A stretch of 64,000 bases of DNA. Source: Bifidobacterium asteroides. GTDB taxonomy: Bacteria; Actinomycetota; Actinomycetes; Actinomycetales; Bifidobacteriaceae. The stretch covers positions 1,178,001 to 1,242,000 of the forward strand of contig NZ_CP048272.1 of the NCBI RefSeq assembly GCF_019469425.1, given 5' to 3'. Position 1 is the first letter of the stretch. The number at the start of each line of letters is the position of its first letter. Position numbers and translations under genes: made by a program. A model generated the notes under the pieces. That model made no database searches. It was not told the origin of the DNA and was given only the letters and a program-made list of their open reading frames with translations. This document shows, piece by piece, positions 1-64,000 of this stretch.

Positions 1-690
1 GGTCATCAAGGCCTTGGGTTCGGGAACCAGACCTACAGCCAGGGTCTTGCGGCGGCGGGCAATCTGGGACCAGGCGTAGGCAAGGATGCAGATCAGGCCC
101 AGCACCACGGTCAGGCCGTCCAAGGGGCCCCACCACCCCAGGATGTTTGGCAGGTAGTCACGGGCGATCCCCCTGAACTGCGCGGAGGTGATAGGCACAG
201 ACTCGCCGACGATGACAGTGGCCAGGCCACGGAAGATCAGCATGCCAGCCAGGGTGGTGATGAATCCTGGAATGCCGATGACGGCGACCCAGAACCCCTG
301 CCAGATGCCGATCAGCAGACCCACGATCAGGGACAGGCCAATGGCCACGATCCAATTGACTCCCATATGCTCCATGAGGATGGCGCATACGCCTCCGATG
401 AAGGCCACCAGGGAGCCCACCGACAGATCAATGTGGGTGGCGATGATGACCATGACCATGCCGATGGCCAGGATGATCACGTAGGCGTTCTGTTGGATCA
501 GCGAGACAAAACTGTTGGGTTTGAGCAGCACCCCCTTGGTCAGTATTTCGAAGACGACCACGATGACCACCAGAGCGCCGACGATGCCATACTGGCGGGC
601 GTTGCTGGCCAGGGAGGCCAGAATACCAGGTCCTGCCTGTTCTTGTTCCACCGCCTGGGCGGTGCTCTTGTTGCTGTTGGGCGAGCTCAT
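1..690 (-). CDS. Sugar ABC transporter permease (MmsB/XylH type), 3' part missing
   Basis: Inner-membrane channel subunit of a carbohydrate ABC importer. Only the first 230 residues lie in the window and the frame is open to base 1. After a polar N-terminus (MSSPNSNKST) there are several hydrophobic segments and the family stretch ATHIDLSVGSLVAF, typical of the ribose/xylose/multiple-sugar permease family (BPD_transp_2), followed by a PGFITTLAGM segment. Known members have about 390-410 residues, so roughly 40 percent is missing. Its ATG overlaps the TGA of the upstream ATPase gene (ATGA), so the two are translationally coupled. It is the third gene of a binding protein-ATPase-permease operon. 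The substrate cannot be read from sequence; xylose, arabinose/galactose or related sugars are typical. Confidence 0.93.
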   Translation of the reverse strand, partial: MSSPNSNKSTAQAVEQEQAGPGILASLASNARQYGIVGALVVIVVVFEILTKGVLLKPNSFVSLIQQNAYVIILAIGMVMVIIATHIDLSVGSLVAFIGGVCAILMEHMGVNWIVAIGLSLIVGLLIGIWQGFWVAVIGIPGFITTLAGMLIFRGLATVIVGESVPITSAQFRGIARDYLPNILGWWGPLDGLTVVLGLICILAYAWSQIARRRKTLAVGLVPEPKALMT

Positions 691-2243
691 CTGGCTGCCA
701 CTCCCTTCTTTTCCTGGGTCATGCCCTTCATCAGATATTTCTGCGAGAAATCCCGGCGCTCCACGTCGTTGGTGATGACCCCCTGGCTGACCGTATAGAT
801 CCGGTCACAGATGCCGATCAGCTCAGGCAATTCCGAGGAGATGACCACCACAGCCTTGCCCTGGTCGACCAGCCGGTCGATGATCTCGTAGATCTCATAC
901 TTGGCTCCCACATCAATGCCTCGAGTGGGCTCGTCCAGGATGAGCACATCAGGATCCGAGATCACCCACTTGGCCAGCACGACCTTTTGCTGGTTGCCTC
1001 CGGAAAGGGTGGAGACGGGCACGTCGATGTCGGTGCACTTGATGTTGAAGTCCTTGCGGTACTCCTCCACCCGTGCCCTCTCCAGGTTCTCATTCATGAC
1101 TCCATGGCGGCTCATTCTCTTCAGCGAGGCCATGGAGGCGTTTTCCCTGATGTTCTGCAACAGGTTGAGTCCGAAGACCTTGCGGTCCTCAGTGGCGTAG
1201 GCCAGGCCTGAATCGATGGCCGACTGGACGTTCGGCAGCTCGACCTGACGGCCATGCATCTCGATTCTGCCGCTGATGCGGCTGCCATAGGACCGCCCGA
1301 AGATGCTCATGGCCATCTCGGTGCGACCTGCACCCATAAGTCCCGCCAGTCCGACGATCTCGCCCTGGCGAACCACCAAATTGGCATGATCGACCACGGT
1401 TCGTGAGGAATCCTGCGGGTGGTGGACAGTCCAATCACTGACCTTGAGCACCTCCTTGCCGATGTGTGGCACGTGCTCGGGATAGAGGTTTGTCAGCTCG
1501 CGGCCGACCATCTTCTGGATGAGCAGATCCTGATCCAGGGGGTGGTCCGTGTCGATTCGCATACCGCCCACCGTGGAACCATCGCGCAGAATGGTCACGC
1601 CATCCGCAATCTGTCCTACCTCCCCCAGCTTGTGGGTGATGAGGATGCTGGTCACTCCCTGCTGGTCACGCAGCTGCCTGACCAGGTCCAGCAGATGCTC
1701 GGAATCATCGTCATTCAAGGCGGCTGTGGGCTCATCAAGAATAAGCAACCTGACATGCTTGGACAGCGCCTTGGCGATTTCCACCAGCTGCTGCTTGCCC
1801 ACTCCAAGATCCATGACCCTGGTGTCGGGGTTCTCGTTCAGCCCCACACGCTCCAACAGACGCGAGGCCTTGGCCCTGGTGGTATCCCAGTCCATTACGC
1901 CATTGTGGGCCTGCTCATTGCCCAAGAAGATGTTCTCGGCAATGGACAGGAAAGGGCTCAGCGCCAGCTCCTGATGGATGATGACGATGCCGTCGTCCTC
2001 CGAATCATTGATGGTCCGATAGCGGCAGGGCTTGCCGTCGAACAGAATTTCGCCGGTATAGCTGCCGTGCGGGTAGACCCCGGACAGCACGTTCATCAGG
2101 GTGGACTTGCCGGCCCCGTTTTCCCCGCAGATGCCATGGATTTCGCCCTTGCGCACGTCCATGTCGACGTTGGACAGGGCCTTTACCGGACCGAAGGTCT
2201 TGGTTATTCCCTGCATTCGCAACAAGATGTCCTCATCGGGCAT
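687..2243 (-). CDS. Sugar ABC transporter ATP-binding protein, two fused ATPase domains (MmsA/XylG/RbsA type)
   Basis: Energises the importer with the neighbouring permease. The 518 residues match the usual ~510. The first domain has Walker A GENGAGKST (about residues 40-48), the signature LGVGKQQ and Walker B LLILDEPTAAL. The second has the altered P-loop GLMGAGRTE, with Arg for Lys as is usual in this family, then LSGGNQQ and LILDEPTRGID. The ATG at 2243 is chosen because a GAGGAGGTGA site lies 4 bases upstream. The frame stays open to 2324, but that would remove any spacing from the binding-protein gene and has no ribosome site. The gene ends in a 4-base overlap with the permease gene. Confidence 0.95.
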   Translation of the reverse strand: MPDEDILLRMQGITKTFGPVKALSNVDMDVRKGEIHGICGENGAGKSTLMNVLSGVYPHGSYTGEILFDGKPCRYRTINDSEDDGIVIIHQELALSPFLSIAENIFLGNEQAHNGVMDWDTTRAKASRLLERVGLNENPDTRVMDLGVGKQQLVEIAKALSKHVRLLILDEPTAALNDDDSEHLLDLVRQLRDQQGVTSILITHKLGEVGQIADGVTILRDGSTVGGMRIDTDHPLDQDLLIQKMVGRELTNLYPEHVPHIGKEVLKVSDWTVHHPQDSSRTVVDHANLVVRQGEIVGLAGLMGAGRTEMAMSIFGRSYGSRISGRIEMHGRQVELPNVQSAIDSGLAYATEDRKVFGLNLLQNIRENASMASLKRMSRHGVMNENLERARVEEYRKDFNIKCTDIDVPVSTLSGGNQQKVVLAKWVISDPDVLILDEPTRGIDVGAKYEIYEIIDRLVDQGKAVVVISSELPELIGICDRIYTVSQGVITNDVERRDFSQKYLMKGMTQEKKGVAAR

Positions 2244-2320
2244 GCTCTCACCTCCTCTACGCCGAATGTCCCTCCCCTTGACCGGAAGCGGGACGGTCCG
2301 GCGCGACTGTGATGCCAACC

Positions 2321-3475
2321 TCACTTGGTCAGCTGATCGAATCGTTCCTGGGTCAGGTAGTTCGCCTTGACCAGCTCGGTCAGGTTGTCCTTGGTGATGG
2401 CCTGGGGATCCAGCAGCTTCGAGGGCACCTTGATGCTGTTGTTGTCAAAGGTGCCGTTGATGCCGGTAACCTTCTTGCCCTGGGCGATTTCGATGATCAT
2501 GTCGTAAACGGCCTGGGCCAGCTTGTTGACGTCCTTGAAGACTGTCTGGCCCTGCAGTCCCTTGGAGATATTGGCCACGGAGATCTCCATGGCGTCCTGC
2601 CCGGTGATCTTGGGCCAGTTGTCGGTATTGGGCTGGATGTCGGGCCTCTTGGACTGGATGGCGTTGATGACCCCCTGGCTGATGCCGTCATAGGGGCTCA
2701 GCACGGCATCCAGCCGCTCGCCGTGGGCGTAGGTCGAATCAAGAATGGACTCCATGTCCTTCTGGGCCTGCTCGGTCTTCCAGGACTGGACGGAGATCTT
2801 CTGCCAGTCGGAGAGTTTGAAGTCCTTGGTCACACCGCCGCCATGCTGGGAGGGGCTGACCAGAACGCCCGACTTGAAGTAGGGCTGCAGCAGCTCCCAG
2901 GCGCCTTTGAAGAAGTACTTGGCGTTGTTGTCGTCGGGAGAACCGGTAAAGAGCTCAATATTGAATGGACCCTTGGCTCCGTTTTTGAGACCCAGCTGGT
3001 CGATCAGCCAGTTGGCCTCCAGCACGCCGGTGCGCTCAAGCTGGAATGTCGCATAGTAGTCGACGGCCTTGGTGTTCATGATCAGCCGGTCATAAGCGAT
3101 GACCTTGGCCCCGGCATCCTTGGCCTTCTCGACAGCAGGCCCCACAGCGGTGCCGTCCTTGGAGGCCACCACCACGATCTTGGCGCCCTTGTTGACCATG
3201 TTCTCGATGTCGGCATTCTGCTGGGCGGGCTTGTCATCCGCGAAGGAGAGCACCACCTTGTAGCCTGCCTTCTCCAGTTTGTTCTTGAGGTTGTTGCCAT
3301 CCTTGTTCCAACGCTCCTCGGACTTGGTGGGCATGGACACGCCGATGGTGGCGCCTTTGCTGATCGCCCCTCCCTCCTGGGAGGAACTGGAGGCTCGTGA
3401 ACTTCCGCAAGCGCCCAGTCCGGTCAGCATGGCGACGCCGATAACCGCCGCCATAGCTCGTTGCATCATCTTCAT
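2321..3475 (-). CDS. Sugar ABC transporter substrate-binding lipoprotein (ChvE type)
   Basis: Extracellular sugar receptor of the importer, 384 residues. The first 23 residues form a lipoprotein signal: Lys/Arg near the start, a hydrophobic run and a lipobox LGAC with Cys23, followed by a Ser-rich linker. The mature part begins TIGVSMPTKSEERW and has IENMVNKGAKIVVVASKDGTAV and an ITGQDAMEISV stretch, all typical of the ChvE/periplasmic-binding-protein group for multiple sugars. The ATG at 3475 has an AAGGAG site 5 bases upstream; in-frame codons further up lack one. It is the first gene of the operon, 77 bases ahead of the ATPase, and is preceded by a good promoter at 3552-3580. Lipid anchoring fits a Gram-positive cell without an outer membrane. 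Confidence 0.94.
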   Translation of the reverse strand: MKMMQRAMAAVIGVAMLTGLGACGSSRASSSSQEGGAISKGATIGVSMPTKSEERWNKDGNNLKNKLEKAGYKVVLSFADDKPAQQNADIENMVNKGAKIVVVASKDGTAVGPAVEKAKDAGAKVIAYDRLIMNTKAVDYYATFQLERTGVLEANWLIDQLGLKNGAKGPFNIELFTGSPDDNNAKYFFKGAWELLQPYFKSGVLVSPSQHGGGVTKDFKLSDWQKISVQSWKTEQAQKDMESILDSTYAHGERLDAVLSPYDGISQGVINAIQSKRPDIQPNTDNWPKITGQDAMEISVANISKGLQGQTVFKDVNKLAQAVYDMIIEIAQGKKVTGINGTFDNNSIKVPSKLLDPQAITKDNLTELVKANYLTQERFDQLTK

Positions 3476-3551
3476 GAAGACTCCTTCATCCTTGAATTCT
3501 CTGGCAGGCATCTCTGTCTGCCTTGGCCCCTTCATTACAGGCCCAGTGGTC

Positions 3552-3580
3552 AGCATACCCATTTGTGTTAACTTTATCAA
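3552..3580 (-). promoter_or_regulatory. Promoter of the sugar ABC operon
   Basis: On the minus strand, TTGATA (3575-3580) and TATGCT (3552-3557) are separated by exactly 17 bases. This is a near-consensus housekeeping sigma promoter lying 77 bases upstream of the binding-protein ATG. Confidence 0.55.
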
Positions 3581-3590
3581 TTCAATAAGG
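3572..3590. promoter_or_regulatory. Imperfect dyad over the -35 box, candidate ROK operator
   Basis: CTTTAT and ATAAGG arms flank a short AT core, with TTAT and ATAA as the conserved halves. It overlaps the -35 box of the sugar operon, where a repressor would block transcription. The AT-rich TTAT/ATAA form resembles known ROK (NagC/Mlc) operators; binding by the adjacent ROK protein is inferred. Confidence 0.35.
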
Positions 3591-3618
3591 CTTATTTTTT
3601 ATTTATCTGTTTTGTACA

Positions 3619-3634
3619 TGAATTTAATAATTCA
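3619..3634. repeat. Perfect inverted repeat between the sugar operon and the ROK gene
   Basis: TGAATT-TAAT-AATTCA, 6-base arms around a 4-base centre, in the AT-rich divergent region about 75 bases before the ROK start. It could be a second operator or an autoregulatory site. Confidence 0.4.
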
Positions 3635-3710
3635 CCCGAGTTTTTGGCATCCTCGGCGCAAGGGGTTCTATGGGCGGGGGCAAGCCGCGATCTTGGCTAC
3701 ACTGGAACCT

Positions 3711-4903
3711 ATGGCACATCGATTGTTCGGTTCACAGTCCTCATTGCGTGAGGCCAACCGTGCACTACTGCTGGATACGATCCGAAGATTCGGCGCCATG
3801 ACCCAGATCGAATTGGCTGAAAATACCGGGCTCTCAACAGCAACTGTCTCCAACCTGGTACGTCTGATGGGCGATCAGGGACTTCTGGAGACATCCTCCA
3901 CCACAAGAAACGGCCGCCGCGCCACGCTGGTCATGCTGGCCCGCCGCAAGGGCCTCGGGGTCGGGCTCTACATCGGCCGCCACGAGATGCGACTGGAAGT
4001 AGTCGACGCCAGCCATGCCATACTGGCAGAGCATGACATGGCTCTGCCACGCCAGCACAAACCGGACACAACCCTGGAACGGGCCATGATCCTGATCAAG
4101 GAGACGCTGACTTCCATCGGTGCCCAATCGGATGAGCTTGTCGGTCTGGGCCTGGCCATGGGGGCCCCTGTGGACTGCAGAACTCACCAGCTGGCCATTC
4201 CCGGCATCCTGCGAGGCTGGGACAAACAGGATCTGATAGGCACCTTCCATGAGGCTTTTCAGGTGCCGGTCCAAGTGGACAACGACGCCAACTTCTCAGC
4301 CATGGCCGAGCTGAGAATGGGCGCAGCAGTCGGCAGACGAAACTTCGTCTACATCCACGCCAACGACGGGGTGGGCGCGGGAATCGTCATCAACGGCGAG
4401 ATGTGGCGGGGCACCACCGGGCTTGCAGGCGAGATAGGCCATGTTCAAGTGGACCCCTTGGGCGATATCTGCATCTGCGGCAACCGCGGATGCCTGAATA
4501 CGGTGGTGGACGAGAGCCGCTTGGTCTCCTTGCTCAGCGTGACCCACGGGAACATGACTCTGGAGGATCTGGTGGCCAATGCCGTCAAGGGGACCCAGGG
4601 TGCAGACGGATCGTGGGAGATGCGGCCATCCGCATCGGCAATGTAGTGGCCGATCTTTGCAACGCCGTGGATCCCGAAGTAGTGGTCCTGGGAGGCATCC
4701 TGAGCACAACCGAAGACGTCTTTCTGGATCCCCTCCGAGAGACTCTTCAGCGCTTGCTTTTCCCTGACGCCATGGTTCCCATGGAAGTGCTCCCTGCCCG
4801 CTATCCGATTACCGGATCGGCTCTAGGAGCAGCTATGATGGCTGTCGATAGCGTCAACGAACACATTGATGTGTCCACAAAATCCGCAGGTCGATCATCG
4901 TAG
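3711..4903 (+). pseudogene. ROK-family transcriptional regulator, single-base frameshift
   Basis: NagC/XylR-type sugar-responsive repressor. From ATG 3711 the frame gives a winged HTH (about residues 10-65, with TQIELAENTGLSTATVSNLV), then the ROK domain with DNDANFSAMAE, GVGAGIVINGE, GEIGHVQVDP and the zinc motif CICGNRGC. That frame stops at TAG 4647. The family sequence resumes one frame back as GDPGCRRIVGDAAIRIGNVV, NAVDPEVVVLGG and so on to TAG 4901. Restoring one G in the four-G run at 4589-4592 joins both halves into a 397-residue protein of normal size. This is either a decayed gene, a switchable G-tract or a base-calling error. The residue after the zinc motif is Asn where Glu is usual. 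The gene is divergent from the sugar operon and directly upstream of an orphan sugar ATPase. Confidence 0.85.
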
Positions 4904-4918
4904 AGGAGGTGACCTGGA

Positions 4919-5758
4919 TTGCATGAAACCGCTGTCTTGATGCAGATGGACGACCTCTGCATCAGGTTCGGATTCGTTGAGGCCCTCAAACACATAAACC
5001 TGGATATTCGTCAACACGAAGTGCTCGCCGTCGTGGGCGACAATGGAGCAGGCAAGTCCACTCTGGTCAGGATTTTGTCCGGATTGATCCGACCCGACCA
5101 GGGTACCTTGTTCTGGAAGGGCCGACCGACCAGCATTCCCTCGATCAGAGTCGCCAATCAGTTGGGCATTGCAGCCGTCTTCCAGGGGCAGGACTTCTGC
5201 GACAACCTGGATGTCTCCTCCAACCTCTTCCTAGGCAAGGAACTGCGCGATCGACACCATCGTCGCGATGACGAAGCCATGCGTCGGCGCACCCGTCAGG
5301 TCCTCCAGTCGCTGTCCTCCCCTATCCGCGTGGGCCAACCCATGGCCACCCTTTCCTTGGGACAAAAACAGACCGTATCGATCGCCAGGACCCTGCTGGA
5401 CAATCCCGAGCTGATCCTGCTGGACGAGCCGACGGCCTCCTTATCCGTCATGCAGTCCGCCGAGGTGCTCAACTACATCAAGCGCATGCGTTCAGAGGGC
5501 CGCAGCATCCTTATGGTCTGCCACGATCTGCCGGACGTTTTCGCGGTTTCTGACCGCATAGCAGTCATGCGTCAGGGACGGCTGGTAGGAGTTCTTCCTA
5601 CGGCCAAGACATCTTATGAAACTGTAATAGCGCTGATTTCAGGCATTGATCCTGAGGACGTCATACAGGACCAGGGCCAGCTGGATGCCATGGCCAGGGC
5701 CAACGCCCGCGCCCACGCCCTGCGCGGTACCAGAAAGGCCCTGCCCGAGAAATCATGA
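4919..5758 (+). CDS. Single-domain sugar ABC ATPase (FrcA type)
   Basis: Cytoplasmic ATPase of 279 residues with GDNGAGKST (Walker A), LSLGQKQTV (signature), LILLDEPTASL (Walker B) and VCHDLPDV (H-loop), so it looks catalytically complete. It resembles the one-domain ATPases of fructose/ribose-type CUT2 importers, not the two-domain partner across the divergent region. The TTG at 4919 has a GGAGGT site 8 bases upstream; an in-frame ATG at 4940 has none. It lies 15 bases after the ROK stop, in an apparent operon with ROK and a small membrane protein. No permease or binding protein is encoded beside it, so it may serve the divergent transporter or a permease elsewhere. The role is inferred. Confidence 0.88.
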   Translation: MHETAVLMQMDDLCIRFGFVEALKHINLDIRQHEVLAVVGDNGAGKSTLVRILSGLIRPDQGTLFWKGRPTSIPSIRVANQLGIAAVFQGQDFCDNLDVSSNLFLGKELRDRHHRRDDEAMRRRTRQVLQSLSSPIRVGQPMATLSLGQKQTVSIARTLLDNPELILLDEPTASLSVMQSAEVLNYIKRMRSEGRSILMVCHDLPDVFAVSDRIAVMRQGRLVGVLPTAKTSYETVIALISGIDPEDVIQDQGQLDAMARANARAHALRGTRKALPEKS

Positions 5759-5774
5759 ACAAAGGAATCCTAGA

Positions 5775-6026
5775 ATGCAGCTGACCGATACCCTTCCGAC
5801 CATCGTCTGTGCCCTGATAGGACTGGCAGTGGGACTGATAGACGGACTTTTGCCAAAGAGCAACGACCGGCAGACCGATTCTCAGCAACGCTGGACAGCG
5901 GTTTTCTCCCTGATAGGAACCGGCATGGTAGTAATTCTCATTCTGCTGGGACGTGACCTGACCTCCTGGGTGGCCATCGGCGCTGTGGTCCTAGGGTTGT
6001 TGCTCGGCATGATACCACCCCACTGA
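5775..6026 (+). CDS. Small membrane protein, three predicted helices, unknown function
   Basis: The 83 residues contain hydrophobic segments at about 6-26, 42-58 and 63-80. A short polar loop around residues 28-41 (KSNDRQTDSQQRW) separates the first two. An AAAGGA site sits 8 bases before the ATG. It starts 16 bases after the orphan sugar ATPase and is probably cotranscribed with ROK and that ATPase. I recognise no family. It is too small to be a CUT2 permease; an accessory or assembly subunit is possible but unproven. Confidence 0.75.
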   Translation: MQLTDTLPTIVCALIGLAVGLIDGLLPKSNDRQTDSQQRWTAVFSLIGTGMVVILILLGRDLTSWVAIGAVVLGLLLGMIPPH

Positions 6027-6098
6027 ACAGGGCTGCGCTCAAGACTTGGCCATGGCTGAGGCCCCGCACCGACGATCAGCGCCGAAAGCGTCGCTGAA

Positions 6099-6133
6099 AG
6101 CCGGAAATCTCCCTTTTGCGGTTATTTTCGGCT
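6099..6133 (-). terminator. Possible terminator after metF
   Basis: A 10-base-pair stem (AGCCGAAAAT with ATTTCCGGCT read on the minus strand, one G-T pair) starts in the last codons of metF and is followed by TT. The loop is long and the T-run short, so it is a weak candidate. Confidence 0.35.
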
Positions 6134-7003
6134 CCTGACCGTCTCCTCCTTGGTGCCTGCCTGCCGAAAGAGATGACGGACGTTGTGCCAGATGCGCCTG
6201 GTGACCCCTGAGTGATTCATGGAGTAGAGGTGGATACCGTCTACTCCATGGGCCACCAGATCTGCGATCTGCTGTGAGGCGTAGATGATGCCTGCTTCGC
6301 GCAGGCTGGCCCGGTCGTCCCCCCAGCGCTCCAGGATGGACTCAACCGCTGCCGGGATCCGGGCCTGGCAGACCCGGCTCATATGCCGGACCTGGCCCTC
6401 GTTGGTGATGGGCATGATCCCTGCCTCAATGGGCACTAGAATGCCCGCTGCCCGAGCCCGGTCCAGGAAGTCCAGAAAATCGGCGTTGTCATAGAAGAGC
6501 TGCGAGATCAGATGGTTGACACCGGCATCCACCTTGATCCGCAGATGTTCAATATCCTCTTCGGGCGAGGAGGCCTCCGGGTGTGTCTCCGGATAACAGG
6601 CGCCATAAATCGGCAGGTTCGGCCGACGGAACCGGATGTAGGCGGCCAGATCGCTGGCATGGTCGAAGACCCCTGCGGGCTCGCGGCCCTCCACGCTGTC
6701 GCCACGCAGGGCCAGCACCGCTGCCACCCCTGCGTCGTCGAACATGTCCAGGGCCTGATCGATCACCTCGCGGTCCGCATACCGGGCAGTCAGGTGTGCC
6801 ACGGCAGGGATGCCGTACTCGGTATGGATGGTCTTGGATATGCGGGCCGTGGCTGTGCGGTCCGAGCGGCGGCCGGTCCCGTAAGTCACCGAGATGAAGT
6901 CGGGCATCAGCCCTTCCAGGCCATCCAGGGTGTCATAGATGGTGCCCACCGGGGCATCGCGCTTGGGGGGAAAGACCTCCAGGGAAAAAATAGGCTCATG
7001 CAC
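6122..7003 (-). CDS. metF: 5,10-methylenetetrahydrofolate reductase
   Basis: Flavoenzyme that reduces 5,10-methylene-THF to 5-methyl-THF, the methyl donor used by the neighbouring MetE. The 293 residues match the usual ~295. The N-terminus FSLEVFPPK, the barrel motif [15 protein letters not shown] and PIEAGIMPI are those of the family. The start is GTG 7003, inside the last codons of metE with an 8-base overlap; longer readings would translate metE in another frame. This order (metE then metF) links supply and use of the methyl group. Expression probably depends on translational coupling. Confidence 0.95.
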
Positions 7004-9332
7004 GATCTGACACCTGACTGGACGATAGCTCCGCACGCACCTGATGGGCGGCGGCCACCATGTGCTCCAAGCTGGGCCAGGTCTCCTTCTCGCCACGGGT
7101 CTTGAGCCCACAGTCGGGGTTGATCCAGACCTTGGCCGCGTCCAGCTTCTTCAGGATGGCATGGATCCGTTCCGCAATCTCATCAGTGGAAGGGATGCGC
7201 GGTGAGTGGATGTCGTAGACTCCAGGGCCCGCCTCGGTCTCAAACTTGGCCTCCTGGATGGCATCCAGGACGGTCAGGTCGGAGCGGGAGGCTTCGAAGG
7301 AGATCACATCGGCGTCCATGGCATCAATGTCCTTGATGATGTCGTTGAACTCCGAGTAGCACATGTGGGTGTGAATTTGTGTAGTTGGTTTGACCCCGGA
7401 ATGAACGAGCCGGAAGGCGGGAATGGCCCAGTCCAGGTATCGGCTGTGCCAGTCGGAGCGTCGCAACGGCAACTTCTCGCGCAGGGCGGCCTCGTCGATC
7501 TGGATGATGCGGATACCCGCGGCCTCCAGGTCCAGAACCTCGTCACGGATGGCCAGAGCCAGCTGGCGGGTCTGCTGCTTGTGATCGATGTCCTCGCGTG
7601 GCCAGGACCAGTTGAGAATGGTCACCGGCCCGGTCAGCATCCCCTTGACCACATGCTTGGTCCGGGACTGGGCATATGAGGACCAGCGCACAGTGATGGG
7701 CCGGGCGCGGGAGATGTCTCCCCAGACGATGGGAGGCTTGACGCAGCGGGTGCCGTAGGACTGGACCCAAGCATTCCGGGTGAACAGGTAGCCCTTGAGG
7801 TTCTGGCCGAAGTACTCGACCATGTCGTTGCGCTCGAACTCGCCGTGGACCAGAACATCCAGGCCAATCTGTTCCTGGTGGTCGATGACCTGGTCGATTT
7901 TGCGGGCGATGAAGTCGTCGTAGTCCTTCCGGCTGATCTCCTTCTTGCGCAGGCGGGCCCGTTGGGCGCGAACTTCAGCGGTCTGGGGGAAGGAGCCGAT
8001 GGTGGTGGTGGGCAGCAGGGGCAGACCCAGCTCCTGGGCCTGGATCCTCTGGCGTTCGGGCCGGGCGGGGGTACGCACGAAGTCCCCGTCCTCAAGACCG
8101 GCCAGGCGTTGCTGCACCTGCGGGTCAGGCTGGACGCGGCTGCCGTCGAAGAGCTTCTGATTGTCAGCAAGGGCCTTGCTGGAGCGGCGCTGGTCCTCAT
8201 TGGCATCGGCCAGCTGGGCCAGGTCGTGCAGCTCGCCCAGCTTCTCCAGGGCGAAGGCGAAGTGGGGCCGCACGGTGACGGCATCCAGCCCGTTCTCGTC
8301 GGCCACGGTGTAGGGCACGTGCAGGAGGGAACACGCTGTGGACACCACCACGTTCGAGGTCACCTGGTGCAGGGCATCCAGCAGGCCCAGGCTGACTGCG
8401 TAGTCGTTGCGCCAGATGTTGCGGCCGTTGACCAGGCCGGCGAAGATGGTGGTTGCCTCCGGCACGCCGTGTTCCTTGAGGGCCGCCAGATTCTCGTCCC
8501 TGCCCTCGACCAGATCCAGGCCGATGCCGTCGAAGCCCATGGCAACCAGCAGGCCATAGCAGTCGCCCACATGGCCGAAGTATGTGTTGAGCAGGATGCG
8601 GACCTTGCCCTGGTCGCTCTGGCGGGCTCTGAGGATAGGTTCATAGAGGGTCTCGAAGAGGTCCTGGTCGCCTGGTTCCTTGTCCAGGACCAGATAGGGC
8701 TCGTCCAGCTGCACCCAGTCGGCGCCAAGGCCGATGAACCGCTCCAGAATGTCCGCATAGGCCTTGGCCAGGTCCTGGACCAATGCCGGGTCGGGATCCA
8801 GCACCTCGCCCTGGGGACCACGTGCCAGTTTCAGGAAGGTGTAGGGGCCGATCAGCACCGGCTTGGCGGCGATGCCCTGCTCGCGCGCCTCCTGGAACTC
8901 CTTGAAAGGCTTGTCGCCTTCGAGTGCGATTTCAGTGTCCTGATCGATCTCGGGCACCAGGTAGTGGTAATTGGTGGTGAACCACTTCTTCATGGGCAAG
9001 GCGGTCACGTCACCCTGCTCCCCCTGGTAGCCGCGGCCCATGGCGAAAAGGGTGTCCTCGGGGCACAGGCCCAGCTTCCGATAGCGCTCGGGTACGACGC
9101 CGAGGAGGATGGAGGTATCCAAGACCTGGTCGTAGTAGCTGAAATCATTGACGGGAATCAGGTCGACGCCAGCCTCCTGCTGAAACTGCCAGTGCCTGGC
9201 CCGCAGATCGGCGGCCGTGCGCCGGACCTCGTCCAGATCCCGTTCGCCCTTCCAATAGCCTTCGATGGCCCGCTTGAGTTCGCGGTGCGCGCCGATGCGC
9301 GGGAATCCGGACACGGATGTAATCGCTGCCAT
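6996..9332 (-). CDS. metE: Cobalamin-independent methionine synthase
   Basis: Transfers the methyl group of 5-methyltetrahydrofolate (polyglutamate form) to homocysteine, the last step of methionine synthesis. Its 778 residues cover both halves of the family. The C-terminal catalytic barrel shows [15 protein letters not shown], the zinc ligands in [10 protein letters not shown], and the final Cys ligand in NPDCGLKTR. The N-terminus [19 protein letters not shown] is typical. The ATG at 9332 has GGGAGG upstream. metF overlaps its end. I found no recognisable SAM or cobalamin riboswitch in the 178-base leader. Confidence 0.97.
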
Positions 9333-9444
9333 GAAACCTCCCAGTTTCGTCCTGATGTCTTTGGTCAGCCTATCAGCGGCGGGGGGAGGCCGGTAATTGG
9401 TGCAAATAAGGTGTCGCCATAACCTGAATTGATAACGAGAAGAC

Positions 9445-9478
9445 GGCAGGCACGGGACTGATGCTCGCTAAGCCTGCC
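9445..9478. repeat. Inverted repeat in the gap upstream of metE
   Basis: GGCAGGC and GCCTGCC are 7-base perfect arms 20 bases apart, between the end of the phosphatase gene and metE. There is no T-run, so it may be part of a leader structure or a weak terminator. The rest of the gap (9333-9510) shows nothing else that I can name. Confidence 0.3.
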
Positions 9479-9510
9479 CGCAGAAGGTTGCCTCTAGCTT
9501 GTTCTGCCGG

Positions 9511-10071
9511 TCAGCCCTCCAGGTCTTGGGGGCCCAGAATGCCAAGCAAACGGGCCTGGTGGGTTCCCCAGTCGTTCAAGGGCCGCTCGGAGCCCAGCAG
9601 GACCATAGTAGCCGGTGGCAGCCCAAGATTGAGCAGGTCCAAAAGGTCGGGATCGGAGTTGCCCTCGGCCAGCCACTGTGAGCAGATAGACATGGTGGGC
9701 TCATGACCTAGGATCAGGACCCGGTGGTCACGGTCCTCGGCCTGCACCAACTGGTCGAAGACCGCCTGCATGCCGGATTCATAGAGAGATTCCCGGTAAT
9801 CGACACGGGGCCGGTCGCCCAGAGGTTTCAGCATGCCATCCAGGGTCTGACGGGCCCGGGGCGCACCCGAACAGATGATGCGGTCTGGCACCAGACCCAA
9901 AGCAGCCAATCCACGGCCCATGATCCGGGCCTGTTTCTGGCCACGGTCGGTCAGCTTGCGGCTGCGGTCGCCCTGTGACCCCTGGCGTTCGGTCTTGGCA
10001 TGACGCATGAGCATAAGGGTTCGGCTGCACCGCCGCAGATCCTCAGCCTTCATACCCTTTCGCAAACCCAT
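9511..10071 (-). CDS. SixA-like histidine phosphatase
   Basis: Small phosphohistidine/phosphoester phosphatase of 186 residues. The catalytic motif LMRHAKTE (His24 is the expected nucleophile) is followed by LTDRGQKQA, SGAPRARQT and ILGHEPTM, which carries the second His. This is the RHG-superfamily pattern of SixA proteins, which act on phosphohistidine or small phosphate esters; the substrate here is unknown. The ATG at 10071 has an AGGAAG site. It lies about 80 bases downstream of trmI on the same strand and may be read with it. Confidence 0.85.
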   Translation of the reverse strand: MGLRKGMKAEDLRRCSRTLMLMRHAKTERQGSQGDRSRKLTDRGQKQARIMGRGLAALGLVPDRIICSGAPRARQTLDGMLKPLGDRPRVDYRESLYESGMQAVFDQLVQAEDRDHRVLILGHEPTMSICSQWLAEGNSDPDLLDLLNLGLPPATMVLLGSERPLNDWGTHQARLLGILGPQDLEG

Positions 10072-10151
10072 TCACGCTTCCTTTCCCGACGATCTCATCA
10101 GTCGCCCTTACCATTATGACAAAGCCCAGAGGATACGCTGACCCTGCGCGA

Positions 10152-11267
10152 TCAGTCTTCCTGATCCTCCCTGCCTTGCAGAGTGCGCACCTGATGGTCC
10201 AGGTCACGCAGCACCTTGCGCAGTTTGCGATCGGAGACACGGCGCAGCTCCAGATCCGCCAACTCGCGCCCCTGACCGAAGTCGCTGCTCTCGGTGGGCG
10301 GCCGACCCTGATCCACGTCAGTCTGGTAGTCCTTGGTAGCCCGGATATGCTTGCGCAGAGCCTGCTGACCGGGAGCCATGGCCCTGCTGGTCAACAAGAA
10401 GCCGGTGTGCCCGATCATCTCGTGCTCGGGTCGGACCGCCAGACCGTCGGCCTTCCAGGAACGCTCCAGGCTCTCCATGATCTCGGGCTCGGTCCATCGG
10501 CCATCGGCGCGCAGGGCCTCGGCCAGTCGGCTGAGCTGGGTGGTGGTGGTCACGTAGGCGGTCAGCACGCCGCCGGGAGCCATGACACGGTAGGCCTGAT
10601 CCAGGCGGTTCCAGGGGTCCAGCATGTCCAGAACAATACGGTCGAATTCGTCCTCGGGCAGGTCGGCCGCAACTGTGTCGAAGTCGCCAGTGCGCAGGTC
10701 CCACTGGGCAGGGCGCCGCCCAAAGAAGACAGTGGCATTGCCCACGGCTACCCGGGCGAACTCCTCCCGCCGCTCGATGCTGGTCAGCTTCCCCTCCGCG
10801 CCAATGGCATCCAACAAGCCCAGGCTCATGGCCCCTGAGCCGGCCCCCGACTCCAAGACCCTCATGCCCGGAAGGATGTCGCCCAGGAGGATGACCCTGG
10901 CCACATCCTTGGGGTACATGATCTGGGCGCCGCGAGGCATGGAGAGGATATAGTCCTCCAGCCGGGGGCGCATGACGGTGAAGGCCCAGCCGCCGATGCT
11001 TCGCGAAGACTTCCATGGCTGGGCCCTGTCAGACGCCTCTGTATCAGTGTGGTCATTCGGCTTGTGACGCATCTGCCGCCACTCGTCAGCCGAAATTGTG
11101 ACGACCACGGATCCCTCGGGCAGACCAATCATGGCCTCGTGCGGCAGAAGACCATGGTCGGTCTGGGTCAGGCCGCCAGGTTCCAGCATCACCGTCAGCT
11201 TGCGGCCGCGCCGGTCGGTCAGCTGGACCCGCTCCCCTACACTCAGCGGACCGTTTCTAAGGCTCAT
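10152..11267 (-). CDS. trmI: tRNA (adenine-58-N1)-methyltransferase
   Basis: SAM-dependent enzyme that makes m1A58 in the T-loop of tRNA. The 371 residues have an N-terminal beta domain (about 1-110) and a Rossmann domain with ESGAGSGAMSLGL (SAM site) and FDRIVLDMLDPW. The stretch PRGAQIMYPKDV before it is characteristic of the TrmI group. The protein is somewhat longer than actinobacterial relatives (~280-300), because of a linker around residues 65-85 and a charged C-terminal tail ending in DLDHQVRTLQGREDQED. The start ATG is 6 bases after the upstream ABC exporter stop, with a GAGGACTGAGGGG stretch as ribosome site. Confidence 0.93.
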   Translation of the reverse strand: MSLRNGPLSVGERVQLTDRRGRKLTVMLEPGGLTQTDHGLLPHEAMIGLPEGSVVVTISADEWRQMRHKPNDHTDTEASDRAQPWKSSRSIGGWAFTVMRPRLEDYILSMPRGAQIMYPKDVARVILLGDILPGMRVLESGAGSGAMSLGLLDAIGAEGKLTSIERREEFARVAVGNATVFFGRRPAQWDLRTGDFDTVAADLPEDEFDRIVLDMLDPWNRLDQAYRVMAPGGVLTAYVTTTTQLSRLAEALRADGRWTEPEIMESLERSWKADGLAVRPEHEMIGHTGFLLTSRAMAPGQQALRKHIRATKDYQTDVDQGRPPTESSDFGQGRELADLELRRVSDRKLRKVLRDLDHQVRTLQGREDQED

Positions 11268-11273
11268 GCCCCC

Positions 11274-13220
11274 TCAGTCCTCCTCGCCCTTGGTGAACTG
11301 GGAGTTGTAGAGGGAGGCATAGGCGCCGCCACGCTCCAGAAGCTGGTCGTGGGTGCCCTGCTCGACCACCGAGCCGTGGTTGACCACCAGGATCAGGTCG
11401 GCGTCGCGGATGGTGGACAGCCTATGCGCGATGACGAAGGAGGTCCTGCCCTTGCGCAGGGTGTTCATGGCCTGCTGGACCAGCAGCTCGGTCCTGGTGT
11501 CCACTGAGGATGTGGCCTCGTCCAGGATCAGGATGTCCGGATCGGACAGAAAGGCCCGGCAGATGGTCATCAGCTGGCGTTCGCCCTGGCTGAGCTCGCT
11601 GCTGTCCTCGTTGAGAACGGTGTCATAACCTTGGGGCAGCTTGCGGATGAACTCGTCCACGTGGGTGGCCTTGGCGCCCTCGATCATGGTCTGCTCAGGG
11701 ATGGTCTGCCCCTCGCCCAATCCGTAGAGCAGGTTGTCGCGAACAGTGCCGTCGAAGAGCCAGGTGTCCTGCAGGACCATGCCGAAGTGGCTGCGCAGGT
11801 CTTGGCGCGTCACTCTGGAGGTGTCCACGCCGTCGATGGTGATGCGCCCGCCCTGGATCTCGTAGAAGCGCATGAGCAGGTTGACCAGGGTGGTCTTGCC
11901 CGCCCCAGTCGGCCCGACGATGGCGATGGTCTGCCCAGGCTTGGCTTCGATGGACAGGTCCTTGATCAGCGGCTCAGCCGGATCGTAAGAGAAGCGGACG
12001 TGGTCGAAGCGGACATGGCCCTCGACCTTGCCTCCGGTCTCCTGGCCCAGATGGTCGGGATGCTCGATGTCCGGCATCTCCTCGGCCTCGTCCAGGAAGT
12101 CGAAGACCCTGCGGCAGGAGGCCAGGGAAGATTGGAGCATGGTGCCCATGGAGGCCAGCTGGCCGATGGGCTGGGAGGCCTGACGGGTGTACTGGGTGAA
12201 GGCCTGCAGGCCGCCCAGGCTCATGCTTCCGTTGAGCACGTGCACGCCGCCGACGATGACTACGATCACGAAGCTCAAGTTGCCGAAGAAGGTCGACATA
12301 GGCGTGACCAGAGCCGAGAAGAAGGACGCCTTGAAGCTGGCCTGGTAGAGCTCCTGGTTGCGCTCCTCAAACTCCTCCTCCGCCTTGCGTTGGTGGCCGA
12401 AGGCCCGGACCACCATGTGGCCGGAGAACATCTCCTCCACGTGGCTGTTTACCTGGCCGGTGCGAATCCACTGCCTGGTGAACTGCGGCTGGGTCTTCTT
12501 GAGGATGATGCCCGCGCACAGGGCCATGACCGGGATGATGATGAAAGCGATCAGGGTCAGCAGGGGCGAGATGGTCAGCATCATGATGAAGGCGCCGATG
12601 ATGGAGAAGACCGAAAAGAGCAGCTCGCCCAGAATCTGCTGCAGGGTGCCCGAGATGTTGTCGATGTCGTTGGTGGTCCGGCTCATGACTTCGCCGCGCG
12701 GGGTCCGGTCGAAGTACTGCAGGGGCAGCCGGTCCAGCTTGTCCTCGATCTGCCTGCGCATGGTGTAGACCGCGTCGGAGACCAGCCGGGTCATCAAAAA
12801 GTTCTGCACCAGCCTGACCAAGATGGAAATCAGGTAGATGCCGATGACAAACATGAGGATGGTGCCAAAGCGCCCCCAATCGATGCCCACGCCCACCTGG
12901 ACGTTCATGGAGTCGATCATCCGGGCGAACTTGTCCTGGCCGCGGGACTGCAGGTAGGTGACCACAGCCTGCTTGGGGGTGCCGGGCTTGGCGCCCATCT
13001 TGACCAGCATGGAACCCAGCAGTCCCTCGAAGAGGACGTTGGTGGCCTCGCCCATGACCTTGGGTCCGATGACTATCATGGCCACGGCGGTCATGCCGGC
13101 GAGGACCATGACAATGACCCTCCAGGGGCTGACCAGCAGGTAACGGACCAGTCGGCCCACGGTGTGACGGTGTGCACCCACAGCTTGCGAGCCTGTATTT
13201 ACGCTCAAGTTCTTAGCCAT
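11274..13220 (-). CDS. ABC exporter half-transporter, catalytic NBD subunit
   Basis: Type IV ABC exporter subunit of 648 residues with six predicted helices followed by an ATPase domain. The nucleotide site is canonical: GPTGAGKTT (Walker A), LSQGERQ (signature), LILDEATSSVD with catalytic Glu, and IAHRLSTI with the H-loop His. Its start codon directly abuts the stop of the upstream partner gene (TAGATG). Together with that partner, whose nucleotide site is degenerate, it should form a heterodimeric exporter like TM287/288, BmrCD or LmrCD. Drugs or peptides are usual substrates for this class; nothing in the sequence fixes which. Confidence 0.93.
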   Translation of the reverse strand: MAKNLSVNTGSQAVGAHRHTVGRLVRYLLVSPWRVIVMVLAGMTAVAMIVIGPKVMGEATNVLFEGLLGSMLVKMGAKPGTPKQAVVTYLQSRGQDKFARMIDSMNVQVGVGIDWGRFGTILMFVIGIYLISILVRLVQNFLMTRLVSDAVYTMRRQIEDKLDRLPLQYFDRTPRGEVMSRTTNDIDNISGTLQQILGELLFSVFSIIGAFIMMLTISPLLTLIAFIIIPVMALCAGIILKKTQPQFTRQWIRTGQVNSHVEEMFSGHMVVRAFGHQRKAEEEFEERNQELYQASFKASFFSALVTPMSTFFGNLSFVIVVIVGGVHVLNGSMSLGGLQAFTQYTRQASQPIGQLASMGTMLQSSLASCRRVFDFLDEAEEMPDIEHPDHLGQETGGKVEGHVRFDHVRFSYDPAEPLIKDLSIEAKPGQTIAIVGPTGAGKTTLVNLLMRFYEIQGGRITIDGVDTSRVTRQDLRSHFGMVLQDTWLFDGTVRDNLLYGLGEGQTIPEQTMIEGAKATHVDEFIRKLPQGYDTVLNEDSSELSQGERQLMTICRAFLSDPDILILDEATSSVDTRTELLVQQAMNTLRKGRTSFVIAHRLSTIRDADLILVVNHGSVVEQGTHDQLLERGGAYASLYNSQFTKGEED

Positions 13221-14984
13221 CTACTCGGCCCTCCCCTCGTCAATGCTGAGCTCTTCCACGTCGGGACCCTGCCCGCCCTGGGACTGGACGATCTCCTGAT
13301 AGGTTGGGCAGTCCTCCATGAGCTGGTCGTGGGTGCCCCGGCCCACGATGCGGCCTCGGGCCAGGACCAGAATCTGGTCGGCCTGGCGGATGGATGCCGC
13401 CCTCTGGGCCACGACGATCTGGGTGGCCTCGCGGGTGACCGGCACCAAGGCCTCATGCAGGGCGCGGTCGGTGGTCATGTCCAGTGCGGAGAAGGAGTCG
13501 TCGAAGGTGTAGATGCGGGGGTTGCGCAGGATGGCCCTGGCCATGCAGAGCCGCTGCTTCTGCCCGCCAGAGAAGTTGGTGCCGCCCTCAGCCACACGAG
13601 CGTCCAGGCCCTCGGGGATCTCACGAACGAAGTCCTCGGCCTGGGCGATGCGCAGGGCCTGCCAGATGCGGTCGTCGTCGGCATCAGGGTCCCCGTAGTG
13701 CATGTTGTCACGGATGGTGCCGGTGAAGAGGGTGGCCTTCTGCGGGACCGGCCCAAAGATCAGGGCCAGCCGGTCGGGGTCGTACTCGCGCACGTCATGG
13801 CCATCCACCAGGACCTGGCCGTCGGTGACGTCGAACATGCGGTTGGCCAGTCGGATGATGGTGGACCTGCCGGATCCGGTGGCCCCGATGAGGGCCGTCG
13901 TGGTGCCCGGCCGGGCGGTGAAGGAAATGTCCGAAAGGACCGGATCCTGGGCGCCCGGGTAGCTGAAGTCCACGTGCTTGAACTCCAACAGTCCCTGGGG
14001 GTGCTCATTGCGGTAGGGGTGCTCGGGAGCGGTGATCTCGCTGGTGGCCTCCAGGACCTCATTGATCCTTCGGGCGGCCACAGCAGCCCTGGGCAGCATG
14101 ACCGACATCATGGCGGCCATCATCAGGCCAGACAGGATGATCATCAGGTACTGGATGAATGCCTGCAGGGCGCCGATCTGCATGGCTCCGGAGTCGATAC
14201 GGCGGCCGCCGAACCACATGATGGCCACGTTGGACATGTTCAGCAGGAACCACATGAGCGGCACCATCATGCTCATCAGCCGGCCGGTGGAGATCAGGAC
14301 GCCGTAGACGTCGCGGTTGGCCCTGTCGAAGCGGGCGGCCTCGGTCTTCTCGCGGACGAAGGCGCGGATGACGCGCACGCCGGAGATCTGCTCGCGGACC
14401 AGGCGGTTGACCGAGTCCAGCATGTTCTGCAGGCGGGTGAACAGGGGTCCCATCCTGCCCATGAGCACCAGGGCCACCAGGAGGACCAGGGGGACGATGA
14501 CCGCCAGGGACCAGGTCAGGGGGCCGTCCTGGCGCAGGGCCAGAATCAGGCCGCCGATCAGCATGACCGGGGCCTGCAGAATGATCATCAGAGTCTGCAT
14601 GGTGGTCATCTGCATCTGCTGGACGTCGTTGGTGGTGCGGGTGATCAGGGAACCTGCCGAAAAGCGCTCGATCTCGTTGAGGCTGAAGCCCTCCACCGAG
14701 GCGAACAGGTCCCTGCGCAGCTCGTAGCCCATCCTCATGGCCAGCCGGGTCGCGCAGTAGACGGCGACCACGTTGGCCACGATCTGGATGGCGGTGATGC
14801 CCATCATCTGCCAGCCGATCCGGTAGATGGCATTCTGGTCGCCTACGGCCACGCCCTTGTCGATGATGTCTGCCTGCAGGTTGGGCAGGTAGAGGTTCAA
14901 GGCCGTCTGCGCCACCTGAAAGAGCACCAGAACGGCCACCTGGAGCCAGTAAGGCCGCAGGTAGCGAGTCCATATCTTGATCAC
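13221..14984 (-). CDS. ABC exporter half-transporter, degenerate NBD subunit
   Basis: Partner of the downstream exporter subunit, 587 residues, with six helices then an ATPase domain. Its own nucleotide site is impaired: Walker A reads GATGSGRST (Lys to Arg), Walker B ends FDDSFSALD (catalytic Glu to Asp) and the H-loop His is Gln (VVAQRAASI). The signature NFSGGQKQR is intact, so it can complete the active site of the partner. This asymmetry defines heterodimeric exporters. The GTG at 14984 is chosen for the AAGGA site 7 bases upstream and because the protein then begins IKIWTRYLRPYW, as in relatives; the frame remains open to 15053. Confidence 0.92.
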   Translation of the reverse strand: MIKIWTRYLRPYWLQVAVLVLFQVAQTALNLYLPNLQADIIDKGVAVGDQNAIYRIGWQMMGITAIQIVANVVAVYCATRLAMRMGYELRRDLFASVEGFSLNEIERFSAGSLITRTTNDVQQMQMTTMQTLMIILQAPVMLIGGLILALRQDGPLTWSLAVIVPLVLLVALVLMGRMGPLFTRLQNMLDSVNRLVREQISGVRVIRAFVREKTEAARFDRANRDVYGVLISTGRLMSMMVPLMWFLLNMSNVAIMWFGGRRIDSGAMQIGALQAFIQYLMIILSGLMMAAMMSVMLPRAAVAARRINEVLEATSEITAPEHPYRNEHPQGLLEFKHVDFSYPGAQDPVLSDISFTARPGTTTALIGATGSGRSTIIRLANRMFDVTDGQVLVDGHDVREYDPDRLALIFGPVPQKATLFTGTIRDNMHYGDPDADDDRIWQALRIAQAEDFVREIPEGLDARVAEGGTNFSGGQKQRLCMARAILRNPRIYTFDDSFSALDMTTDRALHEALVPVTREATQIVVAQRAASIRQADQILVLARGRIVGRGTHDQLMEDCPTYQEIVQSQGGQGPDVEELSIDEGRAE

Positions 14985-15125
14985 GTCAACATCCTTCACG
15001 CTTACAGGTCTGCCGCGGTCCCCGGCAGACAAACCACCACAGTCTATACCCATGCCCTGGGGAACGAATTTGCTATTCCTTGAGCTGATAGGGGCGTGTC
15101 AGAACGGGTCCGCGGGCAGTAACGT

Positions 15126-15965
15126 TCAGACGGCGAAGGCACCCCAGCGTCCGCCGCGGTGAACCACGGTCAGGTCCAGACCGAAGAGCTCGCTCAGGCG
15201 CGGACCGGTCAGTCCACCCTCCAAGGGTCCCTGATAGACGATGGTGCCCGGATCCGGATCGCCGGTGTCTTCGGTGTCGGCAGGACGCCGACCCATCATG
15301 GCTATCCGATCGAAACCCGGAGGAATCTCCTCAAGCCGGTGGGTGACCAGGATGACCGTGCGGTCCTTGTCCTCGCGGCCGATGTCGCTCAAGGCCCTGA
15401 GCACCAGCTCCCGGCCGCCTAGGTCCAGCCCGGTGGTCGGCTCGTCCAAGATAAGCAAATCAGGATTGGCCATCAGCGCCCGGCAAATCAGCACCCGGCC
15501 GCGCTCCCCCTCAGAGAGCCGGTACATGCGCTTGCCCTTGAGGTAGGCGATGCCGAACCGGTCCATGAGGGCCAGGGTGGCCTCCTCCTGATCGGGCGTA
15601 AAGGTCTCCTTCCAACGTCCCGTGGTGTCGCTGAAGGCAGTCAGCACCACGTCGTAGGGATCCTCCTGGGGGCTGATGGTCTTGGCCAGGCCGGCCGAGG
15701 CCAGCCCTATCCGATGCCGGTAGGAGAAGACGTTCACCTTGCCCAACCGGTTGCCCAGGATGTCCACACTGCCGCTGCTGGGGAAACCCCGGGTGCTCAT
15801 CATGGCCACCAAGGTTGATTTGCCCACGCCATTGGGCCCGAAGAGCACCCACTTCTGCCCTTGTCCCACCTCAAGGTCGACATCGTCCAGTATGACCCGG
15901 CCCTGACGGCGGAATCCTACGTGGTGCATGAGCACGGCCTGTTTTTCAGCCACGCTTTCGCCCAT
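15126..15965 (-). CDS. Stand-alone ABC ATPase (ModF/YlmA-like)
   Basis: Cytoplasmic ATPase of 279 residues with GPNGVGKST (Walker A), LSEGERGRV (signature), LLILDEPTTGLD (Walker B) and VTHRLEEIPPGFDRI (H-loop). The last motif and the overall layout resemble the molybdate-type ModF/YlmA ATPases, usually found without a permease. The ATG at 15965 is 2 bases beyond the stop of the upstream small membrane-protein gene, suggesting coupled translation; that two-helix protein could be a partner. The substrate or role is unknown. Confidence 0.87.
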   Translation of the reverse strand: MGESVAEKQAVLMHHVGFRRQGRVILDDVDLEVGQGQKWVLFGPNGVGKSTLVAMMSTRGFPSSGSVDILGNRLGKVNVFSYRHRIGLASAGLAKTISPQEDPYDVVLTAFSDTTGRWKETFTPDQEEATLALMDRFGIAYLKGKRMYRLSEGERGRVLICRALMANPDLLILDEPTTGLDLGGRELVLRALSDIGREDKDRTVILVTHRLEEIPPGFDRIAMMGRRPADTEDTGDPDPGTIVYQGPLEGGLTGPRLSELFGLDLTVVHRGGRWGAFAV

Positions 15966-15967
15966 GG

Positions 15968-16420
15968 TCACAGGGCCGTTCCATAGGAGTCCAGGCGGGG
16001 ATTGTCTCGGTTGCCTCCCACCAGGAAGAGCCCCAGCACGCCCAGACAGAAGACCGCCGCTATGGCGATGGTGGCCCAGATGGGAACATGGGGCAGCCAC
16101 ATGCAGACCAGGAAGGCCAAGCCTGAACAGATGATCAGGGCCCAGACCAGGATTCGCAGCCACTGACGCACGCCGCTGGGAGCCTTCAGCAGACGAGGGT
16201 TGCGGTCGTTGGGGTCCACGGAGTCCTTCTGCAACAGGTCGTCGGTGTGCCCGGCAGGCTTCCACTCGGCGCCCTGGCCCGCCTCAAGCCGACGGGAGCG
16301 CTCCTGCAAGGCCCGTTCATCCATCACTCCGGCCCTGCCCTTGGCCGTCATCCTCCGGTCGTCGCTGCCGCCACGGCGGCTCCGCTTGGCCTGCGCCCTA
16401 CGTTCAGCGCGGTTGGTCAT
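15968..16420 (-). CDS. Hypothetical protein with two membrane helices
   Basis: The 150 residues have a basic, disordered N-terminus (MTNRAERRAQAKRSRRGG) and a charged middle. Two hydrophobic segments follow at about residues 90-110 and 114-135 and the tail is short. A GGAGG site lies 9 bases before the ATG. It is followed within 2 bases by the stand-alone ATPase gene, so they are probably one unit. I recognise no family. Confidence 0.8.
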   Translation of the reverse strand: MTNRAERRAQAKRSRRGGSDDRRMTAKGRAGVMDERALQERSRRLEAGQGAEWKPAGHTDDLLQKDSVDPNDRNPRLLKAPSGVRQWLRILVWALIICSGLAFLVCMWLPHVPIWATIAIAAVFCLGVLGLFLVGGNRDNPRLDSYGTAL

Positions 16421-16465
16421 ATCCCACTGCCTCCATCCCTTCGATCGGCACCATACCTTTTCATA

Positions 16466-18013
16466 TTAGCGTGGGCGCCGGTCGGCCGCAGGTAGGGTCA
16501 TGGCGCGCTCATCGGCTCGTATGAGGGCAGGCAGTTCGGTGGCACCGGTCAGATATCGGTCCACGGCAGCCGCACAGGAACGGCCCTCCGCCAAGGCCCA
16601 AACCACCAGGGACTGGCCACGCCCGGCATCACCGCAGACAAAAATGCCGTCACGGTCAGTGGCGTAGTCGGCATCACGGGCCACGTTGCCGTGAGCGTCC
16701 AGGCCTACGCCGGTCTGTCCGGTCAGGGCGGCCGTCTCCGGATGGGCAAAGCCAACGCTGATCAGAACCAAGTCGGCAGGCAGGACGCGTTCGGTATCGG
16801 GATGAGGGATGATTCGGTCCTGATCGTCACGACTGACGTCGACCACGCGAACGCCACGCACCCGTCCCTCACGGTTCCGGTCGAAGCCGGTGGGGACACT
16901 GGTCTGGTCCAGATTGATCCGGTCATCGGAACTGTCGCCCAGGTACTCCAGGCTGTCCACTGAGTACTCATAGCGGCCGCCTTCCTCCATGGAGGAGGTG
17001 GGGTTGTAGAGCCGGGCATAGGTCGGCCAAGGCCGGTTGTCGGGTCTGGAAGGTGGCTCCCGGGGCCGGATCTGCAGGACGGTGACCGACTTGGCGCCTT
17101 GACGCAGGGCCGTGCCCAGGCAGTCCGACCCGGTGTCGCCGCCACCGATGATGATGACGTCCTTGCCGGCTGCATCGATGTCGTTGATGGGCTCGCGGCC
17201 CATGAGTTTGCGGGTGGGGTTGGGCAGGAAGTCCATGGCGTAGTGGATGCCCTTGAGCTCCCGTCCGGGCAGATCCACCCGCCGGGGTTCGGTGGAACCA
17301 ATGGCCACCACCAAGGCGTCATAGCGGGCCCGCAGCTGATCCCAGCCCAGGTCTTGGCCGATTTCGACGCTAGTGCGGAATCGAGTCCCCTCGGCCTCCA
17401 TCTGCTCCAGCCGACGGTCCAGCAGGGACTTCTCCAGCTTAAAGGCAGGAATGCCGTAGCGCAGCAGCCCGCCAATGGCATCGGCGCGCTCGTAGACCAC
17501 GACCGTGTGCCCGGCCCGGGTCAGCTGCTGGGCACAGGCCAGCCCTGCGGGGCCCGACCCGACCACAGCCACAGTCATATCGGTCAGCCTCTGAGGCGGT
17601 CGGGGCTTGACCAGGCCCAGGGACCAGGCCTGGTCGATGATGGTCTGCTCGTCCAGTTTGATGGTGGTGGCCGGCTGGTGGATGGAGAGCACGCAGGAGG
17701 ATTCGCAGGGAGCCGGGCAGATCCGTCCCGTGAACTCCGGGAAGTTGTTGGTCAGGCTGAGCCGCTCGTAGGCTTCCTCCCAGCGTCCTCGGGACAGCAG
17801 GTCGTTGAACTCGGGGATCAGGTTGCCCAGGGGACAGCCGGTCATGCAGAAGGGGGTGCCGCAGTCCATGCAGCGGGCGGCCTGCTCGGCGGTCCAGGGA
17901 CCTGGACCAGTGGTCTGATGCACGTCCCGCCAGTCCTTCAGGCGTTCAGCCACTGGGCGTTCGGCGAGCTCGTGCCGGGTGCGTACCTTGAGGAATCCCT
18001 TGGGGTCGACCAT
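16466..18013 (-). CDS. gltD: Glutamate synthase (NADPH), small subunit
   Basis: Flavoprotein that takes electrons from NADPH and passes them through Fe-S clusters to GltB for glutamate synthesis. The 515 residues carry N-terminal cluster cysteines in CMDCGTPFCMTGCP and ICPAPCESSC, an FAD site VGSGPAGLACAQQL and an NADPH site IGGGDTGSDCLGTA. The length is slightly above the usual 470-490. The ATG at 18013 follows the gltB stop by one base, with GGAG upstream. The pair forms the standard gltBD operon for ammonia assimilation with glutamine synthetase. Confidence 0.97.
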   Translation of the reverse strand: MVDPKGFLKVRTRHELAERPVAERLKDWRDVHQTTGPGPWTAEQAARCMDCGTPFCMTGCPLGNLIPEFNDLLSRGRWEEAYERLSLTNNFPEFTGRICPAPCESSCVLSIHQPATTIKLDEQTIIDQAWSLGLVKPRPPQRLTDMTVAVVGSGPAGLACAQQLTRAGHTVVVYERADAIGGLLRYGIPAFKLEKSLLDRRLEQMEAEGTRFRTSVEIGQDLGWDQLRARYDALVVAIGSTEPRRVDLPGRELKGIHYAMDFLPNPTRKLMGREPINDIDAAGKDVIIIGGGDTGSDCLGTALRQGAKSVTVLQIRPREPPSRPDNRPWPTYARLYNPTSSMEEGGRYEYSVDSLEYLGDSSDDRINLDQTSVPTGFDRNREGRVRGVRVVDVSRDDQDRIIPHPDTERVLPADLVLISVGFAHPETAALTGQTGVGLDAHGNVARDADYATDRDGIFVCGDAGRGQSLVVWALAEGRSCAAAVDRYLTGATELPALIRADERAMTLPAADRRPR

Positions 18014-18014
18014 A

Positions 18015-21000
18015 TCAGTGCGCTCCTTCCATGACCTGGGCGTAGGTGGCGTCCCAGACGCCGGGCGCGTTGAAGTCCACCTGCTCGCGCTCGGCCTTTT
18101 CCATGGCCTTCTTCATGGCCAGATAACGGCGGGGAACCAGATGGGTGAACCGAGCCAGCGCGCTTGGCCAGTCCTCCATCAGGGCGGCCGCAGCCTTTGA
18201 TCCGGTCAGCCGGACATGCTCGGCGACGAGATCTCTGAGCATGGCCGCCTGGTCCCGGTCGGGCTCCAGGGCCAGCAGGGAGCCGTCATTCCAGGCTTCA
18301 GGATTGAGCCGTGAGGCATCCATATCCAGCAGGTAGACATCCCCTCCCGAGAAGCCAGCGCCGAAGTTGCGTCCAGTGGAACCCAGAACCACTACCAGGC
18401 CGCCGGTCATATACTCGCAGCCGTGGTCGCCCAGGCCCTCGACCACGAAGCGGCCGCCCCCGTTGCGCACGGCAAAGCGCTCCCCGGCCCGTCCAGCTAC
18501 GAACATATCGCCTGAGGTGGCACCGAATCCTGCCACATTGCCGCAGATGACGGTTTGGTGCGGATCGAAGCGAACTCCCTGGGCAGCGTGGAGGACCAGA
18601 CGACCGCCGGACAGGCCCTTGCCTGCATAGTCGTTAGCCTCGCCGATCACCCGGATGGTCTCGCCACGAGGGATGAAGGCGCCCAGGGACTGTCCGGCAG
18701 AACCTGTCAGCGTGATGTCCACGGTGTTCCGCGGCAGGCCGGCTGCCCCGTATTTGCGAGTGATCCTATAGCCCAGCATGGTGCCCACGCTCCGGTTGAC
18801 GTTGCGCACGGCTCCCTTGACGGCCACCGGCCGACCCTCATCCAAGGCGTCGACGGCCTGATTGATCAAGTCCACATCCAGGGACTTGTCCAGTTCGTGA
18901 TCCTGAGCCTGGGTGTGATGCAGCACAGTGCCTGGGGTGGGGCCCGGCTTGCGCAGGATGGCGTCCAGGTTGATGCCCTGGCTTTTCCAGGCGTGCACAG
19001 AGGTGTCCCGGCGCAGGCACTCCACGTGGCCGACCGCCTCCTCCAGGCTGGTGAAGCCCAGGGATGCCAGGATCTCCCGCACTTGGCGGGCCATGAACGT
19101 AAAGAAGTTGACCAGGTCCTCGGGCCGACCGGTGAAGCGCGAACGCAGCTCCGGATCCTGGGTGGCAATGCCCTGGGGGCAGGTGTTCTTGTGACAGGCC
19201 CTCATCATGACGCAACCCTCCACCTGCAGCGCCGTGGTGGCGAAGCCGAACTCCTCGGCCCCCAGCAGAGCTGCTATGACCACATCGCGGCCGGTCTTGA
19301 GCTCACCGTCGCACTGGACCACAATCCGCGAGCGCAGGTCGTTCATGACCAGGGTCTGCTGGGTCTCGGCCAGACCCAGCTCCCAGGGGGTTCCCGCGTG
19401 CTTGATGGCATTGAGGGGCGCCGCTCCTGTGCCGCCGTCCTGGCCGGAGATGAGGACCACGTCGGCATGGCACTTGGCCACGCCTGCGGCCACGGTTCCC
19501 ACCCCGTGCTCGGAGACCAGCTTGACATGGATGCGGGCTCGAGGGTTGGCCATCTTCAGGTCGTGGATGAGCTGCTTGAGGTCCTCGATGGAGTAGATGT
19601 CATGGTGGGGAGGAGGCGAGATGAGCTCGACCCCGGGTGTGGAGCGCCTGACCTGGGCTATCCAGGGCGGGACCTTGGCGCCGGGAAGGTGTCCGCCTTC
19701 ACCCGGCTTGGCTCCCTGGGCCAGCTTGATCTGCAAGTCGGCGGCCGAGACCAGGTAGTCGCTGGTCACCCCGAACCGAGCCGAGGCCACCTGCTTGATG
19801 CGGCTGGTCCTGGCAGGGTCTGCAATCCGGTCCGGAGACTCGCCGCCCTCGCCCGAGTTGGACCTGGCCCCCAGCCGATTCATGGCCAGGGCCATGGTCT
19901 CATGAGCCTCCTGGGAAATGGACCCATAGCTCATGGCGCCGGTGGAGAAGCGGGTGACGATGGACTCGGCGGGCTCCACCTGGTCCAGTGGTATGGGTGC
20001 CCTGCCGGAGTGCAGCTCCATGAGGCCACGCAGGGTCATGCCCCGCTTGGCCGCCGCGTTCACATGGTCGGTGTAGGCCCTGAAGAGCCCGTAGTCCCCG
20101 CGCTTGGTGGACTGCTGGAGCAGAAAGATGGATTCGGGGTCGTTCAGATGGTCCTCGCCGGTGCGCCGCCAGTGGTAGTTGCCGCCTGTCTCCAGATCAT
20201 GCCCGGATCCGGCGGTCCACTCGATGGGGTAGGCCACCCGGTGGCGCTGGGCCACCTCGGCAGCTATCTCATCCAGGCCTATGCCGCCCACCAGGGAGGT
20301 GGTGCCGGTGAACCAGCGGTCAATGACCTCACGGCTCAGCCCGACGGCCTCGAAGAGCTGGGAGCCACGGTAGGACATAATGGTGCTCACGCCCATCTTG
20401 CTCATGATTTTCAGGACCCCGGTGCTCAGGGCCCTGACCAGGTTGGCAGAGGCCTTTTTGGCGTCCACATGCAGGTCGCCGCTGTTGGCCAGGTTCTCCA
20501 CGGACTCCAGGGCCAGGTAGGGGTTGACGCAGGCGGCGCCGTAAGCGATCAGCAGGGCCACATGGTGGACCTCGCGCACATCGCCGGCCTCCACTGCCAA
20601 AGAGACCTGCGTGCGGGTATGCTGACGAAGCAGATGGTGCTGGACTGCCCCAGTCAGCAGCAGGGAGGGTATGGGTCCCCAGATGTGGTTGGAGTCCCTG
20701 TCTGACAGGACAAGCACATTGCAGCCCTCCTCGATGGCCTGGTCCACCTCCCTTTCGATGGCTTCCAGACGCTCCTCGAGGGCCTTGCCGCCTCCGGCCA
20801 CTTGGTAGAGGCCGCGGATCAGACGGGGGCGGAAACGGCCTTCCAGGACTGGCGCCCGGTCCAGGCGCTTGATCTGTGCCATCTGCACGGAGTCCACCAC
20901 AGGCAGGTCGACGTGGATTTTCCAGGCGTGCTCGGGGGTGTCCTCCAAAAGGTTGGGCTCAGGGCCGATGGCTGAGGCGATGCTGGTCACCAGCTCCTCG

Positions 21001-22589
21001 CGCTCCCAGTCCAGAGGCGGGTTGGTGACCTGGGCGAATTTCTGGGTGAAGTAGTCGAAGAGCAAGCGGGACCGGCATGAGAGCACGGCGATGGGCGCGT
21101 CATTGCCCATGGACCCGATGGGTTCGCCGCCGCTTTCGGCCATGGGCCCCAGCAGCATGGTCAGGTCCTCCCGGGTGTAGCCGAAAGCCTGCTGCCTGCG
21201 GTGAACCGAGATGCGCGAGTAATTGACATGCTCGCGCTCGGGAAGGTCGTCCAGACGGACAGTCCGCTCGGAAACCCACTTCCTGTAGGGGTGCAGACCG
21301 GCCAGCTGGTGTTTGATCTCATTGTCGGGCACTATCCGGCCCTCTTTGGTGTCCGCCAGGAACATGTGTCCCGGCTCCAGCCTGCCCTTGACGACGATGG
21401 ATTCCTGGGGCGTATCCTCCAGGACGCCGGCCTCCGAGGCCAGGACCAGGTGGCCGTCCTCGGTCAGCTGCCAGCGGCCCGGACGCAGGCCATTGCGGTC
21501 CAGCTGGGCGCCCACCAGGGTTCCGTCGGTGAAGACGATGGCCGCCGGTCCGTCCCAGGGCTCAATCAGTGTGTCGTTGTACTGGTAGAAGGCCTTCAGG
21601 TCCGGGTCCATGTCCGGATCCTGCTGCCAGGCCGGAGGCATCATCATGGAGACTGCATGGGGCAGGGACCGTCCGGCCAGGTGAAGCAGCTCCAGGGTCT
21701 CGTCGAAGGTGCCCGAGTCTGAGGCGCCAGGCGTATTGACCGGCAGCAGCTGGGCCATGTCGCCCAAGAGCTCCGAGCTCAGCTTTCCCTCGCGGGCCGA
21801 CATCCAGTTGCGGTTGCCCTGGATGGTGTTGATCTCCCCGTTGTGGGCGATCATCCGGAAGGGCTGGGCCAGGGGCCAGGAGGGGAAGGTGTTGGTGGAG
21901 AAGCGGGAGTGGACGATGGCCAGGCGGGCCTTCATGGCCGGATCGCTCAAGTCGGGGAAGAAGCCCTGCAGCTGCTTGGCGGTCAGCATGCCTTTGTAGG
22001 TGATGGTCCGGCAGGACAGGGAGGCGAAGTAAACGCCCAGCTCGTGCTCGGCACGCTTGCGGACCCGGTACCCCAGCCGCTCCAGGTCCAGTCCTCCTCG
22101 GCCCTGAGGGCCGGCGTCGCACATGATGGGCATAAGGAATCGCGGCATGGAGGCCAGAGCCTGCAGACCCAGTCCGCCCGGGTCGGAGGGCACTGCCCGC
22201 CAGGCCAGGACACGCAGTCCCTCCTGGCCTGCAATCGATGCGATGGCCTCCTCCTGGCTGGCAGCCTGTGCCGGATCCCTGTCCAGGAAGGCCATGCCCG
22301 CCAGATAGCGGCCGGCTTCAGGCAGATCCTGGTAGACACGGGTGCGCATGAACTCGTCAGGCATGGAGAGCATGATGCCGGCCCCATCGCCGGTGTTGGG
22401 CTCGGCTCCCACGGCCCCTCTGTGGTCCAGGTTGACCAGGACGCGGATGCCCTGCTCAACAATCAGTCTTTCGTCCTGTCGGTTGAGGGTGGCCACCATG
22501 CCGAAACCGCAGGCATCGTGTTCCGTATCAGGGTCATAGAGCCCTTGCGGGCCGTGGACATGCAGATCGAGGGGGGCCGTGAATGACAC
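18015..22589 (-). CDS. gltB: Glutamate synthase (NADPH), large subunit
   Basis: Makes two glutamates from glutamine and 2-oxoglutarate. The N-terminal class II amidotransferase domain has the catalytic Cys27 in EHDACGFG; the residues before it are normally removed as a propeptide. The central and FMN domains follow (GGEGGESPDR, AKPGEGGHLPG), then the 3Fe-4S cysteines in CVMMRACHKNTCPQG and the C-terminal GXGXG helix domain. GTG 22589 is chosen for its AGGTGA site 5 bases upstream, giving 1524 residues, the usual size. In-frame ATGs at 22655 and 22679 lack a ribosome site. gltD follows immediately. Confidence 0.96.
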   Translation of the reverse strand: MSFTAPLDLHVHGPQGLYDPDTEHDACGFGMVATLNRQDERLIVEQGIRVLVNLDHRGAVGAEPNTGDGAGIMLSMPDEFMRTRVYQDLPEAGRYLAGMAFLDRDPAQAASQEEAIASIAGQEGLRVLAWRAVPSDPGGLGLQALASMPRFLMPIMCDAGPQGRGGLDLERLGYRVRKRAEHELGVYFASLSCRTITYKGMLTAKQLQGFFPDLSDPAMKARLAIVHSRFSTNTFPSWPLAQPFRMIAHNGEINTIQGNRNWMSAREGKLSSELLGDMAQLLPVNTPGASDSGTFDETLELLHLAGRSLPHAVSMMMPPAWQQDPDMDPDLKAFYQYNDTLIEPWDGPAAIVFTDGTLVGAQLDRNGLRPGRWQLTEDGHLVLASEAGVLEDTPQESIVVKGRLEPGHMFLADTKEGRIVPDNEIKHQLAGLHPYRKWVSERTVRLDDLPEREHVNYSRISVHRRQQAFGYTREDLTMLLGPMAESGGEPIGSMGNDAPIAVLSCRSRLLFDYFTQKFAQVTNPPLDWEREELVTSIASAIGPEPNLLEDTPEHAWKIHVDLPVVDSVQMAQIKRLDRAPVLEGRFRPRLIRGLYQVAGGGKALEERLEAIEREVDQAIEEGCNVLVLSDRDSNHIWGPIPSLLLTGAVQHHLLRQHTRTQVSLAVEAGDVREVHHVALLIAYGAACVNPYLALESVENLANSGDLHVDAKKASANLVRALSTGVLKIMSKMGVSTIMSYRGSQLFEAVGLSREVIDRWFTGTTSLVGGIGLDEIAAEVAQRHRVAYPIEWTAGSGHDLETGGNYHWRRTGEDHLNDPESIFLLQQSTKRGDYGLFRAYTDHVNAAAKRGMTLRGLMELHSGRAPIPLDQVEPAESIVTRFSTGAMSYGSISQEAHETMALAMNRLGARSNSGEGGESPDRIADPARTSRIKQVASARFGVTSDYLVSAADLQIKLAQGAKPGEGGHLPGAKVPPWIAQVRRSTPGVELISPPPHHDIYSIEDLKQLIHDLKMANPRARIHVKLVSEHGVGTVAAGVAKCHADVVLISGQDGGTGAAPLNAIKHAGTPWELGLAETQQTLVMNDLRSRIVVQCDGELKTGRDVVIAALLGAEEFGFATTALQVEGCVMMRACHKNTCPQGIATQDPELRSRFTGRPEDLVNFFTFMARQVREILASLGFTSLEEAVGHVECLRRDTSVHAWKSQGINLDAILRKPGPTPGTVLHHTQAQDHELDKSLDVDLINQAVDALDEGRPVAVKGAVRNVNRSVGTMLGYRITRKYGAAGLPRNTVDITLTGSAGQSLGAFIPRGETIRVIGEANDYAGKGLSGGRLVLHAAQGVRFDPHQTVICGNVAGFGATSGDMFVAGRAGERFAVRNGGGRFVVEGLGDHGCEYMTGGLVVVLGSTGRNFGAGFSGGDVYLLDMDASRLNPEAWNDGSLLALEPDRDQAAMLRDLVAEHVRLTGSKAAAALMEDWPSALARFTHLVPRRYLAMKKAMEKAEREQVDFNAPGVWDATYAQVMEGAH

Positions 22590-22713
22590 CGCAATCACCT
22601 CATTCGTGGGACGCGGGCGGGGCCGGCATGCTCCACCCTTGAAGAGCCTGGTCATTGGTGAATAAACACAATAATGCATTCACAGGTGACATCCGTGTAA
22701 CGTTCCGCAGCGT

Positions 22714-24057
22714 CTAACGAATTCCTACTGCCTCCAGGACCTGATCGATGACCAGATCATTGAGCAGGCGGCCCCGGCGGGTCACCTGGATCCTGTCGCT
22801 CACGGGATGCAGGAGTCCCTGGTCGACCAAAACCTTAAGAATCTTCGGGTCGGCCGGACGACCCGCCTGTCTGGTCAGCCGATCCATTCCTAGGCCTTCA
22901 GGCAGGCGCAGGGCCAGCATGACCGTTTCCTCCAGGTCCTGCCTCCAGCCCAGAAGCTCGGCATCCTGCCAGGGCACTTGTCCGGCATCCATGGCGGCTG
23001 CCCAGTCCCTGGGGTGGGCGATGTCCCAGGAGCGAATAGCCCGGGCACGCCGCTCCTCCAGGCCGGGCTCCGGCGAAAGCCACCAGTGTGCCATGGAAAG
23101 GGCCTCTTGCGCTGTTGACGTTCCTGTGGCTCTGAACCCGGGCGAAACGGAGGGCATGGGCTCCTGCTCCCGGGTTGCTTCCACCGGTGCCATGCCCGTG
23201 ACCTGGCCTTCCAGAGCACGATAGTGGGAGTGAGCGCCGGGCCCGATGCCAGCCCAGTCCACGTTGTGCCAGTAGCCCAGGTTGTGGCGGCTCTCCTGGC
23301 CGGGGCGGGCCCAGTTGGAGATCTCGTACCAGTCAAGGCCTGCCTGGGAGAGCATGTCGTCGGCCATCTCGTACTTGGCCGCCTCGTCATCGTCATCGGG
23401 GGCGGGCAGTTGGCCCCGGCGCACAGCACGACCCATCTTGGTGGTGGGTTCCAGGGTCAGGGCATAGGCGGAGACATGGTCCACGCCCAGGTCCAAGGCA
23501 GCCTGCAGGCTGGTCCGCCAATCCTCAAGCCGCTCCCCCGGCGTCCCGTAGATCAGATCCACGCTGGCCCTGAGACCCAAATCCCTGGCGGCGGCTACAT
23601 CGGTGGCCACATTGGCCGGGGTATGAGTGCGGTCCAGGGTGGCCAGGACGCTGGGCACTGCTGACTGCATACCAAAGGACACCCGGTTGATGCCCCCTTG
23701 GAGCAGCTGCTCCAGGTAGGCCCGATCCACGGTGTCAGGGTTGGCCTCGGTGGTGATTTCGGCCCCCGGGGTCAACCCCCAGAGGTCGGCCACGGCCTCG
23801 ACCATGCGCACCAGATCCTGGGCAGGCAGAATGGTGGGCGTTCCGCCGCCGAAGAAGATGGTGGACACGGGCGGCTCTATCAGGCCCCGGGAAGTCTGCC
23901 AGGCGCGGACCATGCGCATCTCCTGAATGGCCAGGTCGGCGTAGTGCTCCCGGCTGGCGCCCCCGCCCAGGTCCCGGGCCGTGTAGGTGTTGAAGTCACA
24001 GTATCCGCAGCGGCGCATGCAGAAGGGCACATGGATGTAGACCTGGTAGGATCCCAC
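22714..24057 (-). CDS. hemW: HemW-type radical SAM heme chaperone
   Basis: Radical SAM protein of 447 residues. HVPFCMRRCGYCDF holds the CxxxCxxC cluster motif, and RHNLGYWHN contains the HNxxYW motif that separates HemW (heme-binding, heme transfer to respiratory enzymes) from the true coproporphyrinogen dehydrogenase HemN. A HemW C-terminal domain follows. An insertion rich in Pro/Glu around residues 280-320 is not usual. GTG 24057 lies after the lepA stop with the GGAGG of the lepA end as ribosome site. Bifidobacteria generally lack heme synthesis, so its partner here is unclear. Confidence 0.9.
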   Translation of the reverse strand: MGSYQVYIHVPFCMRRCGYCDFNTYTARDLGGGASREHYADLAIQEMRMVRAWQTSRGLIEPPVSTIFFGGGTPTILPAQDLVRMVEAVADLWGLTPGAEITTEANPDTVDRAYLEQLLQGGINRVSFGMQSAVPSVLATLDRTHTPANVATDVAAARDLGLRASVDLIYGTPGERLEDWRTSLQAALDLGVDHVSAYALTLEPTTKMGRAVRRGQLPAPDDDDEAAKYEMADDMLSQAGLDWYEISNWARPGQESRHNLGYWHNVDWAGIGPGAHSHYRALEGQVTGMAPVEATREQEPMPSVSPGFRATGTSTAQEALSMAHWWLSPEPGLEERRARAIRSWDIAHPRDWAAAMDAGQVPWQDAELLGWRQDLEETVMLALRLPEGLGMDRLTRQAGRPADPKILKVLVDQGLLHPVSDRIQVTRRGRLLNDLVIDQVLEAVGIR

Positions 24058-24061
24058 CCGT

Positions 24062-25939
24062 TCAGCCCTCCTTCTTGGCGGCAGCCCGGATCTTGTCCTT
24101 GGTGTCCCGATCCTGGGCCTGGCCCGTGCTCAGGGCGGCGATGAAGGCCTCCTGGGGCACTTCGACATGTCCCAGCATCTTCATGCGCTTCTTGCCAGCC
24201 TTCTGCTTCTCGAGCAGCTTGCGCTTGCGGGTGATGTCGCCCCCGTAGCACTTGGCCAGCACGTCCTTGCGCAGGGCGCTGATGGTCTCGCGAGCGATAA
24301 TCCGCGACCCTATGGCCGCTTGGATGGGGATCTCGAACTGCTGACGCGGAATCAGCTTGCGCAGTTTCTTGGTCATCATCACCCCGTAGGCGTAGGCCTT
24401 GTCCTTGTGGACGATGGCCGAGAAGGCATCGATCTTCTCCCCCTGGATGAGGATATCCACCTTGACCAGGTCGGCGGACTGAGTGCCGTCGGGCTGGTAG
24501 TCCAGGCTGGCGTAGCCCTTGGTCCGGCTCTTCAGCTGGTCGAAGAAGTCGAAGACGATCTCGGCCAGGGGCATACGGTAGTGCATCTCGACGCGCTCGG
24601 GGCTCAGGTACTCCATGGTTCCCATCTGCCCGCGATGGTCCTGGCAGAGCTCCATGACCGGTCCGATGAACTCCTTAGGAGTGATGATGTCGGCGCTGAC
24701 CACGGGCTCCAGAATCTGGCGAACCTTGCCATCGGGGAACTCGCTGGGGTTGGTCACCGTGTGCTTGCTGCCGTCCTCCATAGTCACCTGGTAGGTGACG
24801 TTGGGGGCCGTGGCGATCAGATCCATGCCGAACTCCCTGCTCAGGCGCTCGGTGACGATCTCCATGTGCAGAAGCCCCAGGAAGCCGCAGCGGAAGCCGA
24901 AGCCAAGGGCCACGGAGGTCTCCGGCTCGTAGACCAGGGCGGCATCGTTGAGCTTGAGCTTGTCCAGGGCGTCGCGCAGCTCGGGGAACTGGGCGTTGTC
25001 GATGGGGAAGAGCCCGGAATAAACCATGGGCTGGGGGTCCTGATAGCCAGGCAAGGGCTCCTTGGCCGGGTTGGACTCGGTGGTGACGGTGTCGCCCACC
25101 TTGGACTGGCTGACGTCCTTGACGCCTGTGATCACGTAGCCGACCTCCCCGGCCCCCAGGGCCTTCGTGGGGGTCATATCGGGGCTGATCACGCCCAGTT
25201 CGATGGGGTCGTGCACGGTCCCCCGGCCCATCATGCGGATCTTCTGACGCTCCTTGAGTTCGCCGTCCACCATTCTTATGTAGGTGACGATTCCCCGGTA
25301 GGAGTCGTAGACCGAGTCGAAGATGAGGGCGCGGGCTGGGGCCTTGGGATCCCCTTTGGGGGCCGGCACCTGGTCCACGATTCGATCCACCAGCTCGCGG
25401 ATCCCCTGGCCGGTTTTGCCGGACACCCGGAGCACCTCGTCCGTGGAGCAGCCGATCAGATTGGCGATCTCCTCGGCGTGCTTGTCCGGCTCGGCCGAAG
25501 GCAGGTCGATCTTGTTGAGGACGGGGATGATGGTCAGGTCATCCTCCAGGGCCATATACAGGTTGGAGAGGGTCTGCGCCTCGATGCCCTGGGTGGCGTC
25601 CACCAGCAGAACTGCGCCCTCGCAGGCCTCCAGGGCCCGGGAGACCTCGTAGGTGAAGTCCACATGGCCAGGGGTGTCAATCATGCCCAGGGTGTATTCG
25701 ACGCCATCCTTGACCCAGGGCAGGCGAACGGCCTGGGACTTGATGGTGATGCCGCGCTCCTGTTCGATGTCCATCCTGTCCAGGAACCGATCGTGCATCT
25801 CGCGCTTGGGCACAATCCCGCTCAGCTGCAGGATCCGGTCGGCCACCGTGGATTTGCCGTGATCGATGTGGGCGATGATGCAGAAGTTGCGGATCAGCGA
25901 TTGGTCGGTGAATCCTGGTTGGTTCTTGGCTTCCTGCAC
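24062..25939 (-). CDS. lepA: Elongation factor 4 (back-translocating GTPase)
   Basis: Ribosome-associated GTPase of 625 residues. The G-motifs are AHIDHGKST (G1), DTPGHVDF (G3) and NKIDLPSA (G4), and the LepA-specific C-terminal domain is present ([31 protein letters not shown]). A short Lys-rich extension follows the usual end. The start is GTG 25939 with a GGAG site 9 bases upstream. It is divergent from rpsT and followed by hemW, an arrangement common in actinobacteria. Confidence 0.97.
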
Positions 25940-26084
25940 CGGTCTGCTCTCCTCACGTACGTCTGGTCTAACGATTCTAGACGATGCCCTGGGCCGAAGC
26001 GCCCGCTCCAGGAGGGTTCTTCTCGCGGTCAGGTGCTAGTATGGTGGTTTGTCTGTACAGATACATTCATCGTTTGGAGCAACA

Positions 26085-26345
26085 TTGGCAAACATCAAGT
26101 CGCAGAAGAAGCGGGTCATCACCAACGAAAAGGCGCACCTGCGCAACACGGAGGTCAAGAGCGCGATCAAGACCTCCGTGCGTTCCGTGCGCAAGGCCGT
26201 GGATGCCGGTGACAAGGAGGCCGCTCAGGCTGCCTACCAGGTGGCCGCCCGCCGTCTGGACAAGGCCGCCGGCAAGGGTGTAATCCACCGCAACCAGGCC
26301 GCCAACCGCAAGTCCGGTCTGGCCAACGCCGTCAACGCCCTCTGA
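26085..26345 (+). CDS. rpsT: 30S ribosomal protein S20
   Basis: Primary 16S rRNA-binding protein of the small subunit, 86 residues. The sequence begins with ANIKSQKKR and continues with [14 protein letters not shown] and [15 protein letters not shown], all diagnostic. The start is TTG 26085 behind a GGAG site 5 bases upstream; TTG is often reported for S20, where weak initiation allows autoregulation. Upstream in-frame codons would add residues not present in the family. A perfect terminator follows. Confidence 0.97.
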
Positions 26346-26355
26346 AGCGCCCCAC

Positions 26356-26396
26356 AAGGGCCGGTGATCCAAGCGCTTGGATCACCGGCCCTTTTT
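26356..26396 (+). terminator. Terminator of rpsT
   Basis: A perfect 38-base palindrome (26356-26393, 19 base pairs) runs into TTTTT. Its stem contains the stop codon of the converging UPF0126 gene, so the structure belongs to both transcripts. Confidence 0.92.
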
Positions 26397-27188
26397 GACG
26401 CCCGGCTCCCCTTTTGAATTCTCATTGGCATCCTCGTCGTCGTGCTGGATGGTGACGCTGATGTCCGACCGGCCGCGCATCAGATGCCGGATGGCCCTGG
26501 TCAGCTGGGCATCGTTGAGCGGCAGCCGGGCCGAGCGCCGGTCCATTGCCCCAGGCACCAGGATGTCGAATTTTACCGAGATGATGCGCAGGACGACCAC
26601 CAGGGCCACGATGGCCAGGTCCAGAGCCATGTCGACCCGGACCGGATATAGCCCATGCTGCCGGGCGCGCGCGGAGGCTAGGGTCAGCAAGCAGCCGATC
26701 AGGGAAGGCAGCGCGTACCAGTGCTGGTCCTGGATGACTGCAGGCACCTGGTTGAGAAGGATGTCTCGAAGGAGCCCCCCGACCAGGGCCGTGGCCATGC
26801 CCATGAAGATGGCTGTCATGCCGCCGGTTCCGCACATCAGTGCCTTGGCGGTCCCGTTGACGGCGAAGGATCCCAGCGCCATGGCATCGGTGACCAGCAT
26901 GGACCAGGTCATCCTGCTGATCTCGGGATGGGCGACAGCCACCACCAGGCCTGATGCCAGGGTGACGATGACCGAGCCCTTGTCGGTGATGCCGCTGGGA
27001 GGCACCTGGCCCAGCAGGACATCACGGACCACTCCGCCGCCCAGAGCGCTGATCCATGAAACCAAAAGGATGGCGATGATGTCGTAACCCTTGCGCACGG
27101 CAGCCAGACCGCCCGAAAGCCCGCAGCTGAAGATGCCCAGGTACTCGATGACCATGAAGATGAGGTTCCCCTCCAAGGCCGTCTTCAT
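26382..27188 (-). CDS. TRIC/UPF0126 family membrane protein
   Basis: Integral membrane protein of 268 residues built from two UPF0126 repeats (Pfam PF03458), each with a glycine-rich motif: ALGGGVVRDVLLG and LVGGLLRDILLNQ. Relatives form trimeric cation channels (prokaryotic TRIC), and some are annotated as glycine transporters. A charged cytoplasmic tail of about 70 residues is added after the last helix (rich in Asp, Glu and Lys). The ATG at 27188 is favoured by the GGAGGAG site; the frame is open to 27224. The gene ends inside the rpsT terminator. The transported ion is not readable from sequence. Confidence 0.85.
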   Translation of the reverse strand: MKTALEGNLIFMVIEYLGIFSCGLSGGLAAVRKGYDIIAILLVSWISALGGGVVRDVLLGQVPPSGITDKGSVIVTLASGLVVAVAHPEISRMTWSMLVTDAMALGSFAVNGTAKALMCGTGGMTAIFMGMATALVGGLLRDILLNQVPAVIQDQHWYALPSLIGCLLTLASARARQHGLYPVRVDMALDLAIVALVVVLRIISVKFDILVPGAMDRRSARLPLNDAQLTRAIRHLMRGRSDISVTIQHDDEDANENSKGEPGVKKGR

Positions 27189-27229
27189 CCCGCGCTTCTC
27201 CTCCCGGAATCGTCCCGCACTCAAGTCTG

Positions 27230-27235
27230 TCTATA
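27230..27235 (-). promoter_or_regulatory. Possible -10 box of the UPF0126 gene
   Basis: TATAGA on the minus strand, 42 bases before the ATG, with a poor TTCAGC 17 bases further upstream. Weak support. Confidence 0.25.
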
Positions 27236-27293
27236 GATTAGCCAACCCCACAGCTGAACAGGCCGATGATGTGCGCAAGGCCACAAAGATAAC

Positions 27294-27335
27294 GGAAGGC
27301 GGCGCAGGGCGACACTTCGCCCTGCGCCGCCTTCC
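27294..27335 (-). terminator. Terminator of ilvE
   Basis: A 19-base-pair perfect stem with a 4-base loop, 35 bases beyond the ilvE stop. On the minus strand it is followed by GTTATCTTTG, a broken T-run. Confidence 0.8.
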
Positions 27336-27370
27336 TCTTAAGACCTGCCAGGCAGGCATGGGTTCAGCGT

Positions 27371-28498
27371 TCAGCAGACCTTCCACATCCAGTCGTGCGG
27401 ATCCTCGATCTCGCCCAGCTGGATGCCCAGGAGCTCGTTGCGCAAGTCCATGGTGACCTCGCCCGAGCCTCCGTCGGCCACCTGAACGTCGAAGTTCTCG
27501 GACTTGAAGCGCCCGATCGGGGTGATGATGGCAGCAGTCCCGCAGGCGAACACCTCGGTGACCTCGCCCGAGCGGATGTCATCCAGCAGGGTGTCCAGAC
27601 GGATCATGGTTTCCGTCACGTCCCTGCCGTTGTCCTGTGCCAGAGCGATTAGGGAGTTGCGGGTGACGCCGGGCAGAATGGTTCCGGTCAGGCTGGGGGT
27701 CTCCAGGTGTCCGTCCTTGTGGACGGTGAACATGTTCATGCCGCCCAGCTCCTCCAGGTAGGTCTTGGTGGCCGCATCGACGAAGCAGACCTGCTCGCAG
27801 CCGTGCTCGGCACCGCGGTTCTCACCCAGCAGGGAGGCCGCATAGTTGCCGCCGCACTTGGCAAAACCTGTGCCGCCGGGGCCGGTGCGGAACCACTTGT
27901 CCTCCACCCAGATGCTGACCGGCTTGACACCGCCGGCGAAGTATGGTCCCGAGGGCGAGGCGATGACGCAATAGTCCACCGCATGCGGAGCGCGCACGCC
28001 CAGGAAGGGCTCGGAGGCGAACATATAGGGGCGCATATAGAGCGTGTACTCGCGCCGCTTGGGCACCCAGTCTGCGTCACGGCGGACCAGGGCCGCGACC
28101 GATCCTAGGAAGTCATTGGGCTCGAGCGGGGGCAGGGCCAGGCGCTTGGCTGAGTTGTAGAAGCGCTGGGCGTTGGCATCGGGCCGAAAGAGCCAGATAG
28201 AACCATCGTCGTGGTAGTAAGCCTTGAGCCCCTCGAAGGCCTCCTGAGCATAATGAAGCACCGAGGCACCTGGATCAAGGCTCAGCGGCCCATAGGGCTC
28301 AACCCTGCGATCCTTCCAGCCGTCATCCGAGGTCCATCCCATGTGGGCCATGTTGTCTGAGAAAAGCTGGCCGAAGGCGGGCTTGTCAATCAGCCGGGCA
28401 CGTTCCTCGTCAGAGGCTGGATGATCGTTGGGAATGACCTGGAAAGCGTCCGCCAACTCATTGAGTGCCTTCGGGTCGTGATGTGATTGCTCTGCCAT
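27371..28498 (-). CDS. ilvE: Branched-chain amino acid aminotransferase
   Basis: PLP enzyme (fold type IV) that makes valine, leucine and isoleucine from their keto acids with glutamate as donor. The 375 residues include the PLP lysine in GFAKCGGNYAASL, LRPYMFASE-like MRPYMFASEPFLGV, and GTILPGVTRNS. The length and N-terminus fit the actinobacterial IlvE group. ATG 28498 has only a weak AGAAGAAG site. It stands alone with its own terminator and is not in an ilv operon here. Confidence 0.95.
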   Translation of the reverse strand: MAEQSHHDPKALNELADAFQVIPNDHPASDEERARLIDKPAFGQLFSDNMAHMGWTSDDGWKDRRVEPYGPLSLDPGASVLHYAQEAFEGLKAYYHDDGSIWLFRPDANAQRFYNSAKRLALPPLEPNDFLGSVAALVRRDADWVPKRREYTLYMRPYMFASEPFLGVRAPHAVDYCVIASPSGPYFAGGVKPVSIWVEDKWFRTGPGGTGFAKCGGNYAASLLGENRGAEHGCEQVCFVDAATKTYLEELGGMNMFTVHKDGHLETPSLTGTILPGVTRNSLIALAQDNGRDVTETMIRLDTLLDDIRSGEVTEVFACGTAAIITPIGRFKSENFDVQVADGGSGEVTMDLRNELLGIQLGEIEDPHDWMWKVC

Positions 28499-28628
28499 TA
28501 TCTACCACTTCTTCTTGCTGCTGTATCTGGTTGCTCGGGTGCGATGCTTATGGCGATGCCCGGTACCCGAACTATCGCATAGGCAGGCCCAAACCTGTCC
28601 GGCGCATTTCGCATAGTGACCGTCTCAG

Positions 28629-28666
28629 ACAAAAAGGCCGCAGGATCGTGATGATCCCACGGCCTT
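28629..28666 (-). terminator. Terminator of rplY
   Basis: AAGGCCG and CGGCCTT arms enclose an inner GGATC/GATCC stem, followed on the minus strand by TTTTTGTC. It lies about 20 bases beyond the rplY stop. Confidence 0.85.
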
Positions 28667-28685
28667 ATAGAACGGAACTCTGGGT

Positions 28686-29309
28686 TCACTCGCCCTGGGC
28701 GTCGGCCTCCGGAGCAGCTTCCGCATCGGCCTGTTCGGTCTCCTCGGAGGGGGTCTCCAGGCTCTCCTCCTTGGGGATCTCGACTGAGACGATGGAATCC
28801 TCCATATCGTCGATGACCAGCTCGGAGCCCTCGGGCAGCTTGACGTCCTTTGCCAGGATCTTGTCGCCCTCGGACAGGCCCTCCACGCTGATGTCGATGC
28901 GCTCGGGCAGGTTGGACACGTCAGCCCTGACCTGCAGATTCTGGGTGTCGATCAGCGCCACGGCGGCGCCCTTGGTCTCGCCGCTGACGAAGACAGGCAC
29001 CTCCACGGTGACCTTCTCGCCGGCGCGGACCTCGTAGAAGTCGATATGCTCCACCTGGCGCTTGACCGGGTTGCGCTGCACGTCCTTGACCACGGCCGTC
29101 TTGGTCTGTCCGCCGAAGCTGATGGAGAAGAGGGCGTTGGCGCGACGCAGGGCCAGAGTGGTCTCGCGCATGGGCAGCTTGATGTAGTCGGGCTGGGCGC
29201 CGCCGGCGTAGATGGTGGCGGGAATCTGCTGGGCCACGCGCATGCGGCGTGCCGCTCCCTTGCCGAATTTGTCGCGGACTTCGCCATCGAGCTTAATTGT
29301 GTTAGCCAT
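28686..29309 (-). CDS. rplY: 50S ribosomal protein L25 (CTC/TL5 form)
   Basis: 5S rRNA-binding ribosomal protein of 207 residues. The L25 domain (about 1-95, with GKGAARRMR and QIPATIYAGG) is followed by the TL5 C-terminal domain, then an acidic Glu/Ala-rich tail. ATG 29309 has an AAGGAAG site and gives the canonical MANTIKLDGEVR start; the frame is open further upstream but shows no family sequence. It is transcribed alone, with a long leader (about 155 bases) from the predicted promoter at 29469-29497 and its own terminator. Confidence 0.95.
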   Translation of the reverse strand: MANTIKLDGEVRDKFGKGAARRMRVAQQIPATIYAGGAQPDYIKLPMRETTLALRRANALFSISFGGQTKTAVVKDVQRNPVKRQVEHIDFYEVRAGEKVTVEVPVFVSGETKGAAVALIDTQNLQVRADVSNLPERIDISVEGLSEGDKILAKDVKLPEGSELVIDDMEDSIVSVEIPKEESLETPSEETEQADAEAAPEADAQGE

Positions 29310-29323
29310 GCTGGCTTCCTTCC

Positions 29324-29339
29324 TTGAGTGGTTCCTCAA
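29324..29339 (-). promoter_or_regulatory. Small hairpin next to the rplY ribosome site
   Basis: TTGAG and CTCAA arms around a 6-base loop, just upstream of the AAGGAAG site. It could influence initiation, but the stem is only 5 pairs. Confidence 0.3.
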
Positions 29340-29468
29340 GACCGACCTGGGCCGGTCCTGGCGCATCGCCGCGTCGGATTCCGGACCGCCCATAAGGAAA
29401 GGCCGCCGATGATCCAGCCGAGTCGATAACGGAGGCCATAAATCCTCCCTCGCCAAAGCAACATGTGT

Positions 29469-29497
29469 ACTTTAGCACCCAGCCTGCCCTTTTCCAA
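29469..29497 (-). promoter_or_regulatory. Promoter of rplY
   Basis: TTGGAA (29492-29497) and TAAAGT (29469-29474) on the minus strand with a 17-base spacer, about 160 bases before the rplY ATG. Each hexamer matches the consensus at 4 of 6 positions. Confidence 0.45.
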
Positions 29498-29544
29498 GTA
29501 GGCGGCTATTCTGGACATATCCCGCGATTATTGAAGGAGACAAC

Positions 29545-31566
29545 GTGTCGTTACTAGCATCGGCCAAATCTTTTATGGCACACCAAGTGGGTCATGGGGA
29601 GGGACCGACTGGCGAGGAGAATGGGGATCCGTCACAGGCCTCCCCCCGGGCCGCCGAGGAGTCACTCGCCCTGCCCAACACGCATTTCTGGTCGGCCGAC
29701 TACGCCACCACCACGCGCATGGATCCAGCCTCGGGGCTGCTTTCGGCCACCACCGCCGGCATGGGACCGGTGCCAGACGACATGACTGTCTATGACATCT
29801 ACGCCGACCGGGCCCGCCGCACCCCCGACCAGCCGGTTCTGCACTTCGTGGAGAACGGCAGCTGGACCTACCGGACCGGCCGTGAGATCCTGCATGACAT
29901 CAGAACCACCGCCAAGGGCTTCTTGCACTATGGGCTGAAGAAGGGCGATGCCGTGGCCTTCATGTGCAGGACCAGCTACGAGTGGGACATCGTGGATGCC
30001 GCAGTCCTGTCCATCGGCGGGGTCATCGCCACCATCTACGACACCGATTCGGCCGAGCAGATTCGATTCATCGTCAACAACTCCGACGCCAGGCTGCTGG
30101 TGGTGCAGACCGCTGAGATGCGCGCCAAGGCCGAGGGGGCCGACAAGGACTGCCCTACCCTGGAGCGGATCGCCTGTCTGGAGTCCGGGGCCCTGCAGGA
30201 GCTGCAGGCCTACGGGGAGTCGGTCAGCGACACCGAGCTTGACGAGCGGATCAACTCCATCCACAAGACTGACCTCTGCTCCATCGTCTACACCTCGGGT
30301 TCCACGGCGGCGCCCAAGGGCGTGGAGATGACCCATGAGCATTACTGCCAACTGGCCAGAAACCTGAACGCCTTCATCCCCAATCTGACCCTTGACCCGG
30401 ATGGATCCATCCTGCTTTTCCTGCCCCAGGCACACACCTTCGCTCGGGCCATCAGCTACGGGGTCGTCTACGGAACCATGCACGTGTACATATCCTCTGG
30501 ACTGGCAACCCTGCTGTCCGACCTGCAGGAGTCCAAGCCTACAGTCATTATCGGCGTGCCCAGGGTTTTCGAGAAGGTCTACAACGCCGCCTCCCAGAAG
30601 GCCGGGCACGGTATCAAGGGCAGAATCTTTAACGGAGCTGCTCGGGCGGCACGCACCTATATGGAGGACATCTCTCGCCAGGGCTGGCCAACCAGGCGAA
30701 GCGCCCTGCGGAGAGCCCTCTACGACCCGCTGGTCTACTCTTCCCTGCGCCAGGTCCTGGGCGGACGGGCCAAGTGGATCGTCTCCGGAGGCGCTCCTCT
30801 GGACCCGGAGCTGCTGGGGTTCTTCCGCGGCTCCAATGTCCCGGTCTATGAGGGCTACGGCCTGACTGAGACCACTGCGCCCTGCGCCTTCAACCCCCTG
30901 GGCACCCCCTACCACAGGGGCTCGGTGGGCATCCCCTTCCCGGGATTCACCATCCGCATCGCCTCGGACGGCGAGGTGCAGATCAAGGGCGTCTGCGTAT
31001 TCCACAGCTACCACAAGAACGAGGAGGCCACCCGCGATTCTTTCACTGGGGACGGCTGGTACGCCACAGGCGACTTGGGGCGGCTCTCCCGAGACGGGTT
31101 CCTCTTCCTGACCGGGCGCAAGAAGGACCTGATCATCACGGCCGGAGGCAAGAACGTCTCCCCCAGGCCCATCGAGGAAGTCATCGAACGTTCCGAGATC
31201 GTCTCCCAGGCTCTGGTTCTGGGCGACAAGCGCCCCTTCATTTCTGCCCTGGTCACCCTGAACGAGTCCGCCCTGCGGCCCTGGCTGGCATCCAAGGGGC
31301 TGGATCGCAACATGTCCCTGCAGGAGGCGGCGCAGAACGCCGTGGTACGGGCCGAAGTCCAGGAGTATGTGGACCGGGCCAATGAGGGCGTCTCACGGGC
31401 CGAATCGGTGCGCAAATTCATCATTCTGCCCGAGGAGTTCACCCAGGACAACGGGCTGATGACACCATCCATGAAGGTGATCCGGCCCAAGGTCATCGAG
31501 CGCTATGCCGACCTGCTGAACACCCGGATGTACACGGCCAAGCGCACCCCGGCACCCCGCCGCTGA
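29545..31566 (+). CDS. fadD: Long-chain acyl-CoA synthetase (AMP-forming)
   Basis: Activates fatty acids to acyl-CoA via an acyl-adenylate; 673 residues of the FadD15/ACSL type. The motifs are YTSGSTAAPKGVEMTH (AMP binding), GYGLTETTAPC and WYATGDLGRL, then RKKDLIITAGGKNVSP with the C-terminal catalytic Lys region. The N-terminus has about 50 extra disordered residues rich in Glu, Pro and Gly before the family core begins around FWSADYATTT. GTG 29545 has an AAGGAG site 5 bases upstream. In bifidobacteria, which lack beta-oxidation, such enzymes probably serve lipid recycling or detoxification; that role is inferred. Confidence 0.95.
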   Translation: MSLLASAKSFMAHQVGHGEGPTGEENGDPSQASPRAAEESLALPNTHFWSADYATTTRMDPASGLLSATTAGMGPVPDDMTVYDIYADRARRTPDQPVLHFVENGSWTYRTGREILHDIRTTAKGFLHYGLKKGDAVAFMCRTSYEWDIVDAAVLSIGGVIATIYDTDSAEQIRFIVNNSDARLLVVQTAEMRAKAEGADKDCPTLERIACLESGALQELQAYGESVSDTELDERINSIHKTDLCSIVYTSGSTAAPKGVEMTHEHYCQLARNLNAFIPNLTLDPDGSILLFLPQAHTFARAISYGVVYGTMHVYISSGLATLLSDLQESKPTVIIGVPRVFEKVYNAASQKAGHGIKGRIFNGAARAARTYMEDISRQGWPTRRSALRRALYDPLVYSSLRQVLGGRAKWIVSGGAPLDPELLGFFRGSNVPVYEGYGLTETTAPCAFNPLGTPYHRGSVGIPFPGFTIRIASDGEVQIKGVCVFHSYHKNEEATRDSFTGDGWYATGDLGRLSRDGFLFLTGRKKDLIITAGGKNVSPRPIEEVIERSEIVSQALVLGDKRPFISALVTLNESALRPWLASKGLDRNMSLQEAAQNAVVRAEVQEYVDRANEGVSRAESVRKFIILPEEFTQDNGLMTPSMKVIRPKVIERYADLLNTRMYTAKRTPAPRR

Positions 31567-31572
31567 GCACGA

Positions 31573-32526
31573 TCAGAACCCCAGGCGATCCAGCTGCCTG
31601 GGGTCGGTCTGCCAGTTGCGGGCCACCTTGACGTGCAGATCCAACCGGACCTTGCGACCCATGGTCCGGTTGACGGCAGTACGCAGCTTTTTCTTCACCC
31701 GCACCAGATGCTCGGCCCCACGCCCGATGACGATGGGCTTCTGGGAGTCGCGCTCTACATAAATGCCGATCTGAACTGTGTCGCGTCCGCCCTCCGGATC
31801 CGGTTCGATGGACTCCACACGGACGGCCAGGGAATGGGGTAGCTCGTCGTTGAGCTCTTCCAAGTAGGCTCCGCGAACCATCTCGGCGATCATATCTTCT
31901 GGACGCTCCTCGGTCAGCTGGTCGTCAGGGTAGAGCTGGGGGCCCTCGGGCATGGCATCAATCAAAACCTGTGCCACCTCGTCCACGTTGTCAGCCTCCA
32001 TGGCGCTGACCGGAACGATCTGAGAGAAGTCTGCAAAGGCGCCAATCTCCAGAAGCTTGTCCACCAGCTGGCTCTTGCCCAGTTGGTCGATCTTGGTCAC
32101 TATGGCGATCAGGGGCTTTCGCCAGATCCACTTGCCGTCCTTGTCCTTGCGGGCGAAGTCGGACCGCAGCCGGCTGAGAATGCGACGGTCGCCAGGGCCT
32201 ATGGCTTGGTCGGCAGGCAACAAAAAAGCAATGGCGTCCACGTCCGACAGGGAGGCCTCCACCACGTCGTTGAGCCGCTGGCCCAGCAGGGTGCGCGGAC
32301 GGTGAATGCCCGGGGTATCCACCAAGACCACCTGGGCCTCAGGGCGGGTCATAATCCCTCGAATAGCCTTGCGGGTGGTCTCCGGCCGGGAGGAGGCGAT
32401 GGCGATGGGCCTGCCTACCAGGGCGTTCATGAGCGTGGACTTGCCCACATTGGGTCGGCCTACTACTGCCACAAACCCCGATCGGTGGACCGGCGCCTTG
32501 GCATCACTGTGTTCTTCCTTGGTCAT
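31573..32526 (-). CDS. era: GTPase Era
   Basis: Essential small-subunit assembly GTPase that binds the 3' end of 16S rRNA; 317 residues. The GTPase domain has GRPNVGKST (G1), DTPGIHRPRTLLG (G3) and the NKxD-like TKID, followed by a KH domain with VIGRGAEHLVRVK. ATG 32526 overlaps the stop of the upstream CorC-type gene (ATGA). It closes a phoH-ybeY-corC-era cluster; YbeY and Era both act on 16S rRNA. Confidence 0.96.
   Translation of the reverse strand: MTKEEHSDAKAPVHRSGFVAVVGRPNVGKSTLMNALVGRPIAIASSRPETTRKAIRGIMTRPEAQVVLVDTPGIHRPRTLLGQRLNDVVEASLSDVDAIAFLLPADQAIGPGDRRILSRLRSDFARKDKDGKWIWRKPLIAIVTKIDQLGKSQLVDKLLEIGAFADFSQIVPVSAMEADNVDEVAQVLIDAMPEGPQLYPDDQLTEERPEDMIAEMVRGAYLEELNDELPHSLAVRVESIEPDPEGGRDTVQIGIYVERDSQKPIVIGRGAEHLVRVKKKLRTAVNRTMGRKVRLDLHVKVARNWQTDPRQLDRLGF
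31579..31603. terminator. Hairpin between the converging fadD and era ends
   Basis: CCCCAGGC and GCCTGGGG, 8 perfect pairs with a 9-base loop, inside the last codons of era and 12 bases past the fadD stop. There is no T-run, so termination is doubtful. Confidence 0.35.
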
Positions 32527-33935
32527 GAATTCTCCTGACTGCCCTGCCCGGGTTGATCCCCGTCGGCCTGTTGGTCTTCTTGCCCTACACCGTCCTCCAG
32601 GGCGATGCTGGATCCGTTGGCTGGCTCGACCACGATGGTGGCGATCTTCTTGCGGCGACCCACGGCTTCTCCTGCGGTCAGCCTGATTCCTCGGGTCACT
32701 GCCGATGAGCCTGAGACTGGCACGGAGCCCAGCAGCTTGGTCAGCAGGCCATAGACCGTATCCACATCGTCCTCGTCGATGGTGATCTCGTAGAGCTCCT
32801 CCAGGTCGGCAATGGGCGTGCGGACCGGCAACTGCCAGGTGTGTGGGCCGATCTGCTTGGGCTCATCGTGCTGGACCTGGTCATGCTCGTCCTCCAGCTC
32901 CCCCACGATCTGCTCGATGGCGTCCTCAATGGTGACCAGACCGGCGATGCCCCCGTATTCGTCCACGACCACAGCCAGGTGGTGGCGGGAGCGCTGCATG
33001 TAGTGGAAGAGGTCGTCCACCGGCTTGGATTCAGGCACCAGGACGGGCCGACGGATGATGGAGGCGATCGATCTGTCGCCCTTACGGCTAAAGGCCAGGG
33101 CGCGGACCACATCCTTCAAGTAGACGATGCCGACCAGGTCATCCACGTCGTCGCCAATGGCGGGAATGCGGGAGAATCCCGACCGGGAGAAGAGCTTCAG
33201 GGCCGAATCCAAAGTGGCATCCTTGGAGATGCAGATCATATCGGTGCGAGGAACCATGATCTCCCGGGTAAGCGTAGTCGACAGGGTCAGCACGTTCTTC
33301 AGCATCTCGGAGATCTCCGGATCGAAGGCGCCGGCCTCCACCAGCTGGTCGACCATAGCACGGCCCTGTTCGATCTGGATCTTCTCCAGTTCCTCGTCGT
33401 CGGAAAGGTCGCCACGATGGTTTTTGCGGGAACGGGCCTCAGCCTGCCGCCGACGCTTGAAAGGCGTCAGAAGAACGGCCAGCCCGACCAGACGCACGTG
33501 CTTGAGCAGCGTTTCCATAGGCTGGCGGGAGCGGCCATGCGGACCCAGAGTGACGGAGACGGCGGCCACCAGGATGGCCATGACCACTCCACACAGCAGC
33601 TGCTCCCAGAGGGACAGGCCGCCAAGAGCAGCCATGCTGGCCACCAGGACACCGACCATGATGTCGCAGATGATGCGGAAAAAGGCACAGGCGCTTCCGG
33701 TCACCTGCCGTTGGGAGATCAGACTCTGGGCCCGATGAATACGGTCGATTCGCTTCATCCTAGAGAACTGGCTGAGTTCCTGATCGGTCTGCAATCCCAA
33801 GATCAAATTGTTGAGACTGGATCGGGTCACCCGGTTGAGTGCACCCTGGGCCTCGGCAAGCGCCAGAGAGAGCACGACCAGGGCGATTACGGCCAAAGCC
33901 ATGATCACCAAGGCGGCGATGGTCCGCTCACTCAT
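32523..33935 (-). CDS. CorC/CNNM-type hemolysin-family membrane protein with CBS pair
   Basis: The 470 residues show an N-terminal CNNM (DUF21) domain with about four hydrophobic segments (1-170), a Bateman module of two CBS domains ([20 protein letters not shown] onward) and a C-terminal CorC_HlyC domain ([11 protein letters not shown] to RLTAGEAVG), with an acidic/Gln tail. Relatives are linked to magnesium or cobalt transport. ATG 33935 follows a GGGAGG site and overlaps the ybeY stop by 8 bases; its own stop overlaps era. It is translationally coupled on both sides. Confidence 0.93.
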
Positions 33936-34482
33936 GGGATTTGCCTCCCTGATGGGCATCGCGGCCGTACCGCTCATAGATCTCCAGAGCATTGGTGGCC
34001 CCGGCCGGCAGCGCGGCATCCGTGATGGGCCCTTGGCGCAGGGCCAAAAAGGTCAACAGGAGTTGGCGCTGCAATCCAAACATCTGCGCCTCCTGCTCCC
34101 TGCTGACGTGGTCATACCCCAGCAGATGCAGGGTACCGTGGATGGCCAGCAACAGCATCTCCTCCATGGTGGAATGGCCGGCTGCCAAGGCCTGCTGCGC
34201 CGCCACCCAGGGGCAGATGACGATATCGCCCAGGATTCCCTCCTGCCGATGGTTTTCATCGCCGGGGCGCAGCTCGTCCATGGGAAAGCTCATTACATCG
34301 GTAGGACCGTCCAGGTTCATCCAGCGCTCATGCAGCACCGCCATGGGCTCGGGATCGTTGAAGATGATGGTCATGTCGGACTGGGTGCTCACCCGCATCT
34401 GGTCCAGTACCCACACCCCCAAGTCGGAGAAGGTCTTGGCATCGATCAGCCATTGGGTCTCGTTGGTCACTTCTACGCTCAT
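33928..34482 (-). CDS. ybeY: Endoribonuclease YbeY
   Basis: Zinc-dependent RNase in 16S rRNA 3'-end maturation and 70S quality control. The metal motif [11 protein letters not shown] (H3xH5xH) is complete, and [11 protein letters not shown] is the other conserved block. At 184 residues it is a little longer than the usual 150-180. ATG 34482 overlaps the phoH stop by 4 bases. Confidence 0.95.
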
Positions 34483-35594
34483 GCCTGCTCCCGTCCCCGG
34501 TTGCTGGCTTGATCGGCGCGGTCGTAGGCCCGGACAATCTGCCCAACCAGTCGGTTGCGCACAACATCGGCCGCCTGCAGGTGTACGAAGGCAATATCGT
34601 TGATGCCGTGCAGCACCTGTTCTATAGTGGCCAGACCAGATGCGGGCCCGCCCAGATCCACCTGGGTGACGTCGCCGGTGATGACCATCTTGGTGTTGAA
34701 TCCAAGACGGGTCAGGAACATCTTCATCTGCCTGCGGGTGGTGTTTTGCGCTTCGTCCAGGATCACAAAGGCATCGTTCAGGGTACGCCCGCGCATGTAG
34801 GCCAGCGGGGCAACCTCAATGGTCTCATCAGCCAGAAGCCGATGGAGCCGCGAGGTGCCCAGCATGTCAGCCAGGGCATCGTAGAGGGGCCGCAGATAGG
34901 GGTCTACCTTCTCATTGAGGGTGCCAGGCAGGAAGCCCAGGCTCTCCCCCGCCTCCACGGCAGGCCTGGTCAGAATGATGCGCCCGATGCGCCCGGCCCG
35001 GAATTCCTGCACAGCCTTGGCCACCGCCAGATAGGTCTTGCCGGTGCCGGCCGGGCCGATGCCGAAAGTGATGGTATGCGTTTCAATGGCGGCCACGTAA
35101 GCAGACTGGCCAGCAGTCTTGGGCCTGATCGGACCCTTGGAGGCCTGGGTCAGAGGGCGGCGACGAACTGCAGCGGGGGCCGCCTGGCGGAGTTGACCGA
35201 TGCCTTCCAGTGTGTTGTCCTCCTCGGACTCTGCAATGGCTGTCTCCTGATAATTGCGGTCTGTAATGTTAATTGTCCGCCCTTCTGGAGGGGAGTAATC
35301 GGCTGCGCCGGCCGTCCCCAAGCGGCGATGGTCCAGTATTCGCCCCACCTGATCGGCATCCACTGGGACCTGGTCGGCTGTCTGCATGAGTTCGGTCAGC
35401 AGGTCCCGTATTTGAGCCGCCTGAACGTCCCCCTGCCGGTCTTGAGCCTGCAGCATGATCTGGTTGCCACGAACCAGGATGGACACTGCCGGGAAGGCGC
35501 GCTCAATCCTGTCGATGACTGCATCCTCCGGCCCCAGCACCTGAACCGGGTCGATCCCCTCCGGAATCTCCAGGGTTCGCGTAGTTACCGCCAC
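34479..35594 (-). CDS. phoH: PhoH-like ATPase
   Basis: The 371-residue PhoH-family ATPase shows [13 protein letters not shown] (Walker A) and [11 protein letters not shown] (Walker B), with an N-terminal region (about 1-130) containing [13 protein letters not shown] that is usual for PhoH. The start is GTG 35594 with an AGGAAGGGA site. It heads the phoH-ybeY-corC-era group; the family is thought to act on RNA, consistent with YbeY and Era. The HIT gene lies 40 bases upstream. Confidence 0.94.
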
Positions 35595-35634
35595 GGATTC
35601 CCTTCCTGCACGATGACGATGGTGAACACGGGCA

Positions 35635-35982
35635 TCACTCGGGCAACACCTGTCCGGTCAGGACGTGTGCGTGGACATGGAAGACTGATTGGCCGGCATC
35701 CTCCCCCGTGTTGAAAATCAGCCGGTAGGCTCCATGATAGTCCTGATCGGCGATCTGCTGCGCCACCTGGACGATGTGGGCCAGAGTGTCAGGATCAGCC
35801 TTGGCCAGGTCGGCCACCGACGCATAGTGGTGACGCGGGACGATCAGGACATGGACGGGGGCCTTGGGGTTGGCATCCTTGAAAGCGTAGACGGTCTCAT
35901 CCTCATAGACCTTTTCGCTGGGGACCTCCCCTGCCACGATTCTGCAGAAAATGCAGTCCTCCTGTCGATCGTCATCGCTCAT
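35635..35982 (-). CDS. HIT family protein (HINT type)
   Basis: The 115-residue protein carries the histidine triad HVHAHVL, an N-terminal CIFCRIVAGEVPS block with the two Cys of zinc-binding HINT proteins, and VPRHHYAS. The family hydrolyses nucleoside phosphoramidates. ATG 35982 has an AAGGAG site 5 bases upstream; an in-frame GTG at 35988 overlaps that site. It precedes phoH and is probably cotranscribed. Confidence 0.94.
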   Translation of the reverse strand: MSDDDRQEDCIFCRIVAGEVPSEKVYEDETVYAFKDANPKAPVHVLIVPRHHYASVADLAKADPDTLAHIVQVAQQIADQDYHGAYRLIFNTGEDAGQSVFHVHAHVLTGQVLPE

Positions 35983-36079
35983 GACCACTCCTTGCTTCCT
36001 TACTGTTTGCCGAAATTGCTGTTTTTGGTGTTTTCGCTGTTTTCCATCTTATTGTCGAGGTTGTATATTGCGTGCGACT

Positions 36080-36880
36080 TCATGCGCTGGGCTCAGGGGC
36101 CTCTGACTGCCAGCGACCCAGCATGTCCGCCAGCAGGGTCAGGGCCACAGGTCCAGCCAGGGCAGCCCGGAGGATATTGTCCCCCAACCGGACTGCCAGG
36201 GCCCCCTCCCTCATCATGGTCTGGACCTCCTGATCGGCAATTCCGCCTTCAGGACCCACAACCACGGCGACCGACGAGCTCTTTGGCAGCTTGTCTACGC
36301 GTTTGCGGACCGCATCCCAACCAAGGTCGGCGTCCTGGTGCAGCACCAGGACCAGGCCTCCCTCATCGGTCGCCTTCCGACACCAGGCGGCCAGACCACG
36401 GCTGTCCACCTTGCCCAGCAGCCGAGGACGGTAGGCCCTCCGGCTCTGCTCAGTGGCTGCTTCCAAGACGGCCTGCCAGTGCCGGTCGTTGCGGCCTGGC
36501 CTCCATTTGGCTATGGACCGATCAGCCTGCCAGGGCATCACTTCATCCACGCCGATCTGGGTGGCCATATCTATGGCTTGCTCGTCCCTGCCGCCCTTAG
36601 CCAGGGCCTGGACCAGAATCAGTTCTTTCTCGGGAGGCGCCTGCCGGCCCACAGCGGTGACCTCCACCAGGCCGGTTGAGGCATCTCTGACCAGGGCGCT
36701 GATGCGCAGTCCGCTCCCGTCTGATAAATCCAGCTGGTCCCCGTTCTTCAGCCTCATGGAACCCAAGGCATGACGACAAACGTGCTCGGGCAGGGTCAGA
36801 CGCCAGCCAGCATGGAGCTCATCGCTGGCCAGTGGGGAATCATCGTGGTCGGGATCCAACAGGAAGAGGGGTGCAGTCAT
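36080..36880 (-). CDS. rsmE: 16S rRNA (uracil-1498-N3)-methyltransferase
   Basis: SPOUT methyltransferase of 266 residues, with an N-terminal PUA-like domain and a trefoil-knot C-terminal domain (VVVGPEGGIAD and RLGDNILRA). The usual ILRxETA motif reads ILRAALAG, replacing the Glu-Thr. ATG 36880 has no clear ribosome site. It is followed by the HIT gene after a 97-base gap. Confidence 0.92.
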   Translation of the reverse strand: MTAPLFLLDPDHDDSPLASDELHAGWRLTLPEHVCRHALGSMRLKNGDQLDLSDGSGLRISALVRDASTGLVEVTAVGRQAPPEKELILVQALAKGGRDEQAIDMATQIGVDEVMPWQADRSIAKWRPGRNDRHWQAVLEAATEQSRRAYRPRLLGKVDSRGLAAWCRKATDEGGLVLVLHQDADLGWDAVRKRVDKLPKSSSVAVVVGPEGGIADQEVQTMMREGALAVRLGDNILRAALAGPVALTLLADMLGRWQSEAPEPSA

Positions 36881-36969
36881 GGTGTTAGGCTACAGCCCGC
36901 CGCCGAAAAAGCACTCTCCGTGACGACACGCTCCCCCAATCGCTCAGTGCGTGATTCCGCCCAAGATGC

Positions 36970-36975
36970 TATGAT
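36970..36975 (+). promoter_or_regulatory. -10 box for the tRNA-Leu gene
   Basis: TATGAT (5 of 6) ends 24 bases before the tRNA 5' end. No convincing -35 box lies 17 bases upstream. Confidence 0.35.
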
Positions 36976-36999
36976 TATTTCCGTTGCAATTACGCACCT

Positions 37000-37088
37000 G
37001 TCCGGGTGGCGGAATGGTAGACGCGCTAGCTTGAGGTGCTAGTGCCTATATATATACAGGCGTACGGGTTCAACTCCCGTTCCGGACA
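37000..37088 (+). tRNA. tRNA-Leu (anticodon GAG)
   Basis: The acceptor arms GTCCGGG and TCCGGAC (one G-T pair) are complete. The D-arm GCG/CGC, the anticodon stem CTAGC/GCTAG with loop TTGAGGT (GAG at 37033-37035) and the T-arm ACGGG/CCCGT with TTCAACT are also complete, and the discriminator is A. The long variable arm has GCCT/AGGC ends around an alternating TA stretch. No CCA is encoded. The 3' end overlaps the stop of the converging MerR-type gene. Confidence 0.96.
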
Positions 37089-37942
37089 CTCGATTCCAGG
37101 TCGTTGGAGACTACAGGGATCTCCATCCTGCTCACATATTCATCGAAGTCATTGGACTCGTATTCGCCGATGAGGCAGAACTCCAAGGGATCTCCGTCCA
37201 CACGGTAGCCCATGGTCTTTAGATCTTCGAGCATCTTGCCATGGATTTGTCTGCAGCGAGCAAAACTGCCCACGAAGGTGCAGGAGGCATAGGTGCCAGC
37301 TGGCAGATCATAATCACCGCTAAACCCTGGATCGGGGCAGTAGAGCAGGATGGCCTTGGGCGGGAACCAGCCCTTGACCGGACGTGAAGCATCCACTTGA
37401 TAACAGGTCAGCGTATTGAGGATCTGCAGCGTCTCGTGGTGCAGTGCCGTGTAGTGGGCGAATGCGAAGGGTATCCTGTCGTAGCCGATCATGTGGTCCG
37501 CCACCAGGGCGCAGTGACGCAAGGGACGGTGGACGATTACGGTCCGTGCCGGGGATATGGAAGTCATGGCATGCGTATACTTCTGCAGGCTGCTCAAGAG
37601 GCCACGCTTGATGGAGGCCAAATACCGCATCTGGCTGTCAACACGTTCCACCTCCTCGTCAATCAGCGAGAGGGTGGCATCGAAGGTGCGATTTTTCAAG
37701 TAATGTCCTATGCGGTCCAGGCTGAAATCCAGCTTCCGAAGGGCCTGTATAACGTTGAGCCGAGCAAAGTCGTCCGGCCCATAAAGTCGATAACCGTTGA
37801 CCGGATTGCGTCGGGGCACCACCAGCCCGATCTGCTCGTAGTAATACAGGGTCTCAGTGGTGATGTCGTACAAGCGTGCCGTCTGACGGATGGTGTAGCC
37901 CTCCTCGATCAGGCTCTCTGTGTCATCTACCTCGGCTTCCAT
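37070..37942 (-). CDS. MerR-family regulator with GyrI-like effector domain
   Basis: Transcription activator of 290 residues in the BmrR style. A MerR winged helix with YTIRQTARLYDITTETLYYYEQ and YRLYGPDDFARL occupies about residues 10-80, a coiled-coil dimerisation helix follows, and a C-terminal effector-binding domain (about 130-290) ends with CLIGEYES. BmrR-type proteins sense hydrophobic drugs. ATG 37942 has GGAGG 5 bases upstream. The gene is divergent from the carboxylesterase-MFS pair it probably controls. Its last six codons and stop are antisense to the tRNA-Leu T-arm and acceptor. Confidence 0.88.
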   Translation of the reverse strand: MEAEVDDTESLIEEGYTIRQTARLYDITTETLYYYEQIGLVVPRRNPVNGYRLYGPDDFARLNVIQALRKLDFSLDRIGHYLKNRTFDATLSLIDEEVERVDSQMRYLASIKRGLLSSLQKYTHAMTSISPARTVIVHRPLRHCALVADHMIGYDRIPFAFAHYTALHHETLQILNTLTCYQVDASRPVKGWFPPKAILLYCPDPGFSGDYDLPAGTYASCTFVGSFARCRQIHGKMLEDLKTMGYRVDGDPLEFCLIGEYESNDFDEYVSRMEIPVVSNDLESSVRNGS

Positions 37943-37969
37943 GGCTGCCTCCTGCACGGGTCTGGTCCG

Positions 37970-37979
37970 ACCCTAGGGT
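37970..37979. promoter_or_regulatory. Perfect palindrome upstream of the MerR gene
   Basis: ACCCTAGGGT, 10 bases, 28 bases before the MerR ATG. MerR operators are dyads of this kind, so it may be an autoregulatory site; short palindromes also occur by chance. Confidence 0.35.
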
Positions 37980-38113
37980 TTTTCCATACTCCCCTCCCCC
38001 TGCATCTTTATGGACGTAATCCATCGTATCAGCCTGAAATCCTCGTTCTGTCAGTGTTTTGCCCCCTATATGAATCTTCAGACCCAAAGCTGCACACTGC
38101 CCTTCCACCCGAT

Positions 38114-38144
38114 TTGACCTTCGGCTGACACCAGGCCATAGGGT
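38114..38144 (+). promoter_or_regulatory. Candidate MerR-type promoter of the esterase-MFS pair
   Basis: TTGACC (38114-38119) and TAGGGT (38139-38144) are separated by 19 bases, the over-long spacing typical of MerR-activated promoters. An imperfect dyad TGACCT (38115-38120)/AGGCCA (38133-38138) lies across it. The -10 is weak. The rest of the divergent gap (37943-38210) shows nothing else that I can name. Confidence 0.4.
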
Positions 38145-38210
38145 GACATTTATCCAGGGTCGACGGGGACACAGCCGCCGACCGATCATTACTTCCTGGA
38201 AAGGAAAATC

Positions 38211-39734
38211 ATGCCAACTGTCACCACAGAATTTGGCACCTACCATGGCATCACCACCTCTCAGGGGACTGTCGCCTACCTGGGCATCCCCTACGCCAAA
38301 CCTCCCGTGGGCGCACGCCGCTGGAAGGCCACGGAGCATCTGGATCCCGAGCACCGCGACTACGACTGCACTCACTTCGGGGATTCCGCCCTGCAAAAAT
38401 ACGACCCAGTCATGTATGCCTCACGCCGCCAGCAGAGCGAGGACTGCCTGACCCTGAACGTCTGGGTCGGCCATGAGGGCGCCCAAAGGCTGCCCGTCAT
38501 GGTCTTCATCCACGGCGGCGCATACGTGGAGGGCGGTTCGTCCGACCCCATGTACGACGGAAGCAACTTCACCAAGCGCAACGATGTCGTCTATGTCACC
38601 ATCAACTACCGGGTCAACCTCTTCGGGTACATGAACCTGGCCGGATTGCCTGGGGGCGACGAATACCGGCAGTCAGGCTATCTGGGACTCATGGACCAGG
38701 TCGCCGCCCTGCAGTGGATTCAGGAGAACATCGCCGCTTTCGGCGGAGATCCTGACCGGGTCACCCTCTTTGGCGAATCATGCGGTTCAGGCTCCACTAT
38801 GCTGCTGACCGTCGCTCCAGCTGCCAAGGGGCTCTTCCAAAGAGCCATCGGCGAATCCGGCCCCATCCAGCTCTACAACACCCCGGAATCCACGGCTCCC
38901 TACGCACGCGAGTTCATGGAGATGATGGGTTGCAAGACTGCCCAGGAGCTGGCGGCCCTGCCTGTCGGCGACATCATGATGAAGTTCACCGGAGAGTTCT
39001 TTACCAAGCACATCCATGAGATCTCGCTGATCTTCGCTCCCACCACCGATGGCGACTACCTTCCGGCCAAGCCCCTACAGGCATTCAAGGACGGTGCCGC
39101 AAAGGACGTAGAGATCATGCTGGGCTGCAACGCCGACGAGTTTGCCTACTGGAAGCTCTACTTCAAGGACTTTGGCAACGAAATGCCTGACTTCTGGCAC
39201 CACCAGGCTATCTTCCACTTTGATGGCAAGTTGGACTCCGAACACTACGAGAAGCTCTGGGAGCAGGCCCACCCAGGAGAAGATCCCGCCGAGCGCTACT
39301 TGGAGTACGCCAACCAGATCGGCTTCAGGGTTGGCACCAACCTCATGTGCGAGTACCAGTCCAAGTACAGCACCGTCTACCAGTACCTGTTCACCTACGC
39401 CTCCAAGATCCCCGGAATGGGATCATGCCATGCCATTGAACTGCCCTTCGTGCTGCATAACACCCAACGGCCTGACCTGCCCGAGACCTTGACCGGCGAG
39501 GTGCCGCCCATGCATCTGTCGGACGAGATGAACGACGCCTGGTGCTCCTTCGCCGCCACCGGCCATCCTGTCAGCGGCGTAGGCGATGCCTGGAAGCCCT
39601 ACAGCATCGACCATCCAGACACCATGGTCATCGACGAAAACGGCTGGAACCTGCGCCGGGACGTCAACAAGGAGAACATCGATCTGCTCCGTCCGGCATT
39701 CGAGGAGTGCCTGTTGGATGGAGACCGTCACTAA
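38211..39734 (+). CDS. Type B carboxylesterase/lipase
   Basis: Serine hydrolase of 507 residues with the alpha/beta fold. The oxyanion region is FIHGGAY (about 100-105), the nucleophile Ser190 is in GESCGSG (Cys where Ala is usual), the acid is probably Glu310 in NADEF and the base His407 in SCHAIELPF. No signal peptide is seen, so it acts in the cytoplasm on small esters, carbamates or drugs. The ATG has an AAAGGA site. It is divergent from the MerR gene and 36 bases ahead of the MFS transporter, suggesting linked uptake/efflux and hydrolysis of an ester compound. Confidence 0.9.
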   Translation: MPTVTTEFGTYHGITTSQGTVAYLGIPYAKPPVGARRWKATEHLDPEHRDYDCTHFGDSALQKYDPVMYASRRQQSEDCLTLNVWVGHEGAQRLPVMVFIHGGAYVEGGSSDPMYDGSNFTKRNDVVYVTINYRVNLFGYMNLAGLPGGDEYRQSGYLGLMDQVAALQWIQENIAAFGGDPDRVTLFGESCGSGSTMLLTVAPAAKGLFQRAIGESGPIQLYNTPESTAPYAREFMEMMGCKTAQELAALPVGDIMMKFTGEFFTKHIHEISLIFAPTTDGDYLPAKPLQAFKDGAAKDVEIMLGCNADEFAYWKLYFKDFGNEMPDFWHHQAIFHFDGKLDSEHYEKLWEQAHPGEDPAERYLEYANQIGFRVGTNLMCEYQSKYSTVYQYLFTYASKIPGMGSCHAIELPFVLHNTQRPDLPETLTGEVPPMHLSDEMNDAWCSFAATGHPVSGVGDAWKPYSIDHPDTMVIDENGWNLRRDVNKENIDLLRPAFEECLLDGDRH

Positions 39735-39743
39735 GCTGCCTGT

Positions 39744-39760
39744 TCCACGTAAACCGTGGA
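39744..39760 (+). repeat. Hairpin between the esterase and MFS genes
   Basis: TCCACG and CGTGGA, 6 pairs around TAAAC, ending at the MFS ribosome site. It could tune translation of the second gene or stabilise the upstream message. Confidence 0.35.
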
Positions 39761-39770
39761 GGGAGAGAAC

Positions 39771-41027
39771 ATGAACACTCGAAAATCATCCAATTACCGC
39801 TGGGTCATCGCGGCCGTGGTCTGCCTGATCGGCATCCTGTCCAACTACATGCAGTACCAGATATCCGCTCTGGCGGTCTACCTGATGCCCATGCTGCACA
39901 TCGACCAAGCCGGATTCTCGACGCTGCTGCTCATGCCCATGCTGACTGCAGTATTTCTCAGCATCCCCATGGGCACCATCGGTGACCGTGTTGGCCCCAA
40001 GAAGGTAGTCCTGACCGGTCTGGCCATAGCCGTGGTCGGCGCCTACATCAGGACCTTTGGCCTCAACTTCCCGCTGCAGATGCTCTCAATGTTCCTGCTG
40101 GGGGCCGGCATTGCGGCTTTGAACGCCAATCTGGTCAAGATCTTCAGCGTCTGGTTCGGCGATCAGACGCAGATTGCCATGGGATTCTTCTATGGATCGG
40201 CCGGCATCGGGGTCATTCTGGCCCAAATGGTTGCTCCCCGGTTCTCGGTGCGCAACTCCTATCTGAGCGCAGCTATCATCCTGACGGTGGCAAGCCTGCT
40301 CTGGGTCTTTCTGATTCGTGACGCTCCTGAAGGAGTGCATCTGCCACCAGCCACCGATTCTCCGCTCAAATACTTTAACGTCGCAGCACGGAGTCGCAAT
40401 GTCTGGCTGATCGCCCTCTGCTACGGCTGCTCCATGGCTGCATCTACCGCCTTCGCTGGATTCATTCCCCAAACGCTGATCAACAACAACGGCTTCAACA
40501 AGACATCAGCCGGTCTTGTCGCCTCAGCAGCGGCCCTGGGCTCCATCGCAGGATCCATCGTCGGGCCCATGATCAGCTCTCGTCTTGGCAAGTGGAAGGG
40601 TTACCTCTTCGCCACCATTCTGGTGGGTACGGCACTCATGGTCTACTTCTGGGCAGTGGTGCTGATGCTGAAGAAGGCCCCTGTTGTGGGTTTGCTCTGC
40701 TGCATCATGTTCATTTCAGGCGCCTTTGGTGCCATAAACGGCCCCATCGTCCAGGCCATGCCCTTCGCCCTGCCTGAGATTCGCGGCAAGTATGCCGGAA
40801 GCGCCGGTGGTCTGGTCAGCACTGTTGGTCTTCTCTGCGCCTTCCTGTTGCCTATCATCATCTCCTCGATCAGCAAGGGCAACTACGTGCTCAACCTGGG
40901 GCTGGAAAGCATGATCTTCCTGCTCTCCGATGTCTTCGTCCTGCTGCTGCCGGAGCTTGGCCCTCAGGGCGACATCGCAAAGCGCATTGCTGCCGCCGAT
41001 AGTCAGGCTGCACAAGAGAGGCAGTGA
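39771..41027 (+). CDS. MFS transporter (CynX/NimT or OFA-like)
   Basis: Secondary transporter of 418 residues with about 12 hydrophobic segments. The motif A-like GTIGDRVGPKKVV follows TM2, and a second GPMISSRLGKWKG lies between TM8 and TM9. The ATG is preceded by GGGAG; an in-frame GTG at 39756 would include the ribosome site. It follows the carboxylesterase by 36 bases and is probably cotranscribed under the MerR regulator. Direction and substrate are unknown; an ester substrate or its product is plausible. Confidence 0.88.
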   Translation: MNTRKSSNYRWVIAAVVCLIGILSNYMQYQISALAVYLMPMLHIDQAGFSTLLLMPMLTAVFLSIPMGTIGDRVGPKKVVLTGLAIAVVGAYIRTFGLNFPLQMLSMFLLGAGIAALNANLVKIFSVWFGDQTQIAMGFFYGSAGIGVILAQMVAPRFSVRNSYLSAAIILTVASLLWVFLIRDAPEGVHLPPATDSPLKYFNVAARSRNVWLIALCYGCSMAASTAFAGFIPQTLINNNGFNKTSAGLVASAAALGSIAGSIVGPMISSRLGKWKGYLFATILVGTALMVYFWAVVLMLKKAPVVGLLCCIMFISGAFGAINGPIVQAMPFALPEIRGKYAGSAGGLVSTVGLLCAFLLPIIISSISKGNYVLNLGLESMIFLLSDVFVLLLPELGPQGDIAKRIAAADSQAAQERQ

Positions 41028-41057
41028 TAGCTTACCTGAGCTGAATTTCAACTGCCC

Positions 41058-41095
41058 TAGGCGGCGCGACCGGATGTTTTCGGTTGCGCCGCCTA
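41058..41095 (+). terminator. Terminator after the MFS gene
   Basis: TAGGCGGCGCGACCG and CGGTTGCGCCGCCTA form a 15-base-pair stem with one mismatch or wobble pair and an 8-base loop containing TTTT. There is no T-run after it. Confidence 0.6.
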
Positions 41096-41130
41096 TGCTG
41101 TTCTCAGGACCGGGAAAAGGAGCTGCAGGC

Positions 41131-41997
41131 GTGCTCAAGGTGAGAATCGACTCCATAGACGATGAAAGAATCGAGGCATACACCAGGCTGACCGAGCCGC
41201 AGCTGCGCAATCGTCTGGAGCCTGCCAAGGGCCTGTTCATCGCCGAGTCCCCCAAGGTCATCGCCCGCGCCCTGGATGCCGGGGTTGAGCCTATCTCCTT
41301 CCTGGTGGAAGAGACCTGGCTGGAGGGGATGCATTCCATGTTCGACCAGGTGGACGCTGCCTTCGGGCCCAACGTTCCCGTCTACGTAGCCAGCCCCGCA
41401 CAGCTCAAGACCATCACCGGCTACCGGCTGCATCGGGGCGCGCTGGCGGCCATGAGACGCTGGCCGCTGCCCACAGTCGAGCATATCTGCCGCTCGGCAA
41501 GACGGGTGGCCGTCATGGAGAACATTGTTGATCACACCAACATCGGCGCTCTGATGCGTTCTGCGGCGGCCCTGCAGGTAGATGCGGTCCTGGTCACCCC
41601 CTCCTGCTCTGATCCCCTTTACCGCAGGGCCGCGAGAGTCTCCATGGGCACGGTCTTTCAGGTTCCCTGGACAAGGATTGGTGGCGACGACGTCCACGCC
41701 TGGCCCGACCAGGGCATGCGCCAACTGCACGATTTGGGCTTCACCACTGCAGCCATGGCCCTGAACCGGGATGCCATCAGCCTGGATGATCTGGCCGAGC
41801 GTCTAAGACCCGGGCCCAATCAAATCGATCGTCTGGCCCTGATATTCGGTACAGAAGGCGACGGGCTCAGCCACAGGACCATCGCCCGGGCGGACCTGAC
41901 CGTGCGCATCCCCATGAGCCACGACGTGGACAGTCTGAACGTGGCTGCATCAAGCGCCGTAGCCTTCTACGCAACCAGACCCCAGCAGGCATGCTAG
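41131..41997 (+). CDS. SpoU/TrmH-family RNA 2'-O-methyltransferase
   Basis: SAM-dependent SPOUT enzyme of 288 residues. The three family motifs are present: ENIVDHTNIGALMRSA (motif 1 with Asn and Arg), IFGTEGDGLS (motif 2) and IPMSHDVDSLNVAASSAVAFY split as PMSHDVDSLNVA (motif 3). An N-terminal substrate-binding domain precedes them. GTG 41131 has GGAG 8 bases upstream; in-frame ATGs further up lie before the terminator of the previous gene. Which tRNA or rRNA base it modifies is not clear. Confidence 0.9.
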   Translation: MLKVRIDSIDDERIEAYTRLTEPQLRNRLEPAKGLFIAESPKVIARALDAGVEPISFLVEETWLEGMHSMFDQVDAAFGPNVPVYVASPAQLKTITGYRLHRGALAAMRRWPLPTVEHICRSARRVAVMENIVDHTNIGALMRSAAALQVDAVLVTPSCSDPLYRRAARVSMGTVFQVPWTRIGGDDVHAWPDQGMRQLHDLGFTTAAMALNRDAISLDDLAERLRPGPNQIDRLALIFGTEGDGLSHRTIARADLTVRIPMSHDVDSLNVAASSAVAFYATRPQQAC

Positions 41998-42191
41998 CCG
42001 AGCCTTGCCAGCTGACTAAGCCAGCCAACCAACTGAGCCCTCTGCTGCATAGCGAATTCCTGCTGCCCTGAGTCTCTTCACTGCATGGCTGCGTACTTAA
42101 TACCGGACAATCTTTGGCGTCAGGCGATACTTGTCAGCAGTTAAGGTTCGAGCATCAGGCAACCAGGGAATGTCGGGCGGACATGGCGCAA
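41998..42191. other. Gap between converging genes, no feature found
   Basis: 194 bases between the SpoU stop and the permease stop. I see no clear hairpin with a T-run and no open frame of interest. It contains CCGGACA at 42112, 7 bases in common with the tRNA-Leu 3' end. Confidence 0.6.
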
Positions 42192-43508
42192 TCAGCTCTG
42201 CTGGGAGACGGCTTGCGAATCCTCATGGATGTAGTCGTCCGGGTCGATAGTTCCCCGCCAGCGGCCGATGGCCTTGAGACCGTGATATATGGCCAGAGTA
42301 GCCACAGAGCCAATAGCGATGCCGTTGAAGCTGACTCCAGCCACTGCGAAGGTGAAGTCTGCGATGCCCACGATCATGACGACGGCGCCCACGGTCATGT
42401 TGACGGATTTGCCGAAGTCCACCTTGTTCTCAACCCAGATGCGGATGCCCAGCATGCCGATCATGCCGTAGAGCATGGTGGTGACCCCGCCCAGAACGCC
42501 GGTGGGAATGGTGTTGATGACGGCACCGAACTTGGGGCAGAGGGAGAGCAGGAAGGCGAAGATGGCGGCGCACCAGTAGGCGGCTGTGGAATAGACCTTG
42601 GTGGCAGCCATGACGCCGATGTTCTCTGCGTAGGTGGTGGTGCCCGAGCCTCCTCCCAGCCCGGCCAGCGTAGTGCCCAGACCGTCGGCCATAAGGGCGG
42701 TTCCGATCTGATCGTCATAATCGCGCCCGGTCATCAGGGCCACAGACTTGACATGACCGATGTTCTCGGCCACCAGGACCAGCACCACAGGGATGAACAT
42801 GGCCAAGACTGAAGGGTCGGCCTGAGGAGTGTGGAAGTGAGGCAGACCGAACCAGGCGGCCTTTTCCACAGCTGCGAAGTCGACCTGGCCCTGGGCGACC
42901 GCAAAGATGTAGCCGACGATGACGCCCAGAAGAATATTGAGACGGCCGATCAAGCCCTTGAAGAGCACGGCTATCAGCATGACGGCCACCAGGGTGACCA
43001 GGGCGGTCAGCGGGGCCGATTTGAAATTCTTCCAGGCCGAGGGGGCCAGATTGAAGCCGATGATGGCCACGATGGCGCCGTTGACCACCGGGGGCATGAT
43101 CATATCGATCCATCGCGAGCCTGCGAAGTGGACAATCAGGCCAATCAGGAAGAGCAAGGCGCCGGTGACCATGATCCCGAAGGAGGCCACAGCAAGACCC
43201 TTGTGAGCGGTGGCCACTGCCAGGACCGGGGCGATGAAACCGAAAGAGCTGCCCAGGTAGGAGGGCAGACGGTTACGGTTGATAAGCAGGAAGAGGGCCG
43301 TAGACATGGCCGTGAAGAAGAGGGTAGTGGAGGGGTCGAATCCGGTCAGAATAGGGACTAGGAAAGTGGAACCGAACATGGCGATGACGTGCTGGGCACC
43401 GATCCCGGCCGTACGTGGCCATGTGAGCCGCTCATCCGGTTCTACTACCTCGCCCGGAGCCAATGTTTTCCCGTCGCCATGAAGTTTCCAGCCCATGGTC
43501 AATGCCAT
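42192..43508 (-). CDS. uraA: Uracil/xanthine permease (NCS2 family)
   Basis: Membrane symporter of 438 residues with about 14 hydrophobic segments. LGSSFGFIAPV (TM3) and the TM10 motif AENIG (residues LVAENIGHVKSVA) with the following GGSGTTTYAENIG and PTGVLGGV stretches are diagnostic. It imports uracil, or possibly xanthine. ATG 43508 gives the usual length; a GTG at 43544 would start inside a leader hairpin. A ribosome site is not obvious for either. It is monocistronic with a structured leader. Confidence 0.88.
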   Translation of the reverse strand: MALTMGWKLHGDGKTLAPGEVVEPDERLTWPRTAGIGAQHVIAMFGSTFLVPILTGFDPSTTLFFTAMSTALFLLINRNRLPSYLGSSFGFIAPVLAVATAHKGLAVASFGIMVTGALLFLIGLIVHFAGSRWIDMIMPPVVNGAIVAIIGFNLAPSAWKNFKSAPLTALVTLVAVMLIAVLFKGLIGRLNILLGVIVGYIFAVAQGQVDFAAVEKAAWFGLPHFHTPQADPSVLAMFIPVVLVLVAENIGHVKSVALMTGRDYDDQIGTALMADGLGTTLAGLGGGSGTTTYAENIGVMAATKVYSTAAYWCAAIFAFLLSLCPKFGAVINTIPTGVLGGVTTMLYGMIGMLGIRIWVENKVDFGKSVNMTVGAVVMIVGIADFTFAVAGVSFNGIAIGSVATLAIYHGLKAIGRWRGTIDPDDYIHEDSQAVSQQS

Positions 43509-43530
43509 TTCACTGTGCTTTCTCTCATGC

Positions 43531-43554
43531 GCCGTGCCGGTCACGGCGGACCGG
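43531..43554 (-). promoter_or_regulatory. Mutually exclusive hairpins in the uraA leader
   Basis: On the minus strand CCGGTC-CGCCGT-GACCGG (43537-43554) and GCCGTG-ACCGG-CACGGC (43531-43547) share bases, so only one can form. Both lie between the putative promoter and the start codon, as in attenuation or translation control of pyrimidine/purine genes. No PyrR-binding consensus or purine riboswitch core is recognised. Confidence 0.4.
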
Positions 43555-43561
43555 AATCATC

Positions 43562-43567
43562 AGTATA
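43562..43567 (-). promoter_or_regulatory. -10 box of uraA
   Basis: TATACT (5 of 6) on the minus strand, directly upstream of the leader hairpins. No good -35. Confidence 0.35.
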
Positions 43568-43609
43568 TTCGCATGGAAGGACCTGAAACGACCTACCTGG
43601 CAGATGGCC

Positions 43610-44332
43610 TCACTGATAGGTGGGCATGTTCTCGAAGTTGAAGCCGATGGCGGCCAGCTGCTCACGACCCTCAGGAGTGATCATGTCCAGGGTCCAACGC
43701 GGCGACCAGGTCCAGTCAATACGGAACTCCTCGACCAGGCCCGCCAGGACACTGGCGCACTGGTCCTCAATCAGATCTGTCAGCGGGCAGGCTGGCGTGG
43801 TCAGGGTCATGGTGATGATGGCCCTTCCCAGTTCGTCGATTTCTATGCCATAGACCAGTCCTAGGTCGACCACATCAATGCCCAGCTCGGGATCGATGAC
43901 CTGGTGCAGGGCCTCCCTGACATCCTCGGCGGTGGCCCGGCCGATGTCGTCGACGGCCTTGAGAGGGATGGCCTCCTCAGCGGCGGCCTCAGCATCAGCG
44001 GCATTCTGGTCAACTGTTTTCTCGCTATTGGTGACCTGCTCGCTAGCCGAAGCTTGGTCATTCGAGCCTTGGTCCGCTGACTCACCCTCGGGGGAGACTT
44101 CAGGGGCAGTCTGGTCGGCGCGCTGATCGCCGGCCTTGGCCAAATCAGACTCCTTGTTCGCCTGACCATCGACCTGACGCATGGAACCTCCCTCGGCCGA
44201 CTTCAGAACCGTTTCTGCGCCCAGGGGATTGCCAGCCAAGGCCTGTGCCGTGCCTGGATCGCTGATGGCCCTGCCCACCGAGGCCAGGATGGAGTCCTGG
44301 GGTTCGGGCACCAGATTCGTGTTGCCGCTCAT
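43610..44332 (-). CDS. SufT-like DUF59/MIP18 protein with long disordered N-terminus
   Basis: Fe-S assembly or maturation factor of 240 residues. The C-terminal ~100 residues are the DUF59 domain, with VIDPELGIDVVDLGLVYGI, TPACPLTD (conserved Cys) and ITPEGREQLAAIGF. The N-terminal ~125 residues are low-complexity and rich in Gln, Ala, Glu, Asp and Ser, with few hydrophobics, so probably disordered. SufT normally has about 100-180 residues. The ATG overlaps the sufU stop (ATGA). It is the last gene of the suf operon. Confidence 0.9.
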   Translation of the reverse strand: MSGNTNLVPEPQDSILASVGRAISDPGTAQALAGNPLGAETVLKSAEGGSMRQVDGQANKESDLAKAGDQRADQTAPEVSPEGESADQGSNDQASASEQVTNSEKTVDQNAADAEAAAEEAIPLKAVDDIGRATAEDVREALHQVIDPELGIDVVDLGLVYGIEIDELGRAIITMTLTTPACPLTDLIEDQCASVLAGLVEEFRIDWTWSPRWTLDMITPEGREQLAAIGFNFENMPTYQ

Positions 44333-44916
44333 GCCTGCTCCTCCTTCACAGCTTTGTCGCCCACCCGCCCAGCTGACAGGGCCTGGGCCACCGAGGCCTT
44401 CATACCCTCCCAGCCCAGGAGGGCGCACTTGATTCGCATGGGATACTTGGACACGCCCTGGAAGACCATGGCATCGCCAAGGGCATCTTGCGCCTTCTCA
44501 TCCTCGATGCCAGCTCCGCGCGATTCCATAAGCTTGCGGAAGTCAGCAGCCAGATCCATGGCATGGTCAACGGTCTGCCCCTGGACCAGATCCACCATGA
44601 TGGACAGGCTGGCCTGGCTGATGGAGCAGCCTGAACCTTGCCAGACGATTCGCTGGATGAGGTCGGGGCCGCCCTGCTCGCCAAGCGCCACCTCCACATG
44701 AATGGTTGCCTGATCCCCGCATGTGGGATTGAACTGATGGGACTCGGCAGCCAGGCAGGCCTCGTGCTCCACCCTGATGGTCACGCCGTCGCCGTCAGAG
44801 TCTTCTCCCCCATCAGCCTGATCCCCTACACGCCCGTGAGGATCCCTTGCCGCGTCCAGGATCACCTCCTGGTACATCTGCTCCAGATCCTCGTCATCCA
44901 TCCCGAAATCTGCCAT
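44329..44916 (-). CDS. sufU: SufU-type sulfur acceptor/Fe-S scaffold
   Basis: Zinc-bearing sulfur acceptor for SufS; 195 residues against the usual ~145. The Cys ligands are in NPTCGD, QGSGCSISQAS and RIKCALLGW. An extra acidic stretch after residue 27 (GDQADGGEDSDGDG) and a C-terminal basic/acidic tail account for the length. ATG 44916 has an AAGGA site. It lies 60 bases after sufS and overlaps the SufT-like gene. Confidence 0.92.
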   Translation of the reverse strand: MADFGMDDEDLEQMYQEVILDAARDPHGRVGDQADGGEDSDGDGVTIRVEHEACLAAESHQFNPTCGDQATIHVEVALGEQGGPDLIQRIVWQGSGCSISQASLSIMVDLVQGQTVDHAMDLAADFRKLMESRGAGIEDEKAQDALGDAMVFQGVSKYPMRIKCALLGWEGMKASVAQALSAGRVGDKAVKEEQA

Positions 44917-44976
44917 GTCCTTAAACCTACCAGTATGTCTTAGCCAAAACCGTCGATGCGCTGCCGGTGAAGACCC

Positions 44977-46251
44977 TCACGCCACCCGGAAGAACCTGCG
45001 GACTCCGGAGACGGCATCCAGCAGGGCATCCGTGTCGGCCACAGTATTGTAAACACCGGTCGAGGCCCGGTTGGAGGCCATCAGACCGAAGTGTCGATGG
45101 ACCGGCTGAGCGCAATGGTGTCCTACGCGGATGGCAATGCCGCGCGAATCCACATACTGGCCCACGTCGTGGGGATGGACCCCCTGCACGTCGAAGGCAA
45201 CCGTGCCGATCCGGTCCTCTGGAGTGGTCGGCCCTAGGATACGTACCCCATCCAACTCCCCCACCCTCAACAGACCAATGGCGATGGCCTTCTCGTGTTC
45301 AGCCACGTTCTCCATGCCCAGATCCATCAGCCAATCGGCAGCTACGCCAGCGCCAATCATCTGTGCAACCGGCTGGGTACCAGCCTCAAACCGGGCTGGC
45401 GGATCCATATAGCTGGCTGGACGGTCCAGATAGGCCAGCTCCACCATGGATCCGCCGAATGACGCCGGTGGCAGGGCCTCAAGCAGCTCTCGGCGGCCAT
45501 AGAGGAAGCCCACGCCGGTGGGGCCATACATCTTATGCGCACTCCAGGCAGCGAAGTCCACGTCCATGGCGTGCAGATCGATAGGCAGGTGAGGCACCGA
45601 CTGGCATACGTCCAGCACCACCAGGGCGCCCACCTGATGGGCACGGCGGACAATGGGCTTGATGTCAGTAATGGCGCCGGTCACATTGCTGACGTGGGTG
45701 ACGGCGACCACCTTGGTCCGCTCGGTAATGACCTGGTCGGCGGTATCGGCCAGAACACGGCCATCCGGGTCCAGATCGAAACTCTTGAGGACTGCCCCAG
45801 TCCGGTAGCAGAGCTCCTGGAAGGGCAGGAGAACCGAGTGATGCTCGGCCTTGCTGACCACGACCTCATCCCCGGGCTTCAGGGCGAATCTACGTGCCGC
45901 CTTGCCTCCACGACCCAGGCTGGCATTGCCGAAGGCGGTGGCCAGCAGGTTCAGAGCAGCCGTGGCCCCGGCGGTGACGACAATCTCCTCGCCGCCCTCC
46001 TGGCCTTCTGCGCCGACCAAGGCGGCCACGCGTGAGCGTGCATGCTCGAAGGCCATGGTACTGCGGGCAGCCAGTTCGTGGGCGCCCCGGTGCACCCCGG
46101 CATTGTCCTTCAGGTAGAAGTCCCGAACGGCATCGATGACCGCCAAGGGCTTCTGGGCAGTGGCAGCCGAGTCCAGATAAACCAAGGGGTGGCCATGCAC
46201 CTGCTGGTCCAGAATCGGAAACTGCTGCCGAATGCTGTCATCAATGACCAT
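44977..46251 (-). CDS. sufS: Cysteine desulfurase SufS
   Basis: PLP enzyme that takes sulfur from cysteine for cluster assembly. The 424 residues include the PLP lysine in SAHKMYGPTG, the SufS N-terminus YLDSAATAQKP, and the catalytic loop Cys in RVGHHCAQPVHRHFG. The aspartate motif reads DVCQSVPH. ATG 46251 lies 22 bases after sufC. It works with SufU downstream. Confidence 0.95.
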   Translation of the reverse strand: MVIDDSIRQQFPILDQQVHGHPLVYLDSAATAQKPLAVIDAVRDFYLKDNAGVHRGAHELAARSTMAFEHARSRVAALVGAEGQEGGEEIVVTAGATAALNLLATAFGNASLGRGGKAARRFALKPGDEVVVSKAEHHSVLLPFQELCYRTGAVLKSFDLDPDGRVLADTADQVITERTKVVAVTHVSNVTGAITDIKPIVRRAHQVGALVVLDVCQSVPHLPIDLHAMDVDFAAWSAHKMYGPTGVGFLYGRRELLEALPPASFGGSMVELAYLDRPASYMDPPARFEAGTQPVAQMIGAGVAADWLMDLGMENVAEHEKAIAIGLLRVGELDGVRILGPTTPEDRIGTVAFDVQGVHPHDVGQYVDSRGIAIRVGHHCAQPVHRHFGLMASNRASTGVYNTVADTDALLDAVSGVRRFFRVA

Positions 46252-46272
46252 TGCGGACCTCTTCTCTTATCC

Positions 46273-47052
46273 TCAGGCCAGGGCCGATTCGGAGTCGGCA
46301 CCCTCTGGCAGGTACTGGTCGTACCCGGTCTCCTCCAGGGTGTCGGCCAGCTCGGGACCGCCGGTCTTCACAAAGCGACCGTCGGCGAAAACGTGGACGA
46401 TGTCAGGCTGGATATACTTGAGAATCCTGGTGTAATGGGTGACCATGAGCACGCCCATGCCGGTTTTCCCTTTGGCTCTGTTGACCCCTTCGGAGACGAT
46501 GCGCAGAGCGTCCACGTCAAGCCCGGAGTCGGTTTCGTCCAGGATGGCGAACTTAGGTTTGAGGAGCTCCAGCTGTAGGACCTCGGCCCGCTTCTTCTCG
46601 CCGCCTGAGAAGCCTTCGTTTACCGAGCGCCGGGCGAACTTGGGATCCATGCGCAGCCGCTTCATGGCATCATTCAGATCCTTGGTCCACTGGCGGATGG
46701 CCGGGGCCTTGCCGTCGACCTCGGTCTTGGCAGTACGCAGGAAGTTGGTCATGGACACGCCAGGCACCTCTACCGGGTACTGCATGGCCAGGAAGAGCCC
46801 TGCCTTGGCCCGCTCGTCCGGGGTCATCTTGAGCAGATCCTGCCCATCCAGCAGGGCCTGGCCCGAATCCACCTCATACTTGGGATGGCCGGCCAATGTA
46901 TAGGCCAGAGTGGACTTGCCCGACCCGTTGGGCCCCATGATGGCGTGGGTTTCACCGGAGTGGACGGTCAGCGTGGCCCCCTTGAGGATCTGCTTGCGAC
47001 CCTCCTTGGTCTCCACTGAGACGTGCAGATCCTTGATTTCCAATGTGGACAT
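46273..47052 (-). CDS. sufC: Fe-S assembly ATPase SufC
   Basis: ABC-type ATPase of the SufBCD scaffold, 259 residues. GPNGSGKST (Walker A), FSGGEKKR (signature), AILDETDSGLDVDAL (Walker B; the DETDSGLD form is SufC-specific) and VTHYTRIL (H-loop) are present. ATG 47052 follows the sufD stop by one base with GGAG upstream. Confidence 0.96.
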   Translation of the reverse strand: MSTLEIKDLHVSVETKEGRKQILKGATLTVHSGETHAIMGPNGSGKSTLAYTLAGHPKYEVDSGQALLDGQDLLKMTPDERAKAGLFLAMQYPVEVPGVSMTNFLRTAKTEVDGKAPAIRQWTKDLNDAMKRLRMDPKFARRSVNEGFSGGEKKRAEVLQLELLKPKFAILDETDSGLDVDALRIVSEGVNRAKGKTGMGVLMVTHYTRILKYIQPDIVHVFADGRFVKTGGPELADTLEETGYDQYLPEGADSESALA

Positions 47053-47053
47053 G

Positions 47054-48280
47054 TCAGTTCTCCTCCAAAACGTGCTGCATCTCTTGATCCTCGCCGGCCG
47101 CCAGCCTGCGGTCGATGACCCCCATCAGGTGCCCGGAGACGCTGGGGACGTCAATCTCCTCCACCAGTTCTCCGAAGAAGCCTCGAACCACCAGCTTGCG
47201 GGCCTCCTGCTCGGGGATGCCGCGGGACTGCAGGTAGAAGAGCTCCTCGTCGTCGAAGCGCCCAACCGAGCTGGCATGGCCTGCCCCGATGATGTCGCCG
47301 TTCTCGATCTCCAGGTTGGGCTCGGAATCCGCGATGGCCCCAGGGGTCAACACCAGATTCCGGTTGAGCTCGTAGGAGTCGGTTCCAGGCGCGGTGGGCT
47401 GAATGAGCGCATTACCCACCCAAGTGGTGTGCGCGCCGATTCCATCCAAGGCCCCCTTGTAGACCACGCGGGACTTGCAGTTGGGATGGTTGTGCACCAC
47501 CATGGTCCTGTGCTCCATGTGCTGGCCAGGGTCGACGAAGTAGATACCCAACATGTTCAGGTCGCCCTGCTCGCCGCCGAAGTCCTGGTCCATGCGCAGC
47601 CGCACGACATCGCCGCCCAGGCTGACTACAGAGTGACGCAGGGAGGCCTCGGCTCCCAGGTGAATGCGATGGTTGCCTACATGCTTGCTGCCCTTGTCCC
47701 ACTCCTGGATGAAGGTGGTCGACATCTGCGATTTGTCACCGATGTCGATTTCAACGCCCTCAGCCAGACGTGCCTGGCCCTGGTGCTCGACCACCAAATC
47801 GGCCTTGGTGCCCGCCTCTGCCTTGATGACCAAGTGGAAGGCATCCAACTCGGGGCCGCCGCCATTGACACGGACCAACACGGGCTGATCCAGGGTGCCT
47901 CTGAGGTTGACCACAGTCGCCTGCTTGCCGCTCGCCCACTCCACGGCTGCCGCTCGGTCGCTGGGCTTGAGGACAGTGCCGCAGGGAGCCTGAGCCATGG
48001 GAATCTGGCTGAAGCTGATCTGATCTGCGGGAGGGACGGACCCGTCGATCATGGTGACCGAGACCCTGGTCAGACCGCTGGGCTTGAAGACAGCGAAGAA
48101 CTCCTCCATTCGGTCGATGGGGGTGAACCGCCAGTCATCCTGCTTGCGGGTGGGCATGGGGAAGTCGTCAGGATTGAAGGAGCGGGGCTCCTTGTCGGCG
48201 CTGGACGGCATGGTTGCCGGGAAAGCGTATGGGTCCTTGGGATCCGCATGCGGAATGGTTATTTCGCTCTTCTGTGACAT
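47054..48280 (-). CDS. sufD: Fe-S assembly protein SufD
   Basis: Structural partner of SufB in the SufBCD complex, 408 residues with the beta-helix core of the family. YFVDPGQHMEHRTMVVHN, YKGALDGIGAHTTWVGN and the end region SVGRFDDEELFYLQSRG carry the conserved blocks. ATG 48280 shares one base with the sufB TGA (TGATG), so it is translated by reinitiation. The frame continues upstream inside sufB without family sequence. Confidence 0.94.
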   Translation of the reverse strand: MSQKSEITIPHADPKDPYAFPATMPSSADKEPRSFNPDDFPMPTRKQDDWRFTPIDRMEEFFAVFKPSGLTRVSVTMIDGSVPPADQISFSQIPMAQAPCGTVLKPSDRAAAVEWASGKQATVVNLRGTLDQPVLVRVNGGGPELDAFHLVIKAEAGTKADLVVEHQGQARLAEGVEIDIGDKSQMSTTFIQEWDKGSKHVGNHRIHLGAEASLRHSVVSLGGDVVRLRMDQDFGGEQGDLNMLGIYFVDPGQHMEHRTMVVHNHPNCKSRVVYKGALDGIGAHTTWVGNALIQPTAPGTDSYELNRNLVLTPGAIADSEPNLEIENGDIIGAGHASSVGRFDDEELFYLQSRGIPEQEARKLVVRGFFGELVEEIDVPSVSGHLMGVIDRRLAAGEDQEMQHVLEEN

Positions 48281-49779
48281 CAGCCTACCGAACCCTCCAT
48301 CTGCAATTCGACCAAGCGGTTGAGCTCCAACGCGTACTCCATGGGCAGCTGCCGGGAGATAGGCTCCACAAACCCCCGCACGATCATGCCCATGGCTTCC
48401 TTCTCCTCCAGACCGCGGCTCATCAGGTAGAAGAGCTGGTCCTCGGAGACCTTGGAGACGGTGGCCTCGTGGGCCATGGACACGTCGTCCTCGCGAACGT
48501 CTACGTGCGGGTAGGTGTCCGACCGGGAGTAGTCGTCCACCAGCAGGGCGTCGCAGACCACCGAAGAAGAGGACTTCTCGGCACCCTTGATGATCTTGAC
48601 CAGGCCCCGGTATGCGGCCCTTCCCCCGTTGCGGGAGATGGACTTGGAGACGATGGTTGAGGAGGTGTGGGGTGCCAGGTGAATCATCTTGGCGCCCGTG
48701 TCCTGGTATTGTCCCTTGCCGGCGAAGCCCAGGGAGAGGGTCTCGGCCTTGGCGTAGGGCTCGGCAAGGATGCAGGCCGGGTACTTCATGGTCGCCTTGG
48801 ACCCGATGTTGCCGTCCACCCACTCCATGGTGCCGCCCTCGCGTACATAGGCACGCTGGGTAACCAGGTTGTAGACGTTGTTGGACCAGTTCTGGACCGT
48901 CGTGTAGCGCACACGGGCGTGAGGCTCGACCACGATTTCCACATTGGCCGCATGCAGGGAGTCGGTGGAGTAGATGGGGGCCGTGCAGCCCTCCACGTAA
49001 TGGACGTAGGAACCCTCGTCGGCGATGATCAGCGTGCGCTCGAATTGGCCCATGTTGGGCGTGTTGATCCGGAAGTAGGCCTGCAGGGGAATGTCCACAT
49101 GGACTCCCTTGGGCACGTAGACGAAGGAGCCACCCGACCAGGCCGCCGTGTTCAAGGCGGCGAACTTGTTGTCGTCCGGGGGAATGACCGTGGCAAAGTA
49201 CTTGCGGAAGAGGTCCGGGTATTCTTTCAGGGCCGTATCCGTATCCAGGAAGATAACCCCCTGTTTGCGCAGGTCGTCACGGATGGAATTGTAGATGACC
49301 TCGGACTCGTACTGGGCGGCTACACCGGAGACCAGCCGCTTCTTCTCGGCCTCGGGGATGCCCAGCCGGTCGTAAGTAGTGCGGATGTCGTCGGGCAGTT
49401 CCTTCCAGTCCTTGGCCTGCTCCTTCAAGGGCTTGACGTAGTACTTGAAGTCGTCGGCATCGAACCCGCTTAAATCCACGCCCCACTTGGGCATGGGCTT
49501 GTTCATGAAAGCCCGATAGCCCTCGAGTCGCATCTGCAGCATCCAGTCAGGCTCGCCCTTGTCGGCCGAGATGGCCCGGACCACGTCCTCGTCGATGCCC
49601 TTGTGAGCGTTGCGACCGGCATCATCGGAGTCGTGCCAGCCATAGGTGTAGTCGCCGAACTCGGAGATGATCTGGTCGTCTTTTTTGATTTTTTCTTCAT
49701 TGACGCGGGAGCGGTCGGCCACATATTGGCTCATTTCCACATCCCGCGATGTGTCTGTCCGCTGCGAGGTGCTGTCCAC
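48280..49779 (-). CDS. sufB: Fe-S assembly protein SufB
   Basis: Scaffold that builds the cluster with SufC and SufD; 499 residues. Conserved blocks are [20 protein letters not shown] (split), [19 protein letters not shown] with the key Cys, [14 protein letters not shown], and the end [16 protein letters not shown]. The GTG at 49779 has GGAGG 9 bases upstream. It is the first gene of the sufBDCSU-SufT operon, preceded by a weak promoter at 49832-49859. Confidence 0.96.
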
Positions 49780-49831
49780 GAGCTGAGACCTCCTAACACA
49801 CGCACGGCCACCATATGCGGCCGATCACACC

Positions 49832-49859
49832 TTTACAGGATAACCGTGGCACTGGTGAA
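49832..49859 (-). promoter_or_regulatory. Possible suf operon promoter
   Basis: TTCACC and TGTAAA on the minus strand with a 16-base spacer, about 55-80 bases before the sufB start. Both hexamers match at 4 of 6. Confidence 0.35.
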
Positions 49860-49905
49860 CCGCCAGACCCGGGCTTACGCTCTCTAAGGAATCCGACCCT
49901 TCCTT

Positions 49906-49921
49906 TCGGCGAAAGCGCCGA
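49906..49921. repeat. Short hairpin between pyrG and sufB
   Basis: TCGGCG and CGCCGA with AAAG loop, 6 perfect pairs, next to the pyrG terminator. No T-run. Confidence 0.35.
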
Positions 49922-49929
49922 TATGGACA

Positions 49930-49964
49930 ATCGCCCGCTTCCCTATAAGAGGGAAACGGGCGAT
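49930..49964 (-). terminator. Terminator of pyrG
   Basis: ATCGCCCG and CGGGCGAT plus inner TTCCCT/AGGGAA, with a 5-base loop and one mismatch, 30 bases past the pyrG stop. TTGT follows on the minus strand. Confidence 0.7.
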
Positions 49965-49994
49965 CTTACCGGAAGAGTCCAAAAGGAATTGACT

Positions 49995-51659
49995 TCAGGC
50001 CGCCTCCTGGCCTCCGTGCTCCAGGCTGGCCTTGACCAGGCCGGTAAAGAGAGGATGCGGCTTGGTGGGCCGGGACTTGAACTCCGGGTGGGCCTGGGTA
50101 CCCACATAGAAGGGGTGCTGGTCCTGGGAGAGCTCCACGAACTCGGTCAGCTGCCCGTCCGGGCTGGTGCCTGAGATGTGCAGGCCGGCCTTGTCCAGCC
50201 GCTCCTTGTAGGCGACGTTGACCTCATAGCGGTGGCGGTGGCGTTCTGAGATCTCAGTGGAGCCATAGAGCCGGGCTACCAGGGAGTCGGGCTTGAGCAC
50301 TGCCGGGTAGGCGCCCAGCCGCATGGTGTGGCCCATGTCGCCATGGCCGGCCACGATTTCCTTCTGCTCCTCCATGGTGGCGATGACCGGGTTCTCGCAG
50401 TCAGGCTCGAACTCCGAGGAGTTGGCATCCTCCAGCTCCAGGACGTGACGGGCGAATTCGATGACCATGGACTGCAGACCCAGACAGAGTCCCAAGGCGG
50501 GCAGGCCGGTCTCACGGGCGTAGCGCAAAGCGCCAATCTTGCCCTCGATGCCACGGATGCCGAAGCCTCCGGGAACCACGATGCCGTCAACGCCCTCCAG
50601 GGCCTTGCGGGCGCCATCCATGGTCTCGCAGGTGTCGGCTGCCACCAGCTTGACCTGGACCTGGGACCGATTGGCGAAGCCGCCGGCCTTCAGAGCTTCG
50701 ATGACCGACAGGTAGGCGTCAGGCAGGTCGATGTACTTGCCCACGATGGCGACGGTCACCTTGGTACGGGGGTTGTGGACCCGGTCCAGCAGGTCCTCCC
50801 ACTCGTTCCAGTCGACGTCGTGGAAGGGCAGCCCCAGCTTGCGCACCACGTAGGTATCCAGACCCTCCTTATAGAGGATCTTGGGCACGTCGTAGATGCT
50901 GGGCGCATCCACGCAGTTGACCACGCCCTCGGCATCCACGTCGCACATCAGGGAGATCTTGTCCTTGATGCCCTGGTTGAGCGGCCTGTCAGAGCGCAAC
51001 ACCAAGGCATCGGGGGCGATGCCCAGCTGACGCAGGGCCATGACCGAGTGCTGGGTGGGCTTGGTCTTCAGCTCGTGGGCGGCTGCCACATAGGGCACCA
51101 GCGAGACATGAACGAACATGCAGTTGTCCGGACCGATGTCCCGACGAACCTCGCGAGCGGCCTCCATGAAGGGCTGGGACTCGATGTCGCCCACAGTCCC
51201 TCCGATCTCGGTGATGATTACATCCACATCGTCACTGGCCTGGGCCCGCATGCGGCTCTTGATTTCATTGGTCACATGGGGAATGACCTGGACGCACTGG
51301 CCCAGGTACTCCCCCGCCCGCTCTTTGCGCAGAACGGACTGGTAGATCTGGCCGGTAGTTACATTGGCCTTCTGGGAGAGGAAGACGTCGGTGAAACGCT
51401 CGTAATGGCCGATGTCCAGGTCGGTTTCGGCCCCATCCTCGGTCACATAGACCTCGCCGTGTTGGAAGGGGTTCATGGTCCCTGGATCGACGTTGATGTA
51501 GGGATCCAGCTTCTGTTGAAGAACGCGGATTCCACGGCTTCTCAGCAGACGACCCAGAGATGATGCGGTCAGTCCCTTGCCCAGCGAAGAGACCACGCCG
51601 CCGGTGACGAAAATGTGTTTGGTGATATGCCCTTGCGGATTTCCATGTTCTCTGACCAT
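49995..51659 (-). CDS. pyrG: CTP synthase
   Basis: Glutamine-dependent amination of UTP to CTP; 554 residues. The synthetase domain (about 1-280) starts [20 protein letters not shown] and has [11 protein letters not shown]. The class I amidotransferase domain has [10 protein letters not shown], the nucleophile Cys in [10 protein letters not shown] and the His/Glu in [11 protein letters not shown] 51659 has no strong ribosome site. It lies 65 bases downstream of the UvrA-like gene and ends at a terminator, so it may be the last gene of the aro-region operon. Confidence 0.96.
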
Positions 51660-51724
51660 GGAACTTCAGCCTATCAGGCGGGAGCGACCAGAAACCGGTC
51701 AACACTCGAGGAGGACTGACTGAT

Positions 51725-54268
51725 TCAAGGACGGCTCAAATGCAGGTGGTCGGCCAGGTAGCGGCCGGTCACCGAATCCGGGTTGCGAGCCACGGATTCC
51801 GGGTCCCCTTGGGCCACGATTCTTCCGCCTCGATCGCCGCCCCCCGGACCCATATCGACCACATGGTCGGCGTTGGCGATCATGTCCAGATCGTGTTCGA
51901 TGAAGACCACCGTGGCCTCCTTGCTGACCAGGCGCTCCAGTACTCCGATCAGGACGCGCACATCCAAGGGATGCAGGCCTGTGGTGGGCTCATCGAGAAC
52001 GAACATGGAGCCATTCTGCCTACGGCCCAACTCGTTGGACAGCTTCAGCCGCTGGGCCTCCCCTCCAGACAGGGAGGGGGTGTCCTCCCCCAGGGTCAGG
52101 TAGTCCAAGCCCAGGTCCTTCAATGTCTGCAAGCCTCGGCGGATGGCTGTGTACTCGCGGCCCTGTGCGAAGACCTCCAGGGCACGGCCCACCTCCATGG
52201 CCAGCAGATCGGGCAGACTCATCGGCTCCGCGTGGGCCGGCGTGGACAAACGGTAGTGCTCGGCCTCCGGACGGTATCGACGACCATGGCAGCTAGGGCA
52301 GGTGATGGGGATGTCAGGCAGGAACTGCACATCCAGGCTGATCTGCCCGGTCCCGTCACACTGGGGGCAGCGCAGGGATCCGGTGTTATAGGAGAATGCA
52401 GAGATGCCCAACTTGTCCTTTTTCGCCTGGCCAGTGGCCGCGAAGAGGCGACGCAGCCGGACCATCAGCCCCGAGTAAGTGGCCACCGTGGAGCGCACGT
52501 TGATGCCTATGGGCGAGGAGTCCACCAGCCGGACCCTGTCGATGCCCGCTGGTTCCAGGCTGTGTACATGCTTGGGCATGGGGTCGCCCTGAATGCGGGC
52601 CTGCAAAGCCGGGACCAGAGACTCCAGGATCATGGTTGTCTTTCCTGAGCCGGATACGCCGGTTACTGCCGTCATGCACCCACGGGGAATGGCTAGAACG
52701 AGAGGGTGGACTGTGTGAATGGGTCCTGATTGCATACGGATCCACTCATTCTCTGCAGGCATGGGATGCCGGTCCCGTACCAGAACAGGCTCGCGTCCAT
52801 CCAGAAAACCGGCAATACGCGAGTCCGGGTCTGCAGCGATCTGCTCAGGGGCTCCATGGGCCAAAATCCTGCCGCCGCGCTCCCCTGCTCCGGGACCCAT
52901 TTCGATCAGATAGTCGGCTGATTGCAGAACCTTGACGTCGTGGTCGACGAAAACCACCGAATTGCCGTCGGCCAGCAGGTCGCGCATGACCCCTGTAAGC
53001 CCCTCCAGGTTGGCAGGATGCAGGCCGGTCGAGGGCTCGTCCAGCACATAGAGCACGCCAGTGGTCTCATTGCGCACAGCCCTGGCCAGCTGGGCCCGCT
53101 GCCGCTCCCCGGTAGACAGGGAGGCGCTGGAGCGGTCCAGGGTCAGGTAGCTCAGTCCCAACTGAATCAGTCGCCTGCCCATCTCATCCAGGGTCTTGCA
53201 GAGGGCCGACGCCATGGGCCGCATAGGTTCAGGCAGCGTGGGCGGCAGCTTCCGACCCCAGTCCAGCACCCGATCAAGAGGCCAGGAGGTGACCTCGGCT
53301 AGGTTGTCTCCGTTGATCTCGGGCAGACGCGCCCGCTGGTTGAGCCGGGTGCCCTTGCAGTCCGGGCAGGTCCGTTCGGTCAGGAACTTGGCCACCTTGG
53401 CCAGGCGCTTGTCGTCGTTGGCTCTCTTGAGCTCCTCGGTCACGGTCAGCCGTGCGTTGCGGAAGGTGAAGTCCAGCTCATGGACACCCTTGATTGAAGT
53501 AATGGTGATGTGCTTCTTCTCGGCTGGCCCCTCGAAGACGATCTTTCGTTCCCGATCGGTCAGATCCCGCCAGGGCACGTCGGTGCGGACTCCGAACTCG
53601 CGCACGATGTCGGGCTGGACGTTGAAGCCGAAGGTCCGCCATGGCACCACGGCCCCTTGGTCGATGGTCAGGCTGCCATCGGGAACCAGGGTGGCGTCGT
53701 CCACCTCGCGCACGGTCCCGGTCCCTTGGCAGGCAGGGCAGGCCCCCAGGGAGTTGAAGGCCAGCTCCTCGGCGCTGGGAGGCTCCACCTTTGCACCGCA
53801 AATAGGGCAGCTGATGGTCATCTCGGCTGCCACTGCCAGGGTGGGCTCCTGCCGATGGCCATTGGGACAGACGTGGCTGGCCAGCCGGGAAAACATCAGC
53901 CTGAGCACGTTAAGCAGCTCGGTGGCGGTGCCGAAGGTGGAGCGCATGCCGCCCACGCCCGGGCGTTGACGCAGGGCCAATGCGGGGGGCAGGAAACGCA
54001 CCGAGTCCACCTGAGGGCGCTGGGCCTGGGTCATCCGCCTCCTGGTGTAGGTGGACAGGGATTCCAGGTAGCGCCGTGAGCCCTCGGCATAGAGGACCCC
54101 CAGAGCCAGGGAGGACTTTCCGGAGCCCGAGACCCCGGCGATGCCCACCAGATGATTCAAAGGAACGTCGACATCCAGATTGCGTAGGTTGTGGACCCTG
54201 GCGCCGCGGACAAGGATGGCCTTGGGCGGTGCAGAGAGCTTCTTGCCGATCTCTCCGCTGTCTCTCAT
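51725..54268 (-). CDS. UvrA-like ABC ATPase lacking the UvrB-binding region
   Basis: The 847-residue protein has two UvrA-type ATPase modules: GVSGSGKSS (residues 46-54), LSTGERQRAQ, YVLDEPSTGLHP, then GVSGSGKTT, LSGGEAQRLKL and VLDEPTTGLHP. Zinc motifs are CPICG (from residue 154) with CPACQG, and CPQCDGTG with CPSCHG. In canonical UvrA the first CPxCG sits near residue 253; here about 100 residues between HVCPNGH and CPICG are missing, which is the UvrB-binding domain. That makes it a UvrA2/DrrC-type paralogue linked to drug or DNA-damage tolerance, not classical repair. ATG 54268 has CAGGAG upstream and overlaps the aroQ stop (ATGA). Confidence 0.9.
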   Translation of the reverse strand: MRDSGEIGKKLSAPPKAILVRGARVHNLRNLDVDVPLNHLVGIAGVSGSGKSSLALGVLYAEGSRRYLESLSTYTRRRMTQAQRPQVDSVRFLPPALALRQRPGVGGMRSTFGTATELLNVLRLMFSRLASHVCPNGHRQEPTLAVAAEMTISCPICGAKVEPPSAEELAFNSLGACPACQGTGTVREVDDATLVPDGSLTIDQGAVVPWRTFGFNVQPDIVREFGVRTDVPWRDLTDRERKIVFEGPAEKKHITITSIKGVHELDFTFRNARLTVTEELKRANDDKRLAKVAKFLTERTCPDCKGTRLNQRARLPEINGDNLAEVTSWPLDRVLDWGRKLPPTLPEPMRPMASALCKTLDEMGRRLIQLGLSYLTLDRSSASLSTGERQRAQLARAVRNETTGVLYVLDEPSTGLHPANLEGLTGVMRDLLADGNSVVFVDHDVKVLQSADYLIEMGPGAGERGGRILAHGAPEQIAADPDSRIAGFLDGREPVLVRDRHPMPAENEWIRMQSGPIHTVHPLVLAIPRGCMTAVTGVSGSGKTTMILESLVPALQARIQGDPMPKHVHSLEPAGIDRVRLVDSSPIGINVRSTVATYSGLMVRLRRLFAATGQAKKDKLGISAFSYNTGSLRCPQCDGTGQISLDVQFLPDIPITCPSCHGRRYRPEAEHYRLSTPAHAEPMSLPDLLAMEVGRALEVFAQGREYTAIRRGLQTLKDLGLDYLTLGEDTPSLSGGEAQRLKLSNELGRRQNGSMFVLDEPTTGLHPLDVRVLIGVLERLVSKEATVVFIEHDLDMIANADHVVDMGPGGGDRGGRIVAQGDPESVARNPDSVTGRYLADHLHLSRP

Positions 54269-54735
54269 GCGCTCTCCTGCAGGTGAGCCACTGCCTCCAA
54301 GGCCAGCCGGTAGCCGTAGAAGCCCAGGCCAGTGATTGTGCCGGTGGCCACCGGCGAGATGACGCTGCGTCGGCGGAAGGCCTCCCGGGATGAAGGATTG
54401 GAAATATGAACCTCCATCAGTGGCAGCCCTGCCTGGGTGACCTGGACGGCGGCATCGGCAAGTCCATAGCTGTAGTGGGTAAAGGCCGCCGGGTTGAGTA
54501 CCACCGCGCTGCCCTGGTCTACCGCCTGATGCATCCAACAGATGACCTGGCCCTCGTCGTCCGATTGCAGCACCTGAACATCCAGGCCCAGCTGCTGACC
54601 CCATTGTTCGCAGTCCCGGGTCAGTGTCTCCAGATCCTGACGACCGTAGACATCAGGGTCGCGCACACCCAGCCGACCCAGGTTGGGTCCGTTGACCACC
54701 AGAACCGTCTGCCTGCCCTTGTCGGCTTCCGCCAT
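54265..54735 (-). CDS. aroQ: 3-dehydroquinate dehydratase, type II
   Basis: Third step of the shikimate pathway. The 156 residues show VVNGPNLGRLGVRDPDVYG, which carries the flexible-loop Arg and Tyr (normally N-x-LGxREPxxYG), then NPAAFTHYSYGLADA and MEVHISNPSSREAFR with the catalytic His. ATG 54735 lies 3 bases after the aroKB stop. The UvrA-like gene overlaps its end. Confidence 0.95.
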   Translation of the reverse strand: MAEADKGRQTVLVVNGPNLGRLGVRDPDVYGRQDLETLTRDCEQWGQQLGLDVQVLQSDDEGQVICWMHQAVDQGSAVVLNPAAFTHYSYGLADAAVQVTQAGLPLMEVHISNPSSREAFRRRSVISPVATGTITGLGFYGYRLALEAVAHLQESA

Positions 54736-54738
54736 TTG

Positions 54739-56370
54739 TCATTCCTCCTTGCGTATGGCCTGGAAGGCCTCCTTGAGCGCCGAGACCGGCGGGTCGTCCA
54801 GGTGGGTGGGTTTGCCCAAACCATCAAGAATGATAAACCGCAACTTGTTGCCACGGGCCTTTTTGTCCCGATGCATAAGGGTCAGCACATGGTCGAAATC
54901 GCCACCATCCCACCAGGTTCTAAGGCCCAGGGAAGACAGAAGCTGCCGGTGGTAGTCGACCGCCTCCTGATCCAGATGGCCGGTGATCCTGGCCAACTCG
55001 GCCGCGAAGACCATGCCCACTGAGACGGCCTGACCATGCCGCCAGGTAAAGTGTTCGATCTTCTCGATGGCGTGGCCCAAGGTGTGGCCATAGTTGAGGA
55101 ACTCCCGCAAGCCGGACTCTTTGAGATCCACTGAGACGTGCCGGGCCTTGACCTCCACGGTGCGTTCGATCAGATCCTGGACCACCGTGCCCAGCCACTG
55201 GTCAGACTCCTGTCCGTCGAAGGCTCGCAGGCAGTCAGCCCGCTCCTCCAGCTCACGCAGAATACCTCCGTCCATGATGAAACCGGACTTGGCCACTTCT
55301 CCCAGGCCCTCTACGAAGATCTCGTTGGGCAGGGTCCGCAGAGTCCGCAGATCAGCCAGGACGCCGGCAGGGGTGTAGAAGCTGCCTACCAGATTCTTGC
55401 CCTGCTCCATGTTGATGCCGGTCTTACCTCCGGTGGAGGCATCAACCATAGCCAGCAGGGAGGTGGGGCAGTTCACATAGCGGATGCCGCGCATCCAAGT
55501 AGCGGCGATAAACCCGGCCTGGTCTGTGGCCGCTCCCCCTCCCAATCCCACAACCGCGTCGGAACGGGTGAAGCCCTCGGTGGCCAAGCGCTCCCAGATA
55601 CCCTGGCTGACCTGGATGGTCTTGCCTGCCTCCGCGTCGGGAATGGTCAAATCCACCACCTGATACCCGGCCTGGCGAAGCAGGGCCCGGGCATGGTCGG
55701 AATGACGCTGGACCGGCTGGGTGTGAATCAGGGCCACCCTCATGGTCTGGTCGCCAAGCAGCTCATGCAGTCGCCCGGTCACCCCGGTGCCGATCCTCAC
55801 ATCATAGGGATAGGGACCGCTGACGTGAACCACCCGCTCAGTCAAGGCATCGGCTAGCCGTCGGGCTAGGGCCCAGGGGGTGGTGTTCCTGGATTTGAGG
55901 GTGATGGTAGCCAGCCCCTGGTAGACGCTGCGACGCTCACGATAGAGAGCCATCCAGCGCTCCGATGCGCCGCCGCGAAGAAGGGGACGACGATCCGAGT
56001 GAGCCGCTCGGCTGATCCCCTCCTCAGGGTCGATCTGCAGGTAGACCACAGCACCGCCAGCCCGCCGATAGTCCTGCAGCGCCTGGAAGACCTCGATGCT
56101 CATGGGAGCACCGCCTCCCAGGGACAGGATGCCGCTGGGAAAATCCTTCAAGAGGTCCAGGACCGTCCTGGTCTCCATACCGCGGAAGGCCTGCTCACCC
56201 TGGCTGTCGAAGATCTCGCTGACCGACAGACCTACTTCTTCCTCGACGCATTGGTCCGTATCCCGGAAGGGCACCTTGATCAGGGCGGCCGTCTCCCTGC
56301 CCAGACGGGTCTTGCCCGCACCGGGCATGCCGATGACGACGGCCTTGGGCATGCTGCTGCTTTCAATCAT
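54739..56370 (-). CDS. aroKB: Shikimate kinase/3-dehydroquinate synthase fusion
   Basis: Two shikimate-pathway enzymes in one chain of 543 residues. The N-terminal kinase (about 1-180) has [15 protein letters not shown] (P-loop), DTDQCVEEE and SLGGGAP. The C-terminal dehydroquinate synthase has [22 protein letters not shown] (split at GGGAATD), [19 protein letters not shown] and [12 protein letters not shown] with metal His residues. This order of fusion is known in bifidobacteria. ATG 56370 lies 14 bases after aroC. The two enzymes are steps 2 and 5 of the same pathway. Confidence 0.95.
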
Positions 56371-56383
56371 GCAAGACCGCCCC

Positions 56384-57577
56384 CTACCGCAGATGCTCGG
56401 GCCAGGACTGGAGGTAGGCCTGGGCGTTGCGCCGAACCTCCTCGAGCGAGTCGCCGCCGAACTTCTCCAAGGCGAATCGTGCCAGCGTCAGGTTCATCAT
56501 GGCTTCGCCGATCACTGCGGCGGCAGGCACTGCAGTCACGTCGGAACGCTGATGGATAGCCTGGGCAGGCTGGCCGGTGGCCACATCCACCGTCCGCAGG
56601 GCTCGGGGCACCGAAGAGATAGGCTTCATGGCGGCCCTCACCCTGATGGGCTGGCCGTTGGATGTGCCACCCTCCAGGCCGCCCGCGTGGTTGCTGAGTC
56701 TGCGGATGGTGCCGTCAGGACCGGGCTCCATCTCGTCATGGGCCTGTGATCCTGGGCGATCAGCCTCGCTGAATCCATCTCCGATCTCCACGCCCTTGAT
56801 GGCCTGAATGCCCATGAAGGCGCTGGCCAAGGCCGCATCCAGACGCCGATCGTCCTCCACATAAGTGCCCAGTCCTGCAGGCACGCCATAAGCGATGACC
56901 TCGAAGACCCCACCGGCGGTGTCGCCGTCCTTCTTGATCTGGTCGATCCTGGCCACCATCCGCTTCTCAGCGTCCTTGTCCAAGGTCCTGACCGGAGAGG
57001 CATCCAGGGCGGGTCCGTCTTCAGGGCCGGGCGTAGCCTCATGCCCCTCCAGCCCGACCCCGGCTATGGAGATGACGTGGGAAACGGTCCGTATGCCCAG
57101 GGCCTGCTGCAGGAAGTCGGCAGCCACCGATCCTAAGGCCACCCTGGAGGCGGTCTCCCTGGCAGATGAGCGCTCAAGGACTGGACGCGCATCCGTAAAC
57201 CCGTACTTGCGCATACCAGTCAGATCGGCATGGCCTGGCCTGGGCCTGGTCAGAGGGGCGTTGCGACCGGTCGCCGGGGGCTCCTGATCGGCAGGCAGCT
57301 CGTCCACGCTCATGATCCGCTCCCACTTGAGCCACTCCGTGTTGCCGATCTCGACGGCCACTGGTGAACCGAGCGTCCGTCCATGTCTGACTCCGGTCAG
57401 CAGTCGCACCTTGTCCTGCTCAAATCCCATCCTGGCCCCACGGCCATAGCCCAGCCGACGACGGGCCAAGGCCGATTCGATATCCTTGGTGGACACGGCG
57501 ACACCGGCGGGCAGACCCTCCATCATGGCCACCAAGGCCTCTCCGTGGGATTCCCCTGCCGTCTGCCAGCGCAACAT
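56384..57577 (-). CDS. aroC: Chorismate synthase
   Basis: FMN-dependent last step of the shikimate pathway. The 397 residues begin [20 protein letters not shown] (the first conserved block), then [12 protein letters not shown] and [16 protein letters not shown], with the GGxxGG-like [14 protein letters not shown] near the end. ATG 57577 has GGAG 7 bases upstream; an in-frame TTG at 57583 is less likely. It is the first gene of aroC-aroKB-aroQ-UvrA-like and divergent from the peptidase gene. Confidence 0.96.
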
Positions 57578-57639
57578 ATTCAAGCTCCTCGTTTGTTCCT
57601 CGTTTGCCAGGTTAGGGCTACGTATGATTATCTTAGAAG

Positions 57640-58113
57640 ATGGTCTACCTCATCCCAGCGCCGGGACTGCTGACCGCCCTCCTCCTGGCCCTGATAGACA
57701 TCCGCTCCCGGCGAGTCCCACGTCTTCTGGTGCTCTTCGGGCTGGTGCTGCAGACCGTGACCCTGCTGGTCTTTTCCCTGATCAAGGGTCGTCCGATGCT
57801 ACTGGCGCAGTGCCTGCTGCTGACTCTGGCATGTGCAGGACTTCAGCTCCTGCTGGCCCTGGTCCGACCCGGCGCCCTGGGACTGGGCGACGTGACGGCT
57901 ACAGGTCTGGTCGCCCTGAGCCTGTCTGTCCTAGGATGGACGACCATTCTGGTCTGGTGGCTGATAATGGGCCTGCTGGGACTGGTTTCCCTGGCTCTGG
58001 TCTGGTTGGCTCGGCGCCGCAGGTCGGCCAGAACGAACAACCCTCTCTCGCTGGCCTATGTCCCAGTCATCCTAGCCGCAGCGGTGATAGCTCTGGTCAT
58101 TGAAGCCATCTAG
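57640..58113 (+). CDS. Prepilin peptidase-like A24 membrane protein
   Basis: Polytopic membrane protein of 157 residues matching only the peptidase half of type IV prepilin peptidases. The catalytic Asp pair is present: Asp20 in [11 protein letters not shown] and Asp84 in GLGD. The N-terminal methyltransferase domain of PilD is absent. No pilin-type genes are adjacent. The ATG lies 11 bases after a TATGAT box with no ribosome site, so translation may be leaderless. It is divergent from aroC with a 62-base gap. Confidence 0.82.
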
Positions 58114-58165
58114 GACTGGCGGTCTGCCGGATAATTGAGATCCTGAATTCCAGGGGGACAAGGCG

Positions 58166-59362
58166 CTACTTGCTCTGCTCGTTGTGCTGGGACTCCCAGG
58201 CCTTGTACTCCTTGACATCGCGGTTGAACTGATCTGGGTTGTCACTGAACCTGGTCTCTCCCGTGTCCATGTTGACGGTCACGAAATAGAGCCAGTCGCC
58301 AGACTCAGGGTGCATGGCCGCCTGAATGGCCTCGTCTCCAGGGCTGCCGATGGGGCCTGGCGGCAGGCCCGGGTGGACCCTGGTGTTGTAGGGGTCGTTG
58401 GCATTCTTCAGCATGGCATCGGTCAGCTTCAAGGCAGAGACATTGTTGGAGTACGCCACGGTGCTGTCCATGCCCAAGGGCATTCCCTTGGCCAATCGGT
58501 TTTCAATGACCCGGGCCACCTTGTTGTAGTATTCCGACTTGTTGACCTCGGCCTCGGTGATGGAGGCCGTGTTGAGTATAGTCTGCCGATCCTGGCCCCC
58601 GGGCACGCCCAACTGGTCCAGGTGCTCGATCCGCTTGGAGACCAGGTTGCTCAGGATGGCCTTGGCCGATCCGGCCTTGCGCACATCGTACTCACCTGGC
58701 TGCAGCCATCCCTCGAAGTTGCCCCGTGCCTCCTGGGGCAGGATGTCCTCGCCCTTGGCTTGGATCAAGGCGTCGAAATCGCCCTGCGGAACACCGGAAA
58801 GCTGGGCGGCCCGGGCAACCACATCGCGGACCCGTTCGCCCGCTCTCACCTGCAGGAAGCCTCCGGCCTTGCTTCGGTCGGTCAGAATGGCCACCACATC
58901 CGAGGCCTTCATTCGCAGACGCAGATCGAAGGTGCCGGGCAGGAGCCGGGATTCGGACTGGGTGCTGGTGATGGCGTGCAGGAAGGCGGCCGTGGACTTG
59001 ACCACCCCGGCCTTGACCAGATTGGCACCCACCTGATCAGCCCCCTGGCCGCTCTCGACTGTGAACTCCAGGGGCTGTCCGCCAGGGCCTGGATAGTCGG
59101 GGGCTACCTCCTTGGTGGCTACGATCCGGGGGGCGCCATGGCGCAGCCCGCCCACCAGGATCACCACGCAGAAGGTGGCCAGCACAACAGCCAAGGCAAT
59201 GAGGACGATCATGATCTGCTTGCGATGTTTGCGTCTTTCGCGCCGACGGCGCATTTCACGACGTGAACGAGGAGGACGTGGCGGCATAGCGGAAACCGGG
59301 GCCTGCCCGTCGGCAACCCATTGGACCTTGTCCTGGAAGAATTCCTGCATGTCGTCGGCCAA
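58166..59362 (-). CDS. mltG: Endolytic murein transglycosylase MltG
   Basis: Cuts nascent peptidoglycan strands at the membrane. The 398 residues show an N-terminal Arg-rich cytoplasmic stretch, one membrane helix (about residues 49-71), a LysM-like segment and the YceG/MltG domain with the catalytic Glu in TASITEAEV. MDSTVAY and VHPGLPPGPIGSPG are family blocks. TTG 59362 directly follows the ruvX stop with AAGGAG upstream. Order alaS-ruvX-mltG is standard in actinobacteria. Confidence 0.94.
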   Translation of the reverse strand: MADDMQEFFQDKVQWVADGQAPVSAMPPRPPRSRREMRRRRERRKHRKQIMIVLIALAVVLATFCVVILVGGLRHGAPRIVATKEVAPDYPGPGGQPLEFTVESGQGADQVGANLVKAGVVKSTAAFLHAITSTQSESRLLPGTFDLRLRMKASDVVAILTDRSKAGGFLQVRAGERVRDVVARAAQLSGVPQGDFDALIQAKGEDILPQEARGNFEGWLQPGEYDVRKAGSAKAILSNLVSKRIEHLDQLGVPGGQDRQTILNTASITEAEVNKSEYYNKVARVIENRLAKGMPLGMDSTVAYSNNVSALKLTDAMLKNANDPYNTRVHPGLPPGPIGSPGDEAIQAAMHPESGDWLYFVTVNMDTGETRFSDNPDQFNRDVKEYKAWESQHNEQSK

Positions 59363-59845
59363 TTAGCACTCCTTGTCGGCACGTCGGTCGTCCAGGGCCG
59401 ACTGCAACAGCACAACAGCGGACTGCTGATCGACCACCGGACGATGTCTTCGCCCGTCCACGCGGGCATCATAAAGCTGACGGTGGGCGCTGACGGTCGT
59501 CAGTCGTTCGTCTCGCAATACTACACTGGGCAGCTGTCCAGGGGCAACGCCAGCATCTTGTGCAACCTCATGCAGGCGGCCGGTCAGGGCTCTCACCCAA
59601 CGGGCCGCCTTTTTGGCGCTGCGACCAGCCTGGCCGCTCAGCAGCAGGGGGTGTCCGACTACGACCTTGGACACACATTTATCCATAATCAGGTCTTCCA
59701 CCTGGTCCAAGGCCTGAAAATAGTCACCCTGGACCTGGATGTTACCAGCGGGAAAGGCCAAGGACAACTCCGGGTCCGACAGGGCCAGACCCACCCTGGC
59801 TTCGCCTAGATCCACCCCCAGCCACACGCCTGTCTGTGATCCCAC
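59363..59845 (-). CDS. ruvX: Putative Holliday junction resolvase/pre-16S rRNA nuclease
   Basis: YqgF-type RNase H-fold protein, 160 residues. WLGVDLGEARVGLALSDP has the first catalytic Asp; VVGHPLLLSGQAG, DERLTTVSA and the final VVDQQSAVVLLQSAL contain the others. Some YqgF proteins process 16S rRNA ends. GTG 59845 lies just after the alaS stop. The next gene, mltG, starts at its stop. Confidence 0.93.
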   Translation of the reverse strand: MGSQTGVWLGVDLGEARVGLALSDPELSLAFPAGNIQVQGDYFQALDQVEDLIMDKCVSKVVVGHPLLLSGQAGRSAKKAARWVRALTGRLHEVAQDAGVAPGQLPSVVLRDERLTTVSAHRQLYDARVDGRRHRPVVDQQSAVVLLQSALDDRRADKEC

Positions 59846-59853
59846 GGGAGAGC

Positions 59854-62535
59854 TCAGCCCTCTCGGACCTGATCGCTTAGGGCTTTCAAAGCCCGATCAA
59901 TGGCTGAAGCATCCTGGCCGCCACCCTGGGCGAAGTCAGGCTTGCCACCACCGCCGCCTCCCAGGACCTTGGATGCTTTCCTGACCAGGTCGCCGGCCCT
60001 AAGACCACGGTCACGTGCAGCCTGGTTGGTGGCTACAAAGATGACGGGCTTCTCATCCTCGCTGACACCGGCCAAAGCAACCACAACCGGGTATTCATCG
60101 CCCATGCGGGCCCGCAGGTCGGTTACCGTCTTGCGCAGGGCATCGACCGAGCCAAAATGCTCCATATTCCGAGAGGCGATCTTGACCTCGCCTGGGGCGT
60201 GCAGAGCATGGTTGGCCAGCTCTGGCACAGCCTGGGCCATCTGCTGCTCATAGGTTGCTGCCAGTCGGCGATCGGACTCCTTGAGCTTGGCCAGCAGGGT
60301 AGAGATCCTAGACTCAAGCTCGTCAGGGCGGGCGTTGAGCTTGTCTGAGAGCTGTGAGACCAGGGCGTGCTCACGGGCGTTGTACTCGTACGCCCCCTGA
60401 CCCACTACGGCATCGACACGACGAACGCCGGTGCCCACCGAGGCCTCGGACATGATGGAGACCGCGCCGATCTTGCCCACGTGGTCCACATGGGTTCCCC
60501 CGCAGAGCTCACGACTCCAGCCGTCCTCGCCAATGGAGACCACACGGACCACGTCGCCATACTTCTCCCCGAACAGGTGCATGGCGCCCAGGGCGATGGC
60601 ATCGTCGTACTTCATCTCCTGCGTGGTCACGGCCAGGTTGTCTCGCAGGCGGTCGTTGACGCGGGATTCCACCGCATCCATGGCCTGGCGGCTGGGGGCC
60701 TGCGACCACTGGAAGTCGAAACGCAGCCTGTTGGGCGCATCCTCAGAACCGCGCTGCGTGGCCTGGGGACCCAGTTCCTCTCGCAAGGCCTTGTGGACCA
60801 TGTGCGTTGCGGTGTGTGAGCGGGCGATGGCGCCGCGCCGGTTCCGGTCGATGGTGGCCGTGACCTTGGCCTGCAGGGTCAGCGTCCCTTCGGTCAGCCG
60901 ACAACGGTGGATAGTCAACCCCTTGATGGGCTTCTGCACGTCGTCCACTTCAAGGACGGCCCCATCGTCGGCCAGTATCTCACCCTGGTCGGCTAGCTGA
61001 CCGCCGGCCTCGGCATAGAAGGGCGAGCGGTCCAGAATCACCTCAACCTGGGCAGGTGCCTTGACAGCCGGAACCGCTCCCTTGCCCTCCTGGATGATGC
61101 CCAGGACGGTTGACCGGCTGGAAAAGTCAGTGTAGCCCAGGAAGACCTGAGGCTCGGCCAGACTCTTGCGCATATCGTCGTAGACGCTCAGGTCCACGTT
61201 GTGCCGCTTCTTCATAGCATCGGCGCGAGCCCTGGACTTCTGCTCGTTCATGAGCTTCCGGAACTCGTCCTGATCGACCTTGACTCCCTGTTCGGCAGCC
61301 ATCTCCAGGGTCAGCTCGATGGGGAACCCATAAGTGTCGTGCAGAGTGAAGGCATCCTTGCCGGACACCTCAGGTTCGCCCTTCCCGCTTTTGGCCTTGT
61401 TGACGGCAGTATCCAGAAGGGTGGTTCCCTTGTCCAAGGTCCGGCGGAAGGACAGCTCCTCGCCATAGGCCGATTCGGACACATCAGAGAAGGTGTCGTT
61501 CAGCTCCGGATAGCTGAGGGCCATGGCCTCCTTGGAGACTGGGAAGAGCTGAGGCAGAACCTCCTGGTCCACGCCCAGCATCTTCATGGAGCGGATGGTC
61601 CGGCGCAGCAGACGACGCAGCACGTAGCCACGACCGACGTTGCTGGGGCGGACTCCGTCGCTCATGATCATCAGGGCCGAGCGGACATGGTCGGCCACCA
61701 CACGGAAGCGCACGTCATCCTGGGCGTCGTCGCCGTAGTGCCGACCAGACAGGCTCTCGGCCGCCTGGATGACAGGGTAGACCTCGTCGGTCTCATAGAT
61801 GTTCTGCTTGCCCTGAAGCAGGTAGGCCAGACGCTCCAGTCCGGCACCGGTATCGATGTTCTTGTGCTCCAGCTCGCCCACGATGTGCAGGTCTGTCTTG
61901 GATCGGACATTGTCCACCTCGTAGTTTTCGAAGACCAGATCCCAGATCTCGATGTATCGGTTCTCGTCTGCCGAAGGGCCGCCCTCCTTGCCATAGGCAG
62001 GGCCGCGATCCACGTAGATCTCGGAGCACGGTCCGCCGGGGCCGGGGCCGCCGGTTGTCCAGAAGTTGTCCTCCATGCCCAGGATTTCCATGTGCTCTGG
62101 GTCGAAACCCTCGTTCTTCCACAGTGAACGAGCCTCGTCATCGTCGGTGTAGGTGGTGACCCAGATCGTTTCGGGGTCGAAGCCGTAGCCGCCCTGGTCC
62201 TGGGGCTTGGTCAGCAGATCCCAGGCATAGTGGATGGCCTCCTCCTTGAAGTAGTCGCCGAAGGAAAAGTTGCCCAGCATCTGGAAGAAGGTGCCGTGAC
62301 GGGTGGTCTTACCCACCTCATCAATGTCCAGGGTACGCACGCACTTCTGATTGCTGGCCATGCGGTTCTTGGGCGGGGTCTGCTCCCCCAGCAGGTAGGG
62401 GATGAAGGGAACCATGCCGGCGATGGTGAAGAGCGTGGTGGGATTGGGCGAAATCAAGGAGGCGGAGGGAACCACCAGATGATCCTTGCCCTGGAAATAA
62501 TCGAGGAAACGCTTGGCGATTTCCGATGTGCGCAT
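59854..62535 (-). CDS. alaS: Alanyl-tRNA synthetase
   Basis: Charges tRNA-Ala; 893 residues in the usual three-part layout. The class II catalytic core is N-terminal ([23 protein letters not shown]-like [12 protein letters not shown]). The editing domain has the zinc motifs [11 protein letters not shown] and [13 protein letters not shown]. The C-terminal domain ends with [18 protein letters not shown] 62535 has GGAG 10 bases upstream. Confidence 0.97.
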
Positions 62536-62656
62536 GCTGCTTCTGCTCCTTCAGACCCGGCAAACACCGAGGGGATTACGGGTTGTCTAAATGACTCGGT
62601 TGTACGGGGTGCGAGCAGGTCGCCCTCACTCCGGACTCTTAGCTGAATATGGTGAT

Positions 62657-62662
62657 TTTATA
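62657..62662 (-). promoter_or_regulatory. Possible -10 box upstream of alaS
   Basis: TATAAA on the minus strand, about 120 bases before alaS. There is no matching -35 and no T-box antiterminator consensus in the leader. Confidence 0.3.
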
Positions 62663-62701
62663 CCGGCCAGGCGTGTCTGCCTTGGCCTGTCCGCCCCGGG
62701 C

Positions 62702-62941
62702 TCAGCCCTGGAAACGGTCCAGATAGCGGCGGTCCAGCTCGTCCTGCCGCTGGTGCATTGTCTGGGTGAACTGGCGCACCAGACCGGACAGGGTCCGTGA
62801 AGCTACCTGGTCCTGGTCCTCACCCAGCACGAATTCCCTCGCACGCTTCGGGGTATTGGCCCTCACATAGGCCTCTGCCTTGGTCACCAGGACCACGCCT
62901 GCCGTGACGCCCAGCCCCATCCAGAAGATCCGTTTGAACAT
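62702..62941 (-). CDS. Hypothetical 79-residue protein, one membrane helix
   Basis: A hydrophobic helix (about residues 4-20) is followed by a charged region rich in Arg, Gln and Asp, predicted cytoplasmic. It starts with an ATG sharing one base with the upstream DUF948 stop (TGATG). It is probably read with DUF948 and alaS; function unknown. Confidence 0.78.
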   Translation of the reverse strand: MFKRIFWMGLGVTAGVVLVTKAEAYVRANTPKRAREFVLGEDQDQVASRTLSGLVRQFTQTMHQRQDELDRRYLDRFQG

Positions 62942-63372
62942 CAGCGGGTCCTCCCCTCGTTCCCTTGACCGTCATTGGTCTTTTTTGCTGTGGAGGGATT
63001 GGATTCGGCGTTGCCGCGACCACCTGAAAGGAATGACGAGATCGTCTTGCGCAGGGCATAGAGGAAGGCTGCCACTTTGATGACCGGCTTGCCCAGCATT
63101 GATCCATACAGGTCGGTCAGGGCGCCGACGTTGCCTGCCGTGGTCGAGGCCGCTGCGGAGATGCGATTGATGTCGGTCAGGGTCTGGTTGAGCTGAGTGA
63201 CCGTGCTGGCGGACTCATCCAGGGTGGGCACCACATGGTCGCCCGCCTGCTTGATGGTCTGCGCCAACTGGTCGAAGAGCTTCCCTAGACGAATCAGGGG
63301 ATAGATCAGAAACCCCGCCAGGATAGCGAAAGCAATGGCCGCTATCAGGCCGGCAATCTCTCCTACGCCCAT
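62941..63372 (-). CDS. DUF948 membrane protein
   Basis: The 143 residues begin with one membrane helix (about 6-27). A coiled-coil region follows (LFDQLAQTIKQAGDHVVPTLDE, split), then a Ser/Lys/Asn-rich tail. It matches the DUF948 pattern of membrane-anchored proteins conserved beside alaS in actinobacteria; the role is unknown. Confidence 0.82.
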   Translation of the reverse strand: MGVGEIAGLIAAIAFAILAGFLIYPLIRLGKLFDQLAQTIKQAGDHVVPTLDESASTVTQLNQTLTDINRISAAASTTAGNVGALTDLYGSMLGKPVIKVAAFLYALRKTISSFLSGGRGNAESNPSTAKKTNDGQGNEGRTR

Positions 63373-63464
63373 CTGCTACCTCTCTTCCATTGGTACGATA
63401 CTGGGGACAACGCTAGCACGCACCGTCTATCAGACTAGGCCACGACCGGCCGGTTGAAGCCGAT

Positions 63465-64000
63465 TCAGCGGTTGAAGGACTGAACCTGCAGGGCGCGCTC
63501 AAAGGGGGCTTCCGTATCAAAGTCGAATACTGTGACGCTTCCGTTGCTCGGGCGGCAGCTGGTGTCGTAACGACCGCCGCCGAAGCGGTTGACCAGACTG
63601 AGCAGGGTGTTGCCGTGCGAGATCAGCAGGACGCGGTCGCCATCTTTCAGATGCGGATCGGCTGCAATCAAGGCGAATCCGCCGGCAATGCGCGTCCAGT
63701 ACTCGCTGTCGGACTCCGCATCGCCAAAGGGGTCGGCCTCCTTGAGGAAGTCCCTGGTGGCGGCCAGACCGAACTGGTCCACAATCTGCTGGTAGGTTCC
63801 TGCTCCATGTGGCGCGCCTGCAGCCCACCAGGCCAAGGCCATGTCCTGCCCCTCGAAATAGCCATAGAACTGCTCGCGGAAGTGACTGTCGCTGACCGGC
63901 TCAGGCTTGTTCTCCGACTGGTTCTGGTCCAGGATTCTGCGGACTGTCTCCTGGGCGCGTGTAGTGTCCGAACAGTAGGCGGCCGCAAAGCTCACTTTGC
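63465..64000 (-). CDS. Histidine phosphatase (phosphoglycerate mutase-like), 5' part missing
   Basis: Only the C-terminal ~178 residues are in the window; the frame runs off the right edge. SDTTRAQETV and VLLISHGNTLLSLV (second catalytic His) mark the RHG superfamily, and the missing N-terminus should hold the RHG motif. An internal GTG at 63995 is not a credible start. It may dephosphorylate small sugars or nucleotides; no neighbour suggests a role. Confidence 0.85.
   Translation of the reverse strand, partial: KVSFAAAYCSDTTRAQETVRRILDQNQSENKPEPVSDSHFREQFYGYFEGQDMALAWWAAGAPHGAGTYQQIVDQFGLAATRDFLKEADPFGDAESDSEYWTRIAGGFALIAADPHLKDGDRVLLISHGNTLLSLVNRFGGGRYDTSCRPSNGSVTVFDFDTEAPFERALQVQSFNR

Follow-up and report, generated by a model that had tools for sequence, protein, structure and literature searches.

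In a 64,000-nt stretch (the window) of a Bifidobacterium asteroides genome that forms a single contig of 2,233,706 bases, a gene for a ROK-family regulator is interrupted by the absence of one G from a short G run. The gene probably is the local counterpart of AraU and lies divergently to a sugar importer operon. This one-base break in a local importer regulator most likely reflects a recent loss confined to this strain, possibly an assembly error, and is in either case an ordinary kind of event. Comparison with relatives can flag and date such a likely break but does not separate mutations of very young age from errors in the reads. Should the cell itself lack the base, the strain would be a natural AraU null and offer a cheap test of the predicted, unproven AraU regulon; if it does not, one public genome is corrected.

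Reading frame of the ROK gene here and in relatives

Translation from the start codon (ATG at 3711) proceeds as in orthologues to ...VANAVKG, leaves the frame after residue 294, and continues through 17 foreign residues, TQGADGSWEMRPSASAM, to a stop at 4644–4646. The truncated ORF (3711–4646, + strand), delimited by translation and profile search, thus encodes 294 native and 17 aberrant residues, a 311-aa product compared to 397 aa in orthologues. The frameshift site is a run of four Gs (GGGG at 4589–4592, + strand) that was read in the window sequence within AAGGGGACC. Downstream of it, profile search and comparison with relatives identified the out-of-frame remainder of the gene (4593–4903, + strand, with the stop codon TAG at 4901–4903), which corresponds to the C-terminal 103 residues of the orthologues of 397 aa. 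The ROK domain (PF00480) is accordingly split over two frames: the truncated ORF retains the winged helix and most of the domain (profile positions 2–216, 146.9 bits), and the C-terminal ROK lobe (profile positions 204–292, 39.2 bits) is encoded in another frame, both pieces scoring above the cut-off of 22.9. ORFs and Pfam profile therefore agree with the preliminary description, made from the sequence alone, which had placed the lobe following VANAVKG in a different frame. A search for a second, intact copy of the gene in the same genome returned none.

Relatives were taken from GTDB contigs, where the matches came from other species only; the closest named ones are the bee-gut bacteria Bifidobacterium sp. 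B4142, B. apousia, B. choladohabitans, B. mizhiense, and B. asteroides. In alignments over 2,089 nt, the missing base at 4589–4592 is the sole indel relative to each of six close relatives, all of which are longer by exactly one base at this position. Five of them carry GGGGG and the sixth, B. asteroides ESL0200, has AAAGGAG; all six encode an intact 397-aa protein with the motif KGDPGCRR. This bears out the original proposals that one missing G breaks the regulator and that the full-length protein has 397 residues. Across the genus, the frame is uninterrupted in all 13 complete orthologues; the stop scored in two of these fits their own slightly shorter C-terminus, which closes open frames of 392 aa. 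The preliminary description had named as evidence against a break any intact relative that ends in the short C-terminus of the 311-aa form, and no such protein was found among the 13 orthologues.

Age and origin of the missing base

The frameshift lies in a segment (3768–4710) that is nearly identical to Bifidobacterium sp. B4142, with 4 substitutions in 943 bp, in contrast to a divergence of about 6% from B4142 over most of the locus. Save for the extra G, the two genomes agree at every base over the 68 nt that precede the run and the 118 nt that follow it. Over the 878 nt of the gene upstream of the run, we counted 9 differences to B4142 compared to 45 to 62 substitutions to the next four relatives. 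The simplest reading of these sequence comparisons is that the segment was recently exchanged between bee-gut bifidobacteria, with a B4142-like partner; as B4142 has five Gs, the deletion would then be younger than the exchange. Substitutions 3′ of the site, scored against all relatives, fall mostly in third codon positions of the lost frame, and three of the private changes of the window downstream of the site are synonymous and one is non-synonymous. Such a coding-type pattern indicates that selection on the frame either continues or ended only very recently, and the deletion is thus either young or not real.

Between these two readings, we favor a genuine loss-of-function mutation, strain-specific and ordinary in kind, which we consider probable, over an isolated base-calling error; this weighting is a judgement rather than a computed posterior. 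The preliminary description had named base-calling error as the main rival, and it keeps that place as the possible but less probable case of a sequencing or consensus error, in which the cell would have five Gs and an intact 397-aa AraU. One base too few in a G run is a classic long-read error, and the lack of decay downstream of the site would fit such an error, although it fits a very young mutation equally well.

To assess the quality of the assembly, 800 kb of this genome were compared with B4142 (G019) and with a third genome (G024) in a gene-based census that replaced a loose indel scan full of spurious frames. A three-genome homopolymer test with exact flanks is powerless at the ROK site, where the G024 flank differs, and pairwise alignment was used instead. 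Internally broken conserved genes numbered 7 of 410 here, 7 of 400 in B4142 and 3 of 312 in G024; these raw counts include artefacts of start choice and antisense frames, and our argument rests on the Pfam-supported cases only. Speaking against an error, the rate of broken genes equals that of B4142, and the search of the 800 kb for homopolymer frameshifts inside conserved genes yielded the ROK site alone. Moreover, B4142 matches this genome at 442 of 450 five-base G/C runs. The other run differences that were inspected lie outside genes, at gene starts, or are common to G024, and several of them are natural since they are intergenic or shared with the third genome. On the other side, five-base G/C runs are one base short six times here versus once in B4142, and the Pfam-supported single-base frameshifts in this genome are both deletions, which together give weak hints of an error bias. 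Overall, the assembly is not error-rich.

Several observations bear on how readily genes of these bacteria break. B4142, whose contig names (NODE) indicate that it is probably a short-read assembly, has lost one T in a transporter gene, the same kind of event as the ROK break; comparable young frameshifts appear to be a natural occurrence, with approximately one to a few among 400 genes. MutS was sought in the genome and is absent, and NucS is present. NucS leaves short indels uncorrected (PMC8228993), and its presence without MutS renders a single loss by slippage more credible, with no dedicated switch implied. The ROK gene resembles strain-specific single-base frameshift pseudogenes in lacking one base of a short homopolymer, in being young, and in affecting a dispensable regulator, and nothing sets it apart from them beyond the identity of the gene.

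Elsewhere in this genome, the gene of an OmpR-type response regulator (1529181–1529872, locus L055) carries a one-base deletion outside any long run; at a distance of about 2 kb, a beta-eliminating-lyase gene (1526046–1527071, same locus) is interrupted by a nonsense codon. Both are intact in B4142, and the two breaks look like genuine losses rather than homopolymer errors. In the complete genome G024, single-base insertions break the genes for a transaldolase, a glycosyltransferase, and ilvD (L076, L085, and L093), a pattern that suggests assembly errors. As ilvD and transaldolase are not lost lightly, G024 is probably affected by errors and a poor yardstick; by the same token, such errors probably exist in public genomes of the group, a point in favor of an error at the ROK site as well.

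Slippage at the G run as an alternative

The preliminary description also considered that the G tract might switch the gene on and off. Phase variation by slippage of the run, toggling the regulator within the population, would be compatible with four Gs here versus five in relatives, with slippage being left uncorrected by NucS (PMC8228993), and with a C5/C6 variable tract mentioned for meningococcus (PMC5084427). However, the tract of 4–5 nt is far below the usual length: homopolymers at contingency loci have about 6–8 bases or more, and a meningococcal survey set its lower limit at 6 bases and observed that tracts varied often from 8 bases upward (PMC5084427). Neither is the tract kept in relatives, as would be expected of a contingency locus with on and off states, but broken or shorter in other species (AAAGGAG in ESL0200, AGGGAG in G026, GCGGAT in G011), and all relative genomes are in the ON state. 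Runs of this size are also common genome-wide, with 4,417 four-base and 1,079 five-base G/C runs in 800 kb. We thus regard a switch as very improbable and have given up this part of the earlier interpretation.

It is just as hard to credit a programmed −1 ribosomal or transcriptional slippage at AAGGGGA that restores some full-length functional protein: coding-type substitutions are kept in the downstream frame and GGGG allows a −1 slip by a GGG-reading tRNA, but an in-frame X XXY YYZ heptamer is absent (C AAG GGG), slippage is neither needed by nor present in any relative, and recency alone accounts for the substitution pattern.

A probable AraU-type regulator and its divergent importer operon

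The N-terminal piece of the ROK gene carries a MarR-type winged helix (MarR/HTH_24) at residues 17–69, and the combination of winged helix and ROK domain marks the gene as a regulator and not as a sugar kinase. Because the ORF ends at 311 aa, no single polypeptide holds the complete ROK fold, and this copy is classed as a broken member of the family. The gene aligns with Mlc over positions 9–378 (E about 1e-38), including the C-x-C-x4-C cluster, and near full-length alignments were obtained with Mlc/NagC-type repressors (E. coli Mlc, PDB 1z6r and 3bp8; Listeria Lmo0178, 5f7p). These belong to another subgroup of regulators, and the gene here is truncated at about the equivalent of Mlc residue 307.

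In Bifidobacteriaceae, the ROK regulator AraU is encoded divergently from the arabinose ABC importer araFGH and has a local regulon (PMC5928203). Like AraU, the regulator described here combines a ROK domain with an N-terminal winged helix, is transcribed divergently from an operon for a sugar ABC importer, and has a single palindromic site in the shared promoter; unlike AraU, its gene is frameshifted. We therefore consider it probably an AraU-type regulator, matched to B. longum BL1693 by arrangement and not by sequence.

The presumed target operon begins with a gene (2321–3475, − strand) that encodes a ChvE/AraF-type sugar-binding protein (NF040907 ChvE, 8.7e-111) and starts with the ATG at 3475, preceded by GGAG. 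This gene is followed by one for a GguA/AraG-type sugar ABC ATPase (687–2324, − strand; NF040905 GguA, 1.3e-241) and by a permease-like gene in the GguB/AraH position (1–690, − strand), which is cut by the window edge and was assigned from its ORF by position and hydrophobicity only. The divergent order of binding protein, ABC ATPase, and permease-like gene corresponds to the AraU arrangement.

Promoter comparison revealed a candidate operator, TTGTGTTAACTTTATCAATTCAA (3563–3585, + strand), which contains the imperfect palindrome TTGNGTTNA-N5-TCAANNCAA and, as for AraU, is conserved in the shared promoter. With one mismatch allowed, the pattern has one match in this genome compared to 0.01 expected, and in nine of eleven genomes (this one and eight relatives) it occurs once, in the same divergent promoter. 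As the pattern was derived from these promoters, a match in the promoter is by construction, but its single occurrence genome-wide is not. With one palindrome per genome, located only at this promoter, the regulon appears to be local, as published for AraU. The regulator probably controls an arabinose (pentose) importer; in line with this, araA is located elsewhere in the same genome, making arabinose catabolism at least plausible.

According to the reading that we favor, one G was recently lost from a five-G run in the AraU-type gene of this strain, so that ribosomes would run out of frame after residue 294 and be halted 17 codons on. The product would have the DNA-binding winged helix but lack the C-terminal quarter. 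Of the 103 residues lost, 35 are invariant across nine orthologues, and the missing part is predicted by AlphaFold, with moderate confidence (pLDDT 68), to comprise a long helix (296–320), a strand, further helices, and a C-terminal helix. A literature search for published C-terminal truncations of Mlc yielded none that was usable, and we infer the effect of the truncation from fold and conservation. On these grounds the shortened protein is most likely inactive, either through instability or through failure to assemble and function.

Provided that AraU acts as a repressor, its loss would release both the importer operon and araU itself from sugar control and leave them constitutively expressed. 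The preliminary description had predicted a constitutive target operon; the divergent importer with its candidate operator now gives that operon a name, and the repressor role, the identity of the sugar, and the constitutive expression are each plausible. That the loss is both real and selected, giving a bee-gut lineage with a constitutive pentose importer through inactivation of AraU soon after the exchange of the B4142-like segment, we regard as unlikely.

Downstream of the ROK gene, ORF and profile searches identified a gene for a single-domain sugar-type ABC ATPase (4919–5758, + strand), which is intact, conserved in relatives, and probably co-transcribed with the regulator gene. Its 279-aa product is similar to the N-terminal half of sugar ATPases with two domains, and the gene, which adjoins the ROK gene, is not accompanied by its own permease gene. 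Further downstream in the same operon, a small ORF (5775–6026, + strand) for a membrane-protein-like product is unusually diverged (about 81% identity) and encodes 83 aa, whereas its counterparts in relatives have 106 aa. An insertion of two bases close to its end alters the C-terminus and represents a second indel in the operon of the ROK gene.
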